From positions 558,501-622,500 of the forward strand of contig OX638295.1 in NCBI GenBank assembly GCA_951812345.1: 64,000 nucleotides of DNA, given 5' to 3'. The notes under the pieces were generated by a model that did no database searches, was not told the origin of the DNA, and saw only the letters and a program-made list of their open reading frames with translations. Of this stretch, positions 1 through 64,000 are shown piece by piece. The stretch comes from Rhodothermales bacterium. GTDB taxonomy: Bacteria; Bacteroidota; Rhodothermia; Rhodothermales; VXPQ01. Each line of letters starts with the position of its first letter. The stretch's first letter is position 1. The position numbers and the translations under genes were made by a program.

Positions 1-347
1 TGGACAAGCGGTATGTGACGGACATGGTGAGCCGGTTCCGCGAGCGCCGCGATTTCGTACTTGAGCAACTTGCCGCCATCGACGGCATCCGTTGCCCGCG
101 TCCCGAGGGCGCTTTTTATCTCTTCCCGGACGTATCCGTCTATCTTGGCTCGATGTCCGCTTCCGGCAGGGCCATCGAAACAAGCGAGGACCTGTGTTTC
201 TATCTCCTTGAAGAACATCATGTGGCGCTCGTGCCGGGGGGCGCCTTCGGCGATCCCGGAGGCCTGCGTATTTCGTACGCCGCTTCCACGGAAGATTTGC
301 AGGAAGCCATGCGCCGGATCGCCAAGGGGCTTTCCGAGCTCCGCTGA
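1..347 (+). CDS. PLP-dependent class I aminotransferase (aspartate aminotransferase-like), C-terminal part
   Basis: The gene enters from the left edge; the reading frame is open from base 3, so only about the last 114 residues are present. The visible part is the small C-terminal domain of fold-type I aminotransferases. It has the EGAFYLFPD strand, a VPGGAFGDPG loop, and GLRISYA, whose Arg is the family's substrate alpha-carboxylate-binding residue. The PLP-binding lysine lies outside the window. In this family the enzyme transfers an amino group between aspartate (or a similar amino acid) and 2-oxoglutarate in the cytoplasm. Exact substrate cannot be decided from this piece. An M50 protease gene follows on the same strand after about 50 bases. 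Confidence 0.88.
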   Translation, partial: DKRYVTDMVSRFRERRDFVLEQLAAIDGIRCPRPEGAFYLFPDVSVYLGSMSASGRAIETSEDLCFYLLEEHHVALVPGGAFGDPGGLRISYAASTEDLQEAMRRIAKGLSELR

Positions 348-399
348 CGCCTGACCTTTCCCTTCCACGGCCTTTCTTTGCCTCATATATCCCGCATGT

Positions 400-1635
400 A
401 TGTATCCGTCGCATAGCGATCCTCCCGTATTCTCTGCAGAGACAGATCATGTCGTCGGCGCCGTTTCCGGCGGTTCCGATGCAGGGAAAGGCCGGGATCG
501 CTACTGGCTCCATGCGCTGCTCTTTGTCGTTACGCTGGCGACCACGGTGTGGGCGGGGGCTACGCTGACTTCCCGGCTGGCGGTGTATGCGATGGAGGGA
601 TGGCCGGCATTTCTGGTCGACGGCTTGCGTTTTGGGATACCCCTGCTTCTTTTTCTGACCGTGCACGAGTTCGGGCATTATTTCGCCGCCCGGCTTCATG
701 GCGTGGCCACTTCGCTGCCATACTACATTCCCTGTCCTCCTTACCCTTTCATCACCGTGGGTACGCTGGGCGCGGTGATCCGGATCAGAGAGCCGGTGCC
801 CAGTTTGCGGAAGTTGTTCGATATCGGCGCCGCCGGGCCGCTCGCCGGTTTTGTCGTCGCCCTTGGTATCCTTCTTGCGGCCTTTGCCGCCTTGCCGCCC
901 GTTTCGTATATCTTCGGCGTGGGGCCGGGGCACGAGGCCATTCACCAGTATGTAGAACAATTCGGCAGGTATCCGGACAGTCTGACCGGATTGGGCGACG
1001 GGGCGGGTGCGCTGGTCGTGGGCGACACGCTGTTGTATATGCTGCTCAAACAATTTTTCACGGATGTGCCCCCCAACTGGGAGATGTACCACTATCCTGT
1101 GCTGTTTGCCGGGTGGCTGGGGCTGTTTTTTACGGCGCTGAACCTGCTCCCCATCGGGCAACTCGACGGCGGACACATTACCTATGCGCTATTCGGCCGC
1201 GTCTGGCATGCCCGGCTCGCCCGGGGATTTTTTCTGGTGTTGCTGCTTTCGGGCGCCATCGGGTTCGTGCTCGAAATTTCGCCGCCTCTCTACGAAATGC
1301 ATCCGTTTTTCGGGACCGGTTCCTGGTTTATCCTTGCAGGGATCCTGTATTTCTATCTGGCGAAACTGTTCGGCGGGAATCTGAAGCGCATTGCTCTTGC
1401 CATGGCGGGCCTTATGGCATTGGCTGCGCTTGCAGAGAACGCCCTGCCGTGGATGCAGAATTTCGCCTACAGCGGCTGGCTGCTCTGGTGCGTGTTGCTC
1501 ATATATCTGGTCAAGATCGATCATCCCCCGGTGCTTCATGAGCAGCCCTTGACTCCGGGGCGCATGGCGCTGGGCCTTCTCAGCCTGTTTATTTTTATCC
1601 TGTGTTTCAGCTTCAGGCCCCTGTATGTCGCGTGA
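400..1635 (+). CDS. Site-2 protease-like M50 family membrane metalloprotease
   Basis: This 411-residue polytopic membrane protein belongs to the S2P/M50 intramembrane metalloprotease group. The zinc motif HEFGH is at residues 89-93 in a membrane segment. The second conserved motif, NLLPIGQLDGGH, is at 249-260 and supplies the third metal ligand (Asp). The region after HEFGH (PYYIPCPPYPF, then GTLGAVIRIR) resembles the S2P/EGY-like subgroup that lacks a PDZ domain. Several hydrophobic helices follow to the C-terminus. Family members cleave transmembrane segments of regulators. No anti-sigma factor or other obvious target is adjacent, so the substrate is unknown. An ATG four bases upstream is out of frame; the ATG at 400 is used. 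Confidence 0.85.
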   Translation: MYPSHSDPPVFSAETDHVVGAVSGGSDAGKGRDRYWLHALLFVVTLATTVWAGATLTSRLAVYAMEGWPAFLVDGLRFGIPLLLFLTVHEFGHYFAARLHGVATSLPYYIPCPPYPFITVGTLGAVIRIREPVPSLRKLFDIGAAGPLAGFVVALGILLAAFAALPPVSYIFGVGPGHEAIHQYVEQFGRYPDSLTGLGDGAGALVVGDTLLYMLLKQFFTDVPPNWEMYHYPVLFAGWLGLFFTALNLLPIGQLDGGHITYALFGRVWHARLARGFFLVLLLSGAIGFVLEISPPLYEMHPFFGTGSWFILAGILYFYLAKLFGGNLKRIALAMAGLMALAALAENALPWMQNFAYSGWLLWCVLLIYLVKIDHPPVLHEQPLTPGRMALGLLSLFIFILCFSFRPLYVA

Positions 1636-1808
1636 CTGCCGGGCAGCGTCCATACCTGTCTTTCGGGGATATTGGGGCGTCGGGGATCTTTTATAACGAA
1701 GGCCTGTTAAGACCCTCTGTCCGGCATCTGTCGTAACGTTTTGCATACGCTGCGCATTACCGGTCGCACCCTGTCCTTTCCACTTGACGGAGCGTTGATG
1801 AGCGCAGA

Positions 1809-2633
1809 TTGATACGGTTTCGTTTTTCCGAATCTGAACCCCTCGGGACGCTCGTCTTGCTCTATTCCTTTCGCTATCCGGCAGCGGTTCTTGCCGCAGG
1901 AATCCTCGCCCTGAGTGCGTGCGATCAGGCGCCCGGCCCGCTTGACGATGCGGGCACTCCGCCGGAGTTGTCCGATTTTTCCTTTTCGCCGCATCAGTTT
2001 ATTGCGCCGCCCGCCGCCGGCAATCCCGATGCGGTCGTTCCGCTTTCCATGGAGGTTACGGTGCGGGATGCGGACAATGACGTGGAGACCGTCTCCTTCG
2101 TGGTGTTCGGAGACGAGACGATCGCCGAAGGCGTGCTTGCTTCCGGCTCCGGTGGGCAGTACGCGGGCCGTTCCGACGTGACGGTTCCGGCCGGCGAGGT
2201 CGGGGTCTATACCGTGCTGGTTTTTGCGGAAGACCGGGAAGGGATGCTCAGCAATGAGGTGCGCGGCATGATGCATGTTTCGGCGGAGGGCGCACCGCCG
2301 GTCATAAGCATGGTCGTGGCGCCGGATACCCTGTACCGTCCCGCGCCGGGCGAACCCGCAAAGTTGCTGGAACTGGTAGCCGTCGTATCCGACCCGGACG
2401 GGCTTTCCAATATCGCCGTCGTCGAGTTCTGGAATGTGGAAAGACCCAATGCAAAGATCGCCATGTTCGACGACGGGGCGGACGGCGATGCGGAGGCTGC
2501 CGACGGCCGCTATACGCGCGTTGTGCGGGTCGAGTCGTCGAATGACCCCGGGGTGACCATGTTGGCTTTCCAGGCCAGGGATAGAGCCGGTCTTCTCAGC
2601 AATATCGTGGAAGCGACTACGGTGGTGGAATGA
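1809..2633 (+). CDS. Putative lipoprotein, first gene of a sorting-domain/PorV cassette
   Basis: The protein has a lipoprotein signal ending in LALSAC, with the lipidated Cys at residue 38 when counted from the TTG at 1809. A TTG at 1857 would give a more usual 22-residue signal peptide and is a good alternative start. The mature part is predicted to be beta-rich, with two similar Ig-like stretches: one around VRDADNDVETVSFVVFGDE, the other around VSDPDGLSNIAVVEFW. No catalytic motif is visible and I do not recognise a named family. Its stop overlaps the next start (ATGA), so it is translationally coupled to the Asp-box protein. It probably works at the outer membrane with that protein. Confidence 0.75.
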   Translation: MIRFRFSESEPLGTLVLLYSFRYPAAVLAAGILALSACDQAPGPLDDAGTPPELSDFSFSPHQFIAPPAAGNPDAVVPLSMEVTVRDADNDVETVSFVVFGDETIAEGVLASGSGGQYAGRSDVTVPAGEVGVYTVLVFAEDREGMLSNEVRGMMHVSAEGAPPVISMVVAPDTLYRPAPGEPAKLLELVAVVSDPDGLSNIAVVEFWNVERPNAKIAMFDDGADGDAEAADGRYTRVVRVESSNDPGVTMLAFQARDRAGLLSNIVEATTVVE

Positions 2634-4195
2634 GAGGAATATTTTTCATCATATTGACCGGTTTTCTGCTCGTTCCGCAGGCGCAGGCCCAGTTTGGCCA
2701 GTTTGGTCGGACAGACGAATTTTTGCCTGCGGCCGGCATTCTGCGCAACAGCGTGACGAACCTGCATGCGGAAGTCGACAGGCTGTGGGTCGGGCCGTTT
2801 CTGAATATGACCCCGGACGACGGACAAACCTGGTTCGTCGCCGACATCGATTCGCTGGCGGCCCGCCGCCTGAACGTGTATTCGCTGGACGTGGAAGGCG
2901 TTTTTGTGTGGGCAGGCATCGGTTCTTCGAGAATGGAGGACGGCCAGTCTATCAGTAGCGTGGCCGGGTATGTTTTCTCCACGGACGGGGGCGCAACCTT
3001 TACCTGGCGCCCGTCTCATCTGGACGATCCGGACGACACGACCGAGGAATACGGCGTATCCGTGTTGTCCGCCCTGCCCGTCATCGCGCCGGAGCAAAGC
3101 CCTCCCTTCGATATCGACTACGATCCGGGGCGGGACGAGGTATGGATTGCGGCCTGGGCCAGCGGCGTGCGCCGATCCCGGGATGAGGGGCAGACCTGGG
3201 ATCGGGTCGTGCTGCCCCCCGATTTTCTGCACGCCATTCACCCGGATTCTTCGCACGATTTTTTCGTGTCGCCTGTGTCGCGGGAAGACATGGACGGGCA
3301 CCTGAACCACCGGGGATTCAGCGTGCTTGTGGATAAGACCGGCACGATTTGGGCCGGTACGGCAGGCGGCGTGAACCGGTCGTACGATGGCCTGGCGTGG
3401 CAGCGATTCACCGCCGACGGAACCTCATTTTCGCTGGCGGGGAACTGGGTGACTTCCATAGAGGAGCAGCCCCTGCCCGGGGGACGAGGGCAAAATCCGA
3501 TCTGGATGGCCACATGGCCGGTGAACGATCCGGCCCGGCAGGGGCCGCCGGAGCAGTACGGCGTTACCATGACCAGAGACGGGGGCGAGACGTTCGAACA
3601 GATGCTTCTTGGCGAAAAAGTTCACGATTTCGCCTTCCAGGGAAGCAGGACGGTGTATGTGGCCGGGGAAAACGGATTGTTCGTTACGCGCGACGGCGGC
3701 GTGACCTGGCGAACGATCCGCCGTTTCCGGGACGCCGAGGACCCCGATCGGATCGTGCGCCCGGATCTCTCCGTGTATTCCGTGGCCGTGACGGACGCGG
3801 CGTTATGGGTGGGCACGTCGGACGGGCTCATGAAGAGCACGGACAGCGGGGACACATGGCGCATCTATAGAACCGATGTGCCGTTGCATCCGGATACGCC
3901 AACCGACGACACGCCGGATGTGGACACGTATGCGTATCCGAATCCGTTTTCGCCTGCAAACGACCGGTTCGTTCGCATACGATACGATGCGGACGGGGGC
4001 GCCGACCGCATCCGCATACTCGATTTTCGCATGAACCTCGTGCGCGAGTTGGCGGCAAACGCCGGCGCCGGGGGCGAGCGCGAGGTAACGTGGGACGGAG
4101 CCGACCACAACGGCTTCCGCGTGGCGAACGGGGTGTATTTCTATACCGTGGTCGGCGGGAAGGCCGCGCACGGGAAAATCCAGGTGCTCGAATGA
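2630..4195 (+). CDS. Asp-box (BNR) repeat secreted protein with FlgD-like C-terminal sorting domain
   Basis: This 521-residue protein starts with a signal peptide (FFIILTGFLLVPQAQAQ). At least five Asp-box repeats of the S/T-x-D-x-G-x-T-W/F type occur near residues 118, 182, 315, 353 and 403. This is typical of a beta-propeller such as sialidase-like or photosystem-stability (YCF48-like) folds. Catalytic sialidase residues cannot be claimed. From about residue 434 (YAYPNPFSP) to the end is a FlgD Ig-like/type IX-style C-terminal domain (ITWDG-like core, then GVYFYTV and a final GKIQVLE). It overlaps both neighbours by 4 bases. The two genes that follow are PorV/PorQ-like, fitting export or surface attachment by a type IX-like route. 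Confidence 0.8.
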   Translation: MRGIFFIILTGFLLVPQAQAQFGQFGRTDEFLPAAGILRNSVTNLHAEVDRLWVGPFLNMTPDDGQTWFVADIDSLAARRLNVYSLDVEGVFVWAGIGSSRMEDGQSISSVAGYVFSTDGGATFTWRPSHLDDPDDTTEEYGVSVLSALPVIAPEQSPPFDIDYDPGRDEVWIAAWASGVRRSRDEGQTWDRVVLPPDFLHAIHPDSSHDFFVSPVSREDMDGHLNHRGFSVLVDKTGTIWAGTAGGVNRSYDGLAWQRFTADGTSFSLAGNWVTSIEEQPLPGGRGQNPIWMATWPVNDPARQGPPEQYGVTMTRDGGETFEQMLLGEKVHDFAFQGSRTVYVAGENGLFVTRDGGVTWRTIRRFRDAEDPDRIVRPDLSVYSVAVTDAALWVGTSDGLMKSTDSGDTWRIYRTDVPLHPDTPTDDTPDVDTYAYPNPFSPANDRFVRIRYDADGGADRIRILDFRMNLVRELAANAGAGGEREVTWDGADHNGFRVANGVYFYTVVGGKAAHGKIQVLE

Positions 4196-5229
4196 CCGCA
4201 CGCATGGCGCATAGGACAATCCACTGCCTTCTCGGATTGCTGGTTCTTATGCCGGCGGCAAACGCATGGGGGCAGTCGGCGGGAGTCTTCTCGAGAATGG
4301 GCTTTGGCGCTCGTGGCATGGCGCTGGGGAATGCGCTTGCCGCAGACGCGCGGGGCGACGCCTCTCCGTATTATAATCCGGCCCTGGCCCCGCAAGCCAC
4401 AGGACAGCATATCATGGCGTCGACGGCGTTCATGCGTTTCGACAGGGAGATGCAGTTTCTGCAATTCGCGACGCCTATTCAACCGAGTGCGGGCCTTGCT
4501 GTCGGGCTTATCCATGCCGGGGTGTCCGATATAGACGGAAGGGACGCCAGCGGGTACCACACGCAAACGTATTCGACGGACGAATTTGCGTTTTTTCTGG
4601 CCTTCGGCACGCATCTCGGCCGCCGTTTGTCGGTGGGGGTGGGCCTTCAGCTTTTCCGCACGGATCTTTTCGACGAGATCGAACCGGTTAACAGTATTGG
4701 CATCGACGCCGGGGTTATAGTGGACGTGACCGATCGCTTGCGCCTTGCGTTCGTTACGGACGATCTGCTGGCCCGCTATTCCTGGGATTCGTCCGGTCTG
4801 TACGGAGCGGAGGGCGGTACGACGTCCGACCGATTTCCCGTGCGTTTGCGGGTGGGCGCCTCGTACGGTATGATGGAGGGTCGCTTGCAACTGCTTGCCG
4901 AATACGAGTCCCGCATTTCGGATCTGGAACACCGGGTTCGTAGTACGGAACGTATCGGCTCCGTGCCGTTCGAAGCGTTCGAGGCGCGCCGGGCGACCTT
5001 GCACGAGGCCGGTTTACGCGCCGGCGTCGAGTACGAACTCTCGGAAATCCTGCTGCTTCGCGGCGGCCTCGACCGGATTGGCAATGCCCTTTCGGGGAAC
5101 GCGCCTTCCGCCGGATTCGAAATCGAACAACCGGTAGGCGGCCTGGCTTTTCGAGTCGAGTACGGTCTTTTGCTCGAACCGCACGATACGGGCTTGCTGC
5201 ACCTGATTACGCTCCGAATGCTGCTGTGA
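4192..5229 (+). CDS. PorV/PorQ family outer-membrane protein (cassette 1, first copy)
   Basis: The start is the ATG at 4192, which overlaps the stop of the upstream gene; the open frame extends further up but inside that gene. The 345-residue product has a signal peptide ending near ANAWGQS. It then has the PorV/PorQ family N-terminal signature: GFGARGMALGNAL followed by SPYYNPAL. The rest alternates beta strands as expected for a FadL-type outer-membrane barrel. In Bacteroidota, PorV shuttles type IX cargo to the attachment complex and PorQ belongs to that machinery. Which role applies here is not shown. Its position directly behind a sorting-domain protein supports a cargo-linked role. Confidence 0.8.
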   Translation: MTARMAHRTIHCLLGLLVLMPAANAWGQSAGVFSRMGFGARGMALGNALAADARGDASPYYNPALAPQATGQHIMASTAFMRFDREMQFLQFATPIQPSAGLAVGLIHAGVSDIDGRDASGYHTQTYSTDEFAFFLAFGTHLGRRLSVGVGLQLFRTDLFDEIEPVNSIGIDAGVIVDVTDRLRLAFVTDDLLARYSWDSSGLYGAEGGTTSDRFPVRLRVGASYGMMEGRLQLLAEYESRISDLEHRVRSTERIGSVPFEAFEARRATLHEAGLRAGVEYELSEILLLRGGLDRIGNALSGNAPSAGFEIEQPVGGLAFRVEYGLLLEPHDTGLLHLITLRMLL

Positions 5230-5241
5230 CAAGATTAGATT

Positions 5242-5260
5242 AGGATACTCTGATGAAAAC
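5242..5260 (+). repeat. Solo end of the MITE-like family overlapping a start codon
   Basis: AGGATACTCTGATGAAAAC matches the element's left end (AGGATACTCTGATCAAAACC) with one change and the last base missing. That change creates the ATG used by the following PorV/PorQ-like gene at 5253. It is flanked on the left by TT rather than TA. Confidence 0.6.
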
Positions 5261-6173
5261 GTGCTTGTGCATGCTGGGCATGCTTGCGCTTTTTGCTGCA
5301 TGGCCGGCGGCGGCGCAGGAAGGAGGATTTGCGTTTTTGCGCAATGGGATCAATGCCGAGGCGGGCGCCATGGGAGATACGCAGGTTTCCTGGAGCCGCG
5401 ATGCATTCAGCACGTTCTGGAATCCGGCCGGCCTGGCCGCAGCCGAACGCAATACGGCCTCGTTGTCTTATTATGCCTGGGTGCTTGGCACCGGAAGTTA
5501 TGCTGCGGCCTCGCGTCTGGGCGTGGGCGAAAACGCGGCGGTCGGCTTATTCGTTACGGCGATGGAAAGCGGCGATCTCGAGGCGCGCTCCGGGCCCGGC
5601 GAACCGGAAGGCTTCTTCAGTGTGCAATTCGTCAGCAGCGGGGCGTCGTATGGGCGGCGGTTCGGGCCTTTTCGGGCTGGCGTAACGGCCAAGTATCTGC
5701 TTGAGCGCATTTATACGAACTCTTCCCGGGGGTATGCCTTCGATGTTGGCGTACAGGCGGATCTGCCTGTTCGGGGGGCGCAGTTCGGCGCCGCATTGCA
5801 GAACATAGGCAAGATGTCCAGGCTGGCGTCGGAGGCCACGCAGTTACCGCGCGCCCTGCGCGTGGGCGTGTCGGTACACCCGTTCCATGTGCGGCTCCAG
5901 GAAGACGACGCTACGCTGGCCCAGCTTTTCGTCACCCTCGAAGCCTCGCGGTTTATTGAGATGGAGCGGACAAAACTGCATGTGGGTCTGGGGGCGGAGG
6001 TTTTCGAAATGGTGACGCTGCGGGGGGGATACATCACCAACGACGACCTTCGAGGGCCATCTTTCGGGATCGGCCTGGCGCTGGACAAGGCGCTTGTCGA
6101 TTACGCCTATGTAGCGTTCGAGAGCGGGTATCAGGGGCCCGGGCATATAATGACACTGACCTACCAGTGGTAG
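5253..6173 (+). CDS. PorV/PorQ family outer-membrane protein (cassette 1, second copy)
   Basis: This 306-residue protein has a short signal peptide (CMLGMLALFAAWPAAAQ). It then has the family signature (FLRNGINAEAGAMGDTQVSWSRDAFSTFWNPAGLA) and a beta-strand-rich barrel ending in LTYQW, a typical outer-membrane C-terminus with a final aromatic. It lies 23 bases behind another PorV/PorQ-like gene and completes the four-gene cassette with the lipoprotein and the Asp-box protein. Its start codon and the bases just before it match the end of the repeated MITE-like element found throughout the window. That suggests this start was created or reshaped by an insertion. Function is inferred only from family and context. 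Confidence 0.78.
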   Translation: MKTCLCMLGMLALFAAWPAAAQEGGFAFLRNGINAEAGAMGDTQVSWSRDAFSTFWNPAGLAAAERNTASLSYYAWVLGTGSYAAASRLGVGENAAVGLFVTAMESGDLEARSGPGEPEGFFSVQFVSSGASYGRRFGPFRAGVTAKYLLERIYTNSSRGYAFDVGVQADLPVRGAQFGAALQNIGKMSRLASEATQLPRALRVGVSVHPFHVRLQEDDATLAQLFVTLEASRFIEMERTKLHVGLGAEVFEMVTLRGGYITNDDLRGPSFGIGLALDKALVDYAYVAFESGYQGPGHIMTLTYQW

Positions 6174-6228
6174 GCTGCGGGGATGTATGTACACCGCCGC
6201 GCGGACTATCCCCCCAGCGCTTTACCTA

Positions 6229-6478
6229 GGGATGCTCTGATCAAGTCCACTTCGATCAGCGCTTCACTTTCACGCACGATATGCTTGCATCGTTGAAATC
6301 AGCGAAAAACACGGAGGATTCGGGTCATCTCGGCCGTGAAGCGCCCTTCGGGAGGCAGACAGAGACGCGCTGGCTGTGTCATTCCTCATTATGTGGGGCC
6401 TACCACATTGCTTCGTCATTCCTTGCCAGCGTGCCCCTTTCAGCCTCTGAATCTTTGCGGACTTAATCAGAGCATCCC
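6229..6478 (+). mobile_element. Full MITE-like element, copy A (250 bp, TA-flanked)
   Basis: The ends are inverted copies of each other over 19 of 20 bases (GGGATGCTCTGATCAAGTCC left, its complement at the right). Each is flanked by TA (6227-6228 and 6479-6480). Internal blocks match copies B and C, including the paired CATTCCTCATT and CATTCCTTGCCAGC motifs around a TGTGG/CCACA hairpin. It has no coding capacity. It fills most of the gap between the PorV-like gene and the convergent CPBP gene. Its right end provides the stop codon of that gene (6467-6469 on the minus strand). Both ends carry GATGCTC where other copies have GATACTC. Confidence 0.85.
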
Positions 6479-7237
6479 TAACGCATCCAGTCCGATTCCG
6501 AGTGCGCCGGAACGGGCGCGCAGCGTACACCAGAAGTCGAGCGCTATCATCTGCGCGGCATGGATCGGGACGGCGATCCAGAACGACCGGCAACGCCAGA
6601 CGAGGGCGCCGAGGGCTATGCCGCCGACAAGGGAAAGCACGATTTCCGGCAGCGGCTTGTCGAGGTGCAGCAAGGCGAACGGAATAGCCTGGATGAAGAT
6701 GGCGTATATCCCGAACGTACGCGCCGTTCCGAAGAGCATAAATCCCCGCCAAAGGTATTCCCAGCCAATCCAGTAGAAGAGGAAACACGCTTCGTAGATC
6801 AGGAAAATCGTCCAGTCCGTTTCCGCGGGGGCGTAATGGGGATACTGCGCCTGGAAGGCCGGATTCGCCGAAAGAAACCACGTGCCTGCAATGACCACCG
6901 GAAGATAGAGGGCCATCGCCAGCCCTGCGAATTTCCAGTCGCCCAGCCCCAGTCCCGCGTCCCGCGCGGATTGCCGGAACAGACCGCACAGGATCACGAG
7001 CGGGAGCGCGAATCCGGTGACGCCTTGCACCAGGAACCGCCATATCCAGGCGAGCAGGCCGGTGTACTCGCCCGGAAAATGCTCGCTCAGGGCGTCGTAA
7101 AAGAACCGGCGGCTCCCGACAGCGTCCTGCAGGATAACGAGGGTTGCGACGGCTGCCAGCACGGTCGCCGTCCGGCGGTCGAGGCGTCCGAGGGCTGTCG
7201 CCAGACGATCCGTTTCCGTTCGGATCCAGGTACGCAT
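6467..7237 (-). CDS. CPBP-family (CAAX protease-like) integral membrane protein
   Basis: This 256-residue polytopic membrane protein matches the CPBP/Abi group. It has motif 1 as WEYLWRGF, motif 2 as FALLHLDKPLPE and motif 3 as HAAQM, spaced as in the family. The usual EExxxR of motif 1 is WExxxR here, so the first Glu is Trp. Whether this subgroup is proteolytic is therefore uncertain. Family members are Rce1-like glutamic/metal-type intramembrane proteases or, in some cases, proteins of unknown activity. The last codons and the stop lie inside MITE-like copy A, so the original C-terminus was probably longer or different. There is no clear partner gene nearby. Confidence 0.75.
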   Translation of the reverse strand: MRTWIRTETDRLATALGRLDRRTATVLAAVATLVILQDAVGSRRFFYDALSEHFPGEYTGLLAWIWRFLVQGVTGFALPLVILCGLFRQSARDAGLGLGDWKFAGLAMALYLPVVIAGTWFLSANPAFQAQYPHYAPAETDWTIFLIYEACFLFYWIGWEYLWRGFMLFGTARTFGIYAIFIQAIPFALLHLDKPLPEIVLSLVGGIALGALVWRCRSFWIAVPIHAAQMIALDFWCTLRARSGALGIGLDALGML

Positions 7238-7532
7238 GGCGGCAGGGAAGGTGAGCGGAGGCGGGCGGCAACGAGCATGAGCGCCCGGATGCGGAAACCG
7301 GTCGGCGAGCCGCCCGCAAGGGGACGGTTTGCTTTTCGAACAGGCCTGAATCCCAAACGTTTACCTTTTCCGGAACGTTCCAAAGGGGGATCGTGTCCGG
7401 CTCATGCGATCCGGGCTTGCCCGGATTCCTCAAAAAAGCCGATATTACAGGGATACTCTGATCGAAATGCACGTAATCGGAGTATCCTAAGGCTCTTTGC
7501 GTCCCTTACCTTTTTAACCGGTCTCTGTTTTT
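7238..7532. other. Intergenic region between divergent CPBP and bioY genes
   Basis: This 295-base divergent spacer contains the hairpin-only MITE-like remnant at 7449-7488. I see no riboswitch-like conserved core in front of bioY, and no BirA operator that I can identify with confidence. A GT-rich stretch and CCTTTTTAACC lie near 7510. A promoter for each gene must lie here but I cannot place one reliably. Confidence 0.5.
7449..7488. repeat. Hairpin-only remnant of the MITE-like family
   Basis: Two element ends face each other with almost nothing between them: GGATACTCTGATCG at the left and GTAATCGGAGTATCC at the right, separated by about 8 bases. The result is a near-perfect palindrome of about 37 bases. 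It could form a hairpin upstream of bioY. Confidence 0.75.
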
Positions 7533-8120
7533 ATGCTGCTACGACTGCACGCGCCCGCCCCTTCGCTGATCGACGCCCTTCGGGAAGAACGAGCCTCCAC
7601 GCTTGTGCAGGCCCTCGGAATTGTCGGTTTTGCGCTGCTTACCGCCGCCGGGGCCCAGGTCCGCATCTACTTGTGGGAGGTTCCCTTTACGTTCCAGACG
7701 CTGTTCGTATTCGGCAGCGGCCTTTTTCTGGGCGGTCGCAACGGGCTGCTCGCACAATCCTTGTATCTCGCAATGGGGCTTTTTGCGCCCGTGTTTGCGG
7801 GCGACGGACACGGACTTTCCTATATGCTGGGGGCGGTGAGCGCGGGGTATTTGCTGGGGTATCCGCTGGCGGCGTTTGCAGTGGGCCGTCTTTCGAGGCA
7901 TTGGAATACGCTGACGGGCAGCGCGCTGGCCATGTGCGTCGGGTCGTTGGTATTCTTTGCCACGGGCGTTATCTGGCTGCATTACGCCGCCGATCATGCC
8001 ACATGGATGGAATCCATTGACAAGGGCTTCCTGCGTTTCATTCCTGCGGATCTTGCTAAAGTGTCCCTCGTTGCCCTGATCTACTCCGGGACGCGGCGCC
8101 TGGGCGAGCGGGGAGCATAG
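7533..8120 (+). CDS. bioY: BioY-type biotin transporter (ECF S component)
   Basis: This 195-residue hydrophobic protein has the BioY pattern. VPFTFQTL lies in the first loop, an AQSLYLAMGLFAPVFAGDGHG loop follows TM2-3, then GYLLGYPLAAF, then four further membrane segments. BioY is the biotin-binding substrate component of an energy-coupling-factor transporter in the inner membrane. It can work with ECF ATPases or, in some organisms, with little else. No bioM/bioN or ECF ATPase gene is in the window, so its energising partner is unknown. The upstream spacer carries a hairpin-forming repeat remnant. A TPR protein gene follows 30 bases downstream on the same strand. Confidence 0.88.
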   Translation: MLLRLHAPAPSLIDALREERASTLVQALGIVGFALLTAAGAQVRIYLWEVPFTFQTLFVFGSGLFLGGRNGLLAQSLYLAMGLFAPVFAGDGHGLSYMLGAVSAGYLLGYPLAAFAVGRLSRHWNTLTGSALAMCVGSLVFFATGVIWLHYAADHATWMESIDKGFLRFIPADLAKVSLVALIYSGTRRLGERGA

Positions 8121-8150
8121 ATCGTTACGAGCACATGTCCGGCGGTTTTC

Positions 8151-9314
8151 ATGATACGACTTGCTATTGGCTGGCTGGCTGTAGTCTTTCTTCCGGGGTT
8201 CGTTTCCGTCCGGGCGCAGCCCGCCGGATCCATTTTCGACGACCCGGTCGTACAGGCCGAGGTGAGCGAAGGGCTGGACCGTCTGTATAGCATGGAATTC
8301 GAGGCGGCAGCCCGTCGCTTCGAGCACATCGCCCGGCGTTATCCGGAACATCCTGGCGGTCCTTTTCTGGAGGCGCTCAATGTATGGTGGAAAATTCTTC
8401 CCGACCTTTCCGACGAGACGCATGACGCGGCGTTTTATGCGGCGATGGAGGAAGTCATCGAACGCTCGGACCGTCTTCTCAAGCAAGATCCCGATGCGTT
8501 CGACGCCATGTTTTTCAAGGGCGCTGCACTGGGTTTCCGGGGGCGGCTCCGGTCGAATCGCGGAGAATGGCTCAAAGCGGCGCGGGATGGTTTGCGGGCG
8601 ATGGACTACGTGCTGGATGTGGTGAAACGGGAACCGGATGTGGCCGACTATGCCTTTGGCAAGGGGATGTACGACTATTATGCGGTGGCTATTCCGGAAA
8701 AATACCCGCTCCTGAAGCCTCTTATGCTCTTTTTTCCGGACGGGGATCGGGAACGGGGTATCGAAGCACTCCAGCGCACGGTGCGCGATGGACGGTTTAT
8801 CCGCACCGAGGCGGCCTATTTCCTGTTGCAGATCTATTACTTGTTCGAAAACGATTTCGAGCACAGCGTACAGTATGCGACCTGGCTGCGCGAGCGGTAT
8901 CCCCGTAATGCTTTTTTTCATACGATCGAGGGGCGCATCTATGCCCGGTGGGGGAGATGGGAGCAGGCAGCTCCCATTTTCGAGGAAATTTATGCGCGTC
9001 ATACGGCCGGGCAGACAGGATATAATGCATCGCTGGCCGGGCAGGCGCTTTTTTTCATGGCGCGAGGCCGCATGGCCTATGGCGAGTACGAGGCGGCGCT
9101 CCCGTATCTTGACGCTTTGCAGGAACCCGCGATACGCGGAGCGGTGGATTATCCGTTTGTCACGATGGGACGGCTGTACGCAGGCATGGCCCATGATGCG
9201 CTCGGGCGACGCAATCGGGCGGTGGCTTTCTACCGGGAGGCATTGACCACGAAAGACTGGTCCAATGCGCACGAACGAGCAAGACAGTATCTTGAAATGC
9301 CCTATGGACAGTAG
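8151..9314 (+). CDS. Exported tetratricopeptide-repeat protein of unknown role
   Basis: The 387-residue protein has a signal peptide (RLAIGWLAVVFLPGFVSVRAQP) and is alpha-helical throughout. It has TPR-like helix pairs, for example GLDRLYSMEFEAAARRFEHI near the start and ARGRMAYGEYEAALPYLDAL near residue 310. It lacks enzyme motifs. Export suggests a periplasmic scaffold or adaptor. The gene lies between bioY and ksgA on the same strand; ksgA begins 15 bases after its stop. I do not recognise a named family, and functional inference from neighbours is weak because they are housekeeping genes. Confidence 0.72.
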   Translation: MIRLAIGWLAVVFLPGFVSVRAQPAGSIFDDPVVQAEVSEGLDRLYSMEFEAAARRFEHIARRYPEHPGGPFLEALNVWWKILPDLSDETHDAAFYAAMEEVIERSDRLLKQDPDAFDAMFFKGAALGFRGRLRSNRGEWLKAARDGLRAMDYVLDVVKREPDVADYAFGKGMYDYYAVAIPEKYPLLKPLMLFFPDGDRERGIEALQRTVRDGRFIRTEAAYFLLQIYYLFENDFEHSVQYATWLRERYPRNAFFHTIEGRIYARWGRWEQAAPIFEEIYARHTAGQTGYNASLAGQALFFMARGRMAYGEYEAALPYLDALQEPAIRGAVDYPFVTMGRLYAGMAHDALGRRNRAVAFYREALTTKDWSNAHERARQYLEMPYGQ

Positions 9315-9329
9315 CGCCGGTCCTTATCC

Positions 9330-10124
9330 ATGTCCATTCTTCCCAGAAGATCGCTCGGACAACATTTTCTTCGCGATCCGAATGTAGCGCGCAAAATTGT
9401 GGCTGCGCTGCAGGCCCCGGAAGAGGCGCATGTGGTGGAAATCGGGCCGGGCGAGGGGGCGCTGACGGGTTTTTTTCAGGACCGGTTCGCCACGTTTACC
9501 GCGATCGAGATAGACCGGCGCGCCGCCGAATTCCTGCGGGATGCGCGACCGGGGATCGACGTGCGGCAGATGGATGTCCTGGACGTGGATTGGCGGGCGC
9601 TTGCCGGGGAAAAGGGCGCCCCGATTTTCGTGGCGGGTAACCTGCCGTACAATATCACGAGCCCCATCCTGTTCGACCTGCTCGATGCGCGCGATGTCGT
9701 GCAGGAGGTCGTGGTGATGATGCAGCGGGAGGTGGCCGAGCGTCTTGTGGCGGTTCCCCGGACCAAGGCCTACGGCATTCTGAGCGTGCAGTGTCAGGCG
9801 CTTGCGCATCCTGAAATCCTGTTCCGGGTATCTCCCAATGTGTTTTACCCGCGCCCTGCCGTAACCAGCGCGGTGGTGCGTCTTACCTTTTCGGGGAAAG
9901 AAGATGCGCCCGAGGGGGTGGATATGCCGTTTTTTCGCAGCGTGGTCCGGACGGCCTTCAACCGCCGCCGCAAAACGCTGCGCAACGGGCTCGAACGCTG
10001 GACAAAAGGGGAGATGGCCATTGCGCTTCCCGAGGGAATGGATGCGCGGAGGCCGGAGGAGTTGACCCCGGAAGAGTTTGTCGCTCTTGCACGTTATCTT
10101 AAGACGCGCATCACGTTATCTTAA
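9330..10124 (+). CDS. ksgA: 16S rRNA dimethyladenosine transferase KsgA/RsmA
   Basis: This 264-residue Rossmann-fold methyltransferase opens with the family hallmark RRSLGQHFLRDPNVARKIV. It has the S-adenosylmethionine motif EIGPGEGALTG and the catalytic motif NLPYNITSPILF (NLPY). It ends with the helical C-terminal domain (RTAFNRRRKTLRNGL). It dimethylates the two adjacent adenines near the 3' end of 16S rRNA during 30S maturation. Length is as usual. The stop codon TAA lies in TTAAGGAGCGCTGATCG, which resembles an end of the MITE-like repeat. mgtE follows after 90 bases. Confidence 0.95.
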   Translation: MSILPRRSLGQHFLRDPNVARKIVAALQAPEEAHVVEIGPGEGALTGFFQDRFATFTAIEIDRRAAEFLRDARPGIDVRQMDVLDVDWRALAGEKGAPIFVAGNLPYNITSPILFDLLDARDVVQEVVVMMQREVAERLVAVPRTKAYGILSVQCQALAHPEILFRVSPNVFYPRPAVTSAVVRLTFSGKEDAPEGVDMPFFRSVVRTAFNRRRKTLRNGLERWTKGEMAIALPEGMDARRPEELTPEEFVALARYLKTRITLS

Positions 10125-10137
10125 GGAGCGCTGATCG
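10121..10137. repeat. Degenerate MITE-like end at the ksgA stop
   Basis: TTAAGGAGCGCTGATCG keeps the outer TTAAGGA and the inner CTGATCG of the repeated element's end, with ATACT replaced by GCG. It overlaps the ksgA stop codon. It may be coincidental, but it repeats the placement seen at five other gene ends. Confidence 0.4.
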
Positions 10138-10153
10138 AATGCGCATATAGCGT

Positions 10154-10184
10154 CCGGGCCCTAACCGCAGGGTGGAGCGCCCGG
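10154..10184 (+). other. Predicted hairpin between ksgA and mgtE
   Basis: CCGGGC at 10154-10159 pairs with GCCCGG at 10179-10184, and inside it CCCT pairs with AGGG. It could be a weak terminator for ksgA or part of the mgtE leader. No uridine run follows directly. It is far too short for an M-box magnesium riboswitch. Confidence 0.4.
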
Positions 10185-10214
10185 TATCTATCTCTTTAAC
10201 CGTTTGCGCACCCC

Positions 10215-11612
10215 ATGGAGCGTTCTTTCGATACCTTTCGAGATGAAGAACTCCCGACGCATCTTCCCGGGATCGACGACGATCTGGTAGAGCGCCTCGA
10301 GGACCTGCTGGAATCCGGCGACCGGCAGGAAACGGTGCGTATTGCAGCCAGTCTGCACCCGGCCGATCTGGCCCGGCTATTGAATCATCTCCCTGCCGGA
10401 GAACGCGAAACCCTGTTCGAATGGCTGCCGAGCGAACAGGCTGGACTGGTGCTGGCCGAGCTCGACGAAGAGCTTCGCATGCGGCTTCTTGAAGAAACGC
10501 ACCCGGAGCGGCTCACGGAGTTTCTGGGCCATCTCGAAACGGACGATGCGGCCGATGTGCTGGCGGATCTGCCGGAAGAGGTGGCCGCCAGGGTGCTTCC
10601 CTTGCTGGACCGCAGCGAGGAAGTCCGGTCGTTGCTCCATTACGACGAGGAGTCCGCCGGGGGCATCATGGGTACGGAGTTCGTTATCGTACCCGAAACG
10701 TGGACGGTGGCCGAAGCGACGGAAGAAGTGCGCCGCAATGCCGAAACCGTCGAGGCGGTTTTCGCCGTGTTCGTACACGATGCGCAGGGGACATTGCAGG
10801 GGGTCGTTTCCCTGAAGAATCTCTTGCTGACGCTTGCGGATACCCCCGTATCCGACATCATGGACGGAGATGTCATCACGGTGCCCCCCGAAATCGATCA
10901 GGAGGAGGTGGCGCGCATCATGCAGCGCTACGATCTCGTATCGCTGCCTGTGGTGGACGCGAGCGGCAAGATGGTGGGCCGGATCACGATCGATGACATT
11001 GTGGACGTCATTCGGGACGAGGCGGAGGAAGATATCCAGCGCATGAGCGGTATGTCCGGCAGCGAGGAGCCTTCCGACTCCGTGTTCCGGGTGATTCGCG
11101 GGCGGTTGCCCTGGCTGCTTATCGGCATGGTGGGCGCCGGCCTGTCCGGCCTCGTCATCGGGCAGTTCGAAAACGCCCTCCAACAGGCGGTCATACTCGC
11201 CACGTTCATTCCCATTGTAATGGCCATGGCCGGCAATGCGGGCATTCAGAGTTCGGCCATTGTGGTGCAGGGGCTGGCCAGCGGGGAGTTGTGGGCAAGC
11301 GACGTGGCGCGCCGTCTCGGCAAGGAACTGAGTGTGTCGCTCCTGAACGGGCTGGCGCTGGCGCTCATTCTCGGGGCTGTGGTGATGGCGCTGCCTATCG
11401 GCGGCGCGACGCTCGAATTGCTTGCGCTTACGGCATCGCTTTCCATGCTGACCGTGATCGTACTCGCCACGATTATTGGCGCCACGGTACCTCTGCTGCT
11501 CCATCGCATGAACATAGACCCGGCGCTTGCCACCGGTCCGTTTATCACCACAAGCAACGACATTCTCGGCCTGGGCGTGTTCTTCCTGCTGGCGACGCTG
11601 ATCTATTTGTGA
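10215..11612 (+). CDS. mgtE: MgtE-family magnesium channel/transporter
   Basis: This 465-residue protein shows the MgtE order. First is an acidic helical N-domain (LNHLPAGERETLFEWLP, then EETHPERLTEFLGHLETDDAADVLADLP). Next is a pair of CBS domains (about residues 145-270, with DIMDGDVITVPPE and GRITIDDIVDVI). Last are five membrane helices from about residue 295, with the pore-type segment MAGNAGIQSSAIVVQGLA. Cytosolic Mg2+ bound by the N and CBS domains closes the channel in characterised members. The gene is single, follows ksgA, and converges with ccmE across a stem-loop terminator at 11635-11662. Confidence 0.94.
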   Translation: MERSFDTFRDEELPTHLPGIDDDLVERLEDLLESGDRQETVRIAASLHPADLARLLNHLPAGERETLFEWLPSEQAGLVLAELDEELRMRLLEETHPERLTEFLGHLETDDAADVLADLPEEVAARVLPLLDRSEEVRSLLHYDEESAGGIMGTEFVIVPETWTVAEATEEVRRNAETVEAVFAVFVHDAQGTLQGVVSLKNLLLTLADTPVSDIMDGDVITVPPEIDQEEVARIMQRYDLVSLPVVDASGKMVGRITIDDIVDVIRDEAEEDIQRMSGMSGSEEPSDSVFRVIRGRLPWLLIGMVGAGLSGLVIGQFENALQQAVILATFIPIVMAMAGNAGIQSSAIVVQGLASGELWASDVARRLGKELSVSLLNGLALALILGAVVMALPIGGATLELLALTASLSMLTVIVLATIIGATVPLLLHRMNIDPALATGPFITTSNDILGLGVFFLLATLIYL

Positions 11613-11634
11613 GGGGCAGGCGCTCCGTTTGACC

Positions 11635-11662
11635 ATGCCGTGCGACGCACGGCATGATTTTA
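11635..11662. terminator. Stem-loop terminator between convergent mgtE and ccmE
   Basis: CATGCCGTGC at 11635-11644 pairs perfectly with GCACGGCATG at 11648-11657 across a 3-base loop. ATTTTA follows on the plus strand. It sits between the mgtE and ccmE stops, so it can end plus-strand transcription and may also act on the minus strand. Confidence 0.75.
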
Positions 11663-11703
11663 CCAGAGGCAACTTACCGGGTACTGGTGGATGACCGCGT
11701 TTT

Positions 11704-12093
11704 CTACGAAGCCGCTGCCTGGAATTCGGCGCCGTCGTTGTATTTCGAGGGGCACTTGACGAGGATGTGCCGCGCCACGAAGATTTCGCCCTCTGTGGAG
11801 CCCTGTACGACCAGCCGTTCGGCGTCTTCGAAGTTGGCCGGTTTGGGATTGGGGTACTGGACCATGCGCACATGGCCTTCTTCGTCCTGCATATGGAAAC
11901 TGAAGACGTTTTGGTCGCGGTCGTATGCATACCGCTCCGCCTCCACCCATGTCCCGACCACATGCGCTTCCGCGCCCGTTTCCTCGGCTTCGACGAAATC
12001 CATGTATCCCCCGACCTGTTGTCCGAAATTCAGAAACAACAAGGCGCCGAAGCCAAGCATCAGCACGAGGCCTATAATCGTTTTTGGTTTCAT
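11704..12093 (-). CDS. ccmE: Cytochrome c maturation haem chaperone CcmE (Cys type)
   Basis: This 129-residue protein has an N-terminal membrane anchor (IIGLVLMLGFGALLFLNF) and an OB-fold periplasmic domain as in CcmE. In the classical protein, haem is bound covalently by His in HxxxY. Here the matching position is Cys114 in KCPSKY, with Tyr118 kept (CxxxY). This is the cysteine-type CcmE described for some sulphate reducers and archaea. The upstream sequence GEIFVARHILVK aligns well with the family, so this is not a frameshift. It carries haem from CcmC toward the ligation machinery. ccmD, ccmC and ccmB lie upstream on the same strand. Confidence 0.9.
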   Translation of the reverse strand: MKPKTIIGLVLMLGFGALLFLNFGQQVGGYMDFVEAEETGAEAHVVGTWVEAERYAYDRDQNVFSFHMQDEEGHVRMVQYPNPKPANFEDAERLVVQGSTEGEIFVARHILVKCPSKYNDGAEFQAAAS

Positions 12094-12142
12094 GCCGGGT
12101 ATTGTCGGAAGCGAGAGGGTGCGTGTGCGACGGATCGGGGGT

Positions 12143-12156
12143 AGTCAGAGTGTCCT
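12143..12156. repeat. Degenerate solo end of the MITE-like family between ccmD and ccmE
   Basis: AGTCAGAGTGTCCT at 12143-12156, followed by AT, matches the inward-reading end (ATCAGAGTATCCT) with two changes. It lies in the 83-base gap between the two minus-strand ccm genes. Confidence 0.4.
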
Positions 12157-12176
12157 ATACAAATTAATGTAATGCG

Positions 12177-12443
12177 CTACGGCGAGACGTCTTCGTCTGA
12201 AATGCGCGCATCCAGTTTCCGTTCCAGCCGGTCGATTCTGCGGTCGGTCCGGTATATGAATGCCGCGAGCCCGATCCAGATGATGAGCACCACCGCCAGC
12301 ACCACATAGAGTTTGTCCTGGGCCAGCATGGTTCGCTCCAGCGCGTCCGGTTGTTGCACCGGCACTTCCTGCGAAGTCCATACGGAATCGTACGGCGTGG
12401 CGCCGTACGTCGTATCCGCTTCCTGAATAGCGTGAATGGTCAT
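12177..12443 (-). CDS. ccmD: CcmD-like small membrane protein
   Basis: This 88-residue protein has one membrane helix (LYVVLAVVLIIWIGLAAFIYR) followed by a basic, coiled-coil-like tail (RTDRRIDRLERKLDARI). This is the usual build of CcmD or CcmD-family proteins, which help release haem-loaded CcmE from CcmBC. The start is the ATG at 12441-12443, which overlaps the ccmC stop in ATGA; a longer upstream frame runs into ccmC and is not used. The 40-residue soluble N-terminus is longer than in classical CcmD. Assignment rests on its position between ccmC and ccmE as much as on sequence. Confidence 0.75.
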   Translation of the reverse strand: MTIHAIQEADTTYGATPYDSVWTSQEVPVQQPDALERTMLAQDKLYVVLAVVLIIWIGLAAFIYRTDRRIDRLERKLDARISDEDVSP

Positions 12444-13135
12444 GATTCGGGAATGTCGTCGGCTCGTTCGTTGAGGGCGGCCAGCCGGACTCGTTGCGTG
12501 TAAAGCACCCAAAAGAGTCCGATGAAACCGATCACCGCTGCGTAAAAGACCACGCGCATGATCGGATGGGTAATGTCGCTGAAGGCGGGGTTGCCCTCCG
12601 CGCCGGGGTGCAGGCTCTCCATCTGGCGGGGGAGCACGTACAGCAGAAACGGTACGCAGGCGGCCGCGAACAGATTATATACGGCGGCGATGCGCGCCCG
12701 CTTTTCCGGTTCTTCCACGCTTGCGCGCAGGGTGAAATAGGCCCCGTAAATCAGCAACTGTACGGCGGCCATGGTTTGCTTGGGGTCGAAATTCCACCAG
12801 ATACCCTGGCCCACGTACCAGGTGAAGCGCGCCCACACGATGCCCGTCACCAGACCGAGGATGCCGAATATCGCCCCGACCCGGGCGGCTTCCAGCGCCC
12901 GCGTGTCGCGTACGCGGTCAAGGGACGAAAGGTATCGCGCCGAGTGCCATGCCGACACGAAGAACGCCGCCATCATCGTGAACCACATCGGCACGTGGAA
13001 ATACAGATTCCGCGCCGTGTGCTCCAGAATGTTGATTCGGGGAATGTCGAGCAGGAATCCGCCCAGCACGACCAGGGTCAGCCATGCGAGGACGATGTTG
13101 CGGAGCCGCTTGTATGTTTTTCCCGGAGTAGCCAT
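12440..13135 (-). CDS. ccmC: Haem exporter/lyase subunit CcmC
   Basis: This 231-residue membrane protein has the haem-handling-protein signature: the Trp-rich motif WWNFDPKQT at 113-121, flanked by His47 (LYFHVPMWF) and His176 (LHPGAEGNP). These are the two histidines expected to ligate haem at the periplasmic face. About six membrane helices are evident. CcmC loads haem onto CcmE. The gene overlaps ccmD by 4 bases, and ccmB lies 96 bases upstream, separated by a solo MITE-like end. No ATPase subunit CcmA is encoded next to it. Confidence 0.93.
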   Translation of the reverse strand: MATPGKTYKRLRNIVLAWLTLVVLGGFLLDIPRINILEHTARNLYFHVPMWFTMMAAFFVSAWHSARYLSSLDRVRDTRALEAARVGAIFGILGLVTGIVWARFTWYVGQGIWWNFDPKQTMAAVQLLIYGAYFTLRASVEEPEKRARIAAVYNLFAAACVPFLLYVLPRQMESLHPGAEGNPAFSDITHPIMRVVFYAAVIGFIGLFWVLYTQRVRLAALNERADDIPES

Positions 13136-13200
13136 GAAGCGGAAGACAAAGCGAATGGGTGGCGGGCGACAAGATACGGCGCAGATTTCGCAAATGACGC

Positions 13201-13232
13201 GCTGAGCGAAGCGGTTTTGATCAGAGTATCCT
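13201..13232 (-). repeat. Solo end of the MITE-like family at the ccmB stop
   Basis: GCTGAGCGAAGCGGTTTTGA continues into TCAGAGTATCCT, matching one end of full copies B and C over about 32 bases; TA follows. The ccmB stop codon (13232-13234 on the minus strand) straddles its outer boundary. Confidence 0.75.
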
Positions 13233-13918
13233 TAATCGTTCCAGACGAAATCGAAAAGCAGCACGGCAGCGGTAATCACCACCCCGGCGAATGCGGCCAG
13301 CGTGGTCAGGGCTTCGCCGCTGGCGCCCCATCCGAAACCCCCTTCGAGGGCATGGCGCGTGGCTGCCACCACCGATATGAGCAAAGGCACGAGCAGGGGA
13401 AAAAGCAGCACCGGGAGCAGCGGCCCTCGCGTTGCGGCCCGCGCGATCAGCGCGGCGAGGAGGGTCGTCGCGCCGGCCAGCCCCAGTGAACCGAGCAAGA
13501 TCGTACTTGCGAGCAAGCCGCTATGCGCCACCTGAATGTTCAGGAGCACGATCATGGTAAAGACGGCTACGGTTTCCAGCAGAAGGATCAGCAGGAAATT
13601 GAACAGCAGTTTTCCTGCATAGACCATGCTGGCCCGGGTGTGCAGCCGCAGGAGGAGCACCGTCCCGCGATCTTCTTCGCTCACGAACGATCTTCCGAGG
13701 CCGATGGAAGCCGCAAAAAGAATCACGATCCACAAAAGTCCCGACTGGATGCGGGGGGAGAGCGGTTCCTGGCCTGTGGCGAACAGGATGAGCAGGATCG
13801 AGGCGGGGACGAACATCAGCAGCATGCCCACCGCATAGCGGCTTCGCAGTTCGAGACGCAGGTCCTTCTCGAAAACGGCCCATGCCCCGGCAAGCCACGC
13901 TGTGAAGGGTTGTTTCAT
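13232..13918 (-). CDS. ccmB: Haem exporter protein CcmB
   Basis: The start is the ATG at 13916-13918, which overlaps the murB stop; a longer frame upstream lies inside murB. The 228-residue product has about six membrane helices. It has the CcmB N-terminus (FEKDLRLELRSRYAVGMLLMFVPASILLILFATG), SGLLWIVILFAASIGLGRSF, and the conserved EEDRGTVLLLRL loop. CcmB is the permease partner of the ATPase CcmA in releasing holo-CcmE. CcmA is absent from the window, so the complex must be completed from elsewhere. The stop codon comes from a solo MITE-like end. Confidence 0.9.
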   Translation of the reverse strand: MKQPFTAWLAGAWAVFEKDLRLELRSRYAVGMLLMFVPASILLILFATGQEPLSPRIQSGLLWIVILFAASIGLGRSFVSEEDRGTVLLLRLHTRASMVYAGKLLFNFLLILLLETVAVFTMIVLLNIQVAHSGLLASTILLGSLGLAGATTLLAALIARAATRGPLLPVLLFPLLVPLLISVVAATRHALEGGFGWGASGEALTTLAAFAGVVITAAVLLFDFVWND

Positions 13919-14958
13919 GACAGCGGGGGGCGGGGAGCGCCGATATGCGCTATATCCGCTTGTGCAGTGTACGGCAGCGCGTCCGGTTTCTCCTCGAACT
14001 CGCCTATGAACGCAATTTCCGTTTCGAGCAGATAGCCCGTGTCGCGCGCCACCACTTCCTGTATGTATCGGATCAGGGCAATGACGTCGGCGGCCCTGCC
14101 CCCGCCCCGGTTGACCATGATATTGGCGTGCCGGTGCGTGACTTCGACGCCTCCGATGCGCGTTCCCTTGAGGCCTGCCTCGTCGATGAGCCGTCCCGCC
14201 CCGATTCCCTCTATTTTCTTGAAGATGGACCCCACGCTGGGCTCCGTATCCAGCGGGGGATGCCGGGCGCTGCGCCATTCGAGGTTCGCCGCCATGATTT
14301 CCTTCATCCGCGTCCGGTCTCCCGGCTCCAGCCGGAACGTGGCCGAAAGCACGATATCTTCGCGGTCGTGCAGAATCGAGTAGTCGTACCCGAAATCGAA
14401 ATACTCCACGCCGACCGTGCGGAGCTCGCCTTCTTCGGTCAGAATATCCGCTTCCTCCAGCACTTCCTCGATGAACATGGTGCGTTCCCGCTTGGGGGGC
14501 GGCGCCAGGAAGTGCAGGTTTTGCCATAGCGCGCCTCCCACGGTGGACGGAATGCCGACATAGTGTTCCAGCCCGGACAGGCCGGCCTCCACGGCTGCCT
14601 CGATCACGTTCGGATACACGATCGCCCCGGACTCCACCCATAGCCGGTGCGTGTCGGGGTTTATCTCCATCCGGTCCGCGGTATTGTAGATGACGAGTCC
14701 GCGTACGCCTCGGTCGCTCACCAGGATATTCGCTCCTCGTCCGAGCAGGAAGTACGGAATGCCGCTTGCCCGGACCGCCGTGATGGCCCGAACGAGTTCC
14801 TCTACCGTGCGCGCCTCGTAGAACAGGTCCGCCGCGCCCCCAATTTGGAACGTGGTGTAGGGAGCCAGTTCGACCTGCCGCAGCAGGCGTTCCGCCCCCA
14901 GCGCATGTTCCAGCGCAGCACAGGCCGCCGGATCCGGCAAGTGAGGTATGTTCGTCAT
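13915..14958 (-). CDS. murB: UDP-N-acetylenolpyruvoylglucosamine reductase MurB
   Basis: The start is the ATG at 14956-14958; the open frame continues upstream into a repeat element and is not credible there. The 347-residue flavoprotein has the FAD-binding part PYTTFQIGGAADLFYEA, FLLGRGANILVSD, and GLSGLEHYVGIPSTVGGALWQN. It also has the catalytic region EPSVGSIFKK with the proton-donor Ser. It reduces UDP-GlcNAc-enolpyruvate to UDP-MurNAc in the cytoplasm, the second committed step of murein synthesis. Its stop overlaps the ccmB start (TCAT), an unusual coupling of a murein gene to haem-export genes. Internal-deletion MITE-like copy D lies just upstream. Confidence 0.95.
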   Translation of the reverse strand: MTNIPHLPDPAACAALEHALGAERLLRQVELAPYTTFQIGGAADLFYEARTVEELVRAITAVRASGIPYFLLGRGANILVSDRGVRGLVIYNTADRMEINPDTHRLWVESGAIVYPNVIEAAVEAGLSGLEHYVGIPSTVGGALWQNLHFLAPPPKRERTMFIEEVLEEADILTEEGELRTVGVEYFDFGYDYSILHDREDIVLSATFRLEPGDRTRMKEIMAANLEWRSARHPPLDTEPSVGSIFKKIEGIGAGRLIDEAGLKGTRIGGVEVTHRHANIMVNRGGGRAADVIALIRYIQEVVARDTGYLLETEIAFIGEFEEKPDALPYTAQADIAHIGAPRPPLS

Positions 14959-14992
14959 AATTCTGCGGGGCGCGCCGGGATGCGACGACATA

Positions 14993-15113
14993 AAGATACT
15001 CTGATTACGTCCGCGAAGTTCAGAGGCCGAAAGGAGTGCGCTGGCAAGGAATGACGAAGCAATTATAATATCTTTTATGCACGAACGCGAAGCGGTTTTG
15101 ATCAGCGTATCCT
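14993..15113 (-). mobile_element. MITE-like element, internally deleted copy D (121 bp, TA-flanked)
   Basis: Both ends are present (AAGATACTCTGATTACGTCC left; TTTTGATCAGCGTATCCT right), flanked by TA at 14991-14992 and 15114-15115. Relative to copy B, about 135 bases are missing between two GCAA tetranucleotides. One lies in GGAATGAGGAAGCAA, the other in ACGATGCAATTACAATATC. This looks like slippage or recombination between short direct repeats. It lies between divergent murB and the MGMT-like gene. Confidence 0.82.
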
Positions 15114-15130
15114 TAAACGGTATACGGCGT

Positions 15131-15472
15131 ATGAGCGCCTCCCGGGACAACGATTTCTTTGAACGGGTCTGGGCCGTAGTGGACCGGATCCCTTGCGGTA
15201 AAGTTACGACCTACGGGCATATCGCAGGATATCTCGGTGCGCGTTCCGCTGCCCGCACGGTCGGTTGGGCTCTGGGCGCGGCGGCGGGCACGATGCTTCC
15301 CTGCCATCGCGTCGTCAACCGGTTTGGCGCGCTGACCGGCAAGATGCGTTTCGGAGGACCGCATGTCATGGAAGAACGCCTGCGCGCCGAGGGAGTGACG
15401 TTCGACGAGGAGGGGTGCGTCGTGCTGGAAGCGCATCTGTGGGATCCGTCCGAGGAAACCGGGGATACGTAA
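15131..15472 (+). CDS. MGMT-family protein (alkyltransferase-like, with intact Cys)
   Basis: This 113-residue protein corresponds to the C-terminal DNA-binding domain of O6-alkylguanine-DNA alkyltransferase. It shows IPCGKVTTYGHIAGYLG, RTVGWALG and the active-site motif PCHRVVN with Cys58. Alkyltransferase-like (ATL) proteins have Trp in place of this Cys. So this is a short single-domain MGMT relative that keeps the nucleophile. It could repair O6-alkylguanine or only flag lesions. The longer open frame from 15077 starts inside repeat copy D, so the ATG at 15131 is preferred. A solo repeat end lies just after the stop. Confidence 0.85.
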   Translation: MSASRDNDFFERVWAVVDRIPCGKVTTYGHIAGYLGARSAARTVGWALGAAAGTMLPCHRVVNRFGALTGKMRFGGPHVMEERLRAEGVTFDEEGCVVLEAHLWDPSEETGDT

Positions 15473-15473
15473 A

Positions 15474-15507
15474 GCGCAGAGTGAAGCGGTTCTGATCAGA
15501 GTATCCT
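15474..15507 (-). repeat. Solo end of the MITE-like family between the MGMT-like gene and aroA
   Basis: GCGCAGAGTGAAGCGGTTCT runs into GATCAGAGTATCCT, matching one end of copies B and C with a few changes. CA rather than TA follows. The aroA stop codon on the minus strand begins three bases beyond it. Confidence 0.7.
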
Positions 15508-15510
15508 CAA

Positions 15511-16815
15511 TTACAAAGCCACCGACGCAAGCGTTTCCCAATAGTTCGGGAACGACACCGCTGCACAGGAAGCGTCCTTGATGACCGTTTCTCCGTCGGC
15601 CATCAGCCCGGCCACGGCCATGGCCATCGCCACACGGTGATCGTGCCAGCTTTCCACGATGTTTCCTTGCAGGGCGGCGGGGCCTTCCACGGCCAATCCG
15701 TCGTCGAATTCTTCCACGGATACGCCCAGCCGCCGCAGGTTCTCCGCCATGGCGCCGATGCGGTCCGTTTCCTTGAAACGCAGTTCGCGCGCGTCCCGTA
15801 TTTCGGTCCGGCCCTTCGCGAGGGCGCCCGCCACCGAAAGGATCGGGATTTCGTCGATCAGGAGGGGGATGCGCGCTCCGTCCACGCGCACGCCCCGGAG
15901 CGATGACGCCTCGATGTGGAGATCGCCCACCGGTTCCCCGCCGGATTCCTCCCGGTTGGCTATGCGGATAACGGCGCCCATTTCCTCAAGCACCCCGATG
16001 AGCGCGCTGCGCGTGGGGTTCAGCCCGACTTTCCGCAGGAGCACGGCGCCGCGAGGCGCTACGGCGCCGGCGACCATGAAAAAGGCGGCGGCGGAAAAAT
16101 CGTTCGGCACGGTCCAGGTACGCGCCGGCACGGACCTGTTTCCCTCGATGGGAATGTGTCGCGCACCTTCTGCCTCGACCGGCGCCAGGTTCAGCATGCG
16201 CTCGGTGTGGTCCCGTGACGGCAGGGTTTCGATGACGGTGGTCCGTCCTGTGGCCCGCAGCCCTGCAAGGAGTACGCAGGATTTTACCTGCGCAGAGGGC
16301 ATCGGGAGGCGGTAGGTTATGCCGTGCAGCCGGGGGCCGCGCTCCATACGCATGGGGGCGCAGCCCGCGTTCAGGGCGATCCGCGCGCCCATCTCCCGGA
16401 GCGGCCCTGCAACGCGTTCCATGGGCCGGCCTCGAAGGGATGCGTCGCCGGTGAGCACACAGTCGAAATCCCGTCCGGCGAGCAGGCCGGAAATGAGGCG
16501 CATCGTGGTGCCCGAGTTGCCGCAGTCCAGGGGGGCGTCGGGGGCGGAGAACCCGTCGAGCCCTTTGCCATGCACCAGGATGTCTTCTCCGTCCTTTTCT
16601 ATGGCAATACCTAACTGCCGGAGGCAACTCAGGGTCGATTGCGGATCGGCGGACGAGGGATAATTGACCAGCCGGGACGTTCCGTCGCCGATAGCCGCAA
16701 GCAGCGCGGCCCGTTGCGCGATGGACTTGTCGGGTGGCGGATCGACGATGCCGTCCACGTGCATACACCGCGTCACAACAGCCCGGTCGCTTGCCTTGTC
16801 GTATCGGATGTTCAC
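15511..16815 (-). CDS. aroA: 3-phosphoshikimate 1-carboxyvinyltransferase (EPSP synthase) AroA
   Basis: The product has the EPSP synthase motifs in order: PPDKSIAQRAALL (phosphate-binding Lys, Ser and Arg), DCGNSGTTMRLISG, SLRGRPMERVAGPL, LPSRDHTERML, DEIPILSVAGALAKG, RFKETDRI and DHRVAMAMAVAG. It joins phosphoenolpyruvate to shikimate-3-phosphate in the cytoplasm; aroK is at 53130-53678. PP replaces the common PG before DKS. The start is uncertain. GTG at 16813-16815 gives 434 residues, close to the usual length. ATG at 16762-16764 gives a very short N-terminus. A TTG at 16902 lies in a repeat. Confidence 0.9.
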   Translation of the reverse strand: MNIRYDKASDRAVVTRCMHVDGIVDPPPDKSIAQRAALLAAIGDGTSRLVNYPSSADPQSTLSCLRQLGIAIEKDGEDILVHGKGLDGFSAPDAPLDCGNSGTTMRLISGLLAGRDFDCVLTGDASLRGRPMERVAGPLREMGARIALNAGCAPMRMERGPRLHGITYRLPMPSAQVKSCVLLAGLRATGRTTVIETLPSRDHTERMLNLAPVEAEGARHIPIEGNRSVPARTWTVPNDFSAAAFFMVAGAVAPRGAVLLRKVGLNPTRSALIGVLEEMGAVIRIANREESGGEPVGDLHIEASSLRGVRVDGARIPLLIDEIPILSVAGALAKGRTEIRDARELRFKETDRIGAMAENLRRLGVSVEEFDDGLAVEGPAALQGNIVESWHDHRVAMAMAVAGLMADGETVIKDASCAAVSFPNYWETLASVAL

Positions 16816-16878
16816 GAAGCGGGAATCGTACGGGTTGCCTTGGAAAAACGAACCATGCTCCAAAAACCGGGCATCATC

Positions 16879-17133
16879 AGAATACTCTGAGTACGTCCGC
16901 AATGTTCAAAGGCTGAAAGGGGTGGGCTGGCAAGGAATGAGGAAGCAATGTGGCAGGCCCCACACAATGAGGAATGACGCGGCCAGCGTGCTTCTCGCAG
17001 CCTCCCGAAGGGCGCTTCACATCCGCGATGCCCCGAATCCGTACGTTTTCCGCTAATTTAAACGATGCAATTACAATATCTTTTACGTTCGAGTGTGAAG
17101 CGCTGATCGAAGCGGTTTTGGTCAGAGTATCCT
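16879..17133 (-). mobile_element. Full MITE-like element, copy B (about 255 bp)
   Basis: Left end AGAATACTCTGAGTACGTCC and right end GGTTTTGGTCAGAGTATCCT are inverted relatives. The interior matches copies A and C in the opposite orientation: GGCTGGCAAGGAATGAGGAA, a TGTGG...CCACA hairpin, then CTCGCAGCCTCCCGAAGGGC. The flanks are TC and GA, not TA. It separates divergent aroA and tatA and fills most of this 430-base gap. It ends about 115 bases upstream of the tatA start. Confidence 0.83.
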
Positions 17134-17248
17134 GATTGCATGTTCCGGTCCCGGAACCCCGCTTACCCCCCTTCGTTTACCGGTAAAAGCCGTATTATCG
17201 CCGTAACGGCGCGCACTCCACTATCGTTCACAAGAAAGAGGATTGGTC

Positions 17249-17581
17249 ATGGGTCTGGGAACGCCGGAAATCATTCTGATCGCTTTGGCTTTACTCCTCA
17301 TATTCGGCGCCAAGCGCATACCGGAAATTGCGCGCGGGCTCGGCAAGGGCATGCGGGAATTCAAGGACGCCACCAAGGACATCCAGCGTGAACTCACCGT
17401 GGAGGACAGCCAGCGTTCGACCTACCGTCCCCAGCCGCCTGCGCAAGCTGCGCCGCAACCCCAGGCGCCCCCTGCGCAACCGCCCGCCCAACAGGCGGCT
17501 CAACCTGCACAAGCTGCCCCGGCGCCGGACGCCGCTGCTTCCGGTCCAGCCCAGGCGCCCGATCAGACCCCTCAAAGCTGA
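17249..17581 (+). CDS. tatA: Twin-arginine translocase subunit TatA/E
   Basis: This 110-residue protein starts at the ATG at 17249, preceded by a good ribosome site (AAGAAAGAGGA). It has the TatA plan: MGLGTPEIILIALALLLIFGAKRIPEIARGLGKGMREFKDA, giving one short membrane helix, an FGAKRIPE hinge and an amphipathic helix. A long low-complexity tail rich in Pro, Ala and Gln then runs from about residue 52 to the end. TatA oligomers form the pore for folded Tat substrates in the inner membrane. tatC is not in the window. gatA follows about 80 bases downstream. Confidence 0.92.
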   Translation: MGLGTPEIILIALALLLIFGAKRIPEIARGLGKGMREFKDATKDIQRELTVEDSQRSTYRPQPPAQAAPQPQAPPAQPPAQQAAQPAQAAPAPDAAASGPAQAPDQTPQS

Positions 17582-17663
17582 TTGTGCCGCTGCGGCGGGT
17601 TGTTGTTTGCCGCATCCCGCCCTTCGTCGTCTACACTGAACGCCATACCTTGCCGCTCGTCCG

Positions 17664-19214
17664 ATGACCCCATTTGCGGACGCCCGGAAAGCCTTGCAGA
17701 AAGGAGAGACCGATTGCGAACAATTGGTCTCTTCTTTTTTTGCGCGCATTCGGGCGCAGAATGATCGGCTCAACGCCTTCGTTTCGGTGGATGAGGAGGA
17801 CGCTCTCGAACAAGCCCGCCGGCTTGACCGATGGACGGGCGCCGGCCCGGAACTGCCGCTGAAGGGCATGATTATGGGCGTCAAGGACGTGATCTGCATG
17901 AAGGGGCGCTCCGTCACCTGTTCGTCCCGCATGCTCGAACATTTCGAGTCGCTGTACGACGCCACGGCGATCGAACGCCTGCGCGCTGCGGGCGCTATTT
18001 TCGTCGGGAAAACGAACTGCGACGAGTTCGCGATGGGTTCGTCCAACGAGACCTCATATTTCGGTCCGGTCAGAAATCCCGCGAACCCCGAGTACATCCC
18101 CGGCGGCTCTTCCGGAGGCTCCGCCGCCGCCGTCGCTGCCGGGATGTGCCATACGGCGCTTGGCACCGATACGGGCGGGTCTATTCGCCAGCCCGCCGCG
18201 CATTGCGGCGTGGTGGGCCTGAAGCCCACCTACGGGCGCGTGTCCCGGTTCGGCCTGGTGGCCTTCGCTTCTTCCTTCGATTGCATGGGGCCGATCGGGC
18301 AAAGCGTGGAGGAATGCGCACTCCTCCTGAACCACATGGCGGGGCAGGACGAACGGGATTCCACCAGCGCGCCGGTGGAGGCGCCCGACTACACGCAAGC
18401 GCTGACGGGGAATATCCGGGGCCTGCGCATCGGGTTGCCGAAGGAGTATTTCGCCGACGGACTCGACGCCGGGATCCGGGGCATGATCGAGGAATGTGTG
18501 CGTGGTCTCGAAGGCGAGGGGGCCGTGGTGCAGGAAGTGTCGCTGCCTCGTACAGAATACGGCATTGCTACGTATTACATTCTGACCACCGCCGAAGCGT
18601 CCAGTAATCTGGCCCGGTACGACGGGATCCGGTATGGTCGCCGCGCATCGCTCGATGAGCTCCTCGAAACGATGCAAAACGAGCGGGAGGAACTGGAACG
18701 GGCCATGGAAACCGCCTCCGGGGCAGAGGTAGAAGCGCTTAAGGAGCGTCTGGACGAAGACCCCATGCTCCACCGCTTCTATATGGCTTCCCGGACGGAG
18801 GGCTTCGGGGATGAAGTCAAACGGCGAATCATGCTCGGCGCCTACGTGCTCTCTTCCGGATACTACGACGCCTATTATGCAAAAGGACAGCAGGTACGGA
18901 CCCTGATCCGGAACGATTTCGATGCGGTCTTCGAGGAGGTGGATGCGCTTATTGCACCGGCTACCCCCACGCCCGCCTTCCGCATCGGCAGCAAGGCGGA
19001 CGATCCGATGGCCATGTATCTCAGCGATATTTACACGGTGACCGCTAACCTTGCGGGTATTCCCGGTCTGGTCGTGCCCCTCGGTTTGCATCCGGAGGCG
19101 CCCCATCTGCCCGTGGGTGTGCAGATCCTGGGGCCACACTTCGGCGAAGAGACGATATTCCGTGCCGGGGACATGGTAGAGCGGTTGTACGGAAGGGCGC
19201 CGGGCCGGGCGTAA
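17664..19214 (+). CDS. gatA: Asp-tRNA(Asn)/Glu-tRNA(Gln) amidotransferase subunit A
   Basis: This 516-residue amidase-signature enzyme shows the Ser-cisSer-Lys triad motifs: GVKDVI (Lys), PGGSSGGSAAAVAAG and DTGGSIRQPAA. It also has the GatA-typical GLKPTYGRVSRFGLVAFASSFD and a C-terminal TPTPAFRIG. It hydrolyses glutamine to supply ammonia for correcting mischarged Glu-tRNA(Gln) or Asp-tRNA(Asn). GatB and GatC are not encoded nearby. The helical insertion around residues 330-375 (LLETMQNEREELERAM) is common in the family. Alternative amidases cannot be excluded on the signature alone, but overall length and motifs fit GatA best. Confidence 0.93.
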   Translation: MTPFADARKALQKGETDCEQLVSSFFARIRAQNDRLNAFVSVDEEDALEQARRLDRWTGAGPELPLKGMIMGVKDVICMKGRSVTCSSRMLEHFESLYDATAIERLRAAGAIFVGKTNCDEFAMGSSNETSYFGPVRNPANPEYIPGGSSGGSAAAVAAGMCHTALGTDTGGSIRQPAAHCGVVGLKPTYGRVSRFGLVAFASSFDCMGPIGQSVEECALLLNHMAGQDERDSTSAPVEAPDYTQALTGNIRGLRIGLPKEYFADGLDAGIRGMIEECVRGLEGEGAVVQEVSLPRTEYGIATYYILTTAEASSNLARYDGIRYGRRASLDELLETMQNEREELERAMETASGAEVEALKERLDEDPMLHRFYMASRTEGFGDEVKRRIMLGAYVLSSGYYDAYYAKGQQVRTLIRNDFDAVFEEVDALIAPATPTPAFRIGSKADDPMAMYLSDIYTVTANLAGIPGLVVPLGLHPEAPHLPVGVQILGPHFGEETIFRAGDMVERLYGRAPGRA

Positions 19215-19346
19215 ATATTCTGCAATATTCCGCGTGCCCGTTTTATCCTTGCAATTTATTCACTTTCCTTCGGGATATGCTCCCCGTGTGTTCGTAATCT
19301 TCCCTGATTTTCCCCTGTTTCCCCCTCAGGATTGTCCGTATCTTTA

Positions 19347-19356
19347 AGGATACTCC
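19347..19356. repeat. Short MITE-like end upstream of sucD
   Basis: TTTAAGGATACTCC contains the outer bases of the element's end, TA-flanked (19345-19346), but the match stops after GGATACTC. It lies 46 bases before the sucD start. The rest of the 187-base gatA-sucD gap is T-rich and contains AATATT-CTGC-AATATT just after the gatA stop. I see no clear terminator. Confidence 0.4.
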
Positions 19357-19401
19357 TTACCTTAAGCCCGTTCCTGTTTTTCGCCGCTTATTCCAACCGT
19401 T

Positions 19402-20277
19402 ATGGCGATTCTCGTCGATAAAAACACCCGTTTGCTTGTCCAGGGATTCACGGGTTCCGAAGGCACGTTCCACTCCGAGCACATGCTCGAGTACGGTACT
19501 GCGCTTGTAGCCGGCGTGACGCCCGGCAAGGGTGGCCGCACGCATCTCGGCAAGCCGGTGTTCAACACCGTGGCCGAGGCGGTCGTGCAAGAAGGGGCGA
19601 ACGCGTCGGTGATTTTCGTACCTCCTCCGTTTGCTGCGGATGCGATTCTGGAGGCCGCGGAAGCCGGCATACGGGTGATTGTGAGTATCACGGAAGGCAT
19701 ACCCACAGGGGATATGATCCCGGTTTTTCACTATGTGCAGCGCAAGGGCGCGCGTCTGATCGGCCCGAATTGTCCGGGAGCCCTGACGCCCGATCAGGCA
19801 AAAGTCGGCATCATGCCGGCCATGATTTTCGCCGAAGGGCCCGTGGGAGTGGTATCGCGCTCCGGCACCCTGACGTACGAAGCGGTAGACCAGCTTACCC
19901 GGCAGGGTCTTGGTCAGAGTACGGCGGTGGGTATCGGCGGGGATCCTGTCATCGGGACGAATTTCGTGGATATCCTGCGGTTATTCGAGGAAGATGACGA
20001 CACCGGGGCCGTGGTAATGATTGGCGAAATCGGCGGTACGGCGGAAGAAGAAGCCGCGGCCTTCGTTCGAGACCATATGACGAAGCCTGTGTTCGGATTC
20101 ATTGCGGGCCGAACGGCGCCTCCCGGACGCCGGATGGGGCATGCCGGCGCCATTGTTTCCGGGGGCAAGGGTACGGCGGAAGAAAAGATTGCTGCGCTGG
20201 AAGAAGCCGGAGTGGTGGTGATCGAGAATCCGGCAGTGATCGGCGAGACGGTGAAGGATCGGTTAACTACCGCGTAA
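19402..20277 (+). CDS. sucD: Succinyl-CoA synthetase alpha subunit SucD
   Basis: This 291-residue protein carries the CoA-binding N-domain ([33 protein letters not shown]). It also has [45 protein letters not shown] and the phosphohistidine motif [10 protein letters not shown]. It forms the alpha half of the ADP- or GDP-forming ligase that converts succinyl-CoA to succinate with substrate-level phosphorylation. sucC is not adjacent, which is common in this group. engB starts 26 bases downstream. Confidence 0.95.
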
Positions 20278-20303
20278 ATCAGACCATCCGGACGAGGCGC
20301 CCC

Positions 20304-20900
20304 TTGCATATTCGGGAAATTACGTTTGTCAAGGGATCGGCGTCCTGGAGTGGACTCCCTTCGGACGGACGGCCCGAAGTGGCGTTCGCCGGCCGCTCGA
20401 ACGTGGGCAAGAGTTCCTTGTTGAATGCGCTGGCGGGGCGCCGGGCGCTGGCCCGAACGAGCGGGACGCCGGGCAAGACCAGGGAATTCAATTATTACCT
20501 TGTCAACGAGCGTCTGTATTTCGTGGATCTTCCGGGCTTCGGCTATGCGAAAGTCTCGAAGCGGGAGCGTGCGCACTGGGCCCGGCTCATCGAGCGCTAC
20601 ATTGCGGAACGCGATATGCTGCGCCTGATCGTTCACCTGGTGGACAGCCGGCACGAGCCGGGCGTCCTCGACAGGAGTTTTATAGAATTCATGTGCGGGA
20701 GCGACGTGCCCTACGCTATTGCCCTTACGAAGTGCGACAAACTCTCCGGTAATGATCGTGTGAAGACGGAACACCGCATGCACGAGACGCTTTCGACGTA
20801 CGGACTGGAAATTCCGGTTTTTCTGACCTCATCGCAGACAAAACGGGGCTTGCCCGCCTTGTTGGAATGGATCGGGACGATGGCAACCATGGAACCATGA
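20304..20900 (+). CDS. engB: Ribosome-biogenesis GTPase EngB/YsxC
   Basis: This 198-residue single G-domain protein has G1 GRSNVGKSSLLNAL, G2 around GTPGKTREFNYY, G3 DLPGFGYA, G4 TKCDKL and G5 SSQTKRG, all typical of EngB. It starts at a TTG; the first residues (HIREITFVKGSASWSGLP) match the family's N-terminus, so the start is supported by similarity rather than codon. It acts in 50S subunit assembly. The stop overlaps the serA start by 4 bases (ATGA), indicating coupled translation. sucD lies just upstream. Confidence 0.94.
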   Translation: MHIREITFVKGSASWSGLPSDGRPEVAFAGRSNVGKSSLLNALAGRRALARTSGTPGKTREFNYYLVNERLYFVDLPGFGYAKVSKRERAHWARLIERYIAERDMLRLIVHLVDSRHEPGVLDRSFIEFMCGSDVPYAIALTKCDKLSGNDRVKTEHRMHETLSTYGLEIPVFLTSSQTKRGLPALLEWIGTMATMEP

Positions 20901-22492
20901 CAAAAAAGATGAAGGTGCTTATCACCGATGCGGTCGATCCGATCTGCATCGACATGCTGGAAGCCCGCGGCATTACGCCCGATGTCCGGTTGAAGCAATC
21001 CGGAGAGGCGTTGCGGGAGGCGGTTGCAGAGGCGGACGGCTGGATCATTCGCAGCGGCACCACCATTACGGCGGACCTTATCGAAGCGGCAGGTAACCTG
21101 AGGGTGATAGGACGCGCCGGGGTCGGGGTGGACAATATCGACCTTGCCGCCGCTACCCGCCGGGGCGTACTTGTAATCAATGCGCCTTCCGGCAATACGA
21201 TCTCGACTGCCGAGCACACCTGCGCCATGTTGCTTTCCATGGCCCGCCGCGTGCCTCAGGCGAACCGCTCTATTGCGGAGGGCAAGTGGGACCGCAAATC
21301 GTTCACCGGATCGGAAGTGTACGAAAAGACCCTCGGCGTCGTGGGGTTGGGGAAAATCGGACGGGAAGTGGCGGTGCGCATGGCCGGGTTCGGCATGAAC
21401 CTGATCGGGTACGACCCGGTGTTGTCGCAGGAGGCTGCCGAGCGCCTTGGGGTGCGCCTTGTGGACATGGACGGGTTATTGACCGGGAGTGACTTCATTA
21501 CCGTACATACGCCCCTGAACGACGCAACCCGCGGCCTGCTCCGGAAGGAAACGCTTGCGCAGTGCCGCCAGGGGGTGTGTATTGTCAATTGCGCCCGGGG
21601 AGGCATTGTCGAGGAAAAGGACCTGCTTGCTGCGCTGGATAGCGGGCAAGTGGGGGGCGTGGCGCTTGACGTGTATTCCATAGAGCCTCCGCCCGTTGAA
21701 CTGCAGGAATTGCTCAGGCATCCGAAGGTAATCGCTACGCCCCACATTGCGGCCTCGACGGAGGAAGCGCAGGAAAAAGTCGCGGTGCAGATTACCGAGC
21801 AGGTCATTCGCGCGCTATGCGGCGAGGCGGTGCAGACGCCTGTCAACGCGCTGGCCATCAAAATGGCGGCGCAACCGGATGTCCAACCCTATTTGAGTCT
21901 ATCCGATCGCCTTGGCCAGTTGATCGGGCAACTGGGGGGTGGGCGTATTCGGGGGATCACCGTGGGGTGTCGGGGGGATGTTCCGCGCCGTTATTCCGAA
22001 GTGCTGACGGTGGCTGCCGTACGCGGGATTCTATCGAAGTGGGTCACGGAACCCGTGAATCTGATCAATGCGCCGTTTCTTGCGGAGGATATGGGGATCC
22101 ATGTGACGGAAGCACGGGATACGGCGCCCGGCGGGTACACGAATCTGTTGCAGATCGGTTTGGAAACGGACGACGGCGCCCGCACGGTGGCCGGTACGAT
22201 ATTCGACCGCGACGAACCGCGCCTGGTGCGTATTGACGATTACTGGCTGGAGATCAAGCCGGAGGGGCACATGATCGTCTACAGGAATGTGGACCGGCCC
22301 GGCATGTTGGCGGCGGTGGGGAGCATCTTGGCCCGTAACGATATCAACATCGGCGCCCTGGCGCTGGGGCGGGCCGGCAAGGGAGAGATTGCTTTGACGG
22401 CGGTTACCGTGGACGAGGTGGTTGCGGCAGCCGTAGTCGGGGAGATTGCGGCGCTGGACGGTATCGAGGATGTGCGCAGGGTGGACGTGTAA
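20897..22492 (+). CDS. serA: D-3-phosphoglycerate dehydrogenase SerA
   Basis: This 531-residue enzyme starts at the ATG overlapping the engB stop. It has a split substrate-binding domain and a Rossmann domain (VVGLGKIGREVAVRMAGFGMNLIGYDP). The catalytic residues are in NCARGGIVEE (Arg), the DVYSIEPPP segment (Glu) and TPHIAASTEEAQ (His). Next is the intervening allosteric-substrate-binding domain typical of the long form, and then a C-terminal ACT domain (VYRNVDRPGMLAAVGSILARNDINI). It oxidises 3-phosphoglycerate to 3-phosphohydroxypyruvate, the first step of serine synthesis. The ACT domain predicts serine feedback control. Confidence 0.95.
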   Translation: MTKKMKVLITDAVDPICIDMLEARGITPDVRLKQSGEALREAVAEADGWIIRSGTTITADLIEAAGNLRVIGRAGVGVDNIDLAAATRRGVLVINAPSGNTISTAEHTCAMLLSMARRVPQANRSIAEGKWDRKSFTGSEVYEKTLGVVGLGKIGREVAVRMAGFGMNLIGYDPVLSQEAAERLGVRLVDMDGLLTGSDFITVHTPLNDATRGLLRKETLAQCRQGVCIVNCARGGIVEEKDLLAALDSGQVGGVALDVYSIEPPPVELQELLRHPKVIATPHIAASTEEAQEKVAVQITEQVIRALCGEAVQTPVNALAIKMAAQPDVQPYLSLSDRLGQLIGQLGGGRIRGITVGCRGDVPRRYSEVLTVAAVRGILSKWVTEPVNLINAPFLAEDMGIHVTEARDTAPGGYTNLLQIGLETDDGARTVAGTIFDRDEPRLVRIDDYWLEIKPEGHMIVYRNVDRPGMLAAVGSILARNDINIGALALGRAGKGEIALTAVTVDEVVAAAVVGEIAALDGIEDVRRVDV

Positions 22493-22550
22493 AGGCGGGT
22501 TTCGGGGGCTTTTGAGCAGGTTTTGCACTTGTGAATAATAAGTGAAGAGC

Positions 22551-22650
22551 GTTTTTGTCCTTGTGTTCCACCGGTTTCTTAGATAGGATTTCCGCTCCTG
22601 TGGCGCAAGGACATAAAAAACAAGGACATAAAAAACAAGGACATAAAAAA
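22551..22650 (+). promoter_or_regulatory. Triple 15-bp tandem repeat and inverted partner upstream of the giant gene
   Basis: CAAGGACATAAAAAA occurs three times in perfect tandem at 22606-22650. An inverted partial copy (GTTTTTGTCCTTG) lies at 22551-22563. The array ends 34 bases before the giant gene's ATG, with a likely ribosome site (TGGAGAAG) in between. It falls in the promoter or leader, so a gain or loss of one unit by slippage would shift spacing by 15 bases. The inverted copy could pair with any unit to make a stem-loop. Confidence 0.6.
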
Positions 22651-22684
22651 ACAACCATAGCATACATACTTCCTGGAGAAGTAC

Positions 22685-25600
22685 ATGAGAACTATATCCT
22701 GGATCGTCGCGGGCATGGCGGCTATAACGGTCTCGCTCTTGACGCTGAGCGCGTGCGACGACGGGGCGCTGACGGGCCTGGACGATGTCGATCCGTCTGC
22801 GGGGGGTAATGCGCGTGTCGCCGTCGGGGACAGTACGGCCCGTGCAGGCGGCGTTCCAGGAGAGGGCGCGTCTTCCCTGGATCGGTATGCGCTTTTGGGT
22901 CGGATCTTGAGCGCCGACGGCAATCCGGATAGCGTGCGCGTACATGTCAAATCCTGGCATACGGATTATAACGAGACCGGTTACGCTACGCTCGGTATAC
23001 CTGCGAAGGGTACGATATACCACTGGGGGGCCGCGCATTCGGAGGGGGTAGATATCCATGGAGAGGGAGGCATTCCCGCGCTTGGACGGGATGCTTTGTA
23101 CGCCCTCTCTTTCGATAGTCCTGCGAGAGGCGATGCGTTGCTGGTCCTTTTGCCCTCCGCTGTCGATGTCGATACGTATTTCACATGGGATAACGGCGAT
23201 ATCGCTATTACGTCCCAGGCCATCGGGGCCAGGACGCATATCCTTGAGGATATATCGATCTATAACGATATTGGGTGGAGAAAAGCCGTTTGCGCGGGCG
23301 GTCGGTTCGGACGAATCGTTTTCGAGGGGGATAGCCTCGATGTGTCTACCGTGTTGCACCGTCGTTTTTATGGCGCCATATCCGGCGAAGCGGAAGGGGA
23401 GATACCGAAAGACGTTTCGGGCTGCGGAACGTCTTCGGATGCTTTCGATGTGCAATTGCTGGGATTCGCGGACGACGATGCGTACCAGATGATCGATTGG
23501 CGTCCGATCGTTTCGGAGTCGATATCCGAATCGGAATCGGTATTGGTTTCTAAATCTAAATCCGAATCGGTATCGGAATCGGAATCGGTTTCTGTATCGG
23601 AATCGGTATCTGCGAAGAGTTCGACGGCGAGTACGACCGCGAGCGCCAGCGGCAACCGATTGAACCGTTCAAAACCGGCGGGCCATGCGCCTCCTTCGGT
23701 GAATTTGTCGGCTTCTCCGGGCAAGATCGACCTCGGAAATAGTTCGACGCTTACCTGGTCGTCGTCGAACGCTACGAGCGTATCGATAAGTCCGGATGTC
23801 GGCCCGGATATCGGTACGGTTGCGACGTCGGGGCAGCGATCGGTTTCCCCGACGACTTCGACGACGTACACGATCGTGGCGAAAGGTCCGGGAGGAAGCA
23901 AATCGGACCGTGCAACCGTGAAGGTTCATATGCCTCCTTCGGTGAGTTTCTCCGCGTCTCCGGGCACGATTAACCTCGGCGGCAGTTCGACGCTTGGCTG
24001 GTCGTCCGAGCACGCTACGCTCGTATCGATCGGTCCGGATATCGGTTTGGTTGGAGCGTCGGGAGAGCGATCGGTTTCTCCGGATAGCACGACGACGTAC
24101 ACGATCGTGGCCACGGGCGCCGACGGAACGTCTACGCAGCGGGCAGAAGCAACCGTAACGGTTAATCGGCCGCCGACGGCCAACGCAGGCGCTGACCAGA
24201 CGGTGGACGAGGGGGATACGGTGACGCTATCCGGTTCGGGTAGTACGGACCCGGAGGGCGCGACGCTGACCTACGCCTGGACGGCTCCGGCAGGGACCGT
24301 GCTGTCGAGTACCACGGAGCCGTACGAGCGGACGTTCACGGCGCCGACGCAGCTTGTGTCGGACTCGGTGCTGACATTCACGCTGACGGTGAACGACGGG
24401 GCGCAAGACTCCGAGGCGGACACGGTGGCGGTGACGGTGACGGCGGACGCTCAGAGCGACAGAGCGGCGCTGGTCGCGCTCTACAACGCGACCGACGGGG
24501 CCAATTGGCAAACCAATACCAACTGGAACAGTAGCGCCGCCATCGATACGTGGTTCGGCGTCAGGACCGACGACGCCGGACGGGTGGTTTCTCTGGATCT
24601 CTTCCGCAACGACCTTTCGGGCTCGATCCCTGCGGCGTTGGGCGACCTGGCCAACCTCGAATACCTGGCTCTCTCCAACAACTCCCTTTCGGGCTCGATC
24701 CCGGCGGCGTTGGGCGACTTGACCAGCCTCACGAACCTGAATCTCTTCCGCAACTCCCTTTCGGGTTCGATCCCTGCGGAGTTGGGCGACCTCGCCAACC
24801 TCACGAGCCTGTCGATCGGTGAGAACTCCTTTTCGGGATCGATCCCTGCGGCGTTGGGCGACCTCGCCAACCTCGACTGGCTGAATCTCGCTAGCAACTC
24901 CCTTTCGGGCTCGATCCCTGCGGCGTTGGGCGACCTCGCCAACCTCACGAACCTGAATCTCAGTGGCAACTCCCTTTCGGGCTCGATCCCGGCGGCGTTG
25001 GGCGACCTCGCCAACCTCAGGAGGCTGTGGATCGGTGAGAACGACCTTTCGGGTTCGATCCCTGCGGCGTTTGTCAACCTGGACAATCTCATTCTCTTGC
25101 AAGTCGACAACGAGCTGTGCGTGCCGGGAGATACCGCATTCCAGCAATGGCTTGGCGATCTCGATGAGTTCGAGGGCGACAGCGACAACATCTGCAATCA
25201 GCCTCCTGTGGCCGATGCGGGCGCCGACCAGACGGTGGACGAGGGCGATACGGTGACGCTATCCGGTTCGGGTAGTACGGACGCGGAGGGCGCCTCGCTG
25301 ACCTACGCCTGGGGCGCTCCGGCGAGTATCTCGCTGTCGGACACCACGGCGCAGTCTCCGACGTTCGCGGCGCCGACGGAGCTGCTGTCGGACGCGTCGC
25401 TGACGTTCACGCTGACGGTGAACGACGGGACGCAAGATTCCGAAGCGGACACGGTGGCGGTGACGGTGACGGCGGGGCCGAACGATGCGCCGACGGCCAA
25501 CGCAGGCGTCGACCAGACGGTCGACGAGGGCGATACGGTGACGCTATCCGGTTCGGGTACGGACCCGGAAGGCGCGACGCTGACCTACGCCTGGGGCGCT

Positions 25601-28600
25601 CCGGCGAGTATCTCGCTGTCGGACGCCACGGCGCAGTCGCCGACGTTCACGGCGCCGACGGAGCTTCTGTCGGACTCGGTGCTGACGTTCACGCTAACGG
25701 TGAACGACGGGGCGCAAGACTCCGAGGCGGACACGGTGGCGGTGACGGTGACGGCGACGGCGACGGCGAACGATGCGCCGACGGCCGATGCGGGCGCCGA
25801 CCAGACGGTGGACGAGGGCGATACGGTGACGCTATCCGGTTCGGGTACGGACCCGGAAGGCGCGACGCTGACCTACGCCTGGGGCGCTCCGGCGAGTATC
25901 TCGCTGTCGGACGCCACGGCGCAGTCGCCGACGTTCACGGCGCCGACAGAGCTTCTGTCGAACGCGGTGCTGACGTTCACGCTAACGGTGAACGACGGGG
26001 CGCAAGACTCCGAGGCGGACACGGTCGTCGTGACGGTGTATCAGAAGGACAGAGCGGCGCTGGTCGCGTTCTACAACGCGACCGACGGGGCCAATTGGAG
26101 CAGAAATACCAACTGGAACGGTAGCGCCGCCATCGGTACGTGGTACGGCGTCGCGACCGATGACGCCGGACGGGTGGATTCTCTGACCCTCCTTAACACC
26201 TCCCTTTCGGGTTCGATCCCGGCGGAGCTGGGCGACTTGACCAGCCTTGAAGAACTGAATCTCCACGATAACTCCCTTTCGGGTTCGATCCCGGCGGAGC
26301 TGGGCGACTTGACCAACCTTGAAGGGCTGACTCTCACTTACAACGACCTTTCGGGTTCGATCCCGGCGGCGTTGGGCGACTTGACGAACCTTGAAAAACT
26401 GCGTCTCAGTGGCAACGACCTGACGGGCTCGATCCCGGCGGCGTTGGGCGACTTGACCAATCTCGAGAGCTTGGCTCTCGACAACAACGACCTTTCGGGT
26501 TCGATCCCTGCAGCGCTGGGCGACTTGACCAACCTTGAATGGCTGACTCTCGATGGCAACTCCTTGACGGGTTCGATCCCGGTGGAGTTTGTCAACCTGG
26601 ACGATCTCCTTACCTTGCAAGTCGACAACGAGCTGTGCGTCCCGGGGAGTACCGCATTCCAGCAATGGCTTGGCGATCTCGATGAGTTCGAGGGCGACAG
26701 CGACAACATCTGCAACGATGCTCCGACGGCCAACGCGGGCGCCGACCAGACGGTTGCGGAGGGGGCGACGGTGACGCTCTCCGGTTCGGGTACAGACAGT
26801 AATGGCAATGCGCTGATCAACCCGACCTACGCCTGGGGCGCTCCGGCGAGTATCACGTTGTCGGACACCACGGCTGCGTCGCCGACGTTCACGGCGCCGA
26901 CGGAGCTTCTGTCGGACTCGGTGCTCGAGTTCACGCTGACGGTGAACGACGGGACGCAAGATTCCGAGGCGGACACGGTCGTGGTGACGGTGACGGCGGG
27001 TACGAACGATGCGCCGACGGCCGATGCGGGCGTCGACCAAACGGTGGACGAGGGGGATGCGGTGACGCTATCCGGTTCGGGTACGGACCCGGAGGGTGCG
27101 ACGCTGACCTACGCCTGGGGCGCCCCGGCGAGTATCACGCTGTCGGACGCCACGTCGCAGTCGCCGACGTTCACGGCGCCGACGGATCTTCTGTCGGACG
27201 AGGTGCTCGAGTTCACGCTGACGGTGAACGACGGGACGCAAGATTCCGAGGCGGACACGGTGACGGTGACGGTCGAGGCGGGGGATAACGATGCGCCGAC
27301 GGCCAATGCAGGCGCCGACCAGACGGTGGCGGAGGGGGCGACGGTGACGCTATCCGGTTCGGGTACGGACCCTGAGGGGGCCTCGCTGACCTACGCCTGG
27401 GGCGCTCCGGCGAGTATCACGCTGTCGGACGCCACGGCGCAGTCTCCGACATTCGCGGCGCCGACGGAGCTTCTGTCGGACGCGCCGCTGACGTTCACGC
27501 TGACGGTGAACGACGGGACGCAAGATTCCGAGGCGGACACGGTCGTGGTGACGGTGACGGCGGGTACGAACGATGCGCCGACGGCCGATGCGGGCGCCGA
27601 TCAAACGGTGGACGAGGGGGATACGGTGACGCTATCCGGCTCGGGTACGGACCCTGAGGGCGCTTCGCTGACCTACGCCTGGGGCGCTCCGGCGAGTATC
27701 ACGCTGTCGGACGCCACGTCGCAGTCTCCGACGTTCGCGGCGCCGACGGAGCTTCTGTCGGACGCATCGCTGGAGTTCACGCTGGTGGTGAACGACGGGG
27801 TGAACGACTCCGCGAAGGACACGGTGGCGGTGACGGTGACGGCGGGTACGAACGATGCGCCGACGGCCGACGCAGGCGCCGACCAGACGGTTGCGGAGGG
27901 GGCGACGGTGACGCTATCCGGTTCGGGTACGGACCCGGAGGGCGCGACGCTGAGCTACGCTTGGGGCGCTCCGGCGAGTATCACGCTGTCGGACGCCACG
28001 TCGCAGTCTCCGACGTTCGCGGCGCCGACGGAGCTTCTGTCGGACGCGTCGCTGACGTTCACGCTGACGGTGAACGACGGGACGCAAGATTCCGAGGCGG
28101 ACACGGTGACGGTGACGGTCGAGGCGGGGGATAACGATGCGCCGACGGCCGATGCGGGCGCCGATCAAACGGTGGACGAGGGGGATACGGTGACGCTCTC
28201 CGGTTCGGGTACGGACCCGGAGGGGGCCTCGCTGAGCTACGCCTGGGGCGCTCCGGCGAGTATCACGCTGTCGGACGCCACGTCGCAGTCTCCGACGTTC
28301 GCGGCGCCGACGGAGCTTCTGTCGGACGCGTCGCTGACGTTCACGCTGACGGTGAACGACGGGACGCAAGATTCCGAGGCGGACACGGTGACGGTGACGG
28401 TCGAGGCGGGGGATAACGATGCGCCGACGGCCAACGCAGGCGTCGACCAAACGGTTGCGGAGGGGGCGACGGTGACGCTCTCCGGTTCGGGTACGGACCC
28501 GGAGGGCGCCTCGCTGAGCTACGCCTGGGGCGCTCCGGCGAGTATCACGCTGTCGGACGCCACGTCGCAGTCTCCGACGTTCGCGGCGCCGACGGAGCTT

Positions 28601-31561
28601 CTGTCGGACGCATCGCTGACGTTCACGCTGACGGTGAACGACGGGACGCAAGATTCCGAGGCGGACACGGTGACGGTGACGGTCGAGGCGGGGGATAACG
28701 ATGCGCCGACGGCCAACGCAGGCGTCGACCAAACGGTTGCGGAGGGGGCGACGGTGACGCTCTCCGGTTCGGGTACGGACCCGGAGGGCGCCTCGCTGAG
28801 CTACGCCTGGGGCGCTCCGGCGAGTATCACGCTGTCGGACGCCACGTCGCAGTCTCCGACGTTCGCGGCGCCGACGGAGCTTCTGTCGGACGCGTCGCTG
28901 ACGTTCACGCTGACGGTGAACGACGGGACGCAAGACTCCGAGGCGGACACGGTGACGGTGACGGTCGAGGCGGGGGATAACGATGCGCCGACGGCCGATG
29001 CGGGCGCCGATCAAACGGTGGACGAGGGGGATACGGTGACGCTGGACGGGAGTGGCAGCTCCGACCCGGAGGGCGCCTCGCTGAGCTACGCCTGGGACGC
29101 TCCGGCGAGTATCACGCTGTCGGACGCCACGTCGCAGTCTCCGACGTTCGCGGCGCCGACGGAGCTTCTGTCGGACGCGTCGCTGACGTTCACGCTGACG
29201 GTGAACGACGGGACGCAAGATTCCGAGGCGGACACGGTGACGGTGACGGTCGAGGCGGGGGATAACGATGCGCCGACGGCCGATGCGGGCGCCGACCAGA
29301 CGGTGGACGAGGGAGATACGGTGACGCTGGACGGGAGTGGCAGCTCCGACCCGGAGGGCGCGGATCTGGACTACGACTGGGACGCTCCGGCGGGTATCAC
29401 GCTGTCGGACGCCACGACGCAGTCGCCGTCGTTCGCGGCGCCGACGCAGCTTCTGTCGGACGCGTCGCTGACGTTCACGCTGACGGTGTACGACGGGGTG
29501 AACTATTCTGCGGAGGACCAAGTGACGGTGACGGTCGAGGCGGGGGATAACGATGCGCCGACGGCCAACGCGGGCCCCGACCAGACGGTGGCGGAGGGAG
29601 CGACGGTGACGCTATCCGGTTCGGGTACGGATCCGGAGGGCGCGGCGCTGACCTATACCTGGACGGCGCCGACGGATATCACGCTGTCGAGTACCACGGC
29701 GCAGTCGCCGACGTTCACGGCGCCGACGGATCTTCTGTCGGACGAGGTGCTCGAGTTCACGCTGACGGTGAACGACGGGACGAACAACTCTGCAGCGGAC
29801 ACGGTGACGGTGACGGTCAATGCATCGCCTACGGTCACGTTGTCGGCCAATCCAGGTACGATTTGCCGAGGAGGATCGTCAATGCTCACCTGGTCGTCTA
29901 CGAACGCTACGAGCGTATCGATCAGTCCGGGTATCGGTTCGGTTGCGCTATCGGGATCGGAAGAGGTTTCTCCGACGAGCACGACAACCTACACGGCTAC
30001 GGCTACAAATCCGGCAGGAAGCAATACGGACCAGGCAACCGTGACGGTTATTAATCAGTCTCCGACGATCACGTCTTTCACTGCTTCTCCGAGCACGATT
30101 TACCGCGGGAGTAATTCGACGCTTAGCTGGTCGTCTACGAACGCTGCGAGCGTATCGATCAATCAGGGTATCGGTTCGGTTGCGGCGTCGGGAACGCGAT
30201 CGGTTTCTCCGACGAGCACGACGACCTACACGATCACGGCGACAAATGCTTGCGGAAGCGTCACGGCCACAGCGACCGTGACGGTTATTCCGCCTCCTAC
30301 GGTCGAGTTTGAGGACCCCGATCCAGGTACGATTTGCGATGGACAGTCGTCAACGCTCGAGTGGTCGTCTACGAACGCTACGAGCGTATCGATCAGTCCG
30401 GGCATCGGTTCGGTTGCGGCGTCGGGAACGCGATCGGTTTATCCGACGAGCACGACAACCTACACGATCACGGCTACAAATCCGGCAGGAAGCGATACGG
30501 ACCAGGCGACCGTGACGGTTATTAATCAGTCTCCGACGATCACGTCTTTCACTGCTTCTCCGAGCACGATTTACCGCGGGAGTAATTCGACGCTTAGCTG
30601 GTCGTCTACGAACGCTGCGAGCGTATCGATCAATCAGGGTATCGGTTCGGTTGCGGCGTCGGGAACGCGATCGGTTTCTCCGACGAGCACGACGACCTAC
30701 ACGATCACGGCGACAAATGCTTGCGGAAGCGTCACGGCCACAGCGACCGTGACGGTTATTCCGCCTCCTACGGTCGAGTTTGAGGACCCCGATCCAGTTA
30801 CGATTTGCGATGGACAGTCGTCAACGCTCGAGTGGTCGTCTACGAACGCTACGAGCGTATCGATCAGTCCGGGCATCGGTTCGGTTGCGGCGTCGGGAAC
30901 GCGATCGGTTTCTCCGACGAGCACGACAACCTACACGATCACGGCTACAAATCCGGCAGGAAGCGATACGGACCAGGCGACCGTGACGGTTATTGATCAG
31001 TCTCCTACGGTGAGTTTGTCTGCGTTTCCGGGTACGATCGATTCGGGGGACCCGTCAACGCTCACCTGGTCGTCTACGAACGCTGCGAGCGTATCGATCG
31101 ATCAGGGCATCGGCGAGGTTGATACAGATGGGGAGCAAGAGGTTTCTCCGACGAGCACGACGACCTACACGATCACGGCGACAAATGCTTGCGGAAGCGT
31201 CACGGCCACAGCGACCGTGACGGTGAACCTTACAGCCTCTATCACGGGTCCAACATTGATTCCTTTGTTATTGGAATCCACATGGGGGTCCACGGTCACA
31301 GGCGGCACGCCTCCCTACACGTACAGCTGGCACTATGGGACCATCTCCTGTCCCGAAGCTTCTGCCCTTGCTGCACCACCTGCTGCCCTTGCTGCCCGTG
31401 CCGATGCTTGCGTGTGGAACTATACAGGCGCAGGATCGGGAAGCAGTTATAGTTATACGCCGACGACATGGCCTTCTGGGCGAGTTCGGCTGATCGTTAG
31501 CGATTCGGCCAGTCCCGAGAATTCGGTGACGAAGACGCTGGACGTGACGGTCGATCCATAA
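22685..31561 (+). CDS. Giant modular surface lipoprotein (PKD/Ig repeats, two LRR blocks)
   Basis: The product has 2958 residues. A lipoprotein signal ends in LSAC (Cys24) followed by DDG; acidic residues after Cys can mark surface lipoproteins in Bacteroidota. Next come a unique region to about residue 275, a Ser/Glu/Val-rich linker (nt 23515-23640), and two Ig-like domains with LTWSS/LGWSS cores. A first PKD/K319-like domain starts near 24171. LRR block 1 (24451-25200, seven 24-residue LSGSIPAALGDL repeats) is followed by three PKD-like domains. LRR block 2 (26041-26715, six repeats) is followed by eleven PKD-like domains to 29820. Six more Ig-like domains run to 31230, then a C-terminal domain with two Cys. 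Each LRR block has a DRAALVA-YNATDGANW cap. No enzyme motif is visible; adhesion or matrix binding is inferred. Confidence 0.85.
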   Translation: MRTISWIVAGMAAITVSLLTLSACDDGALTGLDDVDPSAGGNARVAVGDSTARAGGVPGEGASSLDRYALLGRILSADGNPDSVRVHVKSWHTDYNETGYATLGIPAKGTIYHWGAAHSEGVDIHGEGGIPALGRDALYALSFDSPARGDALLVLLPSAVDVDTYFTWDNGDIAITSQAIGARTHILEDISIYNDIGWRKAVCAGGRFGRIVFEGDSLDVSTVLHRRFYGAISGEAEGEIPKDVSGCGTSSDAFDVQLLGFADDDAYQMIDWRPIVSESISESESVLVSKSKSESVSESESVSVSESVSAKSSTASTTASASGNRLNRSKPAGHAPPSVNLSASPGKIDLGNSSTLTWSSSNATSVSISPDVGPDIGTVATSGQRSVSPTTSTTYTIVAKGPGGSKSDRATVKVHMPPSVSFSASPGTINLGGSSTLGWSSEHATLVSIGPDIGLVGASGERSVSPDSTTTYTIVATGADGTSTQRAEATVTVNRPPTANAGADQTVDEGDTVTLSGSGSTDPEGATLTYAWTAPAGTVLSSTTEPYERTFTAPTQLVSDSVLTFTLTVNDGAQDSEADTVAVTVTADAQSDRAALVALYNATDGANWQTNTNWNSSAAIDTWFGVRTDDAGRVVSLDLFRNDLSGSIPAALGDLANLEYLALSNNSLSGSIPAALGDLTSLTNLNLFRNSLSGSIPAELGDLANLTSLSIGENSFSGSIPAALGDLANLDWLNLASNSLSGSIPAALGDLANLTNLNLSGNSLSGSIPAALGDLANLRRLWIGENDLSGSIPAAFVNLDNLILLQVDNELCVPGDTAFQQWLGDLDEFEGDSDNICNQPPVADAGADQTVDEGDTVTLSGSGSTDAEGASLTYAWGAPASISLSDTTAQSPTFAAPTELLSDASLTFTLTVNDGTQDSEADTVAVTVTAGPNDAPTANAGVDQTVDEGDTVTLSGSGTDPEGATLTYAWGAPASISLSDATAQSPTFTAPTELLSDSVLTFTLTVNDGAQDSEADTVAVTVTATATANDAPTADAGADQTVDEGDTVTLSGSGTDPEGATLTYAWGAPASISLSDATAQSPTFTAPTELLSNAVLTFTLTVNDGAQDSEADTVVVTVYQKDRAALVAFYNATDGANWSRNTNWNGSAAIGTWYGVATDDAGRVDSLTLLNTSLSGSIPAELGDLTSLEELNLHDNSLSGSIPAELGDLTNLEGLTLTYNDLSGSIPAALGDLTNLEKLRLSGNDLTGSIPAALGDLTNLESLALDNNDLSGSIPAALGDLTNLEWLTLDGNSLTGSIPVEFVNLDDLLTLQVDNELCVPGSTAFQQWLGDLDEFEGDSDNICNDAPTANAGADQTVAEGATVTLSGSGTDSNGNALINPTYAWGAPASITLSDTTAASPTFTAPTELLSDSVLEFTLTVNDGTQDSEADTVVVTVTAGTNDAPTADAGVDQTVDEGDAVTLSGSGTDPEGATLTYAWGAPASITLSDATSQSPTFTAPTDLLSDEVLEFTLTVNDGTQDSEADTVTVTVEAGDNDAPTANAGADQTVAEGATVTLSGSGTDPEGASLTYAWGAPASITLSDATAQSPTFAAPTELLSDAPLTFTLTVNDGTQDSEADTVVVTVTAGTNDAPTADAGADQTVDEGDTVTLSGSGTDPEGASLTYAWGAPASITLSDATSQSPTFAAPTELLSDASLEFTLVVNDGVNDSAKDTVAVTVTAGTNDAPTADAGADQTVAEGATVTLSGSGTDPEGATLSYAWGAPASITLSDATSQSPTFAAPTELLSDASLTFTLTVNDGTQDSEADTVTVTVEAGDNDAPTADAGADQTVDEGDTVTLSGSGTDPEGASLSYAWGAPASITLSDATSQSPTFAAPTELLSDASLTFTLTVNDGTQDSEADTVTVTVEAGDNDAPTANAGVDQTVAEGATVTLSGSGTDPEGASLSYAWGAPASITLSDATSQSPTFAAPTELLSDASLTFTLTVNDGTQDSEADTVTVTVEAGDNDAPTANAGVDQTVAEGATVTLSGSGTDPEGASLSYAWGAPASITLSDATSQSPTFAAPTELLSDASLTFTLTVNDGTQDSEADTVTVTVEAGDNDAPTADAGADQTVDEGDTVTLDGSGSSDPEGASLSYAWDAPASITLSDATSQSPTFAAPTELLSDASLTFTLTVNDGTQDSEADTVTVTVEAGDNDAPTADAGADQTVDEGDTVTLDGSGSSDPEGADLDYDWDAPAGITLSDATTQSPSFAAPTQLLSDASLTFTLTVYDGVNYSAEDQVTVTVEAGDNDAPTANAGPDQTVAEGATVTLSGSGTDPEGAALTYTWTAPTDITLSSTTAQSPTFTAPTDLLSDEVLEFTLTVNDGTNNSAADTVTVTVNASPTVTLSANPGTICRGGSSMLTWSSTNATSVSISPGIGSVALSGSEEVSPTSTTTYTATATNPAGSNTDQATVTVINQSPTITSFTASPSTIYRGSNSTLSWSSTNAASVSINQGIGSVAASGTRSVSPTSTTTYTITATNACGSVTATATVTVIPPPTVEFEDPDPGTICDGQSSTLEWSSTNATSVSISPGIGSVAASGTRSVYPTSTTTYTITATNPAGSDTDQATVTVINQSPTITSFTASPSTIYRGSNSTLSWSSTNAASVSINQGIGSVAASGTRSVSPTSTTTYTITATNACGSVTATATVTVIPPPTVEFEDPDPVTICDGQSSTLEWSSTNATSVSISPGIGSVAASGTRSVSPTSTTTYTITATNPAGSDTDQATVTVIDQSPTVSLSAFPGTIDSGDPSTLTWSSTNAASVSIDQGIGEVDTDGEQEVSPTSTTTYTITATNACGSVTATATVTVNLTASITGPTLIPLLLESTWGSTVTGGTPPYTYSWHYGTISCPEASALAAPPAALAARADACVWNYTGAGSGSSYSYTPTTWPSGRVRLIVSDSASPENSVTKTLDVTVDP
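25201..26040 (+). repeat. PKD-like repeats 2-4 in the giant gene
   Basis: Three consecutive units of about 280 bp lie between the two LRR blocks. They open with DAG/NAG-x-DQTVDEGDTVTLSGSG and end in FTLTVNDG-QDSEADTV. They are close copies at nucleotide level, within the coding sequence. Confidence 0.8.
26716..29820 (+). repeat. Tandem array of eleven PKD-like repeats (about 282 bp each)
   Basis: Units 5-15 repeat with a period of 282 bp, or 285 bp where SGSGT is replaced by DGSGSS. Units 11 and 12 (about 28423-28704 and 28705-28986) are almost identical, differing at only a few bases, so the array expanded recently. The units alternate between VDEGDTV and VAEGATV forms. Confidence 0.85.
30056..30997 (+). 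repeat. Direct duplication of a 471-bp two-domain Ig unit
   Basis: The segment starting CAGTCTCCGACGATCACG at 30056 recurs at 30527, a period of 471 bp or 157 codons. Only a few differences are seen, such as CCAGGTACG versus CCAGTTACG. Each unit encodes two Ig-like domains, one beginning SPTITSFTASPSTI, the other PPTVEFEDPDP. Confidence 0.82.
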
Positions 31562-31570
31562 AGATATGCC

Positions 31571-31903
31571 ATGGTAAGCCCCCATATCCATAATATCTTC
31601 AACCAAGATGACATGGCGCCTGCTCAGGCCGATCCGGGTCATGCCCTTCCGTTCGACGATCCAGATCCTGACGAAGGAGGCTCTTCGTCGAGTTTCAGCG
31701 TGTCGTCGTATTTCGAAGGGGCTGTGGACATGCTCTACTCGGTTTCGTCGTCGAACACGAGTGTTGTGACCACGAGCATGTCGTCGTACGCAACGGTCAC
31801 GATCAGCCCGGTGGCGGCAGGTACGGCGACAATAACGGTGACGGCGACCGACTCCAGCATAGCCACGCAGTCCTTCGACGTGACGGTAACGCCCTCGCCC
31901 TAA
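31571..31903 (+). CDS. Small Ig-like (BIG2/cadherin-like) domain ORF, possible fragment
   Basis: A 110-codon frame starts 9 bases after the giant gene's stop. Its second half (LYSVSSSNTSVVTTSMSS, then PVAAGTATITVTATD and QSFDVTVTP) is a recognisable bacterial Ig-like domain of the kind found in tandem in surface proteins. It has no signal peptide and no convincing ribosome site. It may be the stump of a former C-terminal extension or of a neighbouring repeat protein rather than an active gene. Translational coupling to the giant gene is possible because of the short gap. The N-terminal half is acidic and not recognised. Confidence 0.45.
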   Translation: MVSPHIHNIFNQDDMAPAQADPGHALPFDDPDPDEGGSSSSFSVSSYFEGAVDMLYSVSSSNTSVVTTSMSSYATVTISPVAAGTATITVTATDSSIATQSFDVTVTPSP

Positions 31904-32139
31904 AACGCTCTTTCGATGCCTTCCATCGCGAAACGACGAGGCATAGCACCCCGGCCACGGAGTGCCCCGCCACGACACGAACCGCTACCGCTCCTGCTAT
32001 ATGGCCTCTATCGCCCGGCCTGCGCTCGCGCAGGGCCAGACGGGGTTCGTGGACTGCTTGCTTCCCGACTCGGTGGGCAACGACCGTTTTTACAGCGATC
32101 TCCCCCATACCATCGAGCGCTCTTCGCTTTGTATTTAAT
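31904..32139. other. Spacer between the Ig-like ORF and the IS element
   Basis: No recognised gene. A 45-codon frame runs from ATG 32001 to TAA 32136-32138 (MASIARPALAQGQTG, then FVDCLLPDSVGNDRFYSDLP). It resembles the start of an exported protein but is too short to assign. Its stop falls exactly in the target-site duplication of the IS and would be there without the insertion. Confidence 0.4.
32132..32139. other. Target-site duplication, left copy (TATTTAAT)
   Basis: The 8 bases directly outside the left inverted repeat are identical to 33377-33384 directly outside the right one. This is the length expected for IS1595-type transposition. Confidence 0.95.
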
Positions 32140-32193
32140 GGGAATTACCGGGTTAACTTGACGGGTCCTTGATCCAGCCCGTATGTTCCGCCT

Positions 32194-32355
32194 ATGGAAT
32201 CTGCCTGAACAAATCATACGCTGTTCCAAGGCGACAACCTCGCATTCATGCGAGCAATGAACTCCGAACAGGTAGACCTCATCGCTACCGATCCCCCGTT
32301 CAATAAGGGACGGGATGTTCACGCCGCACCGGACGGCTCGATGGCCCGGCAATGA
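32194..32355 (+). pseudogene. 5' fragment of a DNA-methyltransferase gene carried inside the IS
   Basis: From 32209 the frame reads TNHTLFQGDNLAFMRAMNSE, then VDLIATDPPFNKGRD. This is the start of a site-specific DNA methyltransferase: FQGDN at the N-terminus and catalytic motif IV DPPF. The likely ATG at 32194 is followed by an in-frame TGA at 32206-32208, and the homology stops by about 32340, with a TGA at 32353. It is therefore a broken piece of about 45 codons. It lies wholly inside the IS, between the left inverted repeat and the transposase 3' end, and points toward the transposase. It appears to be passenger DNA. Confidence 0.78.
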
Positions 32356-32359
32356 GGTT

Positions 32360-33292
32360 TTATGCGATCAGGTCCGCGTACCGGAGCCGTTTGCCGGTCA
32401 TGCTCCGGGCAACTTCGGCCATTTGCTCCAGCGTGTCGTAATCGCGCAGGTCGTGGCGACCAACGAAGTCCTGCACGTAGCGATGCAGGTGCTTTTTGCT
32501 GAACTTGTGATATACGCCTTTATGCGCCCGCTTCAGCGTGGCCCAGAACGATTCGATCCCGTTCGTGTGCACCATGCCCCGCACGTATTCGCCCACGGAG
32601 TGCTTCACGGTGTCGAGGTCGTAGATGTAGCGCAGGCCGGTATACGCCCGGTTGTCGTCGGTGTACAGGGGGGTGCCGAACAGGACATGATCCAGCACGA
32701 AATCATGTAGCGTCGCGGCGGTCGTATCTTCGACGACCTCGGCCTTGATCTTGCCGGTCGCCCGATCTTTTGCGCCAACGACCGCCGTCTTGCCAACGAC
32801 GCCCCTGCCTGCGTGCAGCTTCTTCGACTCGTGCTTGTTCGCTTCTTTGCCGCCGACGAACGTCTCGTCCACCTCTACCGGGCCGCCGAAGAGATTGTCT
32901 TCTCCGGCGTCGAACGCCTTGCGAATCCGTTGGAGCAGATGCCACGCGCTGCTCTGGTGAATATCTATGTCCCGTGCGATCTTCGTGCTCGATACGCCTT
33001 TCAGGCTCGTCATGTGCAGGTAGATGGCGTATACCCACTTGCGCAGCGGAAGCCGGGAGGCTTCCATGACCGTGCCAACCCTGACGCTGAAATACTTCCG
33101 GCAATCGGTGCACCAGTAGGGCATAGGCTTTGCAGCCTTCACCTCGCGGGTGCGGGTGCTCTTGCAGCGCGGGCAATGGCGCCCGTCGGGCCAGATGCGG
33201 GATTCGAACCACCGCCGGGCCGCTTCCTCGTCGGGAAACATCTCGGCCAACTGCATTACGGATATGCCGTTTCGATGTGTTCTGTGAGCCAT
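32360..33292 (-). CDS. IS1595-family (ISXO2-like) transposase
   Basis: This 310-residue transposase has an N-terminal zinc ribbon (CPRCKS and CTDCRKYF). A helix-turn-helix-like part follows (SSTKIARDIDIHQSSAWHLLQRIRKAF). The DDE-type core is VEVDETFVGG (first Asp), YTDDNRAY (second Asp) and HTNGIESFWATLKRAHKGVYH (final acidic residue). Length and motif order are those of intact family members, with no frameshift or stop. It inserts its own element with an 8-bp duplication. The promoter must lie in the 60 bases between its ATG and the right inverted repeat. Confidence 0.93.
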   Translation of the reverse strand: MAHRTHRNGISVMQLAEMFPDEEAARRWFESRIWPDGRHCPRCKSTRTREVKAAKPMPYWCTDCRKYFSVRVGTVMEASRLPLRKWVYAIYLHMTSLKGVSSTKIARDIDIHQSSAWHLLQRIRKAFDAGEDNLFGGPVEVDETFVGGKEANKHESKKLHAGRGVVGKTAVVGAKDRATGKIKAEVVEDTTAATLHDFVLDHVLFGTPLYTDDNRAYTGLRYIYDLDTVKHSVGEYVRGMVHTNGIESFWATLKRAHKGVYHKFSKKHLHRYVQDFVGRHDLRDYDTLEQMAEVARSMTGKRLRYADLIA

Positions 33293-33376
33293 GTTTTTGA
33301 CCTCTCGATGTTCGTTCTAACTATCTGTAAATATAGGAACTTACATCGAAAATGTCAAGTTAAACCGGTAATTCCC

Positions 33377-33384
33377 TATTTAAT
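33377..33384. other. Target-site duplication, right copy (TATTTAAT)
   Basis: Identical to 32132-32139; see the IS entry. Confidence 0.95.
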
Positions 33385-33396
33385 TCATAATACATC

Positions 33397-33426
33397 TTGA
33401 CAACATTGGCAGATACGTCGTATACT
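33397..33426 (+). promoter_or_regulatory. Candidate promoter for the TonB-receptor cassette
   Basis: TTGACA at 33397-33402 and TATACT at 33421-33426 are separated by 18 bases, giving a sigma-70-like promoter about 130 bases upstream of the receptor ATG. The IS right end is 21 bases upstream of the -35 box, so the insertion spared this promoter. Bacteroidota often use other consensus sequences, so this is only a candidate. Confidence 0.5.
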
Positions 33427-33483
33427 TCAAAATACCTTAAAGCGTCACTGCGACGAACAACCGATTTCCATTCATACCGGACG

Positions 33484-33524
33484 GCAATGCCGGGCATGGG
33501 TTCCTTGAAAGTGCCCGGTATTGC
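33484..33524 (+). other. Leader hairpin upstream of the TonB-dependent receptor gene
   Basis: GCAATGCCGGGCA at 33484-33496 pairs with TGCCCGGTATTGC at 33512-33524. This is a 13-bp stem (one G-U pair in RNA) with a 15-base loop. No U-run follows, so it is not a standard terminator. It ends 19 bases before the strong ribosome site AGGAGGT (33544-33550) and could affect leader stability or translation. Confidence 0.65.
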
Positions 33525-33555
33525 AGTACACACCATACAAATCAGGAGGTAGCAC

Positions 33556-36500
33556 ATGTTGCGCAGGTGCGTTACGACCGTACTCGTTCTGCTCGTCATG
33601 CCCATTGCGGCGCTGGCGCAAAACACGGGCAAGCTCTCCGGCGTCATCACCGATGCATCTACGGGCGAATCGCTGCCCGGGGCCAATATCGTTCTGGGAG
33701 GCACCCTGCTCGGGAGCGCTTCGGATTTAGATGGAAACTACTTCATCATTGGCGTGCCCGTGGGGGCGTATGACGTTACGGCTTCTTTCGTAGGGTATCA
33801 GGCCCAAACTATCCAGCAGGTGGAGATCAATGCCGGCTACACGCGGGAATTGAATTTCAGTCTCGCGCCCGGGGCCGAGCTGGAGGAAATTGTGGTCGAG
33901 TACGAACGACCGATTATCCAGAAGGACGCTATCGGCGCTCCGCGCGTGATAAACAGCGACGAGTTGGTGGTGCTTCCGATCCGGGGCGTCGCCAATGTGG
34001 CCTCGCTTCAGAGCGGCGTGGTTACGTCGGAAGGTACGGGCCTTTTCGTGCGCGGGGGTCGTGAACAGGAACTCACGTATTACGTGGATGGGGTCCGGAT
34101 ATCAGGCCAGCAGGCCCTTCCGCGCGTGGCCATCTCGGAACAGGAAATGCTGATCGGAACCATTCCGGCCAAGTACGGCGATGCACAAGCGGGTGTGGTG
34201 TCGATCACGACGAAGGGCGGCGCCGACCGCTTTTTTGGCACCGTGGGAGCCTATACCTCTCAGAGGCTGGACAGTTACGGCCAAAGCCTCGGCGAGATTT
34301 CGCTGGGAGGCCCGATTGTCCCCGGTCGTGTCAGTTTCTTTGTGTCGGGGCAGCATCGCCGTCTTGAGGATTCCGGCCCGTACGGCGTACCCACGTATCA
34401 GCTTACGGACGATCAGCTTGCCGAGCTCAATGCCAATCCGCAGGTTGTGCGCGCAACCAATGCCGCCGGGGATTCCTTGTATCTGCCGTTCCCTTGGGAG
34501 GCCGCCCAGGCCGCTGTCGACAACGGGGAGCTGCTTACGCCGGACTCGCTGGCTGTCCTGCTGAACCTTCCCGAGGGATACAGCCTTGATGGAGGAGGAC
34601 TGATAAGCGCGCCGGACACGTACCGTCGCGAAGATTTTACGCTGGAATCGGCGAAAGATCGCCCCCTTGGAGAAACGATCGTAACCGGCAATGTTACCAT
34701 CCAGCCTACGCAGACCCTCACGGTGCGCCTGGGAGGCATGTACGAAACCCAGCGGGAAGAGCGGCTCAGCTATCGTCGGCATGTGTTCAATACCAATTCC
34801 TTTTATCATAACGAGCAGGATACATGGCGGGTCTACGGCAGTCTGCGTCAGCGCTTCGCCTCCAACTTCTTCTACCAGATCGACGCGGCGTATCAGAACT
34901 ATAACTATACCCTGTACCCCAACGGATTCTCCGATAATGTGGAAGAGGCGTTTTCCTACGGAGATCTCGAGAGCGATTACTTACAAACGGCCCGCCGCTA
35001 TTTTGCGGCGCGATCCACCGGGTATGCGCCATTGTACACCGCCGACGGCACCGCCGGATTGGGTAGCGTTGCGGGCGTTACCTTCTCCATGCCTGGCGCT
35101 CCGCTGGCCACCTTCCAGAAGCAGGATCGGAAGGCATTTCAGATATCGGGGAACGCGACGGCGCAGATCGGCCTGCACCAGTTGGAGTTCGGCGGCGAGT
35201 ACCGCACGTTCACGGACCGCTGGTACAGCATAGGCGGTTTCGGGTTGTCCCGCTACGCTCAGGACGACAATTGCGAGCAGGTGGCCTGCTACGCTAGCTA
35301 CAGCGATTTGCCGTTCGAAGCCTTCCGGGAACGGGCCACCTATTACGGGTATGATTTCCGGGGGCTGAACGAAGTAAACGACCAGAACATCCAGGGATAT
35401 TTCGACCGGACGAACCTCAATGTGGCGCCGTACCAGCCGATCTATTACGGCGGGTATCTGCAGGACAAGATCGAGTACCGCGACCTGATCCTGAATCTTG
35501 GCGTGCGCATGGAGGTGTTCGACAACAACGCGCCGGTGCTGAAGGACATTTATGCGCCGCGTCCCATTGTTCGCGCGGGTTCGGTGCCCGGCACGCCTGG
35601 CGGCATCGATGCGGACGATGCGGTGTACTTCAACGATGCAGGCGACGTGGTCGGCTACCGCGATGTGGACGGTAACTTCTTCGATGTCGAGGGGTCCAGG
35701 GTGGATGCCTTGAATATTGTGAACGATCTGTCCGGGCAGGTTCAGCCGACCGACGAACCCATTTCCAATGCGTTCGAGGAGTATACGCCGCAGGCTACGT
35801 TCATGCCGCGCATCGGGGTCAGCTTCCCGGTGACCGACCGGGCGGTGTTCTTTGCGTCCTTCAACATAACCAGCCAGCGTCCCACGGAGCGTGCGTTTAC
35901 GCCTTTCACGGCCTACGAGGAAATCACATCCCAGAATTCCCGTACGCCGAATCCCAAGCTGGAGTCGGAGCGGACTACCCAGTACGAACTGGGTTTCCGG
36001 CAGCGGCTGGGCGCCAGCACGGCGTTCACGATTTCCGGGTTCTACCGGACGCAGGAAAACAAGATCAGCAACCGCCGTTTGATTGGGGGCTTCCCATCCT
36101 ACGGCACGTATCTGAATGCGGATTTCACCACGACCAAGGGCGTTGAACTCGGCTTTGACTTGCGCCGGACCCGCAATCTCGCGGTGAACGCGAACTACAC
36201 GCTGTCGTTTGCGCAGGGCACCGGATCGGACGCCGGCGCCACTTCGGTGATTGTCTGGCGCGGTTCCGTGTTTCCGAACACGATCGCTCCGGCGGACTTC
36301 GACCAGCGGCATACGTTGAATGCGTCGGTGGATTATCGCTTTGGCGAGGGCGAGGGACCGGCGATGGGGGGGGGCAGCCTGCTTGAGAATACGGGGCTGA
36401 ACATCCTGTTCCGGTACGGCAGCGGCATGGCGTACACGGCGCTGTCCGGGTCGTCGTTCAACGTGAACGATAGCTTCACCGACGACGCGACAGGTTCCGT

Positions 36501-36849
36501 CAACTCGGCGCGTCTCCCGTCCACCTCCCGCATCGATGTGCGCCTGGATAGACGCTTCCAGGTGGGCAGCGCTTCGCTGACCGCCTATTTGATTGTGCTC
36601 AATCTGCTGGACACGCAGAACGTGTTGGCGGTTTTCCGGGCTACGGGCTTGCCCGACAACGACGGCTATCTGATGACGGATGGCGGTCGGGGTTTTCTTA
36701 CTACGCAAGCTGATCCCACGGCCGCTGCATTTTTGTACGATGCGTACATCGGAGGCCCGGTGAACGTAGGAAGCAGGCACACGTCGGCGTCCAGCCTGAT
36801 GTACAGCTGGCCTCGCCGGTTCCGCCTGGGATTTGCGCTCAACTTTTAA
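33556..36849 (+). CDS. TonB-dependent outer-membrane receptor with carboxypeptidase-like N-domain
   Basis: This 1097-residue protein starts 5 bases after a strong AGGAGGT site. It has a signal peptide (VLVLLVMPIAALAQ) and a CarboxypepD_reg-like domain of about 85 residues (GKLSGVITDASTGESLPGANI, then FVGYQAQT). Next are a plug domain (GVANVASLQSGVV, LFVRGGREQELTYYVDGVRI) and a long beta-barrel ending in RFRLGFALNF with a terminal Phe. No SusD-like gene follows. Instead the next genes encode a sorting-domain protein and a PorV-like protein, so this is not a canonical glycan-uptake locus. The transported substrate is unknown. Confidence 0.9.
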   Translation: MLRRCVTTVLVLLVMPIAALAQNTGKLSGVITDASTGESLPGANIVLGGTLLGSASDLDGNYFIIGVPVGAYDVTASFVGYQAQTIQQVEINAGYTRELNFSLAPGAELEEIVVEYERPIIQKDAIGAPRVINSDELVVLPIRGVANVASLQSGVVTSEGTGLFVRGGREQELTYYVDGVRISGQQALPRVAISEQEMLIGTIPAKYGDAQAGVVSITTKGGADRFFGTVGAYTSQRLDSYGQSLGEISLGGPIVPGRVSFFVSGQHRRLEDSGPYGVPTYQLTDDQLAELNANPQVVRATNAAGDSLYLPFPWEAAQAAVDNGELLTPDSLAVLLNLPEGYSLDGGGLISAPDTYRREDFTLESAKDRPLGETIVTGNVTIQPTQTLTVRLGGMYETQREERLSYRRHVFNTNSFYHNEQDTWRVYGSLRQRFASNFFYQIDAAYQNYNYTLYPNGFSDNVEEAFSYGDLESDYLQTARRYFAARSTGYAPLYTADGTAGLGSVAGVTFSMPGAPLATFQKQDRKAFQISGNATAQIGLHQLEFGGEYRTFTDRWYSIGGFGLSRYAQDDNCEQVACYASYSDLPFEAFRERATYYGYDFRGLNEVNDQNIQGYFDRTNLNVAPYQPIYYGGYLQDKIEYRDLILNLGVRMEVFDNNAPVLKDIYAPRPIVRAGSVPGTPGGIDADDAVYFNDAGDVVGYRDVDGNFFDVEGSRVDALNIVNDLSGQVQPTDEPISNAFEEYTPQATFMPRIGVSFPVTDRAVFFASFNITSQRPTERAFTPFTAYEEITSQNSRTPNPKLESERTTQYELGFRQRLGASTAFTISGFYRTQENKISNRRLIGGFPSYGTYLNADFTTTKGVELGFDLRRTRNLAVNANYTLSFAQGTGSDAGATSVIVWRGSVFPNTIAPADFDQRHTLNASVDYRFGEGEGPAMGGGSLLENTGLNILFRYGSGMAYTALSGSSFNVNDSFTDDATGSVNSARLPSTSRIDVRLDRRFQVGSASLTAYLIVLNLLDTQNVLAVFRATGLPDNDGYLMTDGGRGFLTTQADPTAAAFLYDAYIGGPVNVGSRHTSASSLMYSWPRRFRLGFALNF

Positions 36850-36935
36850 CGTGATCAGGGATACATGGCGGGGTGTGTGATCCTCCGCCAGCGCCTGATG
36901 AGGGAATTACCCCGAATGCAACGCCTCATACACTC

Positions 36936-39900
36936 ATGAAGCAGCTTACACGATACCTGACGCTGATTTTCGCCGTGTGCCTGATTCCTGCGTCCAGCGC
37001 CTTTGCAGACAAGGACGACAAGGACGACAAGGACAAGAAGGCGCGGGAGAGCGAGTCTCCCGTTGTGCTCCGGACCGGCAGTTCGGGTCCCGACCCCGGG
37101 CATTGCACGCTCGGCTTGGCGCAGAAGGACCTTGACGTCAACAATGCCCGCGTCCGGCTTTTCAATATCGGAAGCATCGCCTACGGCAACGGTTCGTCAC
37201 AGCAGTACGTGGTTCCCCAAGCCTCCGGACATTCTCCTATCTACGCCATGGGCATCTGGATAGGCGGCATGGTGGGGGACAATCTGCGCGTGGCCGGTTC
37301 CAGATACGACGATTTCGAATTCTGGCCGGGCCCCCTGGGTTCGGACGGTCGTCCGGTGAATCCGGACGATTGTTCGCAGTACGACCGGCTGTACAAGGTG
37401 AGCCGGAGCGACATTCAGAACTATGAGGCGACGGGGCAGGCTTCCGCGGATCTTGCGGACTGGCCGTACGATCTGGGCGCGCCGGTCATAGACGGGGACG
37501 GCACGGAGGGGAACTACAACCTTGCGGGGGGCGACCGCCCCGACCTGATCGGGGATCAGGCGGTGTGGTGGATCATGAACGATGTGGGTAATGCGCACCT
37601 AAGCACGGAAGCCCCTCCTATCGGTGTGGAAATGCGCGTACATGCGTTTGCGTTCAACCGCGCGGATGCGCTTGGCAATACGACGTTCTTCAAGTACAAC
37701 GTGACGTACAAGGGCGACGAGCCGCTCACCGATACGTTCCTGTCCATTTTTTCCGATCCGGATCTGGGGGACGCCGGGGACGACTTTGTGGGAGTGGACA
37801 CGACGCTCAGTCTGGGCTACGTGTACAACGACGAAGCGATAGACAATGTGTACGGTCCGGCGCCTGCGGCGGGCTACGACTTCTTCCAGGGGCCTATTTC
37901 GGAGGACGGCGATACGCTGGGCGTCACCAGTTTCATGTATTTCATCAATACCCAGGACCCCAATGTTTCGGATCCGAGACTTGCTCAGGAAATATATAAC
38001 GTGCAGCAAGGTTTTTGGAAAGGCGGTCAACCTCTCACGGCCAGCGGGCTTGGTTTTCAGACGGACGGACCGATCACCAAATTCGCCTATCCGGGCGATC
38101 CGGTGACGGGCGCTTTTTGGAGCGAGGTAAACAGCGACGGCAACGGTGCCCGCAATCAATCGGGCGACCGGCGCCTGGTGGTATCCACGGGTCCGTTTAC
38201 TTTGCAGCCGGGCGACAGTCAGGACATCGTGTTCGGGGTTGTGTTTGCACAGGGTACGGATAACCTGAATTCCATCACGGCGCTCCGGGGCGCGGACGTG
38301 TTGGCGCAGTCGGCTTACGACGTAGGGTTCAATATTCCTTCGCCTCCGCCTCCGCCTCCTTTGTGCAACCCCAATTCATCCAACGCCCAGTTGCATCCGG
38401 GTTCGGGCAATTGCCTGTACGCTTCGGAGTTGGACGGGCAGGCGCATCTTGTCTGGGGGTATCCGTCTAACAGCGAGAATTATCTTGGATCGTTCGATGC
38501 AGCCGATCCGTTTCTTGCAGACCTGGACTTCGACGACAAGACGTATACGTTCGAGGGCTTCAACATCTACCGGTACCCGACGTCCTCGTTTGCTCCGGAG
38601 CAGCGCGAGCATGTCATGACGTTCGACCTCGCGAACGGGGTTACAAAGGTAACCGATCCGGTGTTCGACGGCGATGTAGGCGATTTTCTCCAGCAGGTAT
38701 CTGCGCGGGGTACCGACAGCGGGGTACAGTATCACTTCCCCTTGTCGAACCTGACGAACTACACGGACTATTATTACGGGGTGTCGGCGTACGCCTACAG
38801 CCCGAACTCCACGCCTCGTATTCTTGAGAGTCCCCCGACGAACATTACGATTCGTCCCTCACGGATTGCTTCCACGCAAGGCGGCTCGTCGCTGGGAAGC
38901 GGCACTACCGACGCCGATTCATCGGCAGTGGTGGTGACGCAGAGCGGTCAGGGCGTGGTGGCGTGGCGCATCGTGGATCCGGCTCAGGTGACGGGTTCGA
39001 ACTATATGGTGGAGTTCATTTCGCTGGCGGATGTGACAGGCCCGGGCGGCGTTTCCGGCGCCGGCAAGCTGGCGTACAATATTGTGCGCGAATCCGATGG
39101 GAAGGTGATCATCGACGGGGCCGATTATTTTGCCCGTACGGGCGAGGAGACCCCGCAGGCGCAGAATGTACTGGCGTTCGACGGGCTGACGGTATCGATC
39201 GATGCTCCGCCGCCTGCGTTCGATGCGTTTCAGGTGGTGGCGAATGCGGCGGGCCCGCTTTCACCGCCTGCCTGGGCTGGTGCGAACTGGCCCGGATTTC
39301 CCGGTCCGGCAGGCGTTCCCGCACCGAATTTGATAGGCCTTCCCGGTCAGCAGTCTACGATCGACAGCGTATACGGCTGGTTCATTCACACATGGCCGAA
39401 CGGTTCGCGTGCGGCTTACAGTGCGTTCCTGGCGCGCACGCTTCAGTACACGGGCGGTTTTGGCGCAGCGTTCAACGGGATCGGCCATATCGTTCCGAAC
39501 GATGTGGAGATCCGTTTCACGGGCAACGGCAAGGCGTGGATCAAGCCGGGTTGGGCGGCAGAGCAGGTAGGCAAGGTGGTGGACGTGCCGTTCGAGTGGT
39601 GGAACGTGGGCACGAGTCCGGATGCTTCGGACGATGTTCGCCTGATACCGTTCTTGTATGACTACAACGACGATGGCGTGTGGAACATTCAGTACGACGC
39701 CATTTATCCGACAGACCCTCCCGGGTGGGCGGACCACGAAGTATCGAGCGCGGGCAACGATCCGTGGACGGAGCCGGTGTATGTGATGCATCCGACGAAC
39801 GCTACGCCGGGTCAGCAGGGGTATGAAGACGCGATGGCGAAATACGAGGAGTTGGGCGCAGGTGCACTGGATGCCGGTTGTTCGGACTGGTATTATCCGC

Positions 39901-40460
39901 CGGGTTTTTCAGCCATTCCGGAATGCGACGCATGGAATTACCTGTCTCGTACGGTGTTTGTGTTCTGGAACGGCGGCGATGTATCGGCTGCTACGGGTCC
40001 ACAGGATTATGTACAGGCGGAGCCGGAGACAGGTACGGTGTTTCAGATCAAGACGACGAAGCCTCACCAGCCGGGGGATGTATTTCGTATCGAGACGGCG
40101 GGCATGGGCCGTACGACAGAAGATGCGGGGGTACTGGAAGCGTCGATTGATGATATCGGCCTTGTTCCGAACCCGTACCGCGGTCGTTCGGCGCACGAGA
40201 CGGGCAACGAGGATCGTCGCGCTCGTTTCACGAATATGCCGCAGACAGCCACGATTCGCATCTACACGGTGAGCGGTACGCTGATTCGTACGTTGTACAA
40301 GGACGGTCCGAGCACATCATTGGACTGGAACCTGACGACGGACAGCAACTTGCCGGTAGCCAGCGGCATGTACTTCATTCATATCGACGTTCCGGGCGTC
40401 GGAGAGAAGGTCATGAAGTTCGGGGTTATTAACCGGGAAACGAACATCAATATCTTCTAA
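36936..40460 (+). CDS. Large secreted protein with type IX-style C-terminal sorting domain
   Basis: The start is the ATG at 36936, giving 1174 residues with a signal peptide (YLTLIFAVCLIPASSAFA). The frame is open earlier but without a sensible start. A short Lys/Asp stretch built from DKDD repeats follows the signal. The body is rich in Gly, Asp and aromatic residues and looks like extended beta structure. A Pro run (about residue 469) precedes an ENYLG segment. From about residue 1077 (VPNPYRGRSAHETG) to FGVINRETNINIF is a FlgD-like/type IX sorting domain with TIRIYTVSGTLIRTL. No catalytic motif is recognised. It lies between the TonB receptor and a PorV-like gene. Confidence 0.8.
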   Translation: MKQLTRYLTLIFAVCLIPASSAFADKDDKDDKDKKARESESPVVLRTGSSGPDPGHCTLGLAQKDLDVNNARVRLFNIGSIAYGNGSSQQYVVPQASGHSPIYAMGIWIGGMVGDNLRVAGSRYDDFEFWPGPLGSDGRPVNPDDCSQYDRLYKVSRSDIQNYEATGQASADLADWPYDLGAPVIDGDGTEGNYNLAGGDRPDLIGDQAVWWIMNDVGNAHLSTEAPPIGVEMRVHAFAFNRADALGNTTFFKYNVTYKGDEPLTDTFLSIFSDPDLGDAGDDFVGVDTTLSLGYVYNDEAIDNVYGPAPAAGYDFFQGPISEDGDTLGVTSFMYFINTQDPNVSDPRLAQEIYNVQQGFWKGGQPLTASGLGFQTDGPITKFAYPGDPVTGAFWSEVNSDGNGARNQSGDRRLVVSTGPFTLQPGDSQDIVFGVVFAQGTDNLNSITALRGADVLAQSAYDVGFNIPSPPPPPPLCNPNSSNAQLHPGSGNCLYASELDGQAHLVWGYPSNSENYLGSFDAADPFLADLDFDDKTYTFEGFNIYRYPTSSFAPEQREHVMTFDLANGVTKVTDPVFDGDVGDFLQQVSARGTDSGVQYHFPLSNLTNYTDYYYGVSAYAYSPNSTPRILESPPTNITIRPSRIASTQGGSSLGSGTTDADSSAVVVTQSGQGVVAWRIVDPAQVTGSNYMVEFISLADVTGPGGVSGAGKLAYNIVRESDGKVIIDGADYFARTGEETPQAQNVLAFDGLTVSIDAPPPAFDAFQVVANAAGPLSPPAWAGANWPGFPGPAGVPAPNLIGLPGQQSTIDSVYGWFIHTWPNGSRAAYSAFLARTLQYTGGFGAAFNGIGHIVPNDVEIRFTGNGKAWIKPGWAAEQVGKVVDVPFEWWNVGTSPDASDDVRLIPFLYDYNDDGVWNIQYDAIYPTDPPGWADHEVSSAGNDPWTEPVYVMHPTNATPGQQGYEDAMAKYEELGAGALDAGCSDWYYPPGFSAIPECDAWNYLSRTVFVFWNGGDVSAATGPQDYVQAEPETGTVFQIKTTKPHQPGDVFRIETAGMGRTTEDAGVLEASIDDIGLVPNPYRGRSAHETGNEDRRARFTNMPQTATIRIYTVSGTLIRTLYKDGPSTSLDWNLTTDSNLPVASGMYFIHIDVPGVGEKVMKFGVINRETNINIF

Positions 40461-40508
40461 CCGAACCGAATCGACCACATTCGAACTCGAGACCAAAGGC
40501 TTACAACC

Positions 40509-41546
40509 ATGAAAAAGCAATATCGACACCTTGTCGTCGTGTTGGCCCTCTTGCCAGGACTCGTTGCGTTCGAGGCCCTGGGGCAAAGCAACGAACGGTT
40601 CGGGACCGCCGCACTGTCGGAGTTGACGGTGCCGGTTACTCCGCGAACCATTGCGCTTGGCTCTACCTTGACCGGCGGTATGAACGGGGCTTCGGGTGTG
40701 GAGGCGCTTATCTCCAACCCGGCGGCAATCCTGGTCAATCCGAGTACGACAGCTATGTTTAGCCGCATGAACTATGTGGCGGATGTAGGCGTCAACTATT
40801 TCGGGGTGACTCAGCGATTCGGAGCAAGTAACATTGGGCTTACTGTCACGAACTGGGACTACGGGGATATCCCTGAGACGACCGTAGAGAATCCCGAGAT
40901 CGATCCGAACAATACCTGGTCGGCCGCCACGATTGCGGTGGGCCTCACGTACGGACGCCAGTTGACTGATCGTATCGCAGCGGGGATTACCTTCAAGGGA
41001 CTTAGCCAGCGCATTGACGATGTAGGCGCCCGCACCGTGGCGCTCGACGCCGGAATGACCTACGTCGTGGGCGAGTCGGGGCTGCGTTTCGGCGTTAGCC
41101 TGCGCAACTTCGGTCCACAGTTCAGTTTCGATGGTGTGGGCCTTCAGGATCCTATCATCACGACGAGTCCCACCGGGACGTATGAGGTCCCGGGCGAAAT
41201 CCGGGATGTGCGCTCGGAGTTGCCCTCCATGCTGAATTTTGGCGCCGTGTATGAGAGCCGATTCACCAATGATTTTACAGCTACGGTTCTGGCGAATTTC
41301 CGGTCGAATTCGTACGATGTGAACCAATATGCGGGGGGGCTCGAGTTGGCCTTCCAGGGGTTGCTCTTCATGCGTGCCGGTCTGGATGTATCCAGCGAGC
41401 AGGAATTAGTGCACTGGGCGGAATGGAATGTGGGAGCCGGGCTTTCGCTTCCGATCGGTCCAAGCCGGTTGATGGTTGATTATGCCTACCGTCCTTCGAA
41501 AGTGTTTAACAGCGTAAACGTTTTTGCTGCGTCGTTCACGCTCTGA
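40509..41546 (+). CDS. PorV/PorQ family outer-membrane protein (cassette 2)
   Basis: This 345-residue protein has a signal peptide ending FEALGQ. It then shows the family pattern: VPVTPRTIALGSTLTGGMNG, GVEALISNPAAILVNPSTT, MNYVADVGVNYFGVTQRFG. Regular beta strands follow to FAASFTL. In studied type IX systems PorV is the shuttle that receives folded cargo. Here the gene lies 48 bases behind a sorting-domain cargo candidate, so a dedicated pair is plausible. A strong hairpin terminator (41570-41605) follows and closes the three-gene unit. The protein has the same length as the first PorV/PorQ-like protein at 4192-5229. Confidence 0.82.
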   Translation: MKKQYRHLVVVLALLPGLVAFEALGQSNERFGTAALSELTVPVTPRTIALGSTLTGGMNGASGVEALISNPAAILVNPSTTAMFSRMNYVADVGVNYFGVTQRFGASNIGLTVTNWDYGDIPETTVENPEIDPNNTWSAATIAVGLTYGRQLTDRIAAGITFKGLSQRIDDVGARTVALDAGMTYVVGESGLRFGVSLRNFGPQFSFDGVGLQDPIITTSPTGTYEVPGEIRDVRSELPSMLNFGAVYESRFTNDFTATVLANFRSNSYDVNQYAGGLELAFQGLLFMRAGLDVSSEQELVHWAEWNVGAGLSLPIGPSRLMVDYAYRPSKVFNSVNVFAASFTL

Positions 41547-41569
41547 ACGGAACACTGTTTTCATGGTTG

Positions 41570-41605
41570 AAAAGGGGCAGGCCGCCGGTGCGGTCTGCCC
41601 CTTTT
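41570..41605 (+). terminator. Strong intrinsic terminator after the PorV-like gene
   Basis: AAAAGGGGCAG pairs with CTGCCCCTTTT, with an inner CCGC/GCGG pairing; the descending arm ends in a T run. It separates the receptor cassette from the cytochrome gene, whose ATG is 26 bases further on. That gene therefore needs its own promoter or read-through. Confidence 0.88.
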
Positions 41606-41630
41606 GGCATTGGGCCTTTTATTAACAACG

Positions 41631-43817
41631 ATGCGCTGTTCCGTCATTTTTATACCGGTCGTGCTCGTATGGAGTGTGGTTATCTCCGGATGCGGCTCCG
41701 GTGCGCCGGATGTGCAGGACGCCGCGCAGGAGGCGGAAGATGCCGCGGATGGGGAAATTCGTTTCCGGAACCTGTCCGCCGAGTTTACGGGGGACGAGGC
41801 CTGTTTCGACTGTCATGAGGAGGAATACCGGGGGTTTGAGGAGCATGGAATGGCGAATTCGTTCTATCCCATGCGTTCCGCCGCCGTGGTCGAAGATTTT
41901 ACCGGCGTAACGGTGCAGGACCCGAACCGGGGCCTCTTTTATCGTCCCTACCGGGAGGGGGATCGTTTTTGGCTCGAAGAATTCAGGAAGGGGTCGGATG
42001 GGAGCAAAACGCATAGCCTGGTCCGTGAAATAGAGTACGTAGTGGGTAGCGGCACCGCTGCGCGCACGTACCTGGTAGAAGAGGGCGGACGCTATTTTGA
42101 ACTGCCCCTGACGTGGTACACCCAGGGAGAGAGGTGGGACCTCAGCCCCGGATACGAGGTGTCCAATTCCCGCTTTGACCGACTCATTCCGGATCGCTGC
42201 ATGGCCTGCCACAACAGCTATCCGCACTCGACGCCGTTTGCGGAAGGCAAATACGAGGAGGTGCCGTATGGGATCGGATGCGAGCGATGCCACGGCCCCG
42301 GGTCCGTACATGTGGAGGCCCGGCTCGCCTCCCTGGAACCGGCAGGCGATATCGACGAGACGATCGTCAATCCCGCGCATCTTTCTCTCGAACGCCGGCT
42401 GGACGTGTGCCAGCAATGCCACCTGCACACGACGGTATCGATGTTGCGGGACGGGCGCACGGCCTACGATTACCGCCCCTCCCGTCCGCTTTCCGAACAC
42501 ATGACGTTTTATGTGTCCGACGCACCGGATTCGAGCGATGAAATTGACGCCATCTCCCATGCGGATCTGATGAAGCAGAGCGCCTGTTTTATCGAAACGC
42601 AGACCTGGGAAGAACCCATGGATTGCATGACCTGCCACAATCCGCACGAAGCATTCCGGTTTGCCGGCCCCGATTACTTCAACGCTACCTGTATGACCTG
42701 CCACGATACGGCGGCGCTGCAGGCTGCGTTGCCTGCGGAGGCTTCGCGTGCCGTGCATACGGAAGACGCTCATTGTTTTTCGTGCCATATGCCGAAGGCG
42801 TCCGTTGAGGGAACACCGCACACCTCGCTTACGGATCACCACATTCGCGTAGTACAGGAACGGGACCGGAATGCTGCGGATGGGGAATCTGTCGTAGCTT
42901 CGAGCGGCGAAGCGCCGGTCGAACGCATTCAACTACGCCCTTATTATGCCGTGGACGACTCGACAGGCGCCTATGCCGGCATGGCTTATGTTATCCGGGG
43001 ATTGCAGCAGCAGGATACGACAGCGCTCCGGCATGGCGTGACGTTGCTCGGCGCCACGGCGGGAGCGTTCGGTGAAGCGCAGTATCTCCTCGGGTACGGG
43101 CACATGCAACTTGGAGAGATGGCGCGTGCCGTGGAGCCGCTGGAGCAGGCCGTGGCCCTGGAACCGAAACCGGAGCGACTCAATGCATTGGCGCAAACGT
43201 ACGAACGAGTGGGGCGCGAAGATGCGGCTATCCGGGATTTATACGAGCAGGCGTTGGCTACCCAGCCCGCATTGGCGAGTGTGCGCGTCAATTACGGGCG
43301 CTATCTGGAGGCCCAGGGCGAATTGACGGCGGCGGTTACACAATACCAGGCGGCTATTGCCGAGCATCCATGGCTGGAGGCGGCTCATTTCAACCTGGGA
43401 ACGGCTCGGTTACGGCAGGGGGATCGAATCGGCGCCGAACGGTCGCTCCGCGAGGCGGTCCGTCTTAATCCGGACGGCGGGCAGGCGCTGGGGAACTTGG
43501 GGTTGTTACTTGCAGGAAGCGGACGGCTGGAGGAGGCGCGCACGTTTTTTGAGCAGGCGGTGCGTGCAGAGCCGGAAAATCCCGTAGCCTTCGGTAATCT
43601 TGGCGCGTTGCATTTGAATGAAGGCCGTCCGGATATAGCCGTGCGATTGTTTTCGAGAGCCGTAGAACTCGATCCGTCGTACGTCGACGGATTGGTCAAT
43701 CTGGCGTTGGCCTGGTACCTGCAAGGAGATGACGACCGCGCACGCATGTATGCGGAGCGAGCACTGCGCCTTGCGCCGAATCACCCGCAGGCCCGGCAAA
43801 TCCTGGACGCGGTGTGA
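41631..43817 (+). CDS. Seven-haem cytochrome c lipoprotein with C-terminal TPR domain
   Basis: The start at ATG 41631 gives 728 residues with a lipoprotein signal (VVISGC, Cys21). Seven CxxCH haem-binding motifs occur in the N-terminal half: CFDCH, CMACH, CERCH, CQQCH, CMTCH twice, CFSCH. Extra His residues (for example HPH-like spacing, GMANSFYPM) may act as distal ligands. From about residue 430 to the end are TPR repeats (LGYGHMQLGEMARAVEPLEQAV and similar). This combination resembles cytochrome c554/nitrite-reductase-like multihaem proteins fused to TPR. The electron partner is unknown. Maturation needs the Ccm system, parts of which are at 11704-13918. Confidence 0.88.
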   Translation: MRCSVIFIPVVLVWSVVISGCGSGAPDVQDAAQEAEDAADGEIRFRNLSAEFTGDEACFDCHEEEYRGFEEHGMANSFYPMRSAAVVEDFTGVTVQDPNRGLFYRPYREGDRFWLEEFRKGSDGSKTHSLVREIEYVVGSGTAARTYLVEEGGRYFELPLTWYTQGERWDLSPGYEVSNSRFDRLIPDRCMACHNSYPHSTPFAEGKYEEVPYGIGCERCHGPGSVHVEARLASLEPAGDIDETIVNPAHLSLERRLDVCQQCHLHTTVSMLRDGRTAYDYRPSRPLSEHMTFYVSDAPDSSDEIDAISHADLMKQSACFIETQTWEEPMDCMTCHNPHEAFRFAGPDYFNATCMTCHDTAALQAALPAEASRAVHTEDAHCFSCHMPKASVEGTPHTSLTDHHIRVVQERDRNAADGESVVASSGEAPVERIQLRPYYAVDDSTGAYAGMAYVIRGLQQQDTTALRHGVTLLGATAGAFGEAQYLLGYGHMQLGEMARAVEPLEQAVALEPKPERLNALAQTYERVGREDAAIRDLYEQALATQPALASVRVNYGRYLEAQGELTAAVTQYQAAIAEHPWLEAAHFNLGTARLRQGDRIGAERSLREAVRLNPDGGQALGNLGLLLAGSGRLEEARTFFEQAVRAEPENPVAFGNLGALHLNEGRPDIAVRLFSRAVELDPSYVDGLVNLALAWYLQGDDDRARMYAERALRLAPNHPQARQILDAV

Positions 43818-43949
43818 TTGCAGGAGGATGCGTTTGTTTTCAGTCGGGCGCGAACGGACGTAACAAGTTGCTATGCCCTCCGTATAACAGGTGGGCCCCT
43901 CTGCTCTTTTCGCCAGCGCAGTGCAGGGAGCAGTCCGTCGATCGGCAGC

Positions 43950-44954
43950 TTATTCTGCCGTAATCCAGTGGCGCTTCTCGAAATCGACGGGTTCAAGCTC
44001 CCGGCCCGCGATATGGCGCATGATCTGCCGTGCATGGACCCGCCCGTTTTCGATGAACCACCGGCCTGTCCGACGGCCTCCGCATACGGTGCCCGCGATG
44101 TACAAGCCTTTGCGCGTGGTTTCGAACGATTGCGGATCGAAGATCGGGGTGTTCCATTCGTCCGCGGCGATTTCGATGCCGACGGTCTCCAGAAACGAGT
44201 AGTCGGGATGATAGCCCGTGAGCGCGAGGACGTAGTCGTTTCCGATCTCGTCCACTCCCTCCGGGCCTTCGATGACCAGGGAAGACCCCCTGATTTCCCG
44301 AACGACGGTTTCGAACCGGGCTGCAATGGCGCCTTGCTTAATTCGGTTTTCGAGATCGGGCCTGATCCAGTATTTGATTCTTTTCGAGAGTTCCGTCCCC
44401 CGCACAAGGAGGGTGACGTGCGCTCCATGCCGGCAACATTCCAGAGCGGCCTTTGCTGCCGAATTGCGCGCGCCGATCACGGCCACGCGCTGCCCGAAAT
44501 ACGGGTAGGCCTCCTTGTAGTAATGGGTTACTTTCGGTAACTCCTCTCCCGGCACATGCAGCAGATTCGGGTGGTCGAAGAAGCCGGTCGCAATGACCAC
44601 GCGCCGGGTCGCTATGACGTCCTTGTCCGTGACGACCCGGAAGGTGTCGCATTCTCCGTCGATACGCCGGACACGCTCGTACAGGCGGATGTCGATATTT
44701 TCATTCTGCGCCACGCGGCGGTAGTACTCGATGGCCTCTTCACGAAGCGGCTTGTGCCCGTGTACGGGGAAAGGGTGTCCCCCGATCTCAATGAGTTCGG
44801 GGGTCGAGAAGAACTCCATCTTCACGGGGTATCCCACGAGAGACTGTACGACAGTCCCTTTCTCCACGACAACGGCACGGAGATCTTCGCGTTGGGCCCG
44901 GATGGCGCAGGCCAGCCCAACGGGGCCGCCGCCGACGATAACTACGTCCGTCAT
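43950..44954 (-). CDS. ypdA: YpdA-family FAD/NAD(P)-dependent reductase (bacillithiol-disulfide reductase-like)
   Basis: This 334-residue flavoprotein has an N-terminal FAD motif (VVIVGGGPVGLACAI). It also has the YpdA-typical KMEFFSTPELIEIGGHPFP and HYYKEAYPYFGQRVAVIGARNSAAKAALE (NAD(P)H site), and a C-terminal GLYIAGTVCGGRRTGRWFIENGRVHA. YpdA reduces oxidised bacillithiol in Firmicutes. Relatives occur in Bacteroidota lineages that make related thiols. The CxxC of thioredoxin reductases is absent, as expected for YpdA. tadA lies just upstream on the same strand (21 bases). Confidence 0.85.
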   Translation of the reverse strand: MTDVVIVGGGPVGLACAIRAQREDLRAVVVEKGTVVQSLVGYPVKMEFFSTPELIEIGGHPFPVHGHKPLREEAIEYYRRVAQNENIDIRLYERVRRIDGECDTFRVVTDKDVIATRRVVIATGFFDHPNLLHVPGEELPKVTHYYKEAYPYFGQRVAVIGARNSAAKAALECCRHGAHVTLLVRGTELSKRIKYWIRPDLENRIKQGAIAARFETVVREIRGSSLVIEGPEGVDEIGNDYVLALTGYHPDYSFLETVGIEIAADEWNTPIFDPQSFETTRKGLYIAGTVCGGRRTGRWFIENGRVHARQIMRHIAGRELEPVDFEKRHWITAE

Positions 44955-44975
44955 GACGCGTAGGGGAATTCAGAG

Positions 44976-45452
44976 CTACAGGGCGATACGGCGCTTCCGA
45001 AAGAAAGCTTGCATGAGTTCGGCGGCACGTTCCCCTTCGATGCCCGATACAACCTCCACCTGGTGATTGAGTCGCTGATCTCTCGGGATATCGTACAAGG
45101 TCGAAGCACCGCCGGCTTTTTCATCGAATGCCCCGAACACGAGCCGGTCAATGCGCGCCCACACGAGTGCGCCGGCGCACATGGGGCAGGGTTCAAGGGT
45201 TACGTAGAGCGTGCATCCACGAAGGATTTTCGCCCCGAGGGTTTCGCACGCTGCCGTAAGGGCAATCATTTCTGCATGGGCGGTTGGGTCCTGAAGACGC
45301 TCGACCATGTTGCGGCCTCGCCCGACGATCTCGCCGGCATGCACCACGACTGCGCCAACAGGTACCTCATCCTCGTCCCAGGCCGCTTCCGCTTCCTTGA
45401 GAGCGAGTTGCATCCACTTTCTATCCGGTTCCAGGAAGTCGGACAGGCTCAT
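44976..45452 (-). CDS. tadA: tRNA-specific adenosine deaminase TadA
   Basis: The start is the ATG at 45450-45452 (MSLSDFLEPDRKWMQLALKEAEAA), giving 158 residues; the upstream frame is low-complexity Cys/Ser and rejected. It has the deaminase zinc motifs: HAEMIAL (catalytic Glu) and PCPMCAGALVWARI. It also has the TadA-typical GAFDEKAGGASTLYDIP and FFRKRR end. It converts A34 to inosine in the anticodon of tRNA-Arg(ACG). Neighbours on the same strand are ypdA and a small membrane protein. Confidence 0.94.
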   Translation of the reverse strand: MSLSDFLEPDRKWMQLALKEAEAAWDEDEVPVGAVVVHAGEIVGRGRNMVERLQDPTAHAEMIALTAACETLGAKILRGCTLYVTLEPCPMCAGALVWARIDRLVFGAFDEKAGGASTLYDIPRDQRLNHQVEVVSGIEGERAAELMQAFFRKRRIAL

Positions 45453-45480
45453 ACGGACAGGCTGAGAAGAACCGGCAAGA

Positions 45481-45666
45481 TCAACGTCGGCGCCGGATGG
45501 CGTCGATGAACCGGAGAATGATGGCGATGATGAGAAGGACAAGCAACACCGGCAGCACAACCCGACCTATGGCCGCACCCACCTTGAGAATGACGCTGAG
45601 CACGCCACCTGCCACGATCAGTACGATGACGACCGCAATCCACCTTAGCAGTTTCTGGATGTCCAT
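45481..45666 (-). CDS. Small two-helix membrane protein of unknown function
   Basis: This 61-residue protein begins MDIQKLLRW and has two hydrophobic segments (IAVVIVLIVAGGVLSVIL and VVLPVLLVLLIIAIILRF). It ends in RRRR. The start at ATG 45664-45666 is preferred to a longer upstream frame because the extension lies in AT-rich repeats. It precedes tadA by 28 bases and may share its transcript. No family is recognised. Confidence 0.6.
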   Translation of the reverse strand: MDIQKLLRWIAVVIVLIVAGGVLSVILKVGAAIGRVVLPVLLVLLIIAIILRFIDAIRRRR

Positions 45667-45671
45667 ATCGT

Positions 45672-45830
45672 CGGGTAATAATATACGATCGTCGATAATA
45701 TACGACGGCGACAAGGTTATTCCATCGGACCGGCGGCTCGCTTGCGTCCTGCAACCCCGCCAGTTGGACTATATTGGACTATATCGGAGTTAGACTATGT
45801 TGGACGTATCCATAGAACGTGACGCGCCGG
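45672..45830. repeat. AT-rich short repeats upstream of the small membrane protein gene
   Basis: ATAATATACGA occurs twice around 45677-45704, with CGATCGTCG between. TTGGACTATA occurs twice in tandem near 45763-45783, with further TAGACTATG and TTGGAC copies to about 45805. This spacer between glyS and the small membrane gene is more AT-rich than its surroundings. It may hold the promoter. Confidence 0.5.
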
Positions 45831-45857
45831 GCGAAGCGGTTTTGGTCAGCGTATCCT
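45831..45857 (-). repeat. Solo end of the MITE-like family at the glyS stop
   Basis: GCGAAGCGGTTTTGGTCAGC followed by GTATCCT matches the same end as in copy B. The glyS stop codon (45856-45858 on the minus strand) overlaps its last two bases. Confidence 0.72.
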
Positions 45858-47292
45858 ATACAGCCCGCGACCAGGTCTGCATCCGGTCCTTCAGATAGTC
45901 TGCCGCATTGTTTTTCGGAATGCGCTCCTGGCTCATGGAGTCCCGATCCCGGATGGTAACGGAGCCTGTCTCCATCGTTTCGCCGTCGACCGTGATGCAG
46001 AACGGCGTACCCGCTTCATCCATTCGCCGGTACCGCTTCCCGATGGATCCGCTATCGTCATAGAACGCATTGAAATGCCCGCGCAGATCGGCGGCGAGGG
46101 CTTGAGCTGTTTCCGGCATCCCGTCCCGCTTGACCAGTGGAAAAACAGCAGCCTTGATAGGGGCTACCTCGGGATGAAACTTCATGACGACGCGTTCTTC
46201 GCCTTCGATGCGCTCCTCTTCGTACGCCTCGCACAACAACATCAGAATGGTGCGGTCCAGCCCGGCCGAGGTTTCGACGACATACGGGATATATTTCTCC
46301 TTCCTATGCGGATCGAAATACTCCATCTTCTTGCCGGAGAATTCCTGGTGGCGTTTCAGATCGAAGTCGGTACGCGAATGAATACCCTCAATTTCCTGCC
46401 ATCCCATGGGGAAGGCGTACTGCACATCGAAGGCTGCATCGGCATAGTGCGCTAACTTCTCGTGTTCATGCCAGCGCAAATGCTCCGGGCGGATGCCGTT
46501 GTCTATGTGCCACTGCATCCGTTTGGCCCGCCACGCCTCGAAATGCTCCATTTGGGTACCGGGGCGGACGAAATACTGCATCTCCATCTGTTCGAATTCG
46601 CGCATCCGGAAAATGAACCGGCGGGCAACGATCTCGTTGCGAAAGGCCTTTCCGATTTGTGCAATGCCGAACGGTACCTGCTGCCGCGCCGTTTCTTGCG
46701 CCAGGCGAAAATTCACGAAGATACCCTGGGCCGTTTCAGGGCGAAGGTAGATTTTGGTCTCGTCATCGACGACCGCGCCGGCATGCGTTTCGAACATCAG
46801 GTTGAATTGCCGCACCTCGGTCCAGTCAAAGGCGCCAGAGTCAGGCCCCCGAATTTCTTCGTCGAGAATGATCCGATGGAGTTCCTTCGGCATATCGTCG
46901 CTATGCAACGCTGCGACAAAGCGGGTCCGTACTTCGCGGGCCTGCTTCCCCTTTCCGGAAGCCTCCAGTTTCCCGATGTGCCGCTCAATCAGGTCATCGG
47001 CCCGGTACCGGCGCTTCGATGCCTTGTCATCGATCATGGGATCATGGAAGGCGTCTACATGCCCGGACGCTTTCCAGACGGTCGGATGCATGAGAATAGC
47101 CGCGTCGAGACCTTCGATATTGTCGTGTCGGTACACCATCTCCCGCCACCACCGCTCCTTGACATTGCGCTTCAACTCGACGCCCAGTGGACCATAATCA
47201 TACGTGGCGCCGAGGCCACCGTAAATATCCGAAGACGGGAAGATGAATCCACGTCGCTTGGAAAGGGAAACGATCTTTTCCAGAAGGTCCAT
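45856..47292 (-). CDS. glyS: Glycyl-tRNA synthetase (single-chain, alpha2 type)
   Basis: The start is the ATG at 47290-47292 (MDLLEKIVSLSKRRGFIFPSSDIYGG), giving 478 residues. The open frame further upstream is not supported. Class II motifs are present: GLGATYDYGPLGVELKRNVKERWW, then RPETAQGIFVNF and RNEIVARRFIFRMREFEQMEMQYF. The ending is TVDGETMETGSVTIRDRDS, typical of the anticodon-binding domain. It charges tRNA-Gly. The final codons and stop run into a solo MITE-like end (SRAV then TAG), so the native C-terminus may have been altered slightly. radC lies about 125 bases upstream. Confidence 0.94.
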   Translation of the reverse strand: MDLLEKIVSLSKRRGFIFPSSDIYGGLGATYDYGPLGVELKRNVKERWWREMVYRHDNIEGLDAAILMHPTVWKASGHVDAFHDPMIDDKASKRRYRADDLIERHIGKLEASGKGKQAREVRTRFVAALHSDDMPKELHRIILDEEIRGPDSGAFDWTEVRQFNLMFETHAGAVVDDETKIYLRPETAQGIFVNFRLAQETARQQVPFGIAQIGKAFRNEIVARRFIFRMREFEQMEMQYFVRPGTQMEHFEAWRAKRMQWHIDNGIRPEHLRWHEHEKLAHYADAAFDVQYAFPMGWQEIEGIHSRTDFDLKRHQEFSGKKMEYFDPHRKEKYIPYVVETSAGLDRTILMLLCEAYEEERIEGEERVVMKFHPEVAPIKAAVFPLVKRDGMPETAQALAADLRGHFNAFYDDSGSIGKRYRRMDEAGTPFCITVDGETMETGSVTIRDRDSMSQERIPKNNAADYLKDRMQTWSRAV

Positions 47293-47418
47293 GGGAGGGC
47301 AAATGAATACGGAAGAAACGTCCGGGCGACGCCGGAGTGCGGGCCTCATACCGGGGAAGGCGTCGGTATGATTCCGTAAACGGTCGAAAACCGTATGGGC
47401 TTCGCCGGACGGCAATGT

Positions 47419-48168
47419 CTACAACAATTGCCGTTCCGCCATGGAAGTGTATCCGTTCCCCGCGATGATTAGATGGTCGTGAATGGGAATGCCCATCATT
47501 TTTCCGGCGGCCACCAGTTGCCGGGTGATCCTGATATCTTCCTGGCTGGGTTCCGGGTTACCTGAGGGATGGTTGTGCACGCAGATCACCGAAGCAGCAT
47601 TCTCCAGGACAGCTTGCTGGAAAACGGCTCTCGGTTCGACAATGCTGGCCGCAAGCCCGCCCTCGCTCACCCGAACGTCTCCTATAATGATGTTCGCCGT
47701 GTTGAGCAAAACGAGATCGAACACTTCCGTACGCATATCGCGCAATTTCGGGACGTAGACGGCCGCTACGTCATCGGGTGAACACACCTGTATTTCCTTC
47801 CGATCGGTTTGCTGCGATTCGACGCGCCGGCCAATCTCGAACGCCGCTGCGAGTTGGGCTGCCTTGGCCGGTCCGATACCCGCCACGCGCATCATTTCCC
47901 GCACATCGCGGCGGGAAAGGTCACGCAGCGTACCGAACGTATGCAGCAGCGTACGCCCAAGTTGAATGGCCGACACGGAACCGGAACGGGTGTGCGTGCC
48001 TGATCGGAACACCACCCCGATCAACTCGGCGTCCGACAACCCATCGGCATGTCCGCCCAGCAAGCGCTCACTGGGGCGTTCTTCTTCCGCCCAGTCGCGG
48101 ATAGGAACCCGGTATTGAATTTCCGGATCCGAAACGGGATCGATCCGTGCAAGAGGATTCAGCGCCAT
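47419..48168 (-). CDS. radC: RadC-family JAB/MPN+ protein
   Basis: This 249-residue protein has a helix-hairpin-helix-like region (VAGIGPAKAAQLAAAFEIGRR). It also has the JAMM metal motif VCVHNHPSGNPEPSQEDIRITRQL with IHDHLII. Despite the name, a direct DNA-repair role for RadC proteins is not established; the fold is that of a metallopeptidase-like domain. The N-terminus (about 25 residues before IRDWAEEERPSERLL) is longer than usual. It is on the same strand as glyS and rho but with gaps of roughly 90-125 bases, so operon membership is unclear. Confidence 0.9.
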   Translation of the reverse strand: MALNPLARIDPVSDPEIQYRVPIRDWAEEERPSERLLGGHADGLSDAELIGVVFRSGTHTRSGSVSAIQLGRTLLHTFGTLRDLSRRDVREMMRVAGIGPAKAAQLAAAFEIGRRVESQQTDRKEIQVCSPDDVAAVYVPKLRDMRTEVFDLVLLNTANIIIGDVRVSEGGLAASIVEPRAVFQQAVLENAASVICVHNHPSGNPEPSQEDIRITRQLVAAGKMMGIPIHDHLIIAGNGYTSMAERQLL

Positions 48169-48256
48169 ACGAGAAGCCGATCAAAAAGGGGCAAAGATAT
48201 TCTATAGACCCCGCAAGGCGGAAAACATAACCACCCTATCCCTCCTGTACGTTGGC

Positions 48257-49378
48257 TTACCCGTATCCCTCGCTTGGAACCAGTTCGTTGAGCAGGTGCG
48301 CGTTGGTCGGGGATTGCTGGAGATGACGAATCAGCGCTTGCATGGCGTCGACAGGAGGCCGCGAATTGAGCGCCCGGAACAGTCTGTGATGCTGGTCTAT
48401 TGCATCTCCAATGAGTCGTTCTTCGTTGCGCGTACCGCTTTTGCGCAGGTTGATGGCCGGAAAAATGCGCTTGTCGGCCATTTCCCGGTCCAGCACGATC
48501 TCTGAATTGCCCGTTCCCTTGAATTCTTCGAAAATGACGTCGTCCATACGGCTACCCGTCTCGATAAGCGCCGTAGCAACGATGGTGAGTGAGCCTCCTC
48601 CTTCGATGTTGCGCGCAGAGCCGAATATCCGCCGGGGGATCTGCAATGCCTTCGCGTCCAGGCCACCGGAAAGCGTGCGTCCGCTCCCGGACTGGTACAA
48701 GTTGAATGTTCGGCCCAGTCTCGTCAGAGAATCAAGCAGTAGCACCACATCCTTTCCCATTTCCACAAGGCGCCGGGCATATTCGAGCGCCAGAGTGGAA
48801 ACACGCACATGATTGTCTTCCTCCCGATCATTCGAGGAAGCGAATACCTGGGCTGCCGTTGCCCGCTTGAAATCGGTTACTTCCTCGGGGCGCTCATCGA
48901 CCAGCAGCGCCACCAGGGCCACATCCGGATGATTCTGCGTAATAGCGGCAGCCATCTTCTTCAGCAGGATTGTTTTACCCGTTCGAGGCGGCGCCACGAT
49001 CAGGGCGCGCTGACCTTTCCCGATGGGAGACACGAGGTCCACGACGCGCATGGAAATGTCTCCAGGGGCCGTAACCAGCTCCAGTTTCTCATCGGGGTAG
49101 ATGGTTTGCCCGCCGTCGAAATCGGGTATCTCGGCCCAGACTTCGGGCGGCATGCCCATCACGCTGTCGATTCGGGCTACTTGCAAAGCGCCCTTGCGTC
49201 CTGGCCGCAGGGTACCTGTCATGAGGCATCCGTCCCGAAGGTGAAATTTTCGCACCAGGGGCGGCGATGTAAAGGGATCGCTGGTTCCTTTCGGCAAATC
49301 CGGGCGAAAGGTCCGGATGAAACCGAATTTTTTGTCCCCGATCATTTCGAGGAGACCTTCAAAGTGTTTTTCCGACAT
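48257..49378 (-). CDS. rho: Transcription termination factor Rho (short form)
   Basis: This 373-residue protein contains the cold-shock-like primary RNA-binding domain (GDKKFGFIRTFRPDL, then VRKFHLRDGCLMTG). It has the RecA-like motor: P-loop APPRTGKTILLKK, Walker B VVLLLDSLTRLGR, Q/R loops with SGGLDAKAL, and the C-terminal SGTRNEERL. The usual N-terminal Rho_N helical domain is missing compared with the 419-residue E. coli protein. It is a hexameric helicase that ends transcription at C-rich sites. Confidence 0.94.
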   Translation of the reverse strand: MSEKHFEGLLEMIGDKKFGFIRTFRPDLPKGTSDPFTSPPLVRKFHLRDGCLMTGTLRPGRKGALQVARIDSVMGMPPEVWAEIPDFDGGQTIYPDEKLELVTAPGDISMRVVDLVSPIGKGQRALIVAPPRTGKTILLKKMAAAITQNHPDVALVALLVDERPEEVTDFKRATAAQVFASSNDREEDNHVRVSTLALEYARRLVEMGKDVVLLLDSLTRLGRTFNLYQSGSGRTLSGGLDAKALQIPRRIFGSARNIEGGGSLTIVATALIETGSRMDDVIFEEFKGTGNSEIVLDREMADKRIFPAINLRKSGTRNEERLIGDAIDQHHRLFRALNSRPPVDAMQALIRHLQQSPTNAHLLNELVPSEGYG

Positions 49379-49493
49379 AAAATTCAGTCAGTTGGCAAGG
49401 GAATTGTATTAAACGTATTACATGCAACCACCCTCCCCGGCAACAATAATTCGATGCAGAGAGGGAACGCGCGCGATGCGCTTCGTACATTTA

Positions 49494-49749
49494 AGGATAC
49501 TCTGATCAAAACCGCTTCGCTCAGCACTTCACTTTCGCGCGTAAATGATGTCATGATTCCATCGTTACAATCAGCGAGAAACACTGAGGATTCGGGGCGT
49601 CGCGGACGTGACGTACCCTTCGGGAGGCTGCGAGGGATGCGCTGGCCGCGTCATTCCTCATTGTGTGGGGCCTGCCACACTGCTTCGTCATTCCTTGCCA
49701 GCACATCCCTCGCAGCCTCTGAGCTTTGCGGACTTAATCAGAGTATCCT
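49494..49749 (+). mobile_element. Full MITE-like element, copy C (256 bp, TA-flanked)
   Basis: Ends AGGATACTCTGATCAAAACC (left) and the complement of AGGATACTCTGATTAAGTCC (right) match over the first 13 bases and 17 of 20. They are flanked by TA at 49492-49493 and 49750-49751. Inside, 49626-49646 and 49697-49717 form a 21-bp inverted repeat with one mismatch, around a second small GTGTGG/CCACAC hairpin. It has no coding capacity. It lies in the 529-base divergent gap between rho and the hydrolase gene; the rest of that gap shows nothing recognisable. Confidence 0.87.
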
Positions 49750-49907
49750 TAAGACCGCATACGCCATGCGGCGGGAAACCGATAGATGAAAAGTCCGGCG
49801 AATGATTCGACGAACGATCGCAACCCGGTTTTTAGGGCGTGCGGCCCGAAAAACGGAAAACCCGGAGAAAGATGGGATGTACAGCACTCCAACATCATAG
49901 CAGGGCA

Positions 49908-50756
49908 ATGAGTTCCGAATCGTCATCGCAAACACAAAACGGCGTCGCGGCCCCCGGGTCGTACGGAGCGGAGATGCTGAGCCACACGATGATGGGCAAT
50001 GCATCGGCTCCTCCTGTTCTTCTTCTCCACGGATGGGGAAGCAGCGCCGCCAATATGGCCCCGATAGCCCAGGCGCTTACCTCGGATTACCGGGTAATGA
50101 GCATTGATCTCCCGGGGCACGGTCATTCGCCGGTACCCGTGGAGGCGATAGGGATACCGGAGCATGCCGCGCTCGTCAAGGAAATCATTGACACGCATAT
50201 CGGGGAACCGGTTACGATCATAGGACACTCCAACGGAGGCCGGATTGCACTCTACATGGCTTCGCATCCGCTCTATAAACCACTCATCCGTCATCTGGTG
50301 CTCGTAAGTCCCTCGGGTGTCACGCCAAACCGATCCATCGGGTATTATGTCCGACGGACCACAGCAAATCTGCTCAAGGCCCCTTTCCGGCTCGTGCCCG
50401 AGCCGCTTCGAGCATACGGACTCGACTGGCTAAAGCATTCGCTCGCTTGGCGCATGCTTGGGTCGTCGGACTACCGCGCCGTCGAAGGCGTCATGCGCAG
50501 CGTTTTTGTTCGTATGGTGACCTATCATCTCGATGAGCGTGTACAGGAAATCGACATCCCTGTGCTACTCTTTCGAGGTGATCGGGATACGGCTATATCA
50601 CAACGGCAGATGGAATATCTTGTACACACCATCCCCGATGCGGGCCTTGTGGTACTCGAAAATGCGGGACACTACGGCTACATGGACGATTTCGCCACGT
50701 TCATTGCCGCCACCCGGCACTTTCTGAAAACAACCCGCTTAGAACAGCCCGCTTAG
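49908..50756 (+). CDS. Alpha/beta-fold hydrolase
   Basis: The start is the ATG at 49908 (MSSESSSQTQNGV), giving 282 residues. The alpha/beta hydrolase core is clear: VLLLHGWGSSAANM (oxyanion loop), IGHSNGGRIALYMA (nucleophile Ser in GHSNG), FRGDRDTAIS (acid Asp) and NAGHYGYMDD (catalytic His). It resembles general esterases or peptidases, and the natural substrate is not evident. The membrane-anchored murF-like gene begins 89 bases downstream on the same strand, and rnhB follows. A link to cell-wall metabolism is possible but rests only on position. Confidence 0.82.
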   Translation: MSSESSSQTQNGVAAPGSYGAEMLSHTMMGNASAPPVLLLHGWGSSAANMAPIAQALTSDYRVMSIDLPGHGHSPVPVEAIGIPEHAALVKEIIDTHIGEPVTIIGHSNGGRIALYMASHPLYKPLIRHLVLVSPSGVTPNRSIGYYVRRTTANLLKAPFRLVPEPLRAYGLDWLKHSLAWRMLGSSDYRAVEGVMRSVFVRMVTYHLDERVQEIDIPVLLFRGDRDTAISQRQMEYLVHTIPDAGLVVLENAGHYGYMDDFATFIAATRHFLKTTRLEQPA

Positions 50757-50845
50757 GGACAACTCGTTTACAAGCAGTCTGCCGAAAACCGACTTGCTGC
50801 AAAACACCTGACGCCGCACCGGGTTCCCCCCTTAAGTTGATCCTT

Positions 50846-52468
50846 ATGTTCATCATTGCGTTTCTTGCTGTTGTTACGACCCTGTTTGCGGGATGGCGCG
50901 CGGCGCGGCGGCTGCGCTATTTTCTGCACGTTTTCCAGTTGCACGGCTACAAGTCCGGCGAATTCCGGGCCTGGGTTGCCCATCGTTTTCGTTCGCTCGT
51001 ATTCCGTCTCTCACATAAGCTGGCGCTCGCGGAGCTGGTCCTCATAGCCATCGCTGCCGCTTTTCTTGCTCCGCTGCTCGTCGCCGCCGTCGCGCTGCCT
51101 CTCTGGGCCGTTACCTTCGCCTCTTCGCGCCGCTACCGGAGCGACCGCGAGAAAAAACCCCTGAAGTACACAAACCGGATGCAACGCCTGTTGGCGACCG
51201 CCGCCTTGCTGGCGATTCTTCCCGTTGCAGGGGGATTGTGCCTCTGGCTCCGGGGCGATCTCGCCGACCTGTTCTGGTATCTGGGGGGCTTGTTTCTGGC
51301 GGATTTCCTGGCGCCTGCCTGGGTGCTGGCCGCCGCCGCCCTGACGGATCCTGTGGAACGACGCATTCGGGAGGGTTTCAAGCGACAGGCCCGCCGCCGG
51401 CTCAGCCGACGGTCCGACCTGAAGATCGTTGCCGTTACCGGGTCCTACGGGAAAACGAGCACGAAGACCATCCTCGGAAACATTCTTGGACTGCGTTACC
51501 AGACCCTGATCACGCCCGGTTCCTACAACACGCCCATGGGCCTCTGCCTTGTCGTCAATAACATGCTGCGGGCGGACCACCAGGTTCTCGTGCTTGAAAT
51601 GGGTATCCGACACCCCGGCGATATGGACGAACTGTGCGGTCTGGTCCAGCCCCATATCGGGGTAGCGACGTCGATCGGGATTGCGCATCTGGAAAGCATG
51701 GGGACCATCGACCGTATTGCGGACGAGAAGGCTCGCATGATCGCCAGCATGGACGCGGAGGGCGTGGCGGTTCTTAACATGGACGACGACCGGGTGGCGG
51801 CGATGGCGGAGCAGGCCCGCGGCCGGATATGGCGCATTTCTGCGCAGGGACGCCCGGGCGCCGACCTTGCGGCCTTCGATATCCGGTACGACCATCGCGG
51901 AACGTCCTTTCTTGTGCGCGACAGGAACGGAACGGAGCAGGGTTTCCAAACCCGGCTTCTCGGAGCGCACAACGTAACCAACATTCTTCTGGCGCTGGCG
52001 GTCGGATGCGAGATGGGGTTGCGCTTACGCCAGATGACGCACGCCGTGGAGCAGATCGAACCTGTTCCGCACCGGCTCCAGCTGCGCCGGGAAGGCCCGG
52101 TGACCGTCATCGACGACGCCTTCAACGCCAATCCGGTCGGCGCGCGGAACGCCGTGGAGATCCTCGGAACGTTCCGCTCGGGGCGACGCATCGTCGTAAC
52201 GCCCGGCATGATTGAACTCGGCGAGCGGCAACACGAAGAAAATCGCTTGCTGGGCGAGCATATCGCCGACCATGCGGATATTGCGCTGCTCGTGGGGCGC
52301 AAGCAAACCGCCCCCATCAGGGAGGGACTCCTGGGAAAAAATTTTCCGGCGGAAAATCTGCACGTCTTCGACGCCTTGCGGGATGCGCAAGCCTTCCTTG
52401 CGTCGTTCCTCCGCGAAGGAGACGTGGTGCTCTACGAGAACGACCTGCCGGATCAGTACGACGAATAG
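50846..52468 (+). CDS. Membrane-anchored Mur ligase, MurF-like
   Basis: Starting at ATG 50846 the protein has 540 residues. About residues 1-165 form a hydrophobic domain with four or so membrane helices. From about 190 comes a Mur ligase body: P-loop VAVTGSYGKTSTKTIL, NTPMGLCLVVNN, VLEMGIRHPGDMDEL, IGIAHLESMGT, DEKARMI, GAHNVTNILLALAV and DDAFNANPVGARNAV (MurF-type), then TPGMIELGERQ. Soluble MurF adds D-Ala-D-Ala to UDP-MurNAc-tripeptide. Here the usual N-terminal UDP-binding domain seems replaced by the membrane domain. It may be the functional MurF or a related ligase. A TTG at 50837 is a possible alternative start. Confidence 0.82.
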   Translation: MFIIAFLAVVTTLFAGWRAARRLRYFLHVFQLHGYKSGEFRAWVAHRFRSLVFRLSHKLALAELVLIAIAAAFLAPLLVAAVALPLWAVTFASSRRYRSDREKKPLKYTNRMQRLLATAALLAILPVAGGLCLWLRGDLADLFWYLGGLFLADFLAPAWVLAAAALTDPVERRIREGFKRQARRRLSRRSDLKIVAVTGSYGKTSTKTILGNILGLRYQTLITPGSYNTPMGLCLVVNNMLRADHQVLVLEMGIRHPGDMDELCGLVQPHIGVATSIGIAHLESMGTIDRIADEKARMIASMDAEGVAVLNMDDDRVAAMAEQARGRIWRISAQGRPGADLAAFDIRYDHRGTSFLVRDRNGTEQGFQTRLLGAHNVTNILLALAVGCEMGLRLRQMTHAVEQIEPVPHRLQLRREGPVTVIDDAFNANPVGARNAVEILGTFRSGRRIVVTPGMIELGERQHEENRLLGEHIADHADIALLVGRKQTAPIREGLLGKNFPAENLHVFDALRDAQAFLASFLREGDVVLYENDLPDQYDE

Positions 52469-52482
52469 CCCCTTGTACTACT

Positions 52483-53094
52483 ATGTTTGCGCCACCCAGG
52501 CTTCCTTCGCATCGTTTCGAGTACGCCCTCCGGCAACAAGGCTACGAGCACATTGCCGGCGTAGACGAAGCGGGACGAGGATGTCTGGCGGGCCCCGTGG
52601 TTGCTGCTGCCGTGATTCTTGCTCCCGACACGCACCTTCCGGGTCTGACGGACAGCAAACTGCTATCGCGCGCCATGCGCGAGAAACTGGCCGGGTCTAT
52701 CCGGGCAAGCGCCTCGAGCATCGGCGTGGGCCTGTGTTCGCCCCGGGAAATCGACCGTCTGAACATTCTGTGGGCGGCCATGGAGGCCATGCGGCGGGCG
52801 GTCTCTATGCTTGATCCCGAACCGGACTATCTGCTGATCGACGGGAACCGGTGTTTTCCCGATGCAGCGCAGCCCTTCGAAACGATCGTACAGGGCGACC
52901 GCCGGTGCCGCGCCATTGCGGCGGCGTCCGTCATCGCCAAGGTGGAGCGCGATCGCCTGATGCACGGGTTGCATGAGGACTATCCCGTCTATGCATGGAA
53001 GACGAATGCAGGGTATCCTACAAAGCAGCACTACGCGGCGCTTGCCCGGCACGGCCCGACCCCGCACCACCGCCGTTCGTTCCGGCTGGCGTGA
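52483..53094 (+). CDS. rnhB: Ribonuclease HII
   Basis: This 203-residue enzyme has the RNase HII catalytic motif IAGVDEAGRGCLAGPVVAAAVIL (Asp, Glu). It also has the conserved LTDSKLLSRAMREKLAG, YLLIDGN (Asp), IAAASVIAKVERDRLM (Asp nearby) and the basic end YPTKQHYAALARHGPTPHHRRSF. It removes single ribonucleotides and RNA primers from DNA. It lies 14 bases after the murF-like stop and converges with aroK. Confidence 0.96.
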   Translation: MFAPPRLPSHRFEYALRQQGYEHIAGVDEAGRGCLAGPVVAAAVILAPDTHLPGLTDSKLLSRAMREKLAGSIRASASSIGVGLCSPREIDRLNILWAAMEAMRRAVSMLDPEPDYLLIDGNRCFPDAAQPFETIVQGDRRCRAIAAASVIAKVERDRLMHGLHEDYPVYAWKTNAGYPTKQHYAALARHGPTPHHRRSFRLA

Positions 53095-53129
53095 CGGAAG
53101 GCATTGCGCCGGGCCTTACTTTGTATCCT

Positions 53130-53678
53130 TTACTTTCCGCGCTCCCTTTCCAGCGCCTCCATAACTTTGGACACATTGCTGTCTACAGGCCCCGGCCCCA
53201 CATCCATCACGATGTGCGCCTGTTCGTAGAACACTTCCCTTTCCGCCAGCAAGGACGCGATACGCTTGCGCAAAGCGTCTCCGGACAAGGGCCGGCCTTT
53301 CTCATGCAGCATGGGCCGGGATGCGGCCCGTTTTTCGAGTCGATCCGCCAGACGCCGGGGCGTCATGCGGAGATAGATCAGGCGCCCTTGCTTCTTTGCG
53401 AAACGCAAGTTGTCTTCCCGGGTGACCGCACCGCCTCCAAGCGCAATGACCATCCGGTCGGCATGCGATACCGCGCGTAGGTGCTCGGCTTCGAGGCGCC
53501 GGAACGCCTCTTCTCCCTGATTGGCGAAGATCTCCTGCACCGTGTCGCCCACCGCCTGCTCGATATGTCGATCCAGATCGACAAAATCGTATCCGAGCCG
53601 GTCCGCGATGCGGGGTCCGAGGGTGCTCTTTCCGCTCCCCATAAAACCCGTCAGATAGATGCGCGTAGGAACGGTCAT
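53130..53678 (-). CDS. aroK: Shikimate kinase
   Basis: This 182-residue P-loop kinase has YLTGFMGSGKSTLGPRIADRLGYDFVDLDRHIE (Walker A and the shikimate-binding DxD-like Asp pair). It also has IFANQGEEAFRRLEAEHL (Arg), IALGGGAV (shikimate loop) and the lid segment RPMLHEKGRPLSGDALRKRIASLLAERE. It makes shikimate-3-phosphate, the substrate of AroA at 15511-16815. It converges with rnhB and its start lies 194 bases from divergent truA. A GTATCCTTT sequence at its stop resembles the outer bases of the repeat family but is too short to call. Confidence 0.95.
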   Translation of the reverse strand: MTVPTRIYLTGFMGSGKSTLGPRIADRLGYDFVDLDRHIEQAVGDTVQEIFANQGEEAFRRLEAEHLRAVSHADRMVIALGGGAVTREDNLRFAKKQGRLIYLRMTPRRLADRLEKRAASRPMLHEKGRPLSGDALRKRIASLLAEREVFYEQAHIVMDVGPGPVDSNVSKVMEALERERGK

Positions 53679-53872
53679 CGGGGATATTCCGGGAATATGT
53701 CCCGGTCTGTGTGCAAATGGTCGGCGGGGAAACGCTCCCCGGCGCAGGTGTGTGGAGTAATAGCGGCGGCGCCACCACCGAACGATTCCTGAGGTAGACC
53801 GTCCGGTCTACCGGCGGCGCGACCTAACCGGCGCGTGCAAAATACGATATCCGCCGATGCGACGCGCATACG

Positions 53873-54625
53873 ATGGCTGTATACCGCATGACGATAGAAT
53901 ACGACGGCGCGCCTTTTTCCGGATGGCAAATCCAGCCGGGCAGGCCGACGGTGCAAGGTGCGCTCGAGGAGGCGCTCGCCACCGCCTTGCGCACCCCGAC
54001 AGATATTGTCGGGGCAGGGCGCACCGACGCCGGGGTGCATGCCCGGGGGCAGGTCGCACACTTTCTTGCGGACGCCCCCCGGGGGGAGGCCGGGATAGAT
54101 ACGCACCGCCTTCTTGCTTCCCTGAACGGTCTTCTCCCCGACGCCATCGCTGTCCGCATGCTCACCGTGGCTCCCGATGGCTTTCATGCCCGCTACGATG
54201 CCCGCCTTCGGCGCTACCGCTACTACATCACCACCGGGTTTCGCGCTCTTGATAGACATATGCGCGTACATATCCGGCCGGAGCCGGATTTCGCGCTTAT
54301 GCAGGCCGCTGCCGATACCCTCCTCGGCGAACACGATTTCGATACGTTCTGCCTTGCGCAGTCGGAGACGAAGAACCGCGTTTGCACCTTGCAAGAGGCG
54401 CGCTGGACGCGCGAGTCAGACGACGGGGACGCCTGTTTTGAGATAACGGGAAACAGGTTCCTGCACGGCATGGTGCGCGCGCTGGTGGGAACGTTGCTGG
54501 AGATAGGGCATGGCAAGCGTCCCGTGGAAGATATGGCTCGCCTTCTTGCCCGGAAAGATCGTCGTGCCGCCGGGCCCTCGGCGCCTGCCCATGGGCTTGT
54601 GCTCGAGGAAGTAGTGTATCCTTAA
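53873..54625 (+). CDS. truA: tRNA pseudouridine(38-40) synthase TruA
   Basis: This 250-residue enzyme shows [26 protein letters not shown], the catalytic [16 protein letters not shown] (Asp) and [12 protein letters not shown]. It also has [21 protein letters not shown] and the closing [17 protein letters not shown], all TruA-typical. It modifies uridines in the anticodon arm of many tRNAs. It converges with the M19 dipeptidase gene, 23 bases away. Confidence 0.96.
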
Positions 54626-54648
54626 CCCGTCTACGGCGCATTATGCCA

Positions 54649-55893
54649 TCACTTGCCCTCGGCATTCTGCATCGCGCGCGCAACCTCTTCCACATCGGAC
54701 CAGACGCGCAGCGCGTTTTCGCCCAGTATTTTCCGGATATCCTCGTCGCTGTACCCTTCTTTGAGCAAGTGGTAGATCAGGTTCGGATACATAGAGACGT
54801 CTTGCATACCATGCGGCAGCGCAAAAACGCCGTCGAAATCCGATCCGAGCCCTACATGGTCGATGCTCGTCAGCGAAACGACATGGTTGATCTGCGCCAC
54901 AATGTCCTCGACCGAGCCGATCGGGTGCGCCTTACGCTGTTCCTCGAACCGGCGTACGTATGCTTCCGACCCTTGCTGATAGCCCGCGGCCGCTAACTCT
55001 TTCTCTACGGCTGCCCGGACAGAGTCCCCCTCTGCATCGTATTCCGTGCGCAGGAATGTCGATCCGAAGACGACCATAATGACTCCGCCGTTTTCGGCGA
55101 GGCGCTGGATCATGGCATCGCCCATGTTGCGCTCCCAGCCGGGCGTAAAATGCCGGGGGGAAGAGTGGCTTGCCAGGGCAGGCGCTTCGGTGATTTCCAT
55201 CACATCGTAAAATGCTTCGTCGGAGACATGCGAGATATCGACAATGATTCCCAGCCGGTTCATTTCACGAACCGCCTCTTTACCCAAATCGCTCAGGCCG
55301 TCATGAACCCGGGTCGAATCGTAGGACGAATCGCTGAGTTGATTGACGCGGGAGTGTGTCAGTGTGATGTATCGAATGCCCCGCTCGTGGAAATATTGCA
55401 GGCGTGTAAGGTCGTCGCCGATGGGGGCGCCGTTTTCCATACCCATCGGTAGCGAGATACGTCCTGCCTCGAAGTTGGCCCGGATATCCGCCACAGACCG
55501 GGCAAAGGCAAACTTGTCCGGCCACTGCTCGACGAATCCTTCCACCATGTCGATCAGAGAATCCGCCTTTTCCGCGGCTCCGCCGGTTTCCTGATAGACC
55601 GCCGGGATGTAGATCGACATGAACGGGGCGTCGAGGCCGCCGGCAACGGCTTTCGGATAGTCGAAGTCCCCGCCGAAGGTTTCTTCGGAAATGTTTTCAT
55701 GCAAACCATCGAGCCGGTACGGTACATCGATATGGCCGTCCACGATGAGGAAGGTATGCGCCAGCGAGTCGGCGCGGGCGCGCAGGGCGTTGTCATCGGG
55801 TACGGCAGGGGCTGAGGGAGTTCCGGGGTTGCACCCGGACAATATGTTCATGACGGTGAGCAGGATGCAGAACAGGGCAGGGAAACTGCGCAT
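54649..55893 (-). CDS. Membrane dipeptidase (peptidase M19), lipoprotein
   Basis: The start is the ATG at 55891-55893, giving 414 residues with a lipoprotein signal (LTVMNILSGC). The M19 renal-dipeptidase metal sites are visible: VDGHIDVPYRLD (HxD), an acidic bridging Glu region, LTHSRVN, VDISHVSDEAFYDV and SHSSPRHF. It also has DHVGLGSDFDGVFALP and the C-terminal IRKILGENALRVW. Such enzymes hydrolyse dipeptides, including D-containing ones, and are often periplasmic. Neighbours mpl and murF-like suggest a link with murein peptides. Upstream lies a deleted repeat copy. Confidence 0.9.
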   Translation of the reverse strand: MRSFPALFCILLTVMNILSGCNPGTPSAPAVPDDNALRARADSLAHTFLIVDGHIDVPYRLDGLHENISEETFGGDFDYPKAVAGGLDAPFMSIYIPAVYQETGGAAEKADSLIDMVEGFVEQWPDKFAFARSVADIRANFEAGRISLPMGMENGAPIGDDLTRLQYFHERGIRYITLTHSRVNQLSDSSYDSTRVHDGLSDLGKEAVREMNRLGIIVDISHVSDEAFYDVMEITEAPALASHSSPRHFTPGWERNMGDAMIQRLAENGGVIMVVFGSTFLRTEYDAEGDSVRAAVEKELAAAGYQQGSEAYVRRFEEQRKAHPIGSVEDIVAQINHVVSLTSIDHVGLGSDFDGVFALPHGMQDVSMYPNLIYHLLKEGYSDEDIRKILGENALRVWSDVEEVARAMQNAEGK

Positions 55894-55959
55894 GAAGGTC
55901 TTCGGATGGCTTGGATCGTTTGCGGGAATGCGTACAGAATACGATATATGTCCGGGCAT

Positions 55960-56038
55960 TGCACTTCTCGCAGCCTTCCGAAGGGCGCTTCACGCCCGCG
56001 ACGCCCCGAATCCGCACTATTTTTGATCAGAGTATCCT
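55960..56038 (-). repeat. Truncated MITE-like element, copy E
   Basis: TTCTCGCAGCCTTCCGAAGG and the following CGCTTCACGCCCGCGACGCC match the interior of copy B. They are then joined by deletion to TTTTGATCAGAGTATCCT, the right end. The other end is lost. The mpl stop codon lies three bases beyond the right end. Confidence 0.75.
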
Positions 56039-56041
56039 TTA

Positions 56042-57544
56042 TTACGCTGCATCATCCGGCTTCGCTGCTGCCGGTTCGCGCTTCACGAGCGCTGCGATCA
56101 GGCGGGTAAGGAGTCCGTCGAAGCTACCGTTGCTCATGATCAGCGCCACATCCCCAGGGCGCAGTGCGTCCAGAAGCGGGGGCAGGAGGCGCTCCGCATC
56201 GGGTCGGATGGTTGCAGGGATGCCGCGGGCTTCGAGAATATTCCCGACGCTTTCCGCATCCAGCAGATCGCCTGTCCTGTCGTTGTGGCGTACAGGCGGC
56301 GCGCTGATAAACACGGCGTCCGCCCGGTCGAAGGCATGACCATACGGTTCTTCGAAGATCTTCCGCCGGCTTGAGTTGGAACGCGGCTCGAAAACGGCCA
56401 CGATGCGGCGGTCGGGCCATCGTTCGGCGATTGCGCGGACCGTTTCGCTTACTGCCGTGGGATGGTGCGCAAAGTCGTCCACTACAAGGACGCCGTTTGT
56501 CTCGCCCAGCACTTCCTGCCGGCGCTTCATTCCGGAAAAGGAGGCGAATCCCTCCGCAATCTGTGCGGGCGAGAGGCCCTCGTCCAGCGCAATCGCGCAG
56601 ACGGCCAGCGCATTGAACAGGTTATGCCGCCCGCTCATGGGCAGAAAAATATCCGTCTGTTCCCGGCCATGCGCCCGCAGCGTAAAACGCTGTCCGCCGG
56701 GGGCGGGACGCGCGTTCCCGGCGGCGATTTCCTCGTTTGCAAAGCCGATGCAGGCTACGCGGGCCCGGGTATGGTCTGCAAGCGCCCGTACTTCGGGATC
56801 GTTTCCGTTCAATACAAGAAGTCCGTCCGGGTCGACAAGGCCGACGAATGCCCGGAATGCTTCGCGATACTCTTCCCAGCTATCGTAGATGTCCGCATGA
56901 TCGAACTCCAGCGACGTGACGACGGCGCTGGCAGGCCGGTAGTGCATCATCTTCGGACGCTTGTCGAAATAGGCGCTGTCGTATTCGTCGCCCTCGACGA
57001 CAAAATGCCGGCCGGCGCCGACGCCGCACGAGGCCCCGCCGTGTGCAGGCAATCCGCCTACGAGGAACCCCGGATCCATCCCGGCGCTCTGCAGAATGTG
57101 GACAAGCATGCCGGTGGTGGTCGTCTTGCCGTGCGTGCCGGCGATAACCAGCGACTTCCGGTCGTCCAGGAAGAAGTGCGCAATGCCTTCGGGCAGGGAC
57201 AACTGGGCAAGGCCCTGCTCTCTGGCGTACGATGCTTCCGGATGGGTCGGCGTGCAGGCGTTGCCTACGATAACCAGATCCGGCGGCGGATCCAGATGCT
57301 GTGCATCGTACCCTTCGAGCATGGTAATGCCCGCCTCGGCAATCCGCGTGCTCATGGGCGGGTAATAGCGCTCGTCGGATCCCTGCACGGCGTACCCTGC
57401 GTCCTGCAGGAGGCCGGCGAGGGATCCCATGCCGGCGCCGCAAATCCCGATGAGGTGTACGCTTGTTATTTCATCCGGTGCGGGCGGGGCGGGCCGATCG
57501 AATATGCGAAGATGCGCGTCGGCGAAGTCGCTTAACCGTTTCAT
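56042..57544 (-). CDS. mpl: UDP-MurNAc:L-Ala-gamma-D-Glu-meso-DAP ligase Mpl
   Basis: This 500-residue Mur ligase has Mpl rather than MurC features: HLIGICGAGMGSLAGLLQDAGYAVQGSD followed by YYPPMSTRI. It has P-loop IAGTHGKTTTTGML, EGDEYDSAYFDKRPKMMHYRP with LEFDHADIYDS, and DDFAHHPTAVSETVRAI. Mpl reattaches recovered murein tripeptide to UDP-MurNAc, so it belongs to wall recycling. The residues that distinguish it from MurC (YPPMST, FDKR) are all present. The M19 dipeptidase lies downstream on the same strand, separated by repeat copy E. Confidence 0.92.
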   Translation of the reverse strand: MKRLSDFADAHLRIFDRPAPPAPDEITSVHLIGICGAGMGSLAGLLQDAGYAVQGSDERYYPPMSTRIAEAGITMLEGYDAQHLDPPPDLVIVGNACTPTHPEASYAREQGLAQLSLPEGIAHFFLDDRKSLVIAGTHGKTTTTGMLVHILQSAGMDPGFLVGGLPAHGGASCGVGAGRHFVVEGDEYDSAYFDKRPKMMHYRPASAVVTSLEFDHADIYDSWEEYREAFRAFVGLVDPDGLLVLNGNDPEVRALADHTRARVACIGFANEEIAAGNARPAPGGQRFTLRAHGREQTDIFLPMSGRHNLFNALAVCAIALDEGLSPAQIAEGFASFSGMKRRQEVLGETNGVLVVDDFAHHPTAVSETVRAIAERWPDRRIVAVFEPRSNSSRRKIFEEPYGHAFDRADAVFISAPPVRHNDRTGDLLDAESVGNILEARGIPATIRPDAERLLPPLLDALRPGDVALIMSNGSFDGLLTRLIAALVKREPAAAKPDDAA

Positions 57545-57600
57545 ACGTCGCTACCGGCTCTTGCGGCACACCGGCTCTATACTTTTCTGTAGCTGCGGCG

Positions 57601-60600
57601 CTACCGGTCTACATGGTTTGCCTCGCCCTCTTCGCTACCGGCTTCTTTTTTTCTTCCAAAGATGCTCCTGAGCCTGGTTGCGAGCGAATCGAACGTCGAA
57701 TACATCACGGGTACGATGACGAGAGTCAGGAACGTAGCGAAGACCAGTCCGCTGATGATTGCTGTGCCCATGGGGCCCCAGAACTGCGTATTCTCGGAGC
57801 CGAACTGGAAATTGGGCCGCCATTCCGTCAGCAGTCCCACGAAATCGATGTTGATCCCGAACGTGAGCGGAATAAGGCCCAGTATCGTTGTCAATGCGGT
57901 CAGGAGAACCGGTCGCAGGCGGGTGGCGCCGCCTTCGATAATGGCGGCGTGTTTGTCCATCCCCCGATCTCGCAGCTGCATGATGTAATCGATCAGAACG
58001 ATATTGTTGTTCACGACAATGCCGGCCAGCGAAATAATGCCGATGAACGTGAACAGCCCGAACGGCGTGCGTGTAAGGATGAGGCCCAGCAGCACCCCGA
58101 TCAGGGAGAATCCTACGGCCAGCATGATGATGAAGGGTATCGTCACTCTGTTGAACTGCGCCACCATGATCATGAAAATGAGCGATATGGCAATCAGCAG
58201 CACCGTGGTCAGGAAAGCGAACGATTCTTCCTGCTCTTCGCTTTCACCGGTATAGGTCATCGCGTATCCGACCGGCAGGTTCGCTTCGTACTCGGCCAGG
58301 TACTGCTGCGCGCTTGCAAGCACTTGCGGGCCGGGTATGCCCGCCGCAGCGCTCCCCGTCACCGTAGATACGCGCTGCTGGTCAAGGCGCGTGACGGATC
58401 CGAGGCCGCTGCCCACGTCGAAATCCGCCACGGCGGTGACAGGGATCTGGTTGCCTTCGTGCAGGACCGTAAGGTTCTTGATGCTTTCGAGGCCGGACCG
58501 GTCGGCTTCCCGAAGCCGTACCGTAATGTCGTATTCGTCCTCGCCCGTACGGAATTTACCTGCTTCGACGCCATTGATCGCTGCGCGGATCGTGGTGGCG
58601 ATGTTGCTGGTGTTCAACCCGAAGCGGGCAGCCCGCTCCCGGTCGATATGGACCTGCATTTCAGGGCGCCCCTCATTCAGGTCGTCGGTCACGTCCACGA
58701 GTCCCTGGATTTCGCCGTTTTCCACTCCCTCCACCAGCATCTGGCGCACTTCGTGGGTTATTTGGCGGATCGTCGCGAAATCTTCCCCGGAAATTTCAAT
58801 ATTGACAGGCAGACCGGTCGGGGGTCCCAACTGACTTTGCTCGACGGTGATGTCCGTTCCGGGAATCCCTTGCAGCCGGTTGCGGATCTTGGAAAGCGTC
58901 TCGGTGCTCGCTTCCTCGCGATCCGCATAGTCCGCCAGATTCAGCGTGACCCGGGAAACTTCTGCACTTTGCGCTCCGCCTCCGAACATCGCGTCGCCGC
59001 CTACCCCGACGTTGACGAGAACGCTTTTGAGATTGGCTTCCGATTCGGGCGTATTGTCGAGCAGGTTCAGGATACGATCGTGCGCAGTGGTCGCTATATC
59101 GTTGCTCGCGTCCACATTAGTGCCGAGCGCCCCCTCCAGGGTGACCCATACCTGACGGGGGTCATTCTCCGGAAAGAACTCGACTCCGGTAGGCGCCAAC
59201 TGGAACACCATAAGGATGCTTATGAAGGCGCCCATGGCGCCGGTCAACAGACGCGCCCGGTTGTCGGTAAGCAGCAGCGTTTTGCGCTTGCGGCGATTGA
59301 AGATCGCGCCGAGCAGGCCTGTGCCGCAAATGACGGCAGGCAACGCCATAAGATTGACGATGACGAAGAAAGGGATTTCCTGCGGACCCAGCCAGATCAG
59401 GGACAGGATCGCCAGCATGACGCCGCCGAAAACGAGACCTGCGCGTACGCTCTTCCAACCGCCGAGAAATATGCTTTCGAGGCAATGCAGCATAACGCCG
59501 AGCACGCCAACCAAAAGGAGGATAATTCCCGGTATCATAAGGAGCAGGGCGGATCCGGATATGCCCCCTGCCACGGGCTGTCCCACGCCCGCAAGCAAGC
59601 CGCTTCCGATCAGGAGAACGAATCCCGCGGTCAGGGAAGCAAGCGCTCCGGTATTACGCACCCAGGGCCAGCGGACGTTGTAATCCCGATAAAGCATCCA
59701 GTCAAGCAGCGATCGATAGGCCGTTACGATGCGCGGCAGGAGTTTTTCCACGAAATAATCGCCGATCGGCTTGAAAAAATTTGCGTGGATCCATACCAGC
59801 ACCGGGATGGCAATGGCGAATACGACCAGCGTCTTGTAATTGGCAAGACCTACCAGCACCGCGATCAAGAGCAGGATCAGTATGCTTCCAAGTCGAGTGC
59901 TTCCCCGTACCTTTTTGCGCTCTTCCGATTCAAGCCGCACGAAAATACCCGTGATGACCGGGTTGATGATAAGCGCCACGAAGAGTGAGGCCGATAGCGT
60001 GACAATGAGCGTAAGCGGCATGTTACGCATGAATTCGCCGATGACGCCCGGCCAGAACAGCATGGGTACGAAGGCGGCGACCGTGGTGGCTGTGGAAGCG
60101 ACGACCGGTCCGCCGACTTCGGCGGTGCCGCGCCGCGCCGCTTCGTACCGCGAATATCCCATTTCCCTGTATCGGTAGATGTTCTCCACGATGACCACGG
60201 CGTTGTCCACGAGCATCCCCAGGGCGATAATCAGGCTGAACAGGATAATGAAGTTCAGCGTGTAGCCGAATGCCTGGAAGATGACGAACGAAAGGAACAT
60301 GGAAAGGGGTATGGCGACGCCGACCAAGGTGGCGGTGCGCAAACCAAGGAAGAACAGCAGTACGGCCACTACGAAGATGAGGCCGCTGATGATGTTGTTT
60401 TCCAGGTCGTCGATCATGTTCTGGACATCCTCGCTTTGATCGCCGGTGAGGAGGATGCGCGTGCCCTGCGGAAAGGCGAATTCGTCCACCGTCGCCCGAA
60501 CGGCTTGCGCCGTACGGATGATGTTTTCCCCGGACCGTTTTTTGACGTTGAGGCTGATCACCTGCAGAATGTCCTGATCGTCCGTCCGCACGAGATCGCC

Positions 60601-61443
60601 ATTGTCCGTTTCCGTGCGGAAGAGTTGCAGGCGCGCGTACGACGCGCGGTCCTTGAAACCGAAATCGACATCGGCGACGTCGCGCACGTAGATGGGCTGT
60701 CCTCCAGGCGCCTCGATGACAATGTTTTCGATTTCGTCGGGGACGTCGAACGTGCCGTCGACGCGAACCAGATAGTTCAGACGGTCGACATCCACCGATC
60801 CGCCCGGCATGTTGGTGTTTTCCTCGCGAATGGCGTCCACGATATCCATGAACGCGAGGTTGTATCCCTGGAGCGCATTCAGGTCCACATCTATTTGCAC
60901 CTCTCGCTCGAGAGCGCCTACCACGTCCACCTCAAGAACTCCCTGAACGGTTTCAATCTCGTCTTCGAGATTTTCCGCTACTTCCTTGAGTTGCGACAGC
61001 GAATAATTTGCCGCCAGATTGACCGTCATGATGGGAAATTCATCAAAGTCGATCTCGCTGACGATAGGCTCCTCTATTTCGCTGGGCAGACTCGGCCGGG
61101 CTACGTCCACTTTGTCGCGCACCTTCTGGTAGGCGTCGTCTATGGAAATGTCCGGGTTGAATTCCACGACGATGGTGGATACGCCCTGGGTAGATGTGGA
61201 ACGAATTTCCTTGATGCCGTTGACTGCCTGTATCTCGCGTTCGACGGGCTGCGTGATCAGGGATTCCACATCGTCGGGGCTCGCCCCGGGATACAGCAAT
61301 GTGACGATAATCTGCGGAATCTCGATGGACGGCTGGGCTTCCTTCGGAATGGTTACGTAGCTGTACAGCCCGCCGATGGCGATGATTGCTGTCAGGACGA
61401 CAATACTCGTACGATACTTTATCGAGATGTCGGTGATTTTCAT
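57601..61443 (-). CDS. RND-family efflux pump (AcrB-like) with enlarged membrane domain
   Basis: This 1280-residue RND protein is about 240 residues longer than AcrB. It opens with KITDISIKYRTSIVVLTAIIAIGGLYSY and two porter subdomains. The proton-relay region is LGMLVDNAVVIVENIYRY (Asp413; the usual DD is DN), and TM6 is followed at about residue 557 by FFKPIGDYF. About residues 512-745 hold several additional hydrophobic helices before the expected FFPENDPRQVWVTLEGALGT. The second half then follows normally to GIVVNNNIVLIDYI and VPVMYSTFD. It sits last in a tolC-adaptor-pump operon. Exported substrates are unknown. Confidence 0.9.
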   Translation of the reverse strand: MKITDISIKYRTSIVVLTAIIAIGGLYSYVTIPKEAQPSIEIPQIIVTLLYPGASPDDVESLITQPVEREIQAVNGIKEIRSTSTQGVSTIVVEFNPDISIDDAYQKVRDKVDVARPSLPSEIEEPIVSEIDFDEFPIMTVNLAANYSLSQLKEVAENLEDEIETVQGVLEVDVVGALEREVQIDVDLNALQGYNLAFMDIVDAIREENTNMPGGSVDVDRLNYLVRVDGTFDVPDEIENIVIEAPGGQPIYVRDVADVDFGFKDRASYARLQLFRTETDNGDLVRTDDQDILQVISLNVKKRSGENIIRTAQAVRATVDEFAFPQGTRILLTGDQSEDVQNMIDDLENNIISGLIFVVAVLLFFLGLRTATLVGVAIPLSMFLSFVIFQAFGYTLNFIILFSLIIALGMLVDNAVVIVENIYRYREMGYSRYEAARRGTAEVGGPVVASTATTVAAFVPMLFWPGVIGEFMRNMPLTLIVTLSASLFVALIINPVITGIFVRLESEERKKVRGSTRLGSILILLLIAVLVGLANYKTLVVFAIAIPVLVWIHANFFKPIGDYFVEKLLPRIVTAYRSLLDWMLYRDYNVRWPWVRNTGALASLTAGFVLLIGSGLLAGVGQPVAGGISGSALLLMIPGIILLLVGVLGVMLHCLESIFLGGWKSVRAGLVFGGVMLAILSLIWLGPQEIPFFVIVNLMALPAVICGTGLLGAIFNRRKRKTLLLTDNRARLLTGAMGAFISILMVFQLAPTGVEFFPENDPRQVWVTLEGALGTNVDASNDIATTAHDRILNLLDNTPESEANLKSVLVNVGVGGDAMFGGGAQSAEVSRVTLNLADYADREEASTETLSKIRNRLQGIPGTDITVEQSQLGPPTGLPVNIEISGEDFATIRQITHEVRQMLVEGVENGEIQGLVDVTDDLNEGRPEMQVHIDRERAARFGLNTSNIATTIRAAINGVEAGKFRTGEDEYDITVRLREADRSGLESIKNLTVLHEGNQIPVTAVADFDVGSGLGSVTRLDQQRVSTVTGSAAAGIPGPQVLASAQQYLAEYEANLPVGYAMTYTGESEEQEESFAFLTTVLLIAISLIFMIMVAQFNRVTIPFIIMLAVGFSLIGVLLGLILTRTPFGLFTFIGIISLAGIVVNNNIVLIDYIMQLRDRGMDKHAAIIEGGATRLRPVLLTALTTILGLIPLTFGINIDFVGLLTEWRPNFQFGSENTQFWGPMGTAIISGLVFATFLTLVIVPVMYSTFDSLATRLRSIFGRKKEAGSEEGEANHVDR

Positions 61444-61503
61444 GACTTGACAGGTGGCATTTGGAGATCGGACCGGGGCCAGGAAATGCGCGCGGCAGAT
61501 CCT

Positions 61504-62712
61504 TTACAGGTCCATCGGTACTTCCGGCTGCTCTATAGACACGTTTTGGGATGTGGAATGCCGGGTTGCTATCTCGACCCTGTCTCCATCGGTGACTCTC
61601 GATTGCCCGAGAACGATTACCTCGTCGCCGGACTGGAGGTTCGTTGCCACGACGTACGCCCCGAAATCGGGTCCCGGCACGAGATCGCGCTGTACCGCGG
61701 TCGGTATTCCGTCCCGGTCTTCGATCAGGTAGGCAATATGGCCGCTCTCGGTGCGGATGACCGCGGCGCGCGGCACAACCAGCGCATCCTCGATCGTCTC
61801 CCGCGTGACTTCGACGCGCGCTACCATTTCCGGTTTGACGGTCCCGTCCGGATTGTCGATAACGATCTCGATCGGGAAGGTGCGGCTTTGCGGATCGACG
61901 GCGCGTCCGACGAACGATACCAGGCCATCGATGCGGTTGCCCCGGTACGCCTCGAAGCTGACCTGAACGGGAGTGCCGGGCAGAATGTCCGCGGCATACC
62001 GTTCGGGCACGCCCGAAACGACTTTGACGCGGCGGGTATTGATGAGGCGGGCCACCGCCGTGCCGGGCGTGACCTGTTCGCCGGGTTCGACGAAGTGCTC
62101 TTCGACGGTACCGCCGAACGGTGCGACGACTCGGGTTTGCGCCAGCGTAGTACGGGCTTGTTCCAGGGCGGCTTCGGCCTGCGCAAGGTTCGCCCTGGAT
62201 TGATTGTATTGCGCCTGTACGCTTTCCCATTCGATGGCGCTGATGACCGAGTCCGCAAAGAGCGGCTCGTTGCGTGTCAGGTTTTCCCGGGCGAGCCCGA
62301 ATTGCGCCTCTGCGGCTTCGACAATGGCGCTCGCTTGCAAAACAGCCGACTCCGGCACCGAAGGATTGATTTGGGCGACGGCGCCCCTGTCACGGACGTA
62401 GGTTCCGAGGGGTTCGACCGTGATTACCGTGCCGCTTGTTTGCGCCGATAAACGCGCGTCATCGTATGCTTCGACTGCTCCGGTGAGTTGAATGATATCC
62501 CGAAACACGGTGGGTTCGAGCACAAGGGTTTCCACGCGGATTACACGCCCTTGCTCTTCGGCCGCGGCGGGTGCGCTGCGTGCGCCATTCGGGGGTTCTG
62601 TTCCGCAGCCTGCAAGGAGCGCGGCGCAGATAGAAAACAGCCCCGCGGCAAGGATATTCCGCACAAGATCGCTGTGCCTAAGTATCCGGAATCGATAGTC
62701 GGACGGAGTCAT
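61504..62712 (-). CDS. RND periplasmic adaptor (membrane fusion) lipoprotein
   Basis: The start is the ATG at 62710-62712 (MTPSDYRFRIL), with a lipoprotein signal ending AALLAGC. The adaptor plan is clear: barrel-sandwich half (VEAYDDARLSAQTSGTVITV), coiled coil (LFADSVISAIEWESVQAQYNQSRANLAQAEAALEQARTTL), then VVAPFGGTVEEHFVEPGEQV. Beta-barrel and membrane-proximal parts follow to DGDRVEIA. It links the inner-membrane pump with the TolC-like channel. It lies 21 bases after the tolC-like stop and 60 bases before the pump gene. Confidence 0.9.
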   Translation of the reverse strand: MTPSDYRFRILRHSDLVRNILAAGLFSICAALLAGCGTEPPNGARSAPAAAEEQGRVIRVETLVLEPTVFRDIIQLTGAVEAYDDARLSAQTSGTVITVEPLGTYVRDRGAVAQINPSVPESAVLQASAIVEAAEAQFGLARENLTRNEPLFADSVISAIEWESVQAQYNQSRANLAQAEAALEQARTTLAQTRVVAPFGGTVEEHFVEPGEQVTPGTAVARLINTRRVKVVSGVPERYAADILPGTPVQVSFEAYRGNRIDGLVSFVGRAVDPQSRTFPIEIVIDNPDGTVKPEMVARVEVTRETIEDALVVPRAAVIRTESGHIAYLIEDRDGIPTAVQRDLVPGPDFGAYVVATNLQSGDEVIVLGQSRVTDGDRVEIATRHSTSQNVSIEQPEVPMDL

Positions 62713-62733
62713 GAGATCCAATAGAGGAAGAGA

Positions 62734-64000
62734 TTATTTGCTCGTAAGGCGGGGTTCCCCGGCGCTCCACTGCGTCATGCCCATGGACGTTTCCAGCGCG
62801 CTCTGGGCTACGAGATAGTCGTACAGGGCGCGGAGCCGGTTGAGGCGACTCTGGTCCAACTGTTCGGAAGCGTTGCGTTCCTCGACCGGCGAGGCGATGC
62901 CTTCCGCGAGTCGCGCGCGCGCGTATTCGTAATTCAGTTCCGCGCGCCGGACGTTCTGATCCTGCGCCAGAATCCGTTGCTGCGCGGCTTCGAGATCCCG
63001 CAAGGCGCCCTGCACGTCCATACGTATCTGTTGCAGCGTCTGGTCATATTGCAGTTCGGCCTGATGCAGTGCAATGCTTCGTTGTTGCACCCGGGCCGCC
63101 GTGCGGAATCCGTTGAAGATGTTCCAGGTGAACTGGACGCCGGCGCTGATGGCGGGATTCCAGTAGCTCTGCGAGAAAAAGTCGACGGACTCGCGGCGGT
63201 ATATGAAGTCATCTCTGTCTTCCGTAACGATGCGCGTGCGATCGCCCGGCACCCGGCCTATGTAACTGATGCTTGCGACGGCGCTGAGCTTCGGCATATA
63301 CTGTGTCATGGCCAAACGGCGGTCCACTCGCTGCAACTCGATCGCAAGGCGCGCCTGTTCAAGGTCCGGTCGATGCGCCAGCGCCATATCGACGGCGTTT
63401 GTCGCCGACACGGTCAGGAAGCGGCCTCGCTCTTCGGATTCCAGATCCCCTCGCAGCCGTATCGGCTGGTCGACCGGCACCCCGATCTGTATCTTGAGGT
63501 TGTCGAGTGCTTGCGCTGCGAGCCCGGCGGCCTCGACCTGTTCCGTCTCAAGATTGGCAAGCTCGACTTCTGCCGTCAGGCGCTGGAATTTCGGCGCCAA
63601 GCCCTGGCTTACTCGTCGGATGGTTTCGTCGAGCGTGCGTTGCGTTCGCTCAACGCTCATACGAACGACTTCCACCTGTTTCAGGGATAATAGCGCCTGA
63701 TAGAACGCCTGACGCACTTCGTGGAGAACGACTTGCCGCTGCCGGTTCAGGACTTCATCGGTCAACTCTTTGAAATATCTTGCCCCCCGGATGCCGACAA
63801 AGGTCTCGGCAGAGAAAATCGTTTGGCTCAGGGAGATGCTATTCAGAAATTCGTTGGGTACTGCAAACGGGTTGGCGTCTCCTCCAAAACCGGCCCCGAT
63901 AGCGTCCAGCCCCTCCTCCTGTCGGTCTATGAATTCGTCGAAATCGATAGGTGCAGTTTCTGTATCCGTGTCTGTGCGCGCCCGTTCGTTAAACGATAAC
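62734..64000 (-). CDS. TolC-family outer-membrane efflux protein, N-terminus outside window
   Basis: The frame is open to the right edge; about 421 residues are visible. They include an acidic stretch (PIDFDEFIDRQEE) and the TolC signature SISLSQTIFSAETFVGIRGARYF. Long helices with QALLSLKQVEVVRMSVERTQ follow. The second repeat has AHRPDLEQARLAIELQRVDRRLAMTQYMPKLSAVASISYIG, then GVQFTWNIFNGFRTAARVQQ. It forms the outer-membrane channel of the tripartite pump encoded by the next two genes. Signal peptide and start are not visible. Confidence 0.92.
   Translation of the reverse strand, partial: LSFNERARTDTDTETAPIDFDEFIDRQEEGLDAIGAGFGGDANPFAVPNEFLNSISLSQTIFSAETFVGIRGARYFKELTDEVLNRQRQVVLHEVRQAFYQALLSLKQVEVVRMSVERTQRTLDETIRRVSQGLAPKFQRLTAEVELANLETEQVEAAGLAAQALDNLKIQIGVPVDQPIRLRGDLESEERGRFLTVSATNAVDMALAHRPDLEQARLAIELQRVDRRLAMTQYMPKLSAVASISYIGRVPGDRTRIVTEDRDDFIYRRESVDFFSQSYWNPAISAGVQFTWNIFNGFRTAARVQQRSIALHQAELQYDQTLQQIRMDVQGALRDLEAAQQRILAQDQNVRRAELNYEYARARLAEGIASPVEERNASEQLDQSRLNRLRALYDYLVAQSALETSMGMTQWSAGEPRLTSK

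Follow-up and report, generated by a model that had tools for sequence, protein, structure and literature searches.

A three-unit 15-bp array before a giant predicted lipoprotein gene is probably a recent, locally confined expansion

Introduction

In Haemophilus influenzae, the promoters of hmw1A and hmw2A carry 7-bp repeats in 9 to 28 units, whose number varies between strains and whose effect on the transcript has been measured (PMC2424069). The uspA2 gene of Moraxella catarrhalis has AGAT repeats in its 5′ leader, with 6 to 23 units and a tested effect on expression (cited in PMC4679880). The same source describes TAACTGA intergenic direct repeats in marine Beggiatoaceae and some Bacteroidetes, where a single heptamer forms 169 sets in one genome (PMC4679880).

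The array described here precedes a giant gene of a Rhodothermales bacterium and lies in a stretch of 64,000 nucleotides, which is referred to as the window. Literature searches turned up no paper on the giant-gene family or its 15-bp repeat, which is a statement about these searches and not a wider one about absence from print. If the unit number varied and set the output of the gene, slippage-tuned expression of surface proteins would be extended to an uncultured lineage, and the array would serve as a simple marker for it.

The array and the giant gene

The array consists of three perfect and contiguous copies of CAAGGACATAAAAAA on the forward strand, at 22606–22620, 22621–22635, and 22636–22650 (22606–22650 as a whole). 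Its end is separated by 34 bases from the ATG of the giant gene at 22685, and both coordinates bear out the first-pass annotation, which had placed three perfect 15-bp copies at this distance. With up to three mismatches allowed, the whole window holds five CAAGGACATAAAAAA-like sites versus a shuffle mean of 0.42, and none of 100 shuffles reaches five. Judged as a slippage repeat, the array is perfect and close to a start codon (34 bases), and the promoter upstream of it is a predicted one.

The giant gene (22685–31561, forward strand) is an open frame over 2958 aa that encodes a predicted lipoprotein, whose Pfam matches fall into leucine-rich-repeat and K319L-like/PKD families. The N terminus has a signal-like stretch that ends in LSAC, which we take to be a lipoprotein signal. 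Upstream on the same strand lies a serA-like D-3-phosphoglycerate dehydrogenase gene (20867–22492). The leader between the two genes (22493–22684, forward strand) is common to all close copies of the giant gene.

The genome that bears the array has 2.82 Mb in a single contig. The first ~300 residues of the giant protein are encoded at three places in it with 99–100% protein identity, and the 5′ 2.8 kb of these copies are 96.7–97.5% identical as DNA. Among 40 genomes searched, the own genome included, three match at E ≤ 0.001. Four copies of the 5′ part are found in the sister species G003 and one distant homologue, at 45% protein identity, in G005; a search with the first ~300 residues gave no match in three further genomes of the genus. 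The G003 copy at 199 kb is the ortholog of the window locus, as the two can be aligned at 91% across 6.5 kb on the serA side. The leaders of both own-genome paralogs start with a stub of the serA 3′ end, and the family therefore seems to have arisen from the serA-linked locus. The G003 copies at 2092 and 2291 kb have frames of 918 and 876 aa, with an early stop in a shared out-of-frame tail after the leucine-rich repeats, and look frameshifted. Next to the 1184-kb paralog lies a transposase-like frame (L004:1746-2273, near 1185 kb of the own genome), and a sequence resembling an insertion end, named by eye, precedes the leader of this paralog.

Over the initial ~2.2 kb of the coding region (22685–24900), the window gene differs from the 1283-kb paralog at 7 of 2204 sites (binned counts summed) and from the 1184-kb paralog at 25 sites in the same bins. 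The copies within the genome are closer to each other in this stretch than to the orthologs, which fits gene conversion. Conversion of this kind would keep the 5′ coding stretch homogeneous within the genome, with the leaders apparently escaping it.

Unit number among related loci

Leaders were aligned for seven close loci (the window locus, its two own-genome paralogs, and four G003 loci) together with the distant G005 homolog. Three units are present at the window locus and one at all seven other loci, including the serA-linked ortholog; no relative thus retains the array as an array. By genome, with one genome per species, the counts are 3, 1, and 1 in the own genome and 1, 1, 1, and 1 in G003. 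The single unit reads CAAGGGCATAAAAAA in both own-genome paralogs and CAAGGACATAAAAAA in two G003 loci, and it is decayed to CAAGCGCAT-ACATGA in the two G003 loci with the 918- and 876-aa frames. The G005 homolog has one decayed unit-like stretch. The orthologous stretch measures 571 bases in the sister species versus 601 here, consistent with two units fewer, and a unit doublet is found in none of five genomes of the genus.

Because the sister loci, the ortholog among them, carry a single unit, one unit is ancestral, and the expansion from one to three took place at the window locus in its own lineage. By this comparison of loci, the array is a lineage- and locus-confined expansion rather than a control element conserved in the family. 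With the array set aside, the leader of the window locus shows differences at 16 of 150 sites to the ortholog and at 13 of 149 sites (~9%) to the own-genome paralogs. All three units have the same sequence, which is also that of the single unit at two sister-species loci; such identity amid a diverging leader suggests a recent event, read over 45 sites, which are few. The claim of a slippage-variable repeat in the first-pass annotation is supported insofar as loci and lineages differ in unit number (three versus one at seven loci), but hypermutable arrays are usually longer than three 15-bp units, and one unit is the most seen in any relative. With one genome of the species compared, the locus may be a variable one and the array one of its alleles.

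Promoter and leader placement

A sigma-70-like promoter is predicted at 22561–22589 of the forward strand, with TTGTGT (22561–22566), a 17-bp spacer, and TAGGAT (22584–22589); the prediction rests on its architecture in six of eight family loci and on box enrichment. The pattern TTGnnn-17/18-TAnnnT is present at the window locus, the own-genome paralogs at 1283 and 1184 kb, the G003 copies at 199 and 1797 kb, and G005, and it is absent at the G003 copy at 2291 kb and, by alignment, at that at 2092 kb. Upstream of other genes in the sampled part of the genome (98 upstream regions less the three family leaders), TTGnnn-16..18-TAnnnT occurs 20 times versus 8.5 expected, a count reached in 0 of 200 shuffles, which is weaker than it looks as the pattern was picked among 80 combinations of boxes and spacings and two of the hits lie inside a dispersed repeat. 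Three of six positions in TTGTGT and four of six in TAGGAT match the textbook boxes, so that both are weak promoter boxes. An alternative promoter-like site, TTGAGC-16-AATAAT (22512–22539, forward strand), was the sole site in the first promoter scan. It was set aside because TTGTGT-17-TAGGAT is better conserved: at the alternative site, G005 has an altered −10-like hexamer and two G003 copies have an altered −35-like one.

From the predicted promoter, the transcript would start at about 22596. If TTGTGT-17-TAGGAT is the promoter, the leader RNA has the array as its first half, and the inverted arm discussed below, which overlaps the −35 box, is not transcribed from it. The array thus probably lies in the 5′ leader, downstream of the predicted promoter.

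Genome background of the unit

The 15-bp unit was rejected as a genome-wide regulatory element, as it has 10 sites with up to two mismatches in 2.8 Mb versus 9 for a reversed control. Among these 10, sites with 0 or 1 mismatch lie only at leaders of the giant-gene family. A neighboring leader motif likewise occurs at three places only, all of them family leaders. Perfect tandem repeats (period 7–80, at least 24 bases) were scanned in 301 kb of the own genome, made up of the window, ten 20-kb stretches, and the two paralog loci. Three intergenic places were obtained: the CAAGGACATAAAAAA array, 11/22/33-bp arrays clustered at L050:13212-13510, and a 23-bp doublet lying across the predicted end of a gene. 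Intergenic tandem arrays are uncommon but not unique in the 301 kb scanned.

The AAGGA within the unit found no support as a ribosome-loading site: across 211 sampled frames, Shine-Dalgarno-like 4-mers reach at most 9% at −10 to −6 versus about 6% at other positions, a count that took the first ATG per frame as the start, which blurs the signal. For the 16S 3′ end, G000 matched neither RF00177 nor a 3′-end pattern. Hexamers enriched upstream of genes, TCCTTG and GAGTAT among others, were discarded as a shared motif because they come mostly from a dispersed intergenic repeat. This repeat (CTTCGTCATTCCTTGCCAGC ... TCAGAGTATCCT) is seen in the window at about 6411–6480, 14991–15060, 16926–16945, and 49683–49751, and genome-wide. 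With up to two mismatches, it has 108 copies in the own genome (control 0), 144 in G003, and 20–57 in four other genomes of the genus.

The inverted copy and alternative readings

An inverted partial copy of the unit, TTTTTGTCCTTG, lies at 22552–22563 of the forward strand. It is complementary to unit 1 at 11 of 12 positions and already faces the single unit in the sister loci. The first-pass annotation had placed such a copy 43 bases upstream; the copy is there, but the gap between the arms is 42 bases. Taken by itself, this copy does not stand clearly above chance: among 60 dinucleotide shuffles per leader, an inverted 12-mer of equal quality arose 4 times for the window locus and once for the ortholog. 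In G005, the leader contains an inverted repeat of its own, a perfect 12-bp pair GTGAAAAACAAG/CTTGTTTTTCAC over the promoter region, which none of 60 shuffles matches.

The upstream arm could act in RNA, pairing alternatively with unit 1, 2, or 3 of the leader transcript as a stem-loop switch. In the minimum-energy fold, for which an earlier transcript start was assumed, the arm indeed pairs with unit 1 (−30.8 kcal/mol), and the stem between arm and single unit is predicted in four of six other close leaders, hence in five of seven overall. As it is predicted with a single unit in sister leaders, the arm predates the expansion and did not arise with the array. The fold has, however, a z-score of only −1.29 and is equaled by 22 of 200 shuffles; none of its eight pairs is changed on both sides among seven distinct leaders, two of which break three of the eight pairs, and Rfam has no match within the window. 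The better-conserved predicted promoter, moreover, would start transcription past the upstream arm. An RNA hairpin is thereby ruled out as the main reading, an RNA switch of this kind is almost certainly not what the array represents, and the alternative stem-loops proposed at first are a weak idea, the arm overlapping the predicted −35 box without compensatory changes in the stem. The same arm and unit could instead act in DNA, as inverted half-sites of an operator that are bound by a regulator, in which case the expansion multiplies the downstream half-site. The half-sites flank the predicted promoter and are still matched in five of seven loci, and the center distances computed from the coordinates are 54, 69, and 84 bp from the upstream arm. 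This operator is nevertheless very improbable: the leader motif is private to the giant-gene family with no second gene that has the same sites, the inverted match is near chance, and the distant G005 homolog has a different inverted repeat.

A slippage-variable tuner, by analogy with hmwA and uspA2, would have a unit number that varies in the population and alters leader length or strength. It gains from the unequal unit counts of the loci (3, 1, 1 and 1, 1, 1, 1), from a gene that belongs to a multi-copy family and is predicted to encode a surface lipoprotein, and from the perfection of the array, as expected of a slippage substrate. Three units are nonetheless few beside the 9 to 28 (hmwA) and 6 to 23 (uspA2) of the compared loci, and the five genomes of the genus hold no doublet or longer array, which makes such a tuner unlikely. 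One further role would be that of a "volume knob," in which unit expansion, by half-site multiplication or by leader lengthening, could give one among several interchangeable surface proteins, homogenized by gene conversion, an expression level of its own; we regard this as a long shot.

The array is probably best explained as a recent expansion from one to three units (+30 bp) in the leader of the serA-linked family member, with a neutral or small effect on the leader and no dedicated switch. The 15-bp segment would have been duplicated first and then extended by replication slippage. The array would lie a few bases past the transcript start, inside the 5′ untranslated leader, and the 30 added nucleotides, A-rich and mostly unpaired, would make this leader longer, with promoter and start-codon region untouched. 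Most likely, the consequence is neutral or at most a slight change of leader function. Functional repeat arrays in other bacteria also sit in leaders before surface-protein genes, which counts against neutrality.

Comparison with known repeat systems

Read against its relatives, the array is a real but ordinary small duplication. By analogy with hmwA and uspA2, a slippage switch would be possible but is unsupported, because the array is short, the sole one of its kind, and absent from all sister loci. The locus is a clean example of a regulatory-looking repeat in one genome that appears as a private expansion once the sister loci are aligned.

Compared with the known systems, the array shares with the TAACTGA repeats its short direct repeats just upstream of a start codon in marine bacteria, but its 15-bp unit is confined to a single gene family and forms an array at just one locus (PMC4679880). 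As in uspA2, the repeat probably lies between a promoter, here a predicted one, and the start codon of a surface-protein gene; unlike uspA2, it has a longer unit in fewer copies (PMC4679880). The likeness to hmw1A/hmw2A lies in short tandem units upstream of a large surface-protein gene and in paralogous loci (two in hmw) with unequal unit numbers, whereas here three units of 15 bp are known from the sequence of one genome and the relatives are single-unit (PMC2424069).

Follow-up and report, generated by a model that had tools for sequence, protein, structure and literature searches.

A multi-copy family of predicted lipoproteins in Rhodothermales with a constant head and differing arrangements of plant-type LRR, PKD and Ig-like modules

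The window analysed here is a stretch of 64,000 nucleotides from a Rhodothermales bacterium (contig OX638295.1, forward-strand positions 558,501 to 622,500), whose genome, G000, consists of one contig (C1) of 2,817,622 bases and is 96% complete. An intact open reading frame with an ATG start, 2958 codons and zero internal stops (22685..31561, +) lies between a serA-type dehydrogenase gene (20867..22492, +) and a TonB-dependent receptor-like gene (33556..36849, +), which form the upstream and downstream edges of an insertion site. In three congeners (G001, G002 and G004) the receptor-like gene follows serA directly with nothing between them, and in a further species (G005) the same site holds a gene whose N-terminal region, termed the head below, is 45% identical to that of the window protein; of six species of one genus, three thus have an occupied site and three an empty one. 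Shortly before the start codon lie three perfect 15-bp repeats CAAGGACATAAAAAA (22606..22650, +), of which the paralogues contain one unit; the triple repeat may be able to vary expression. Downstream of the stop codon there is an orphan Ig-like module remnant (31571..31903, +), absent from the orthologous locus L009 of the sister genome, followed by a transposon (32140..33376) with terminal inverted repeats, an 8-bp target duplication TATTTAAT and, recognized by sight, an IS1595-like transposase gene (32360-33292, -). The exact empty site of this transposon is present at L009. The element also holds a short fragment reading MNSEQVDLIATDPPFNKGRDVH, which resembles an adenine DNA methylase motif. 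Further downstream, at 40509-41546, a gene recognized by sight as encoding a PorV-like outer-membrane protein forms a conserved cluster with the TonB receptor-like gene and a gene for a protein with a T9SS-like tail.

The predicted product of the large open reading frame had been characterized in a preliminary description as a lipoprotein of 2958 residues with CDDG after its signal, containing 15 PKD domains, eight other Ig-like domains, two LRR blocks and a Ser-rich linker. All of this holds: the signal peptide (22685..22756, +) ends at Cys24 in a lipobox (LSAC, then DDG), and the domain counts were matched by Pfam together with a local profile parse, the models of which were built from the protein's own sequence. 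Pfam recovered 15 K319L-like PKD stretches and LRR families and, more weakly, Ig-type domains, with curated thresholds passed by PF22352 (K319L-like PKD; 618.8 bits against a cut-off of 27) and PF13855 (LRR_8; 108.9 bits against a cut-off of 27). The LRRs are of the plant-type class, with 24-residue repeats of the form LxxLxLxxNxLSGxIP. In order along the + strand, the signal peptide is followed by the head (residues ~25-278; 22757..23518), the Ser-rich linker (residues ~279-335; 23519..23689), Ig-like domains 1-2 (23693..24166), PKD domain 1 (24170..24451, seen by both Pfam and the profile parse), LRR block 1 (24452..25198), PKD domains 2-4 (25202..26050), LRR block 2 (26039..26713), PKD domains 5-15 (26717..29827, a tandem array in which a 282-bp unit is present 11 times with 90% matches), Ig-like domains 3-8 (29828..31231) and a C-terminal domain (residues 2850-2958; 31232..31561 including the stop codon). 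Each LRR block is capped at both ends (N-cap and C-cap), with 6 or 5 profile-matched repeats between the caps. A domain homologous to the C-terminal one ends the orthologue at L009, and remnants of it are found downstream of L012. Matches in NCBIfam to XopAE, XopAC, XopL and M36 peptidases were all under the cut-off and covered LRR or PKD repeats only, and these names were rejected.

The mature N terminus, with acidic residues at +2 and +3 and without a preceding polar residue, only loosely resembles Bacteroidota lipoprotein export signals, in which a polar or positive residue precedes two acidic ones shortly after the Cys and of which C-X-K-(D/E)2, SDDDD and SDDFE have been published; the single SusD homologue of G000 starts CDSI. 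The type IX secretion system (T9SS) translocon protein SprA is present in the genome. A search for the T9SS sorting tail (Por_Secre_tail, TIGR04183) placed none of its 47 genome matches within the gene (C1:581185-590061). It may be added that these 47 sorting-domain matches occur in 2.8 Mb, alongside only one SusD homologue.

The residues before the linker matched nothing in Pfam, even with the threshold relaxed to E<=1, no PDB chain matching the head was found by search, and an AlphaFold model of the head (pLDDT 33) was unusable as a fold query. Near-identical heads of about 275 residues occur at seven loci in two species, three in G000 (the window gene, L013 and L014) and four in the sister species G003 (L009-L012), with the more distant homologue of G005 in a third. 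When 114 genomes of the order were searched with a head profile, matches were confined to these three genomes, bar one match of 59 residues (E 1.4e-4); no convincing relatives were detected outside the genus among those genomes, and none in viral contigs. The lipobox LSAC (residues 21-24) is kept in 8/8 heads, and pN/pS of the head is about 0.2 to L009 and to L010, indicating conservation at the protein level. In G000 the similarity extends well beyond the head, in that the segment 22636..25208 (+), which begins 49 bp ahead of the ATG, is 99.5% identical to L013 (2574 bp shared) and 98.6% identical to L014, and the concave residues of LRR block 1 are all the same in both paralogues. Pieces of the serA locus lie upstream of the paralogues: for L010, L013 and L014 the serA 3' end, for L011 and L012 larger parts of the gene. 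The dispersed copies therefore appear to derive from the serA locus. The fragments ahead of the L011 and L012 heads (upstream of position 10001 in these loci) are internally deleted (residues ~255-372 and 500-530).

Between the two species, pS of the head is only 0.044-0.059, as against 0.199 for serA, 0.239 for gatA and 0.248 for sucD, all upstream, and 0.413 for the TonB receptor downstream. Because this low divergence reaches synonymous sites, purifying selection on the protein alone is insufficient to account for it, whereas gene conversion would explain it. The non-coding DNA upstream of L011 and L012 is 73-79% identical to that of other copies, compared with 97-98% for the heads, and in a tree of the heads the three G000 copies cluster together (support 0.97) although L013 and L010 have the same insertion junction. 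These comparisons point to homogenization of the head by gene conversion, probably including exchange across the species boundary.

Behind the head, most of the protein differs even between orthologues. The window gene and L009 share their flanks, head and C-terminal domain, but most of the interior differs, that of L009 consisting of 12 LRRs, a PKD domain, six LRRs, a PKD domain and then fourteen Ig-like domains; LRR block 1 of the window protein is the counterpart of the second LRR block in both L009 and L010. Similarly, the orthologues L013 and L010 keep the flanks and the head, and the profile parse gives them different module orders. A full-length copy with the C-terminal domain is found at the serA locus only. 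In L010, L013 and L014 the reading frame closes at a common TGA directly following an LRR C-cap, and degraded PKD sequence comes next; in L011 and L012 a frameshift follows an LRR C-cap, and PKD remnants lie downstream. The preliminary description had regarded the placing of LRR blocks within a PKD array as unusual, which fails locally: at least four other G000 proteins (L015-L018) use the same kinds of module in other orders. The real peculiarity is of another kind, namely that the copies of the family keep their head constant while the modules behind it are swapped. A practical caution is that orthologous loci need not hold the same predicted binding modules, something that names such as giant adhesin hide.

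Variation within the LRR blocks was assessed in 201 distinct repeats from eleven proteins, taking positions 2, 3, 5, 7 and 8 as concave. Mean amino acid entropy at these positions was 3.25 bits, compared with 0.98 bits for the convex exposed x positions, or 0.64-0.67 bits for the latter in head-bearing proteins alone. Control LRR proteins of the genus had similar concave entropy (2.7-3.3) and higher convex entropy (1.2-1.9). It is accordingly the uniform scaffold that is distinctive at the sequence level, concave variability by itself being not unusual. In an AlphaFold model of residues 496-935 (PKD-LRR-PKD; mean pLDDT 79.9), strands fall on the LxxLxL segment of the repeats and cover the variable concave positions, and the variation is concentrated on this predicted face; the nearest solved structures, by sequence profile and by fold, are ectodomains of plant LRR receptors. 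Between unrelated repeats, concave synonymous sites vary more than scaffold ones.

The clearest case of changed faces is the pair L013 and L014, which have zero differences in 330 head codons, yet their LRR blocks are replaced. Over ten same-register repeats, a concave pN of 0.62 stands against a scaffold pS of 0.19 (Fisher p 6e-14), with a scaffold pN of 0.08; the corresponding whole-gene counts are 0.48, 0.19 and 0.04. Positive selection on concave residues was considered for this pair (pN/pS 1.4) and rejected on a control of recent copies, which gave no sign of it on short time scales: pooled block pairs had a concave pN of 0.023, below the scaffold pS of 0.043 and about twice the scaffold pN of 0.010. 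Since recent copies carry no excess of amino acid change, the difference between L013 and L014 is put down to block replacement. Further support comes from L012 of G003 and L013 of G000, which occupy non-orthologous loci and have in common 8-9 consecutive repeats whose concave residues are nearly identical and whose DNA is 95.7% identical, after which the blocks diverge inside the array. On these sequence comparisons, we attribute the diversity of the faces mainly to exchange of blocks and not to rapid point mutation.

We hypothesize, and consider reasonably probable, that the protein is a modular recognition or adhesion lipoprotein of the outer membrane, belonging to a multi-copy family that is diversified by recombination between paralogues. 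The constant lipidated head would serve as the anchor, the PKD and Ig-like domains as a stalk and the plant-type LRR blocks as carriers of predicted binding faces; homologous recombination between paralogues would homogenize the head and the promoter-proximal segment, and LRR, PKD and Ig-like modules would be exchanged, expanded or lost. The earlier suggestion of a surface fibre with binding heads survives in part, in that the domain content fits a lipid-anchored stalk with binding modules and the PKD-LRR-PKD segment folds well in the model; outward display, ligand binding by the LRR blocks and an adaptive benefit of diversity are what we infer in addition. The close family is carried by two species only, which gives no basis for an estimate of exchange rate. 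It is also conceivable, if unlikely, that the serA locus, with its full-length copy, serves for display and that the dispersed copies ending after an LRR block are donors, with cells of one population presenting different faces.

Repeat-rich genes rearrange without selection, and the main rival to recognition diversified by recombination is neutral repeat turnover: the protein would be a plain adhesive or structural fibre, its modules altered by neutral unequal crossing-over in repetitive DNA and its concave positions varying through tolerance rather than through selected recognition diversity. This is possible, although we think it rather less than probable. The PKD and Ig-like arrays are indeed long tandem repeats at the DNA level, the recent block copies have a concave pN under the scaffold pS, and other LRR proteins of the genus reach similar concave entropy. 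Tolerance sits less easily with the convex positions, which are also exposed and yet nearly invariant (0.6-1.0 bits), with a head conserved at the protein level, or with whole-block replacement behind identical heads that leads to very different predicted binding faces. A targeted process acting on concave codons, such as a diversity-generating retroelement, would give the pattern seen at concave positions 5 and 8, where the third base of the codon hardly changes (T or C, as NNT or NNC) and the first two vary. However, the variation spans whole multi-repeat blocks and leaves the conserved A-rich N9 codons unchanged, concave sites are almost the same in recent copies and the G000 genome gave no match to a reverse transcriptase (PF00078), so that this explanation is close to refuted.

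The proximity of a TonB receptor-like gene, a short way downstream, brings to mind a nutrient-capture lipoprotein working for that receptor in the manner of SusD, SusE or SusF. We consider this improbable: the receptor directly follows serA, with no such gene, in three congeners, other copies of the head lie elsewhere with different flanks, and a transposon separates the two genes in the window. Nor is the domain content SusD-like, as the Pfam search with the window protein gave no SusD_RagB (PF07980) match and the single match in G000 is at C1:2104500. More improbable still is an assembly artefact or a decaying gene, which the common TGA after the LRR block in L010, L013 and L014 and the frameshifts at a like junction in L011 and L012 might suggest; the window copy reads through 2958 codons without interruption, purifying selection acts on the head, and OX638293.1, a separate assembly, contains a full-length orthologue of 2379 aa.

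Returning to the hypothesis of a recombining family of recognition or adhesion lipoproteins, several known systems invite comparison. The plant receptors to which the solved structures belong (GSO1, MIK2, ERL1 and FLS2) have ectodomains of the same 24-residue LRR class, but the window protein has neither a kinase nor a transmembrane helix, being a bacterial lipoprotein in which short LRR blocks are interspersed with PKD and Ig-like domains. The variable lymphocyte receptors of lampreys and hagfish have a uniform LRR scaffold with variable concave residues. The window family resembles them in both respects, and also in the exchange of LRR cassettes between copies, which here is deduced from sequence across loci and genomes. 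Variable lymphocyte receptors are assembled by LRR cassette copying, according to the available parts of the reports (PMC3900441; PMC3138743). Unlike them, the family is not known to have germline-to-somatic assembly, a deaminase or clonal expression; exchange would take place between paralogues in the genome over evolutionary time, and the likeness is one of analogy, not homology. Whether the display and donor arrangement outlined above makes the family a bacterial analogue of these receptors in logic is as doubtful as that arrangement itself.

Among bacteria, the available parts of one report describe tandem LRR proteins of Flavobacterium psychrophilum as a cell-surface family in a T9SS-bearing member of the Bacteroidota, with the number of LRR ORFs differing among isolates (PMC8400371); there the genes form a consecutive cluster, and those parts describe neither a constant lipoprotein head on dispersed loci nor a PKD/Ig-like mosaic. 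Similarly, surface protein diversity in Porphyromonas gingivalis has been ascribed to domain rearrangement and allelic exchange (PMC5266723), in protein families unrelated to the present one. A description of a family combining such a head with shuffled modules was not found in the open-licence literature. If the hypothesis is true, a small-genome member of the Rhodothermales keeps a group of lipid-anchored proteins, with recombination holding the head constant while trading binding faces. It would then be testable whether bacteria diversify surface recognition by LRR cassette exchange, and whether partners such as hosts, prey, competitors or phages drive it. A further comparison lies within G000 itself, where L015-L018 contain the same LRR N-cap, repeat and C-cap as well as PKD modules (for L018 only the LRR part was found) but, unlike the window protein, carry a type IX secretion sorting domain at the C terminus and are without the lipoprotein head. 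One of these T9SS-tailed proteins, L015 (7448-16888), has 3147 codons and six LRR blocks alternating with PKD domains.
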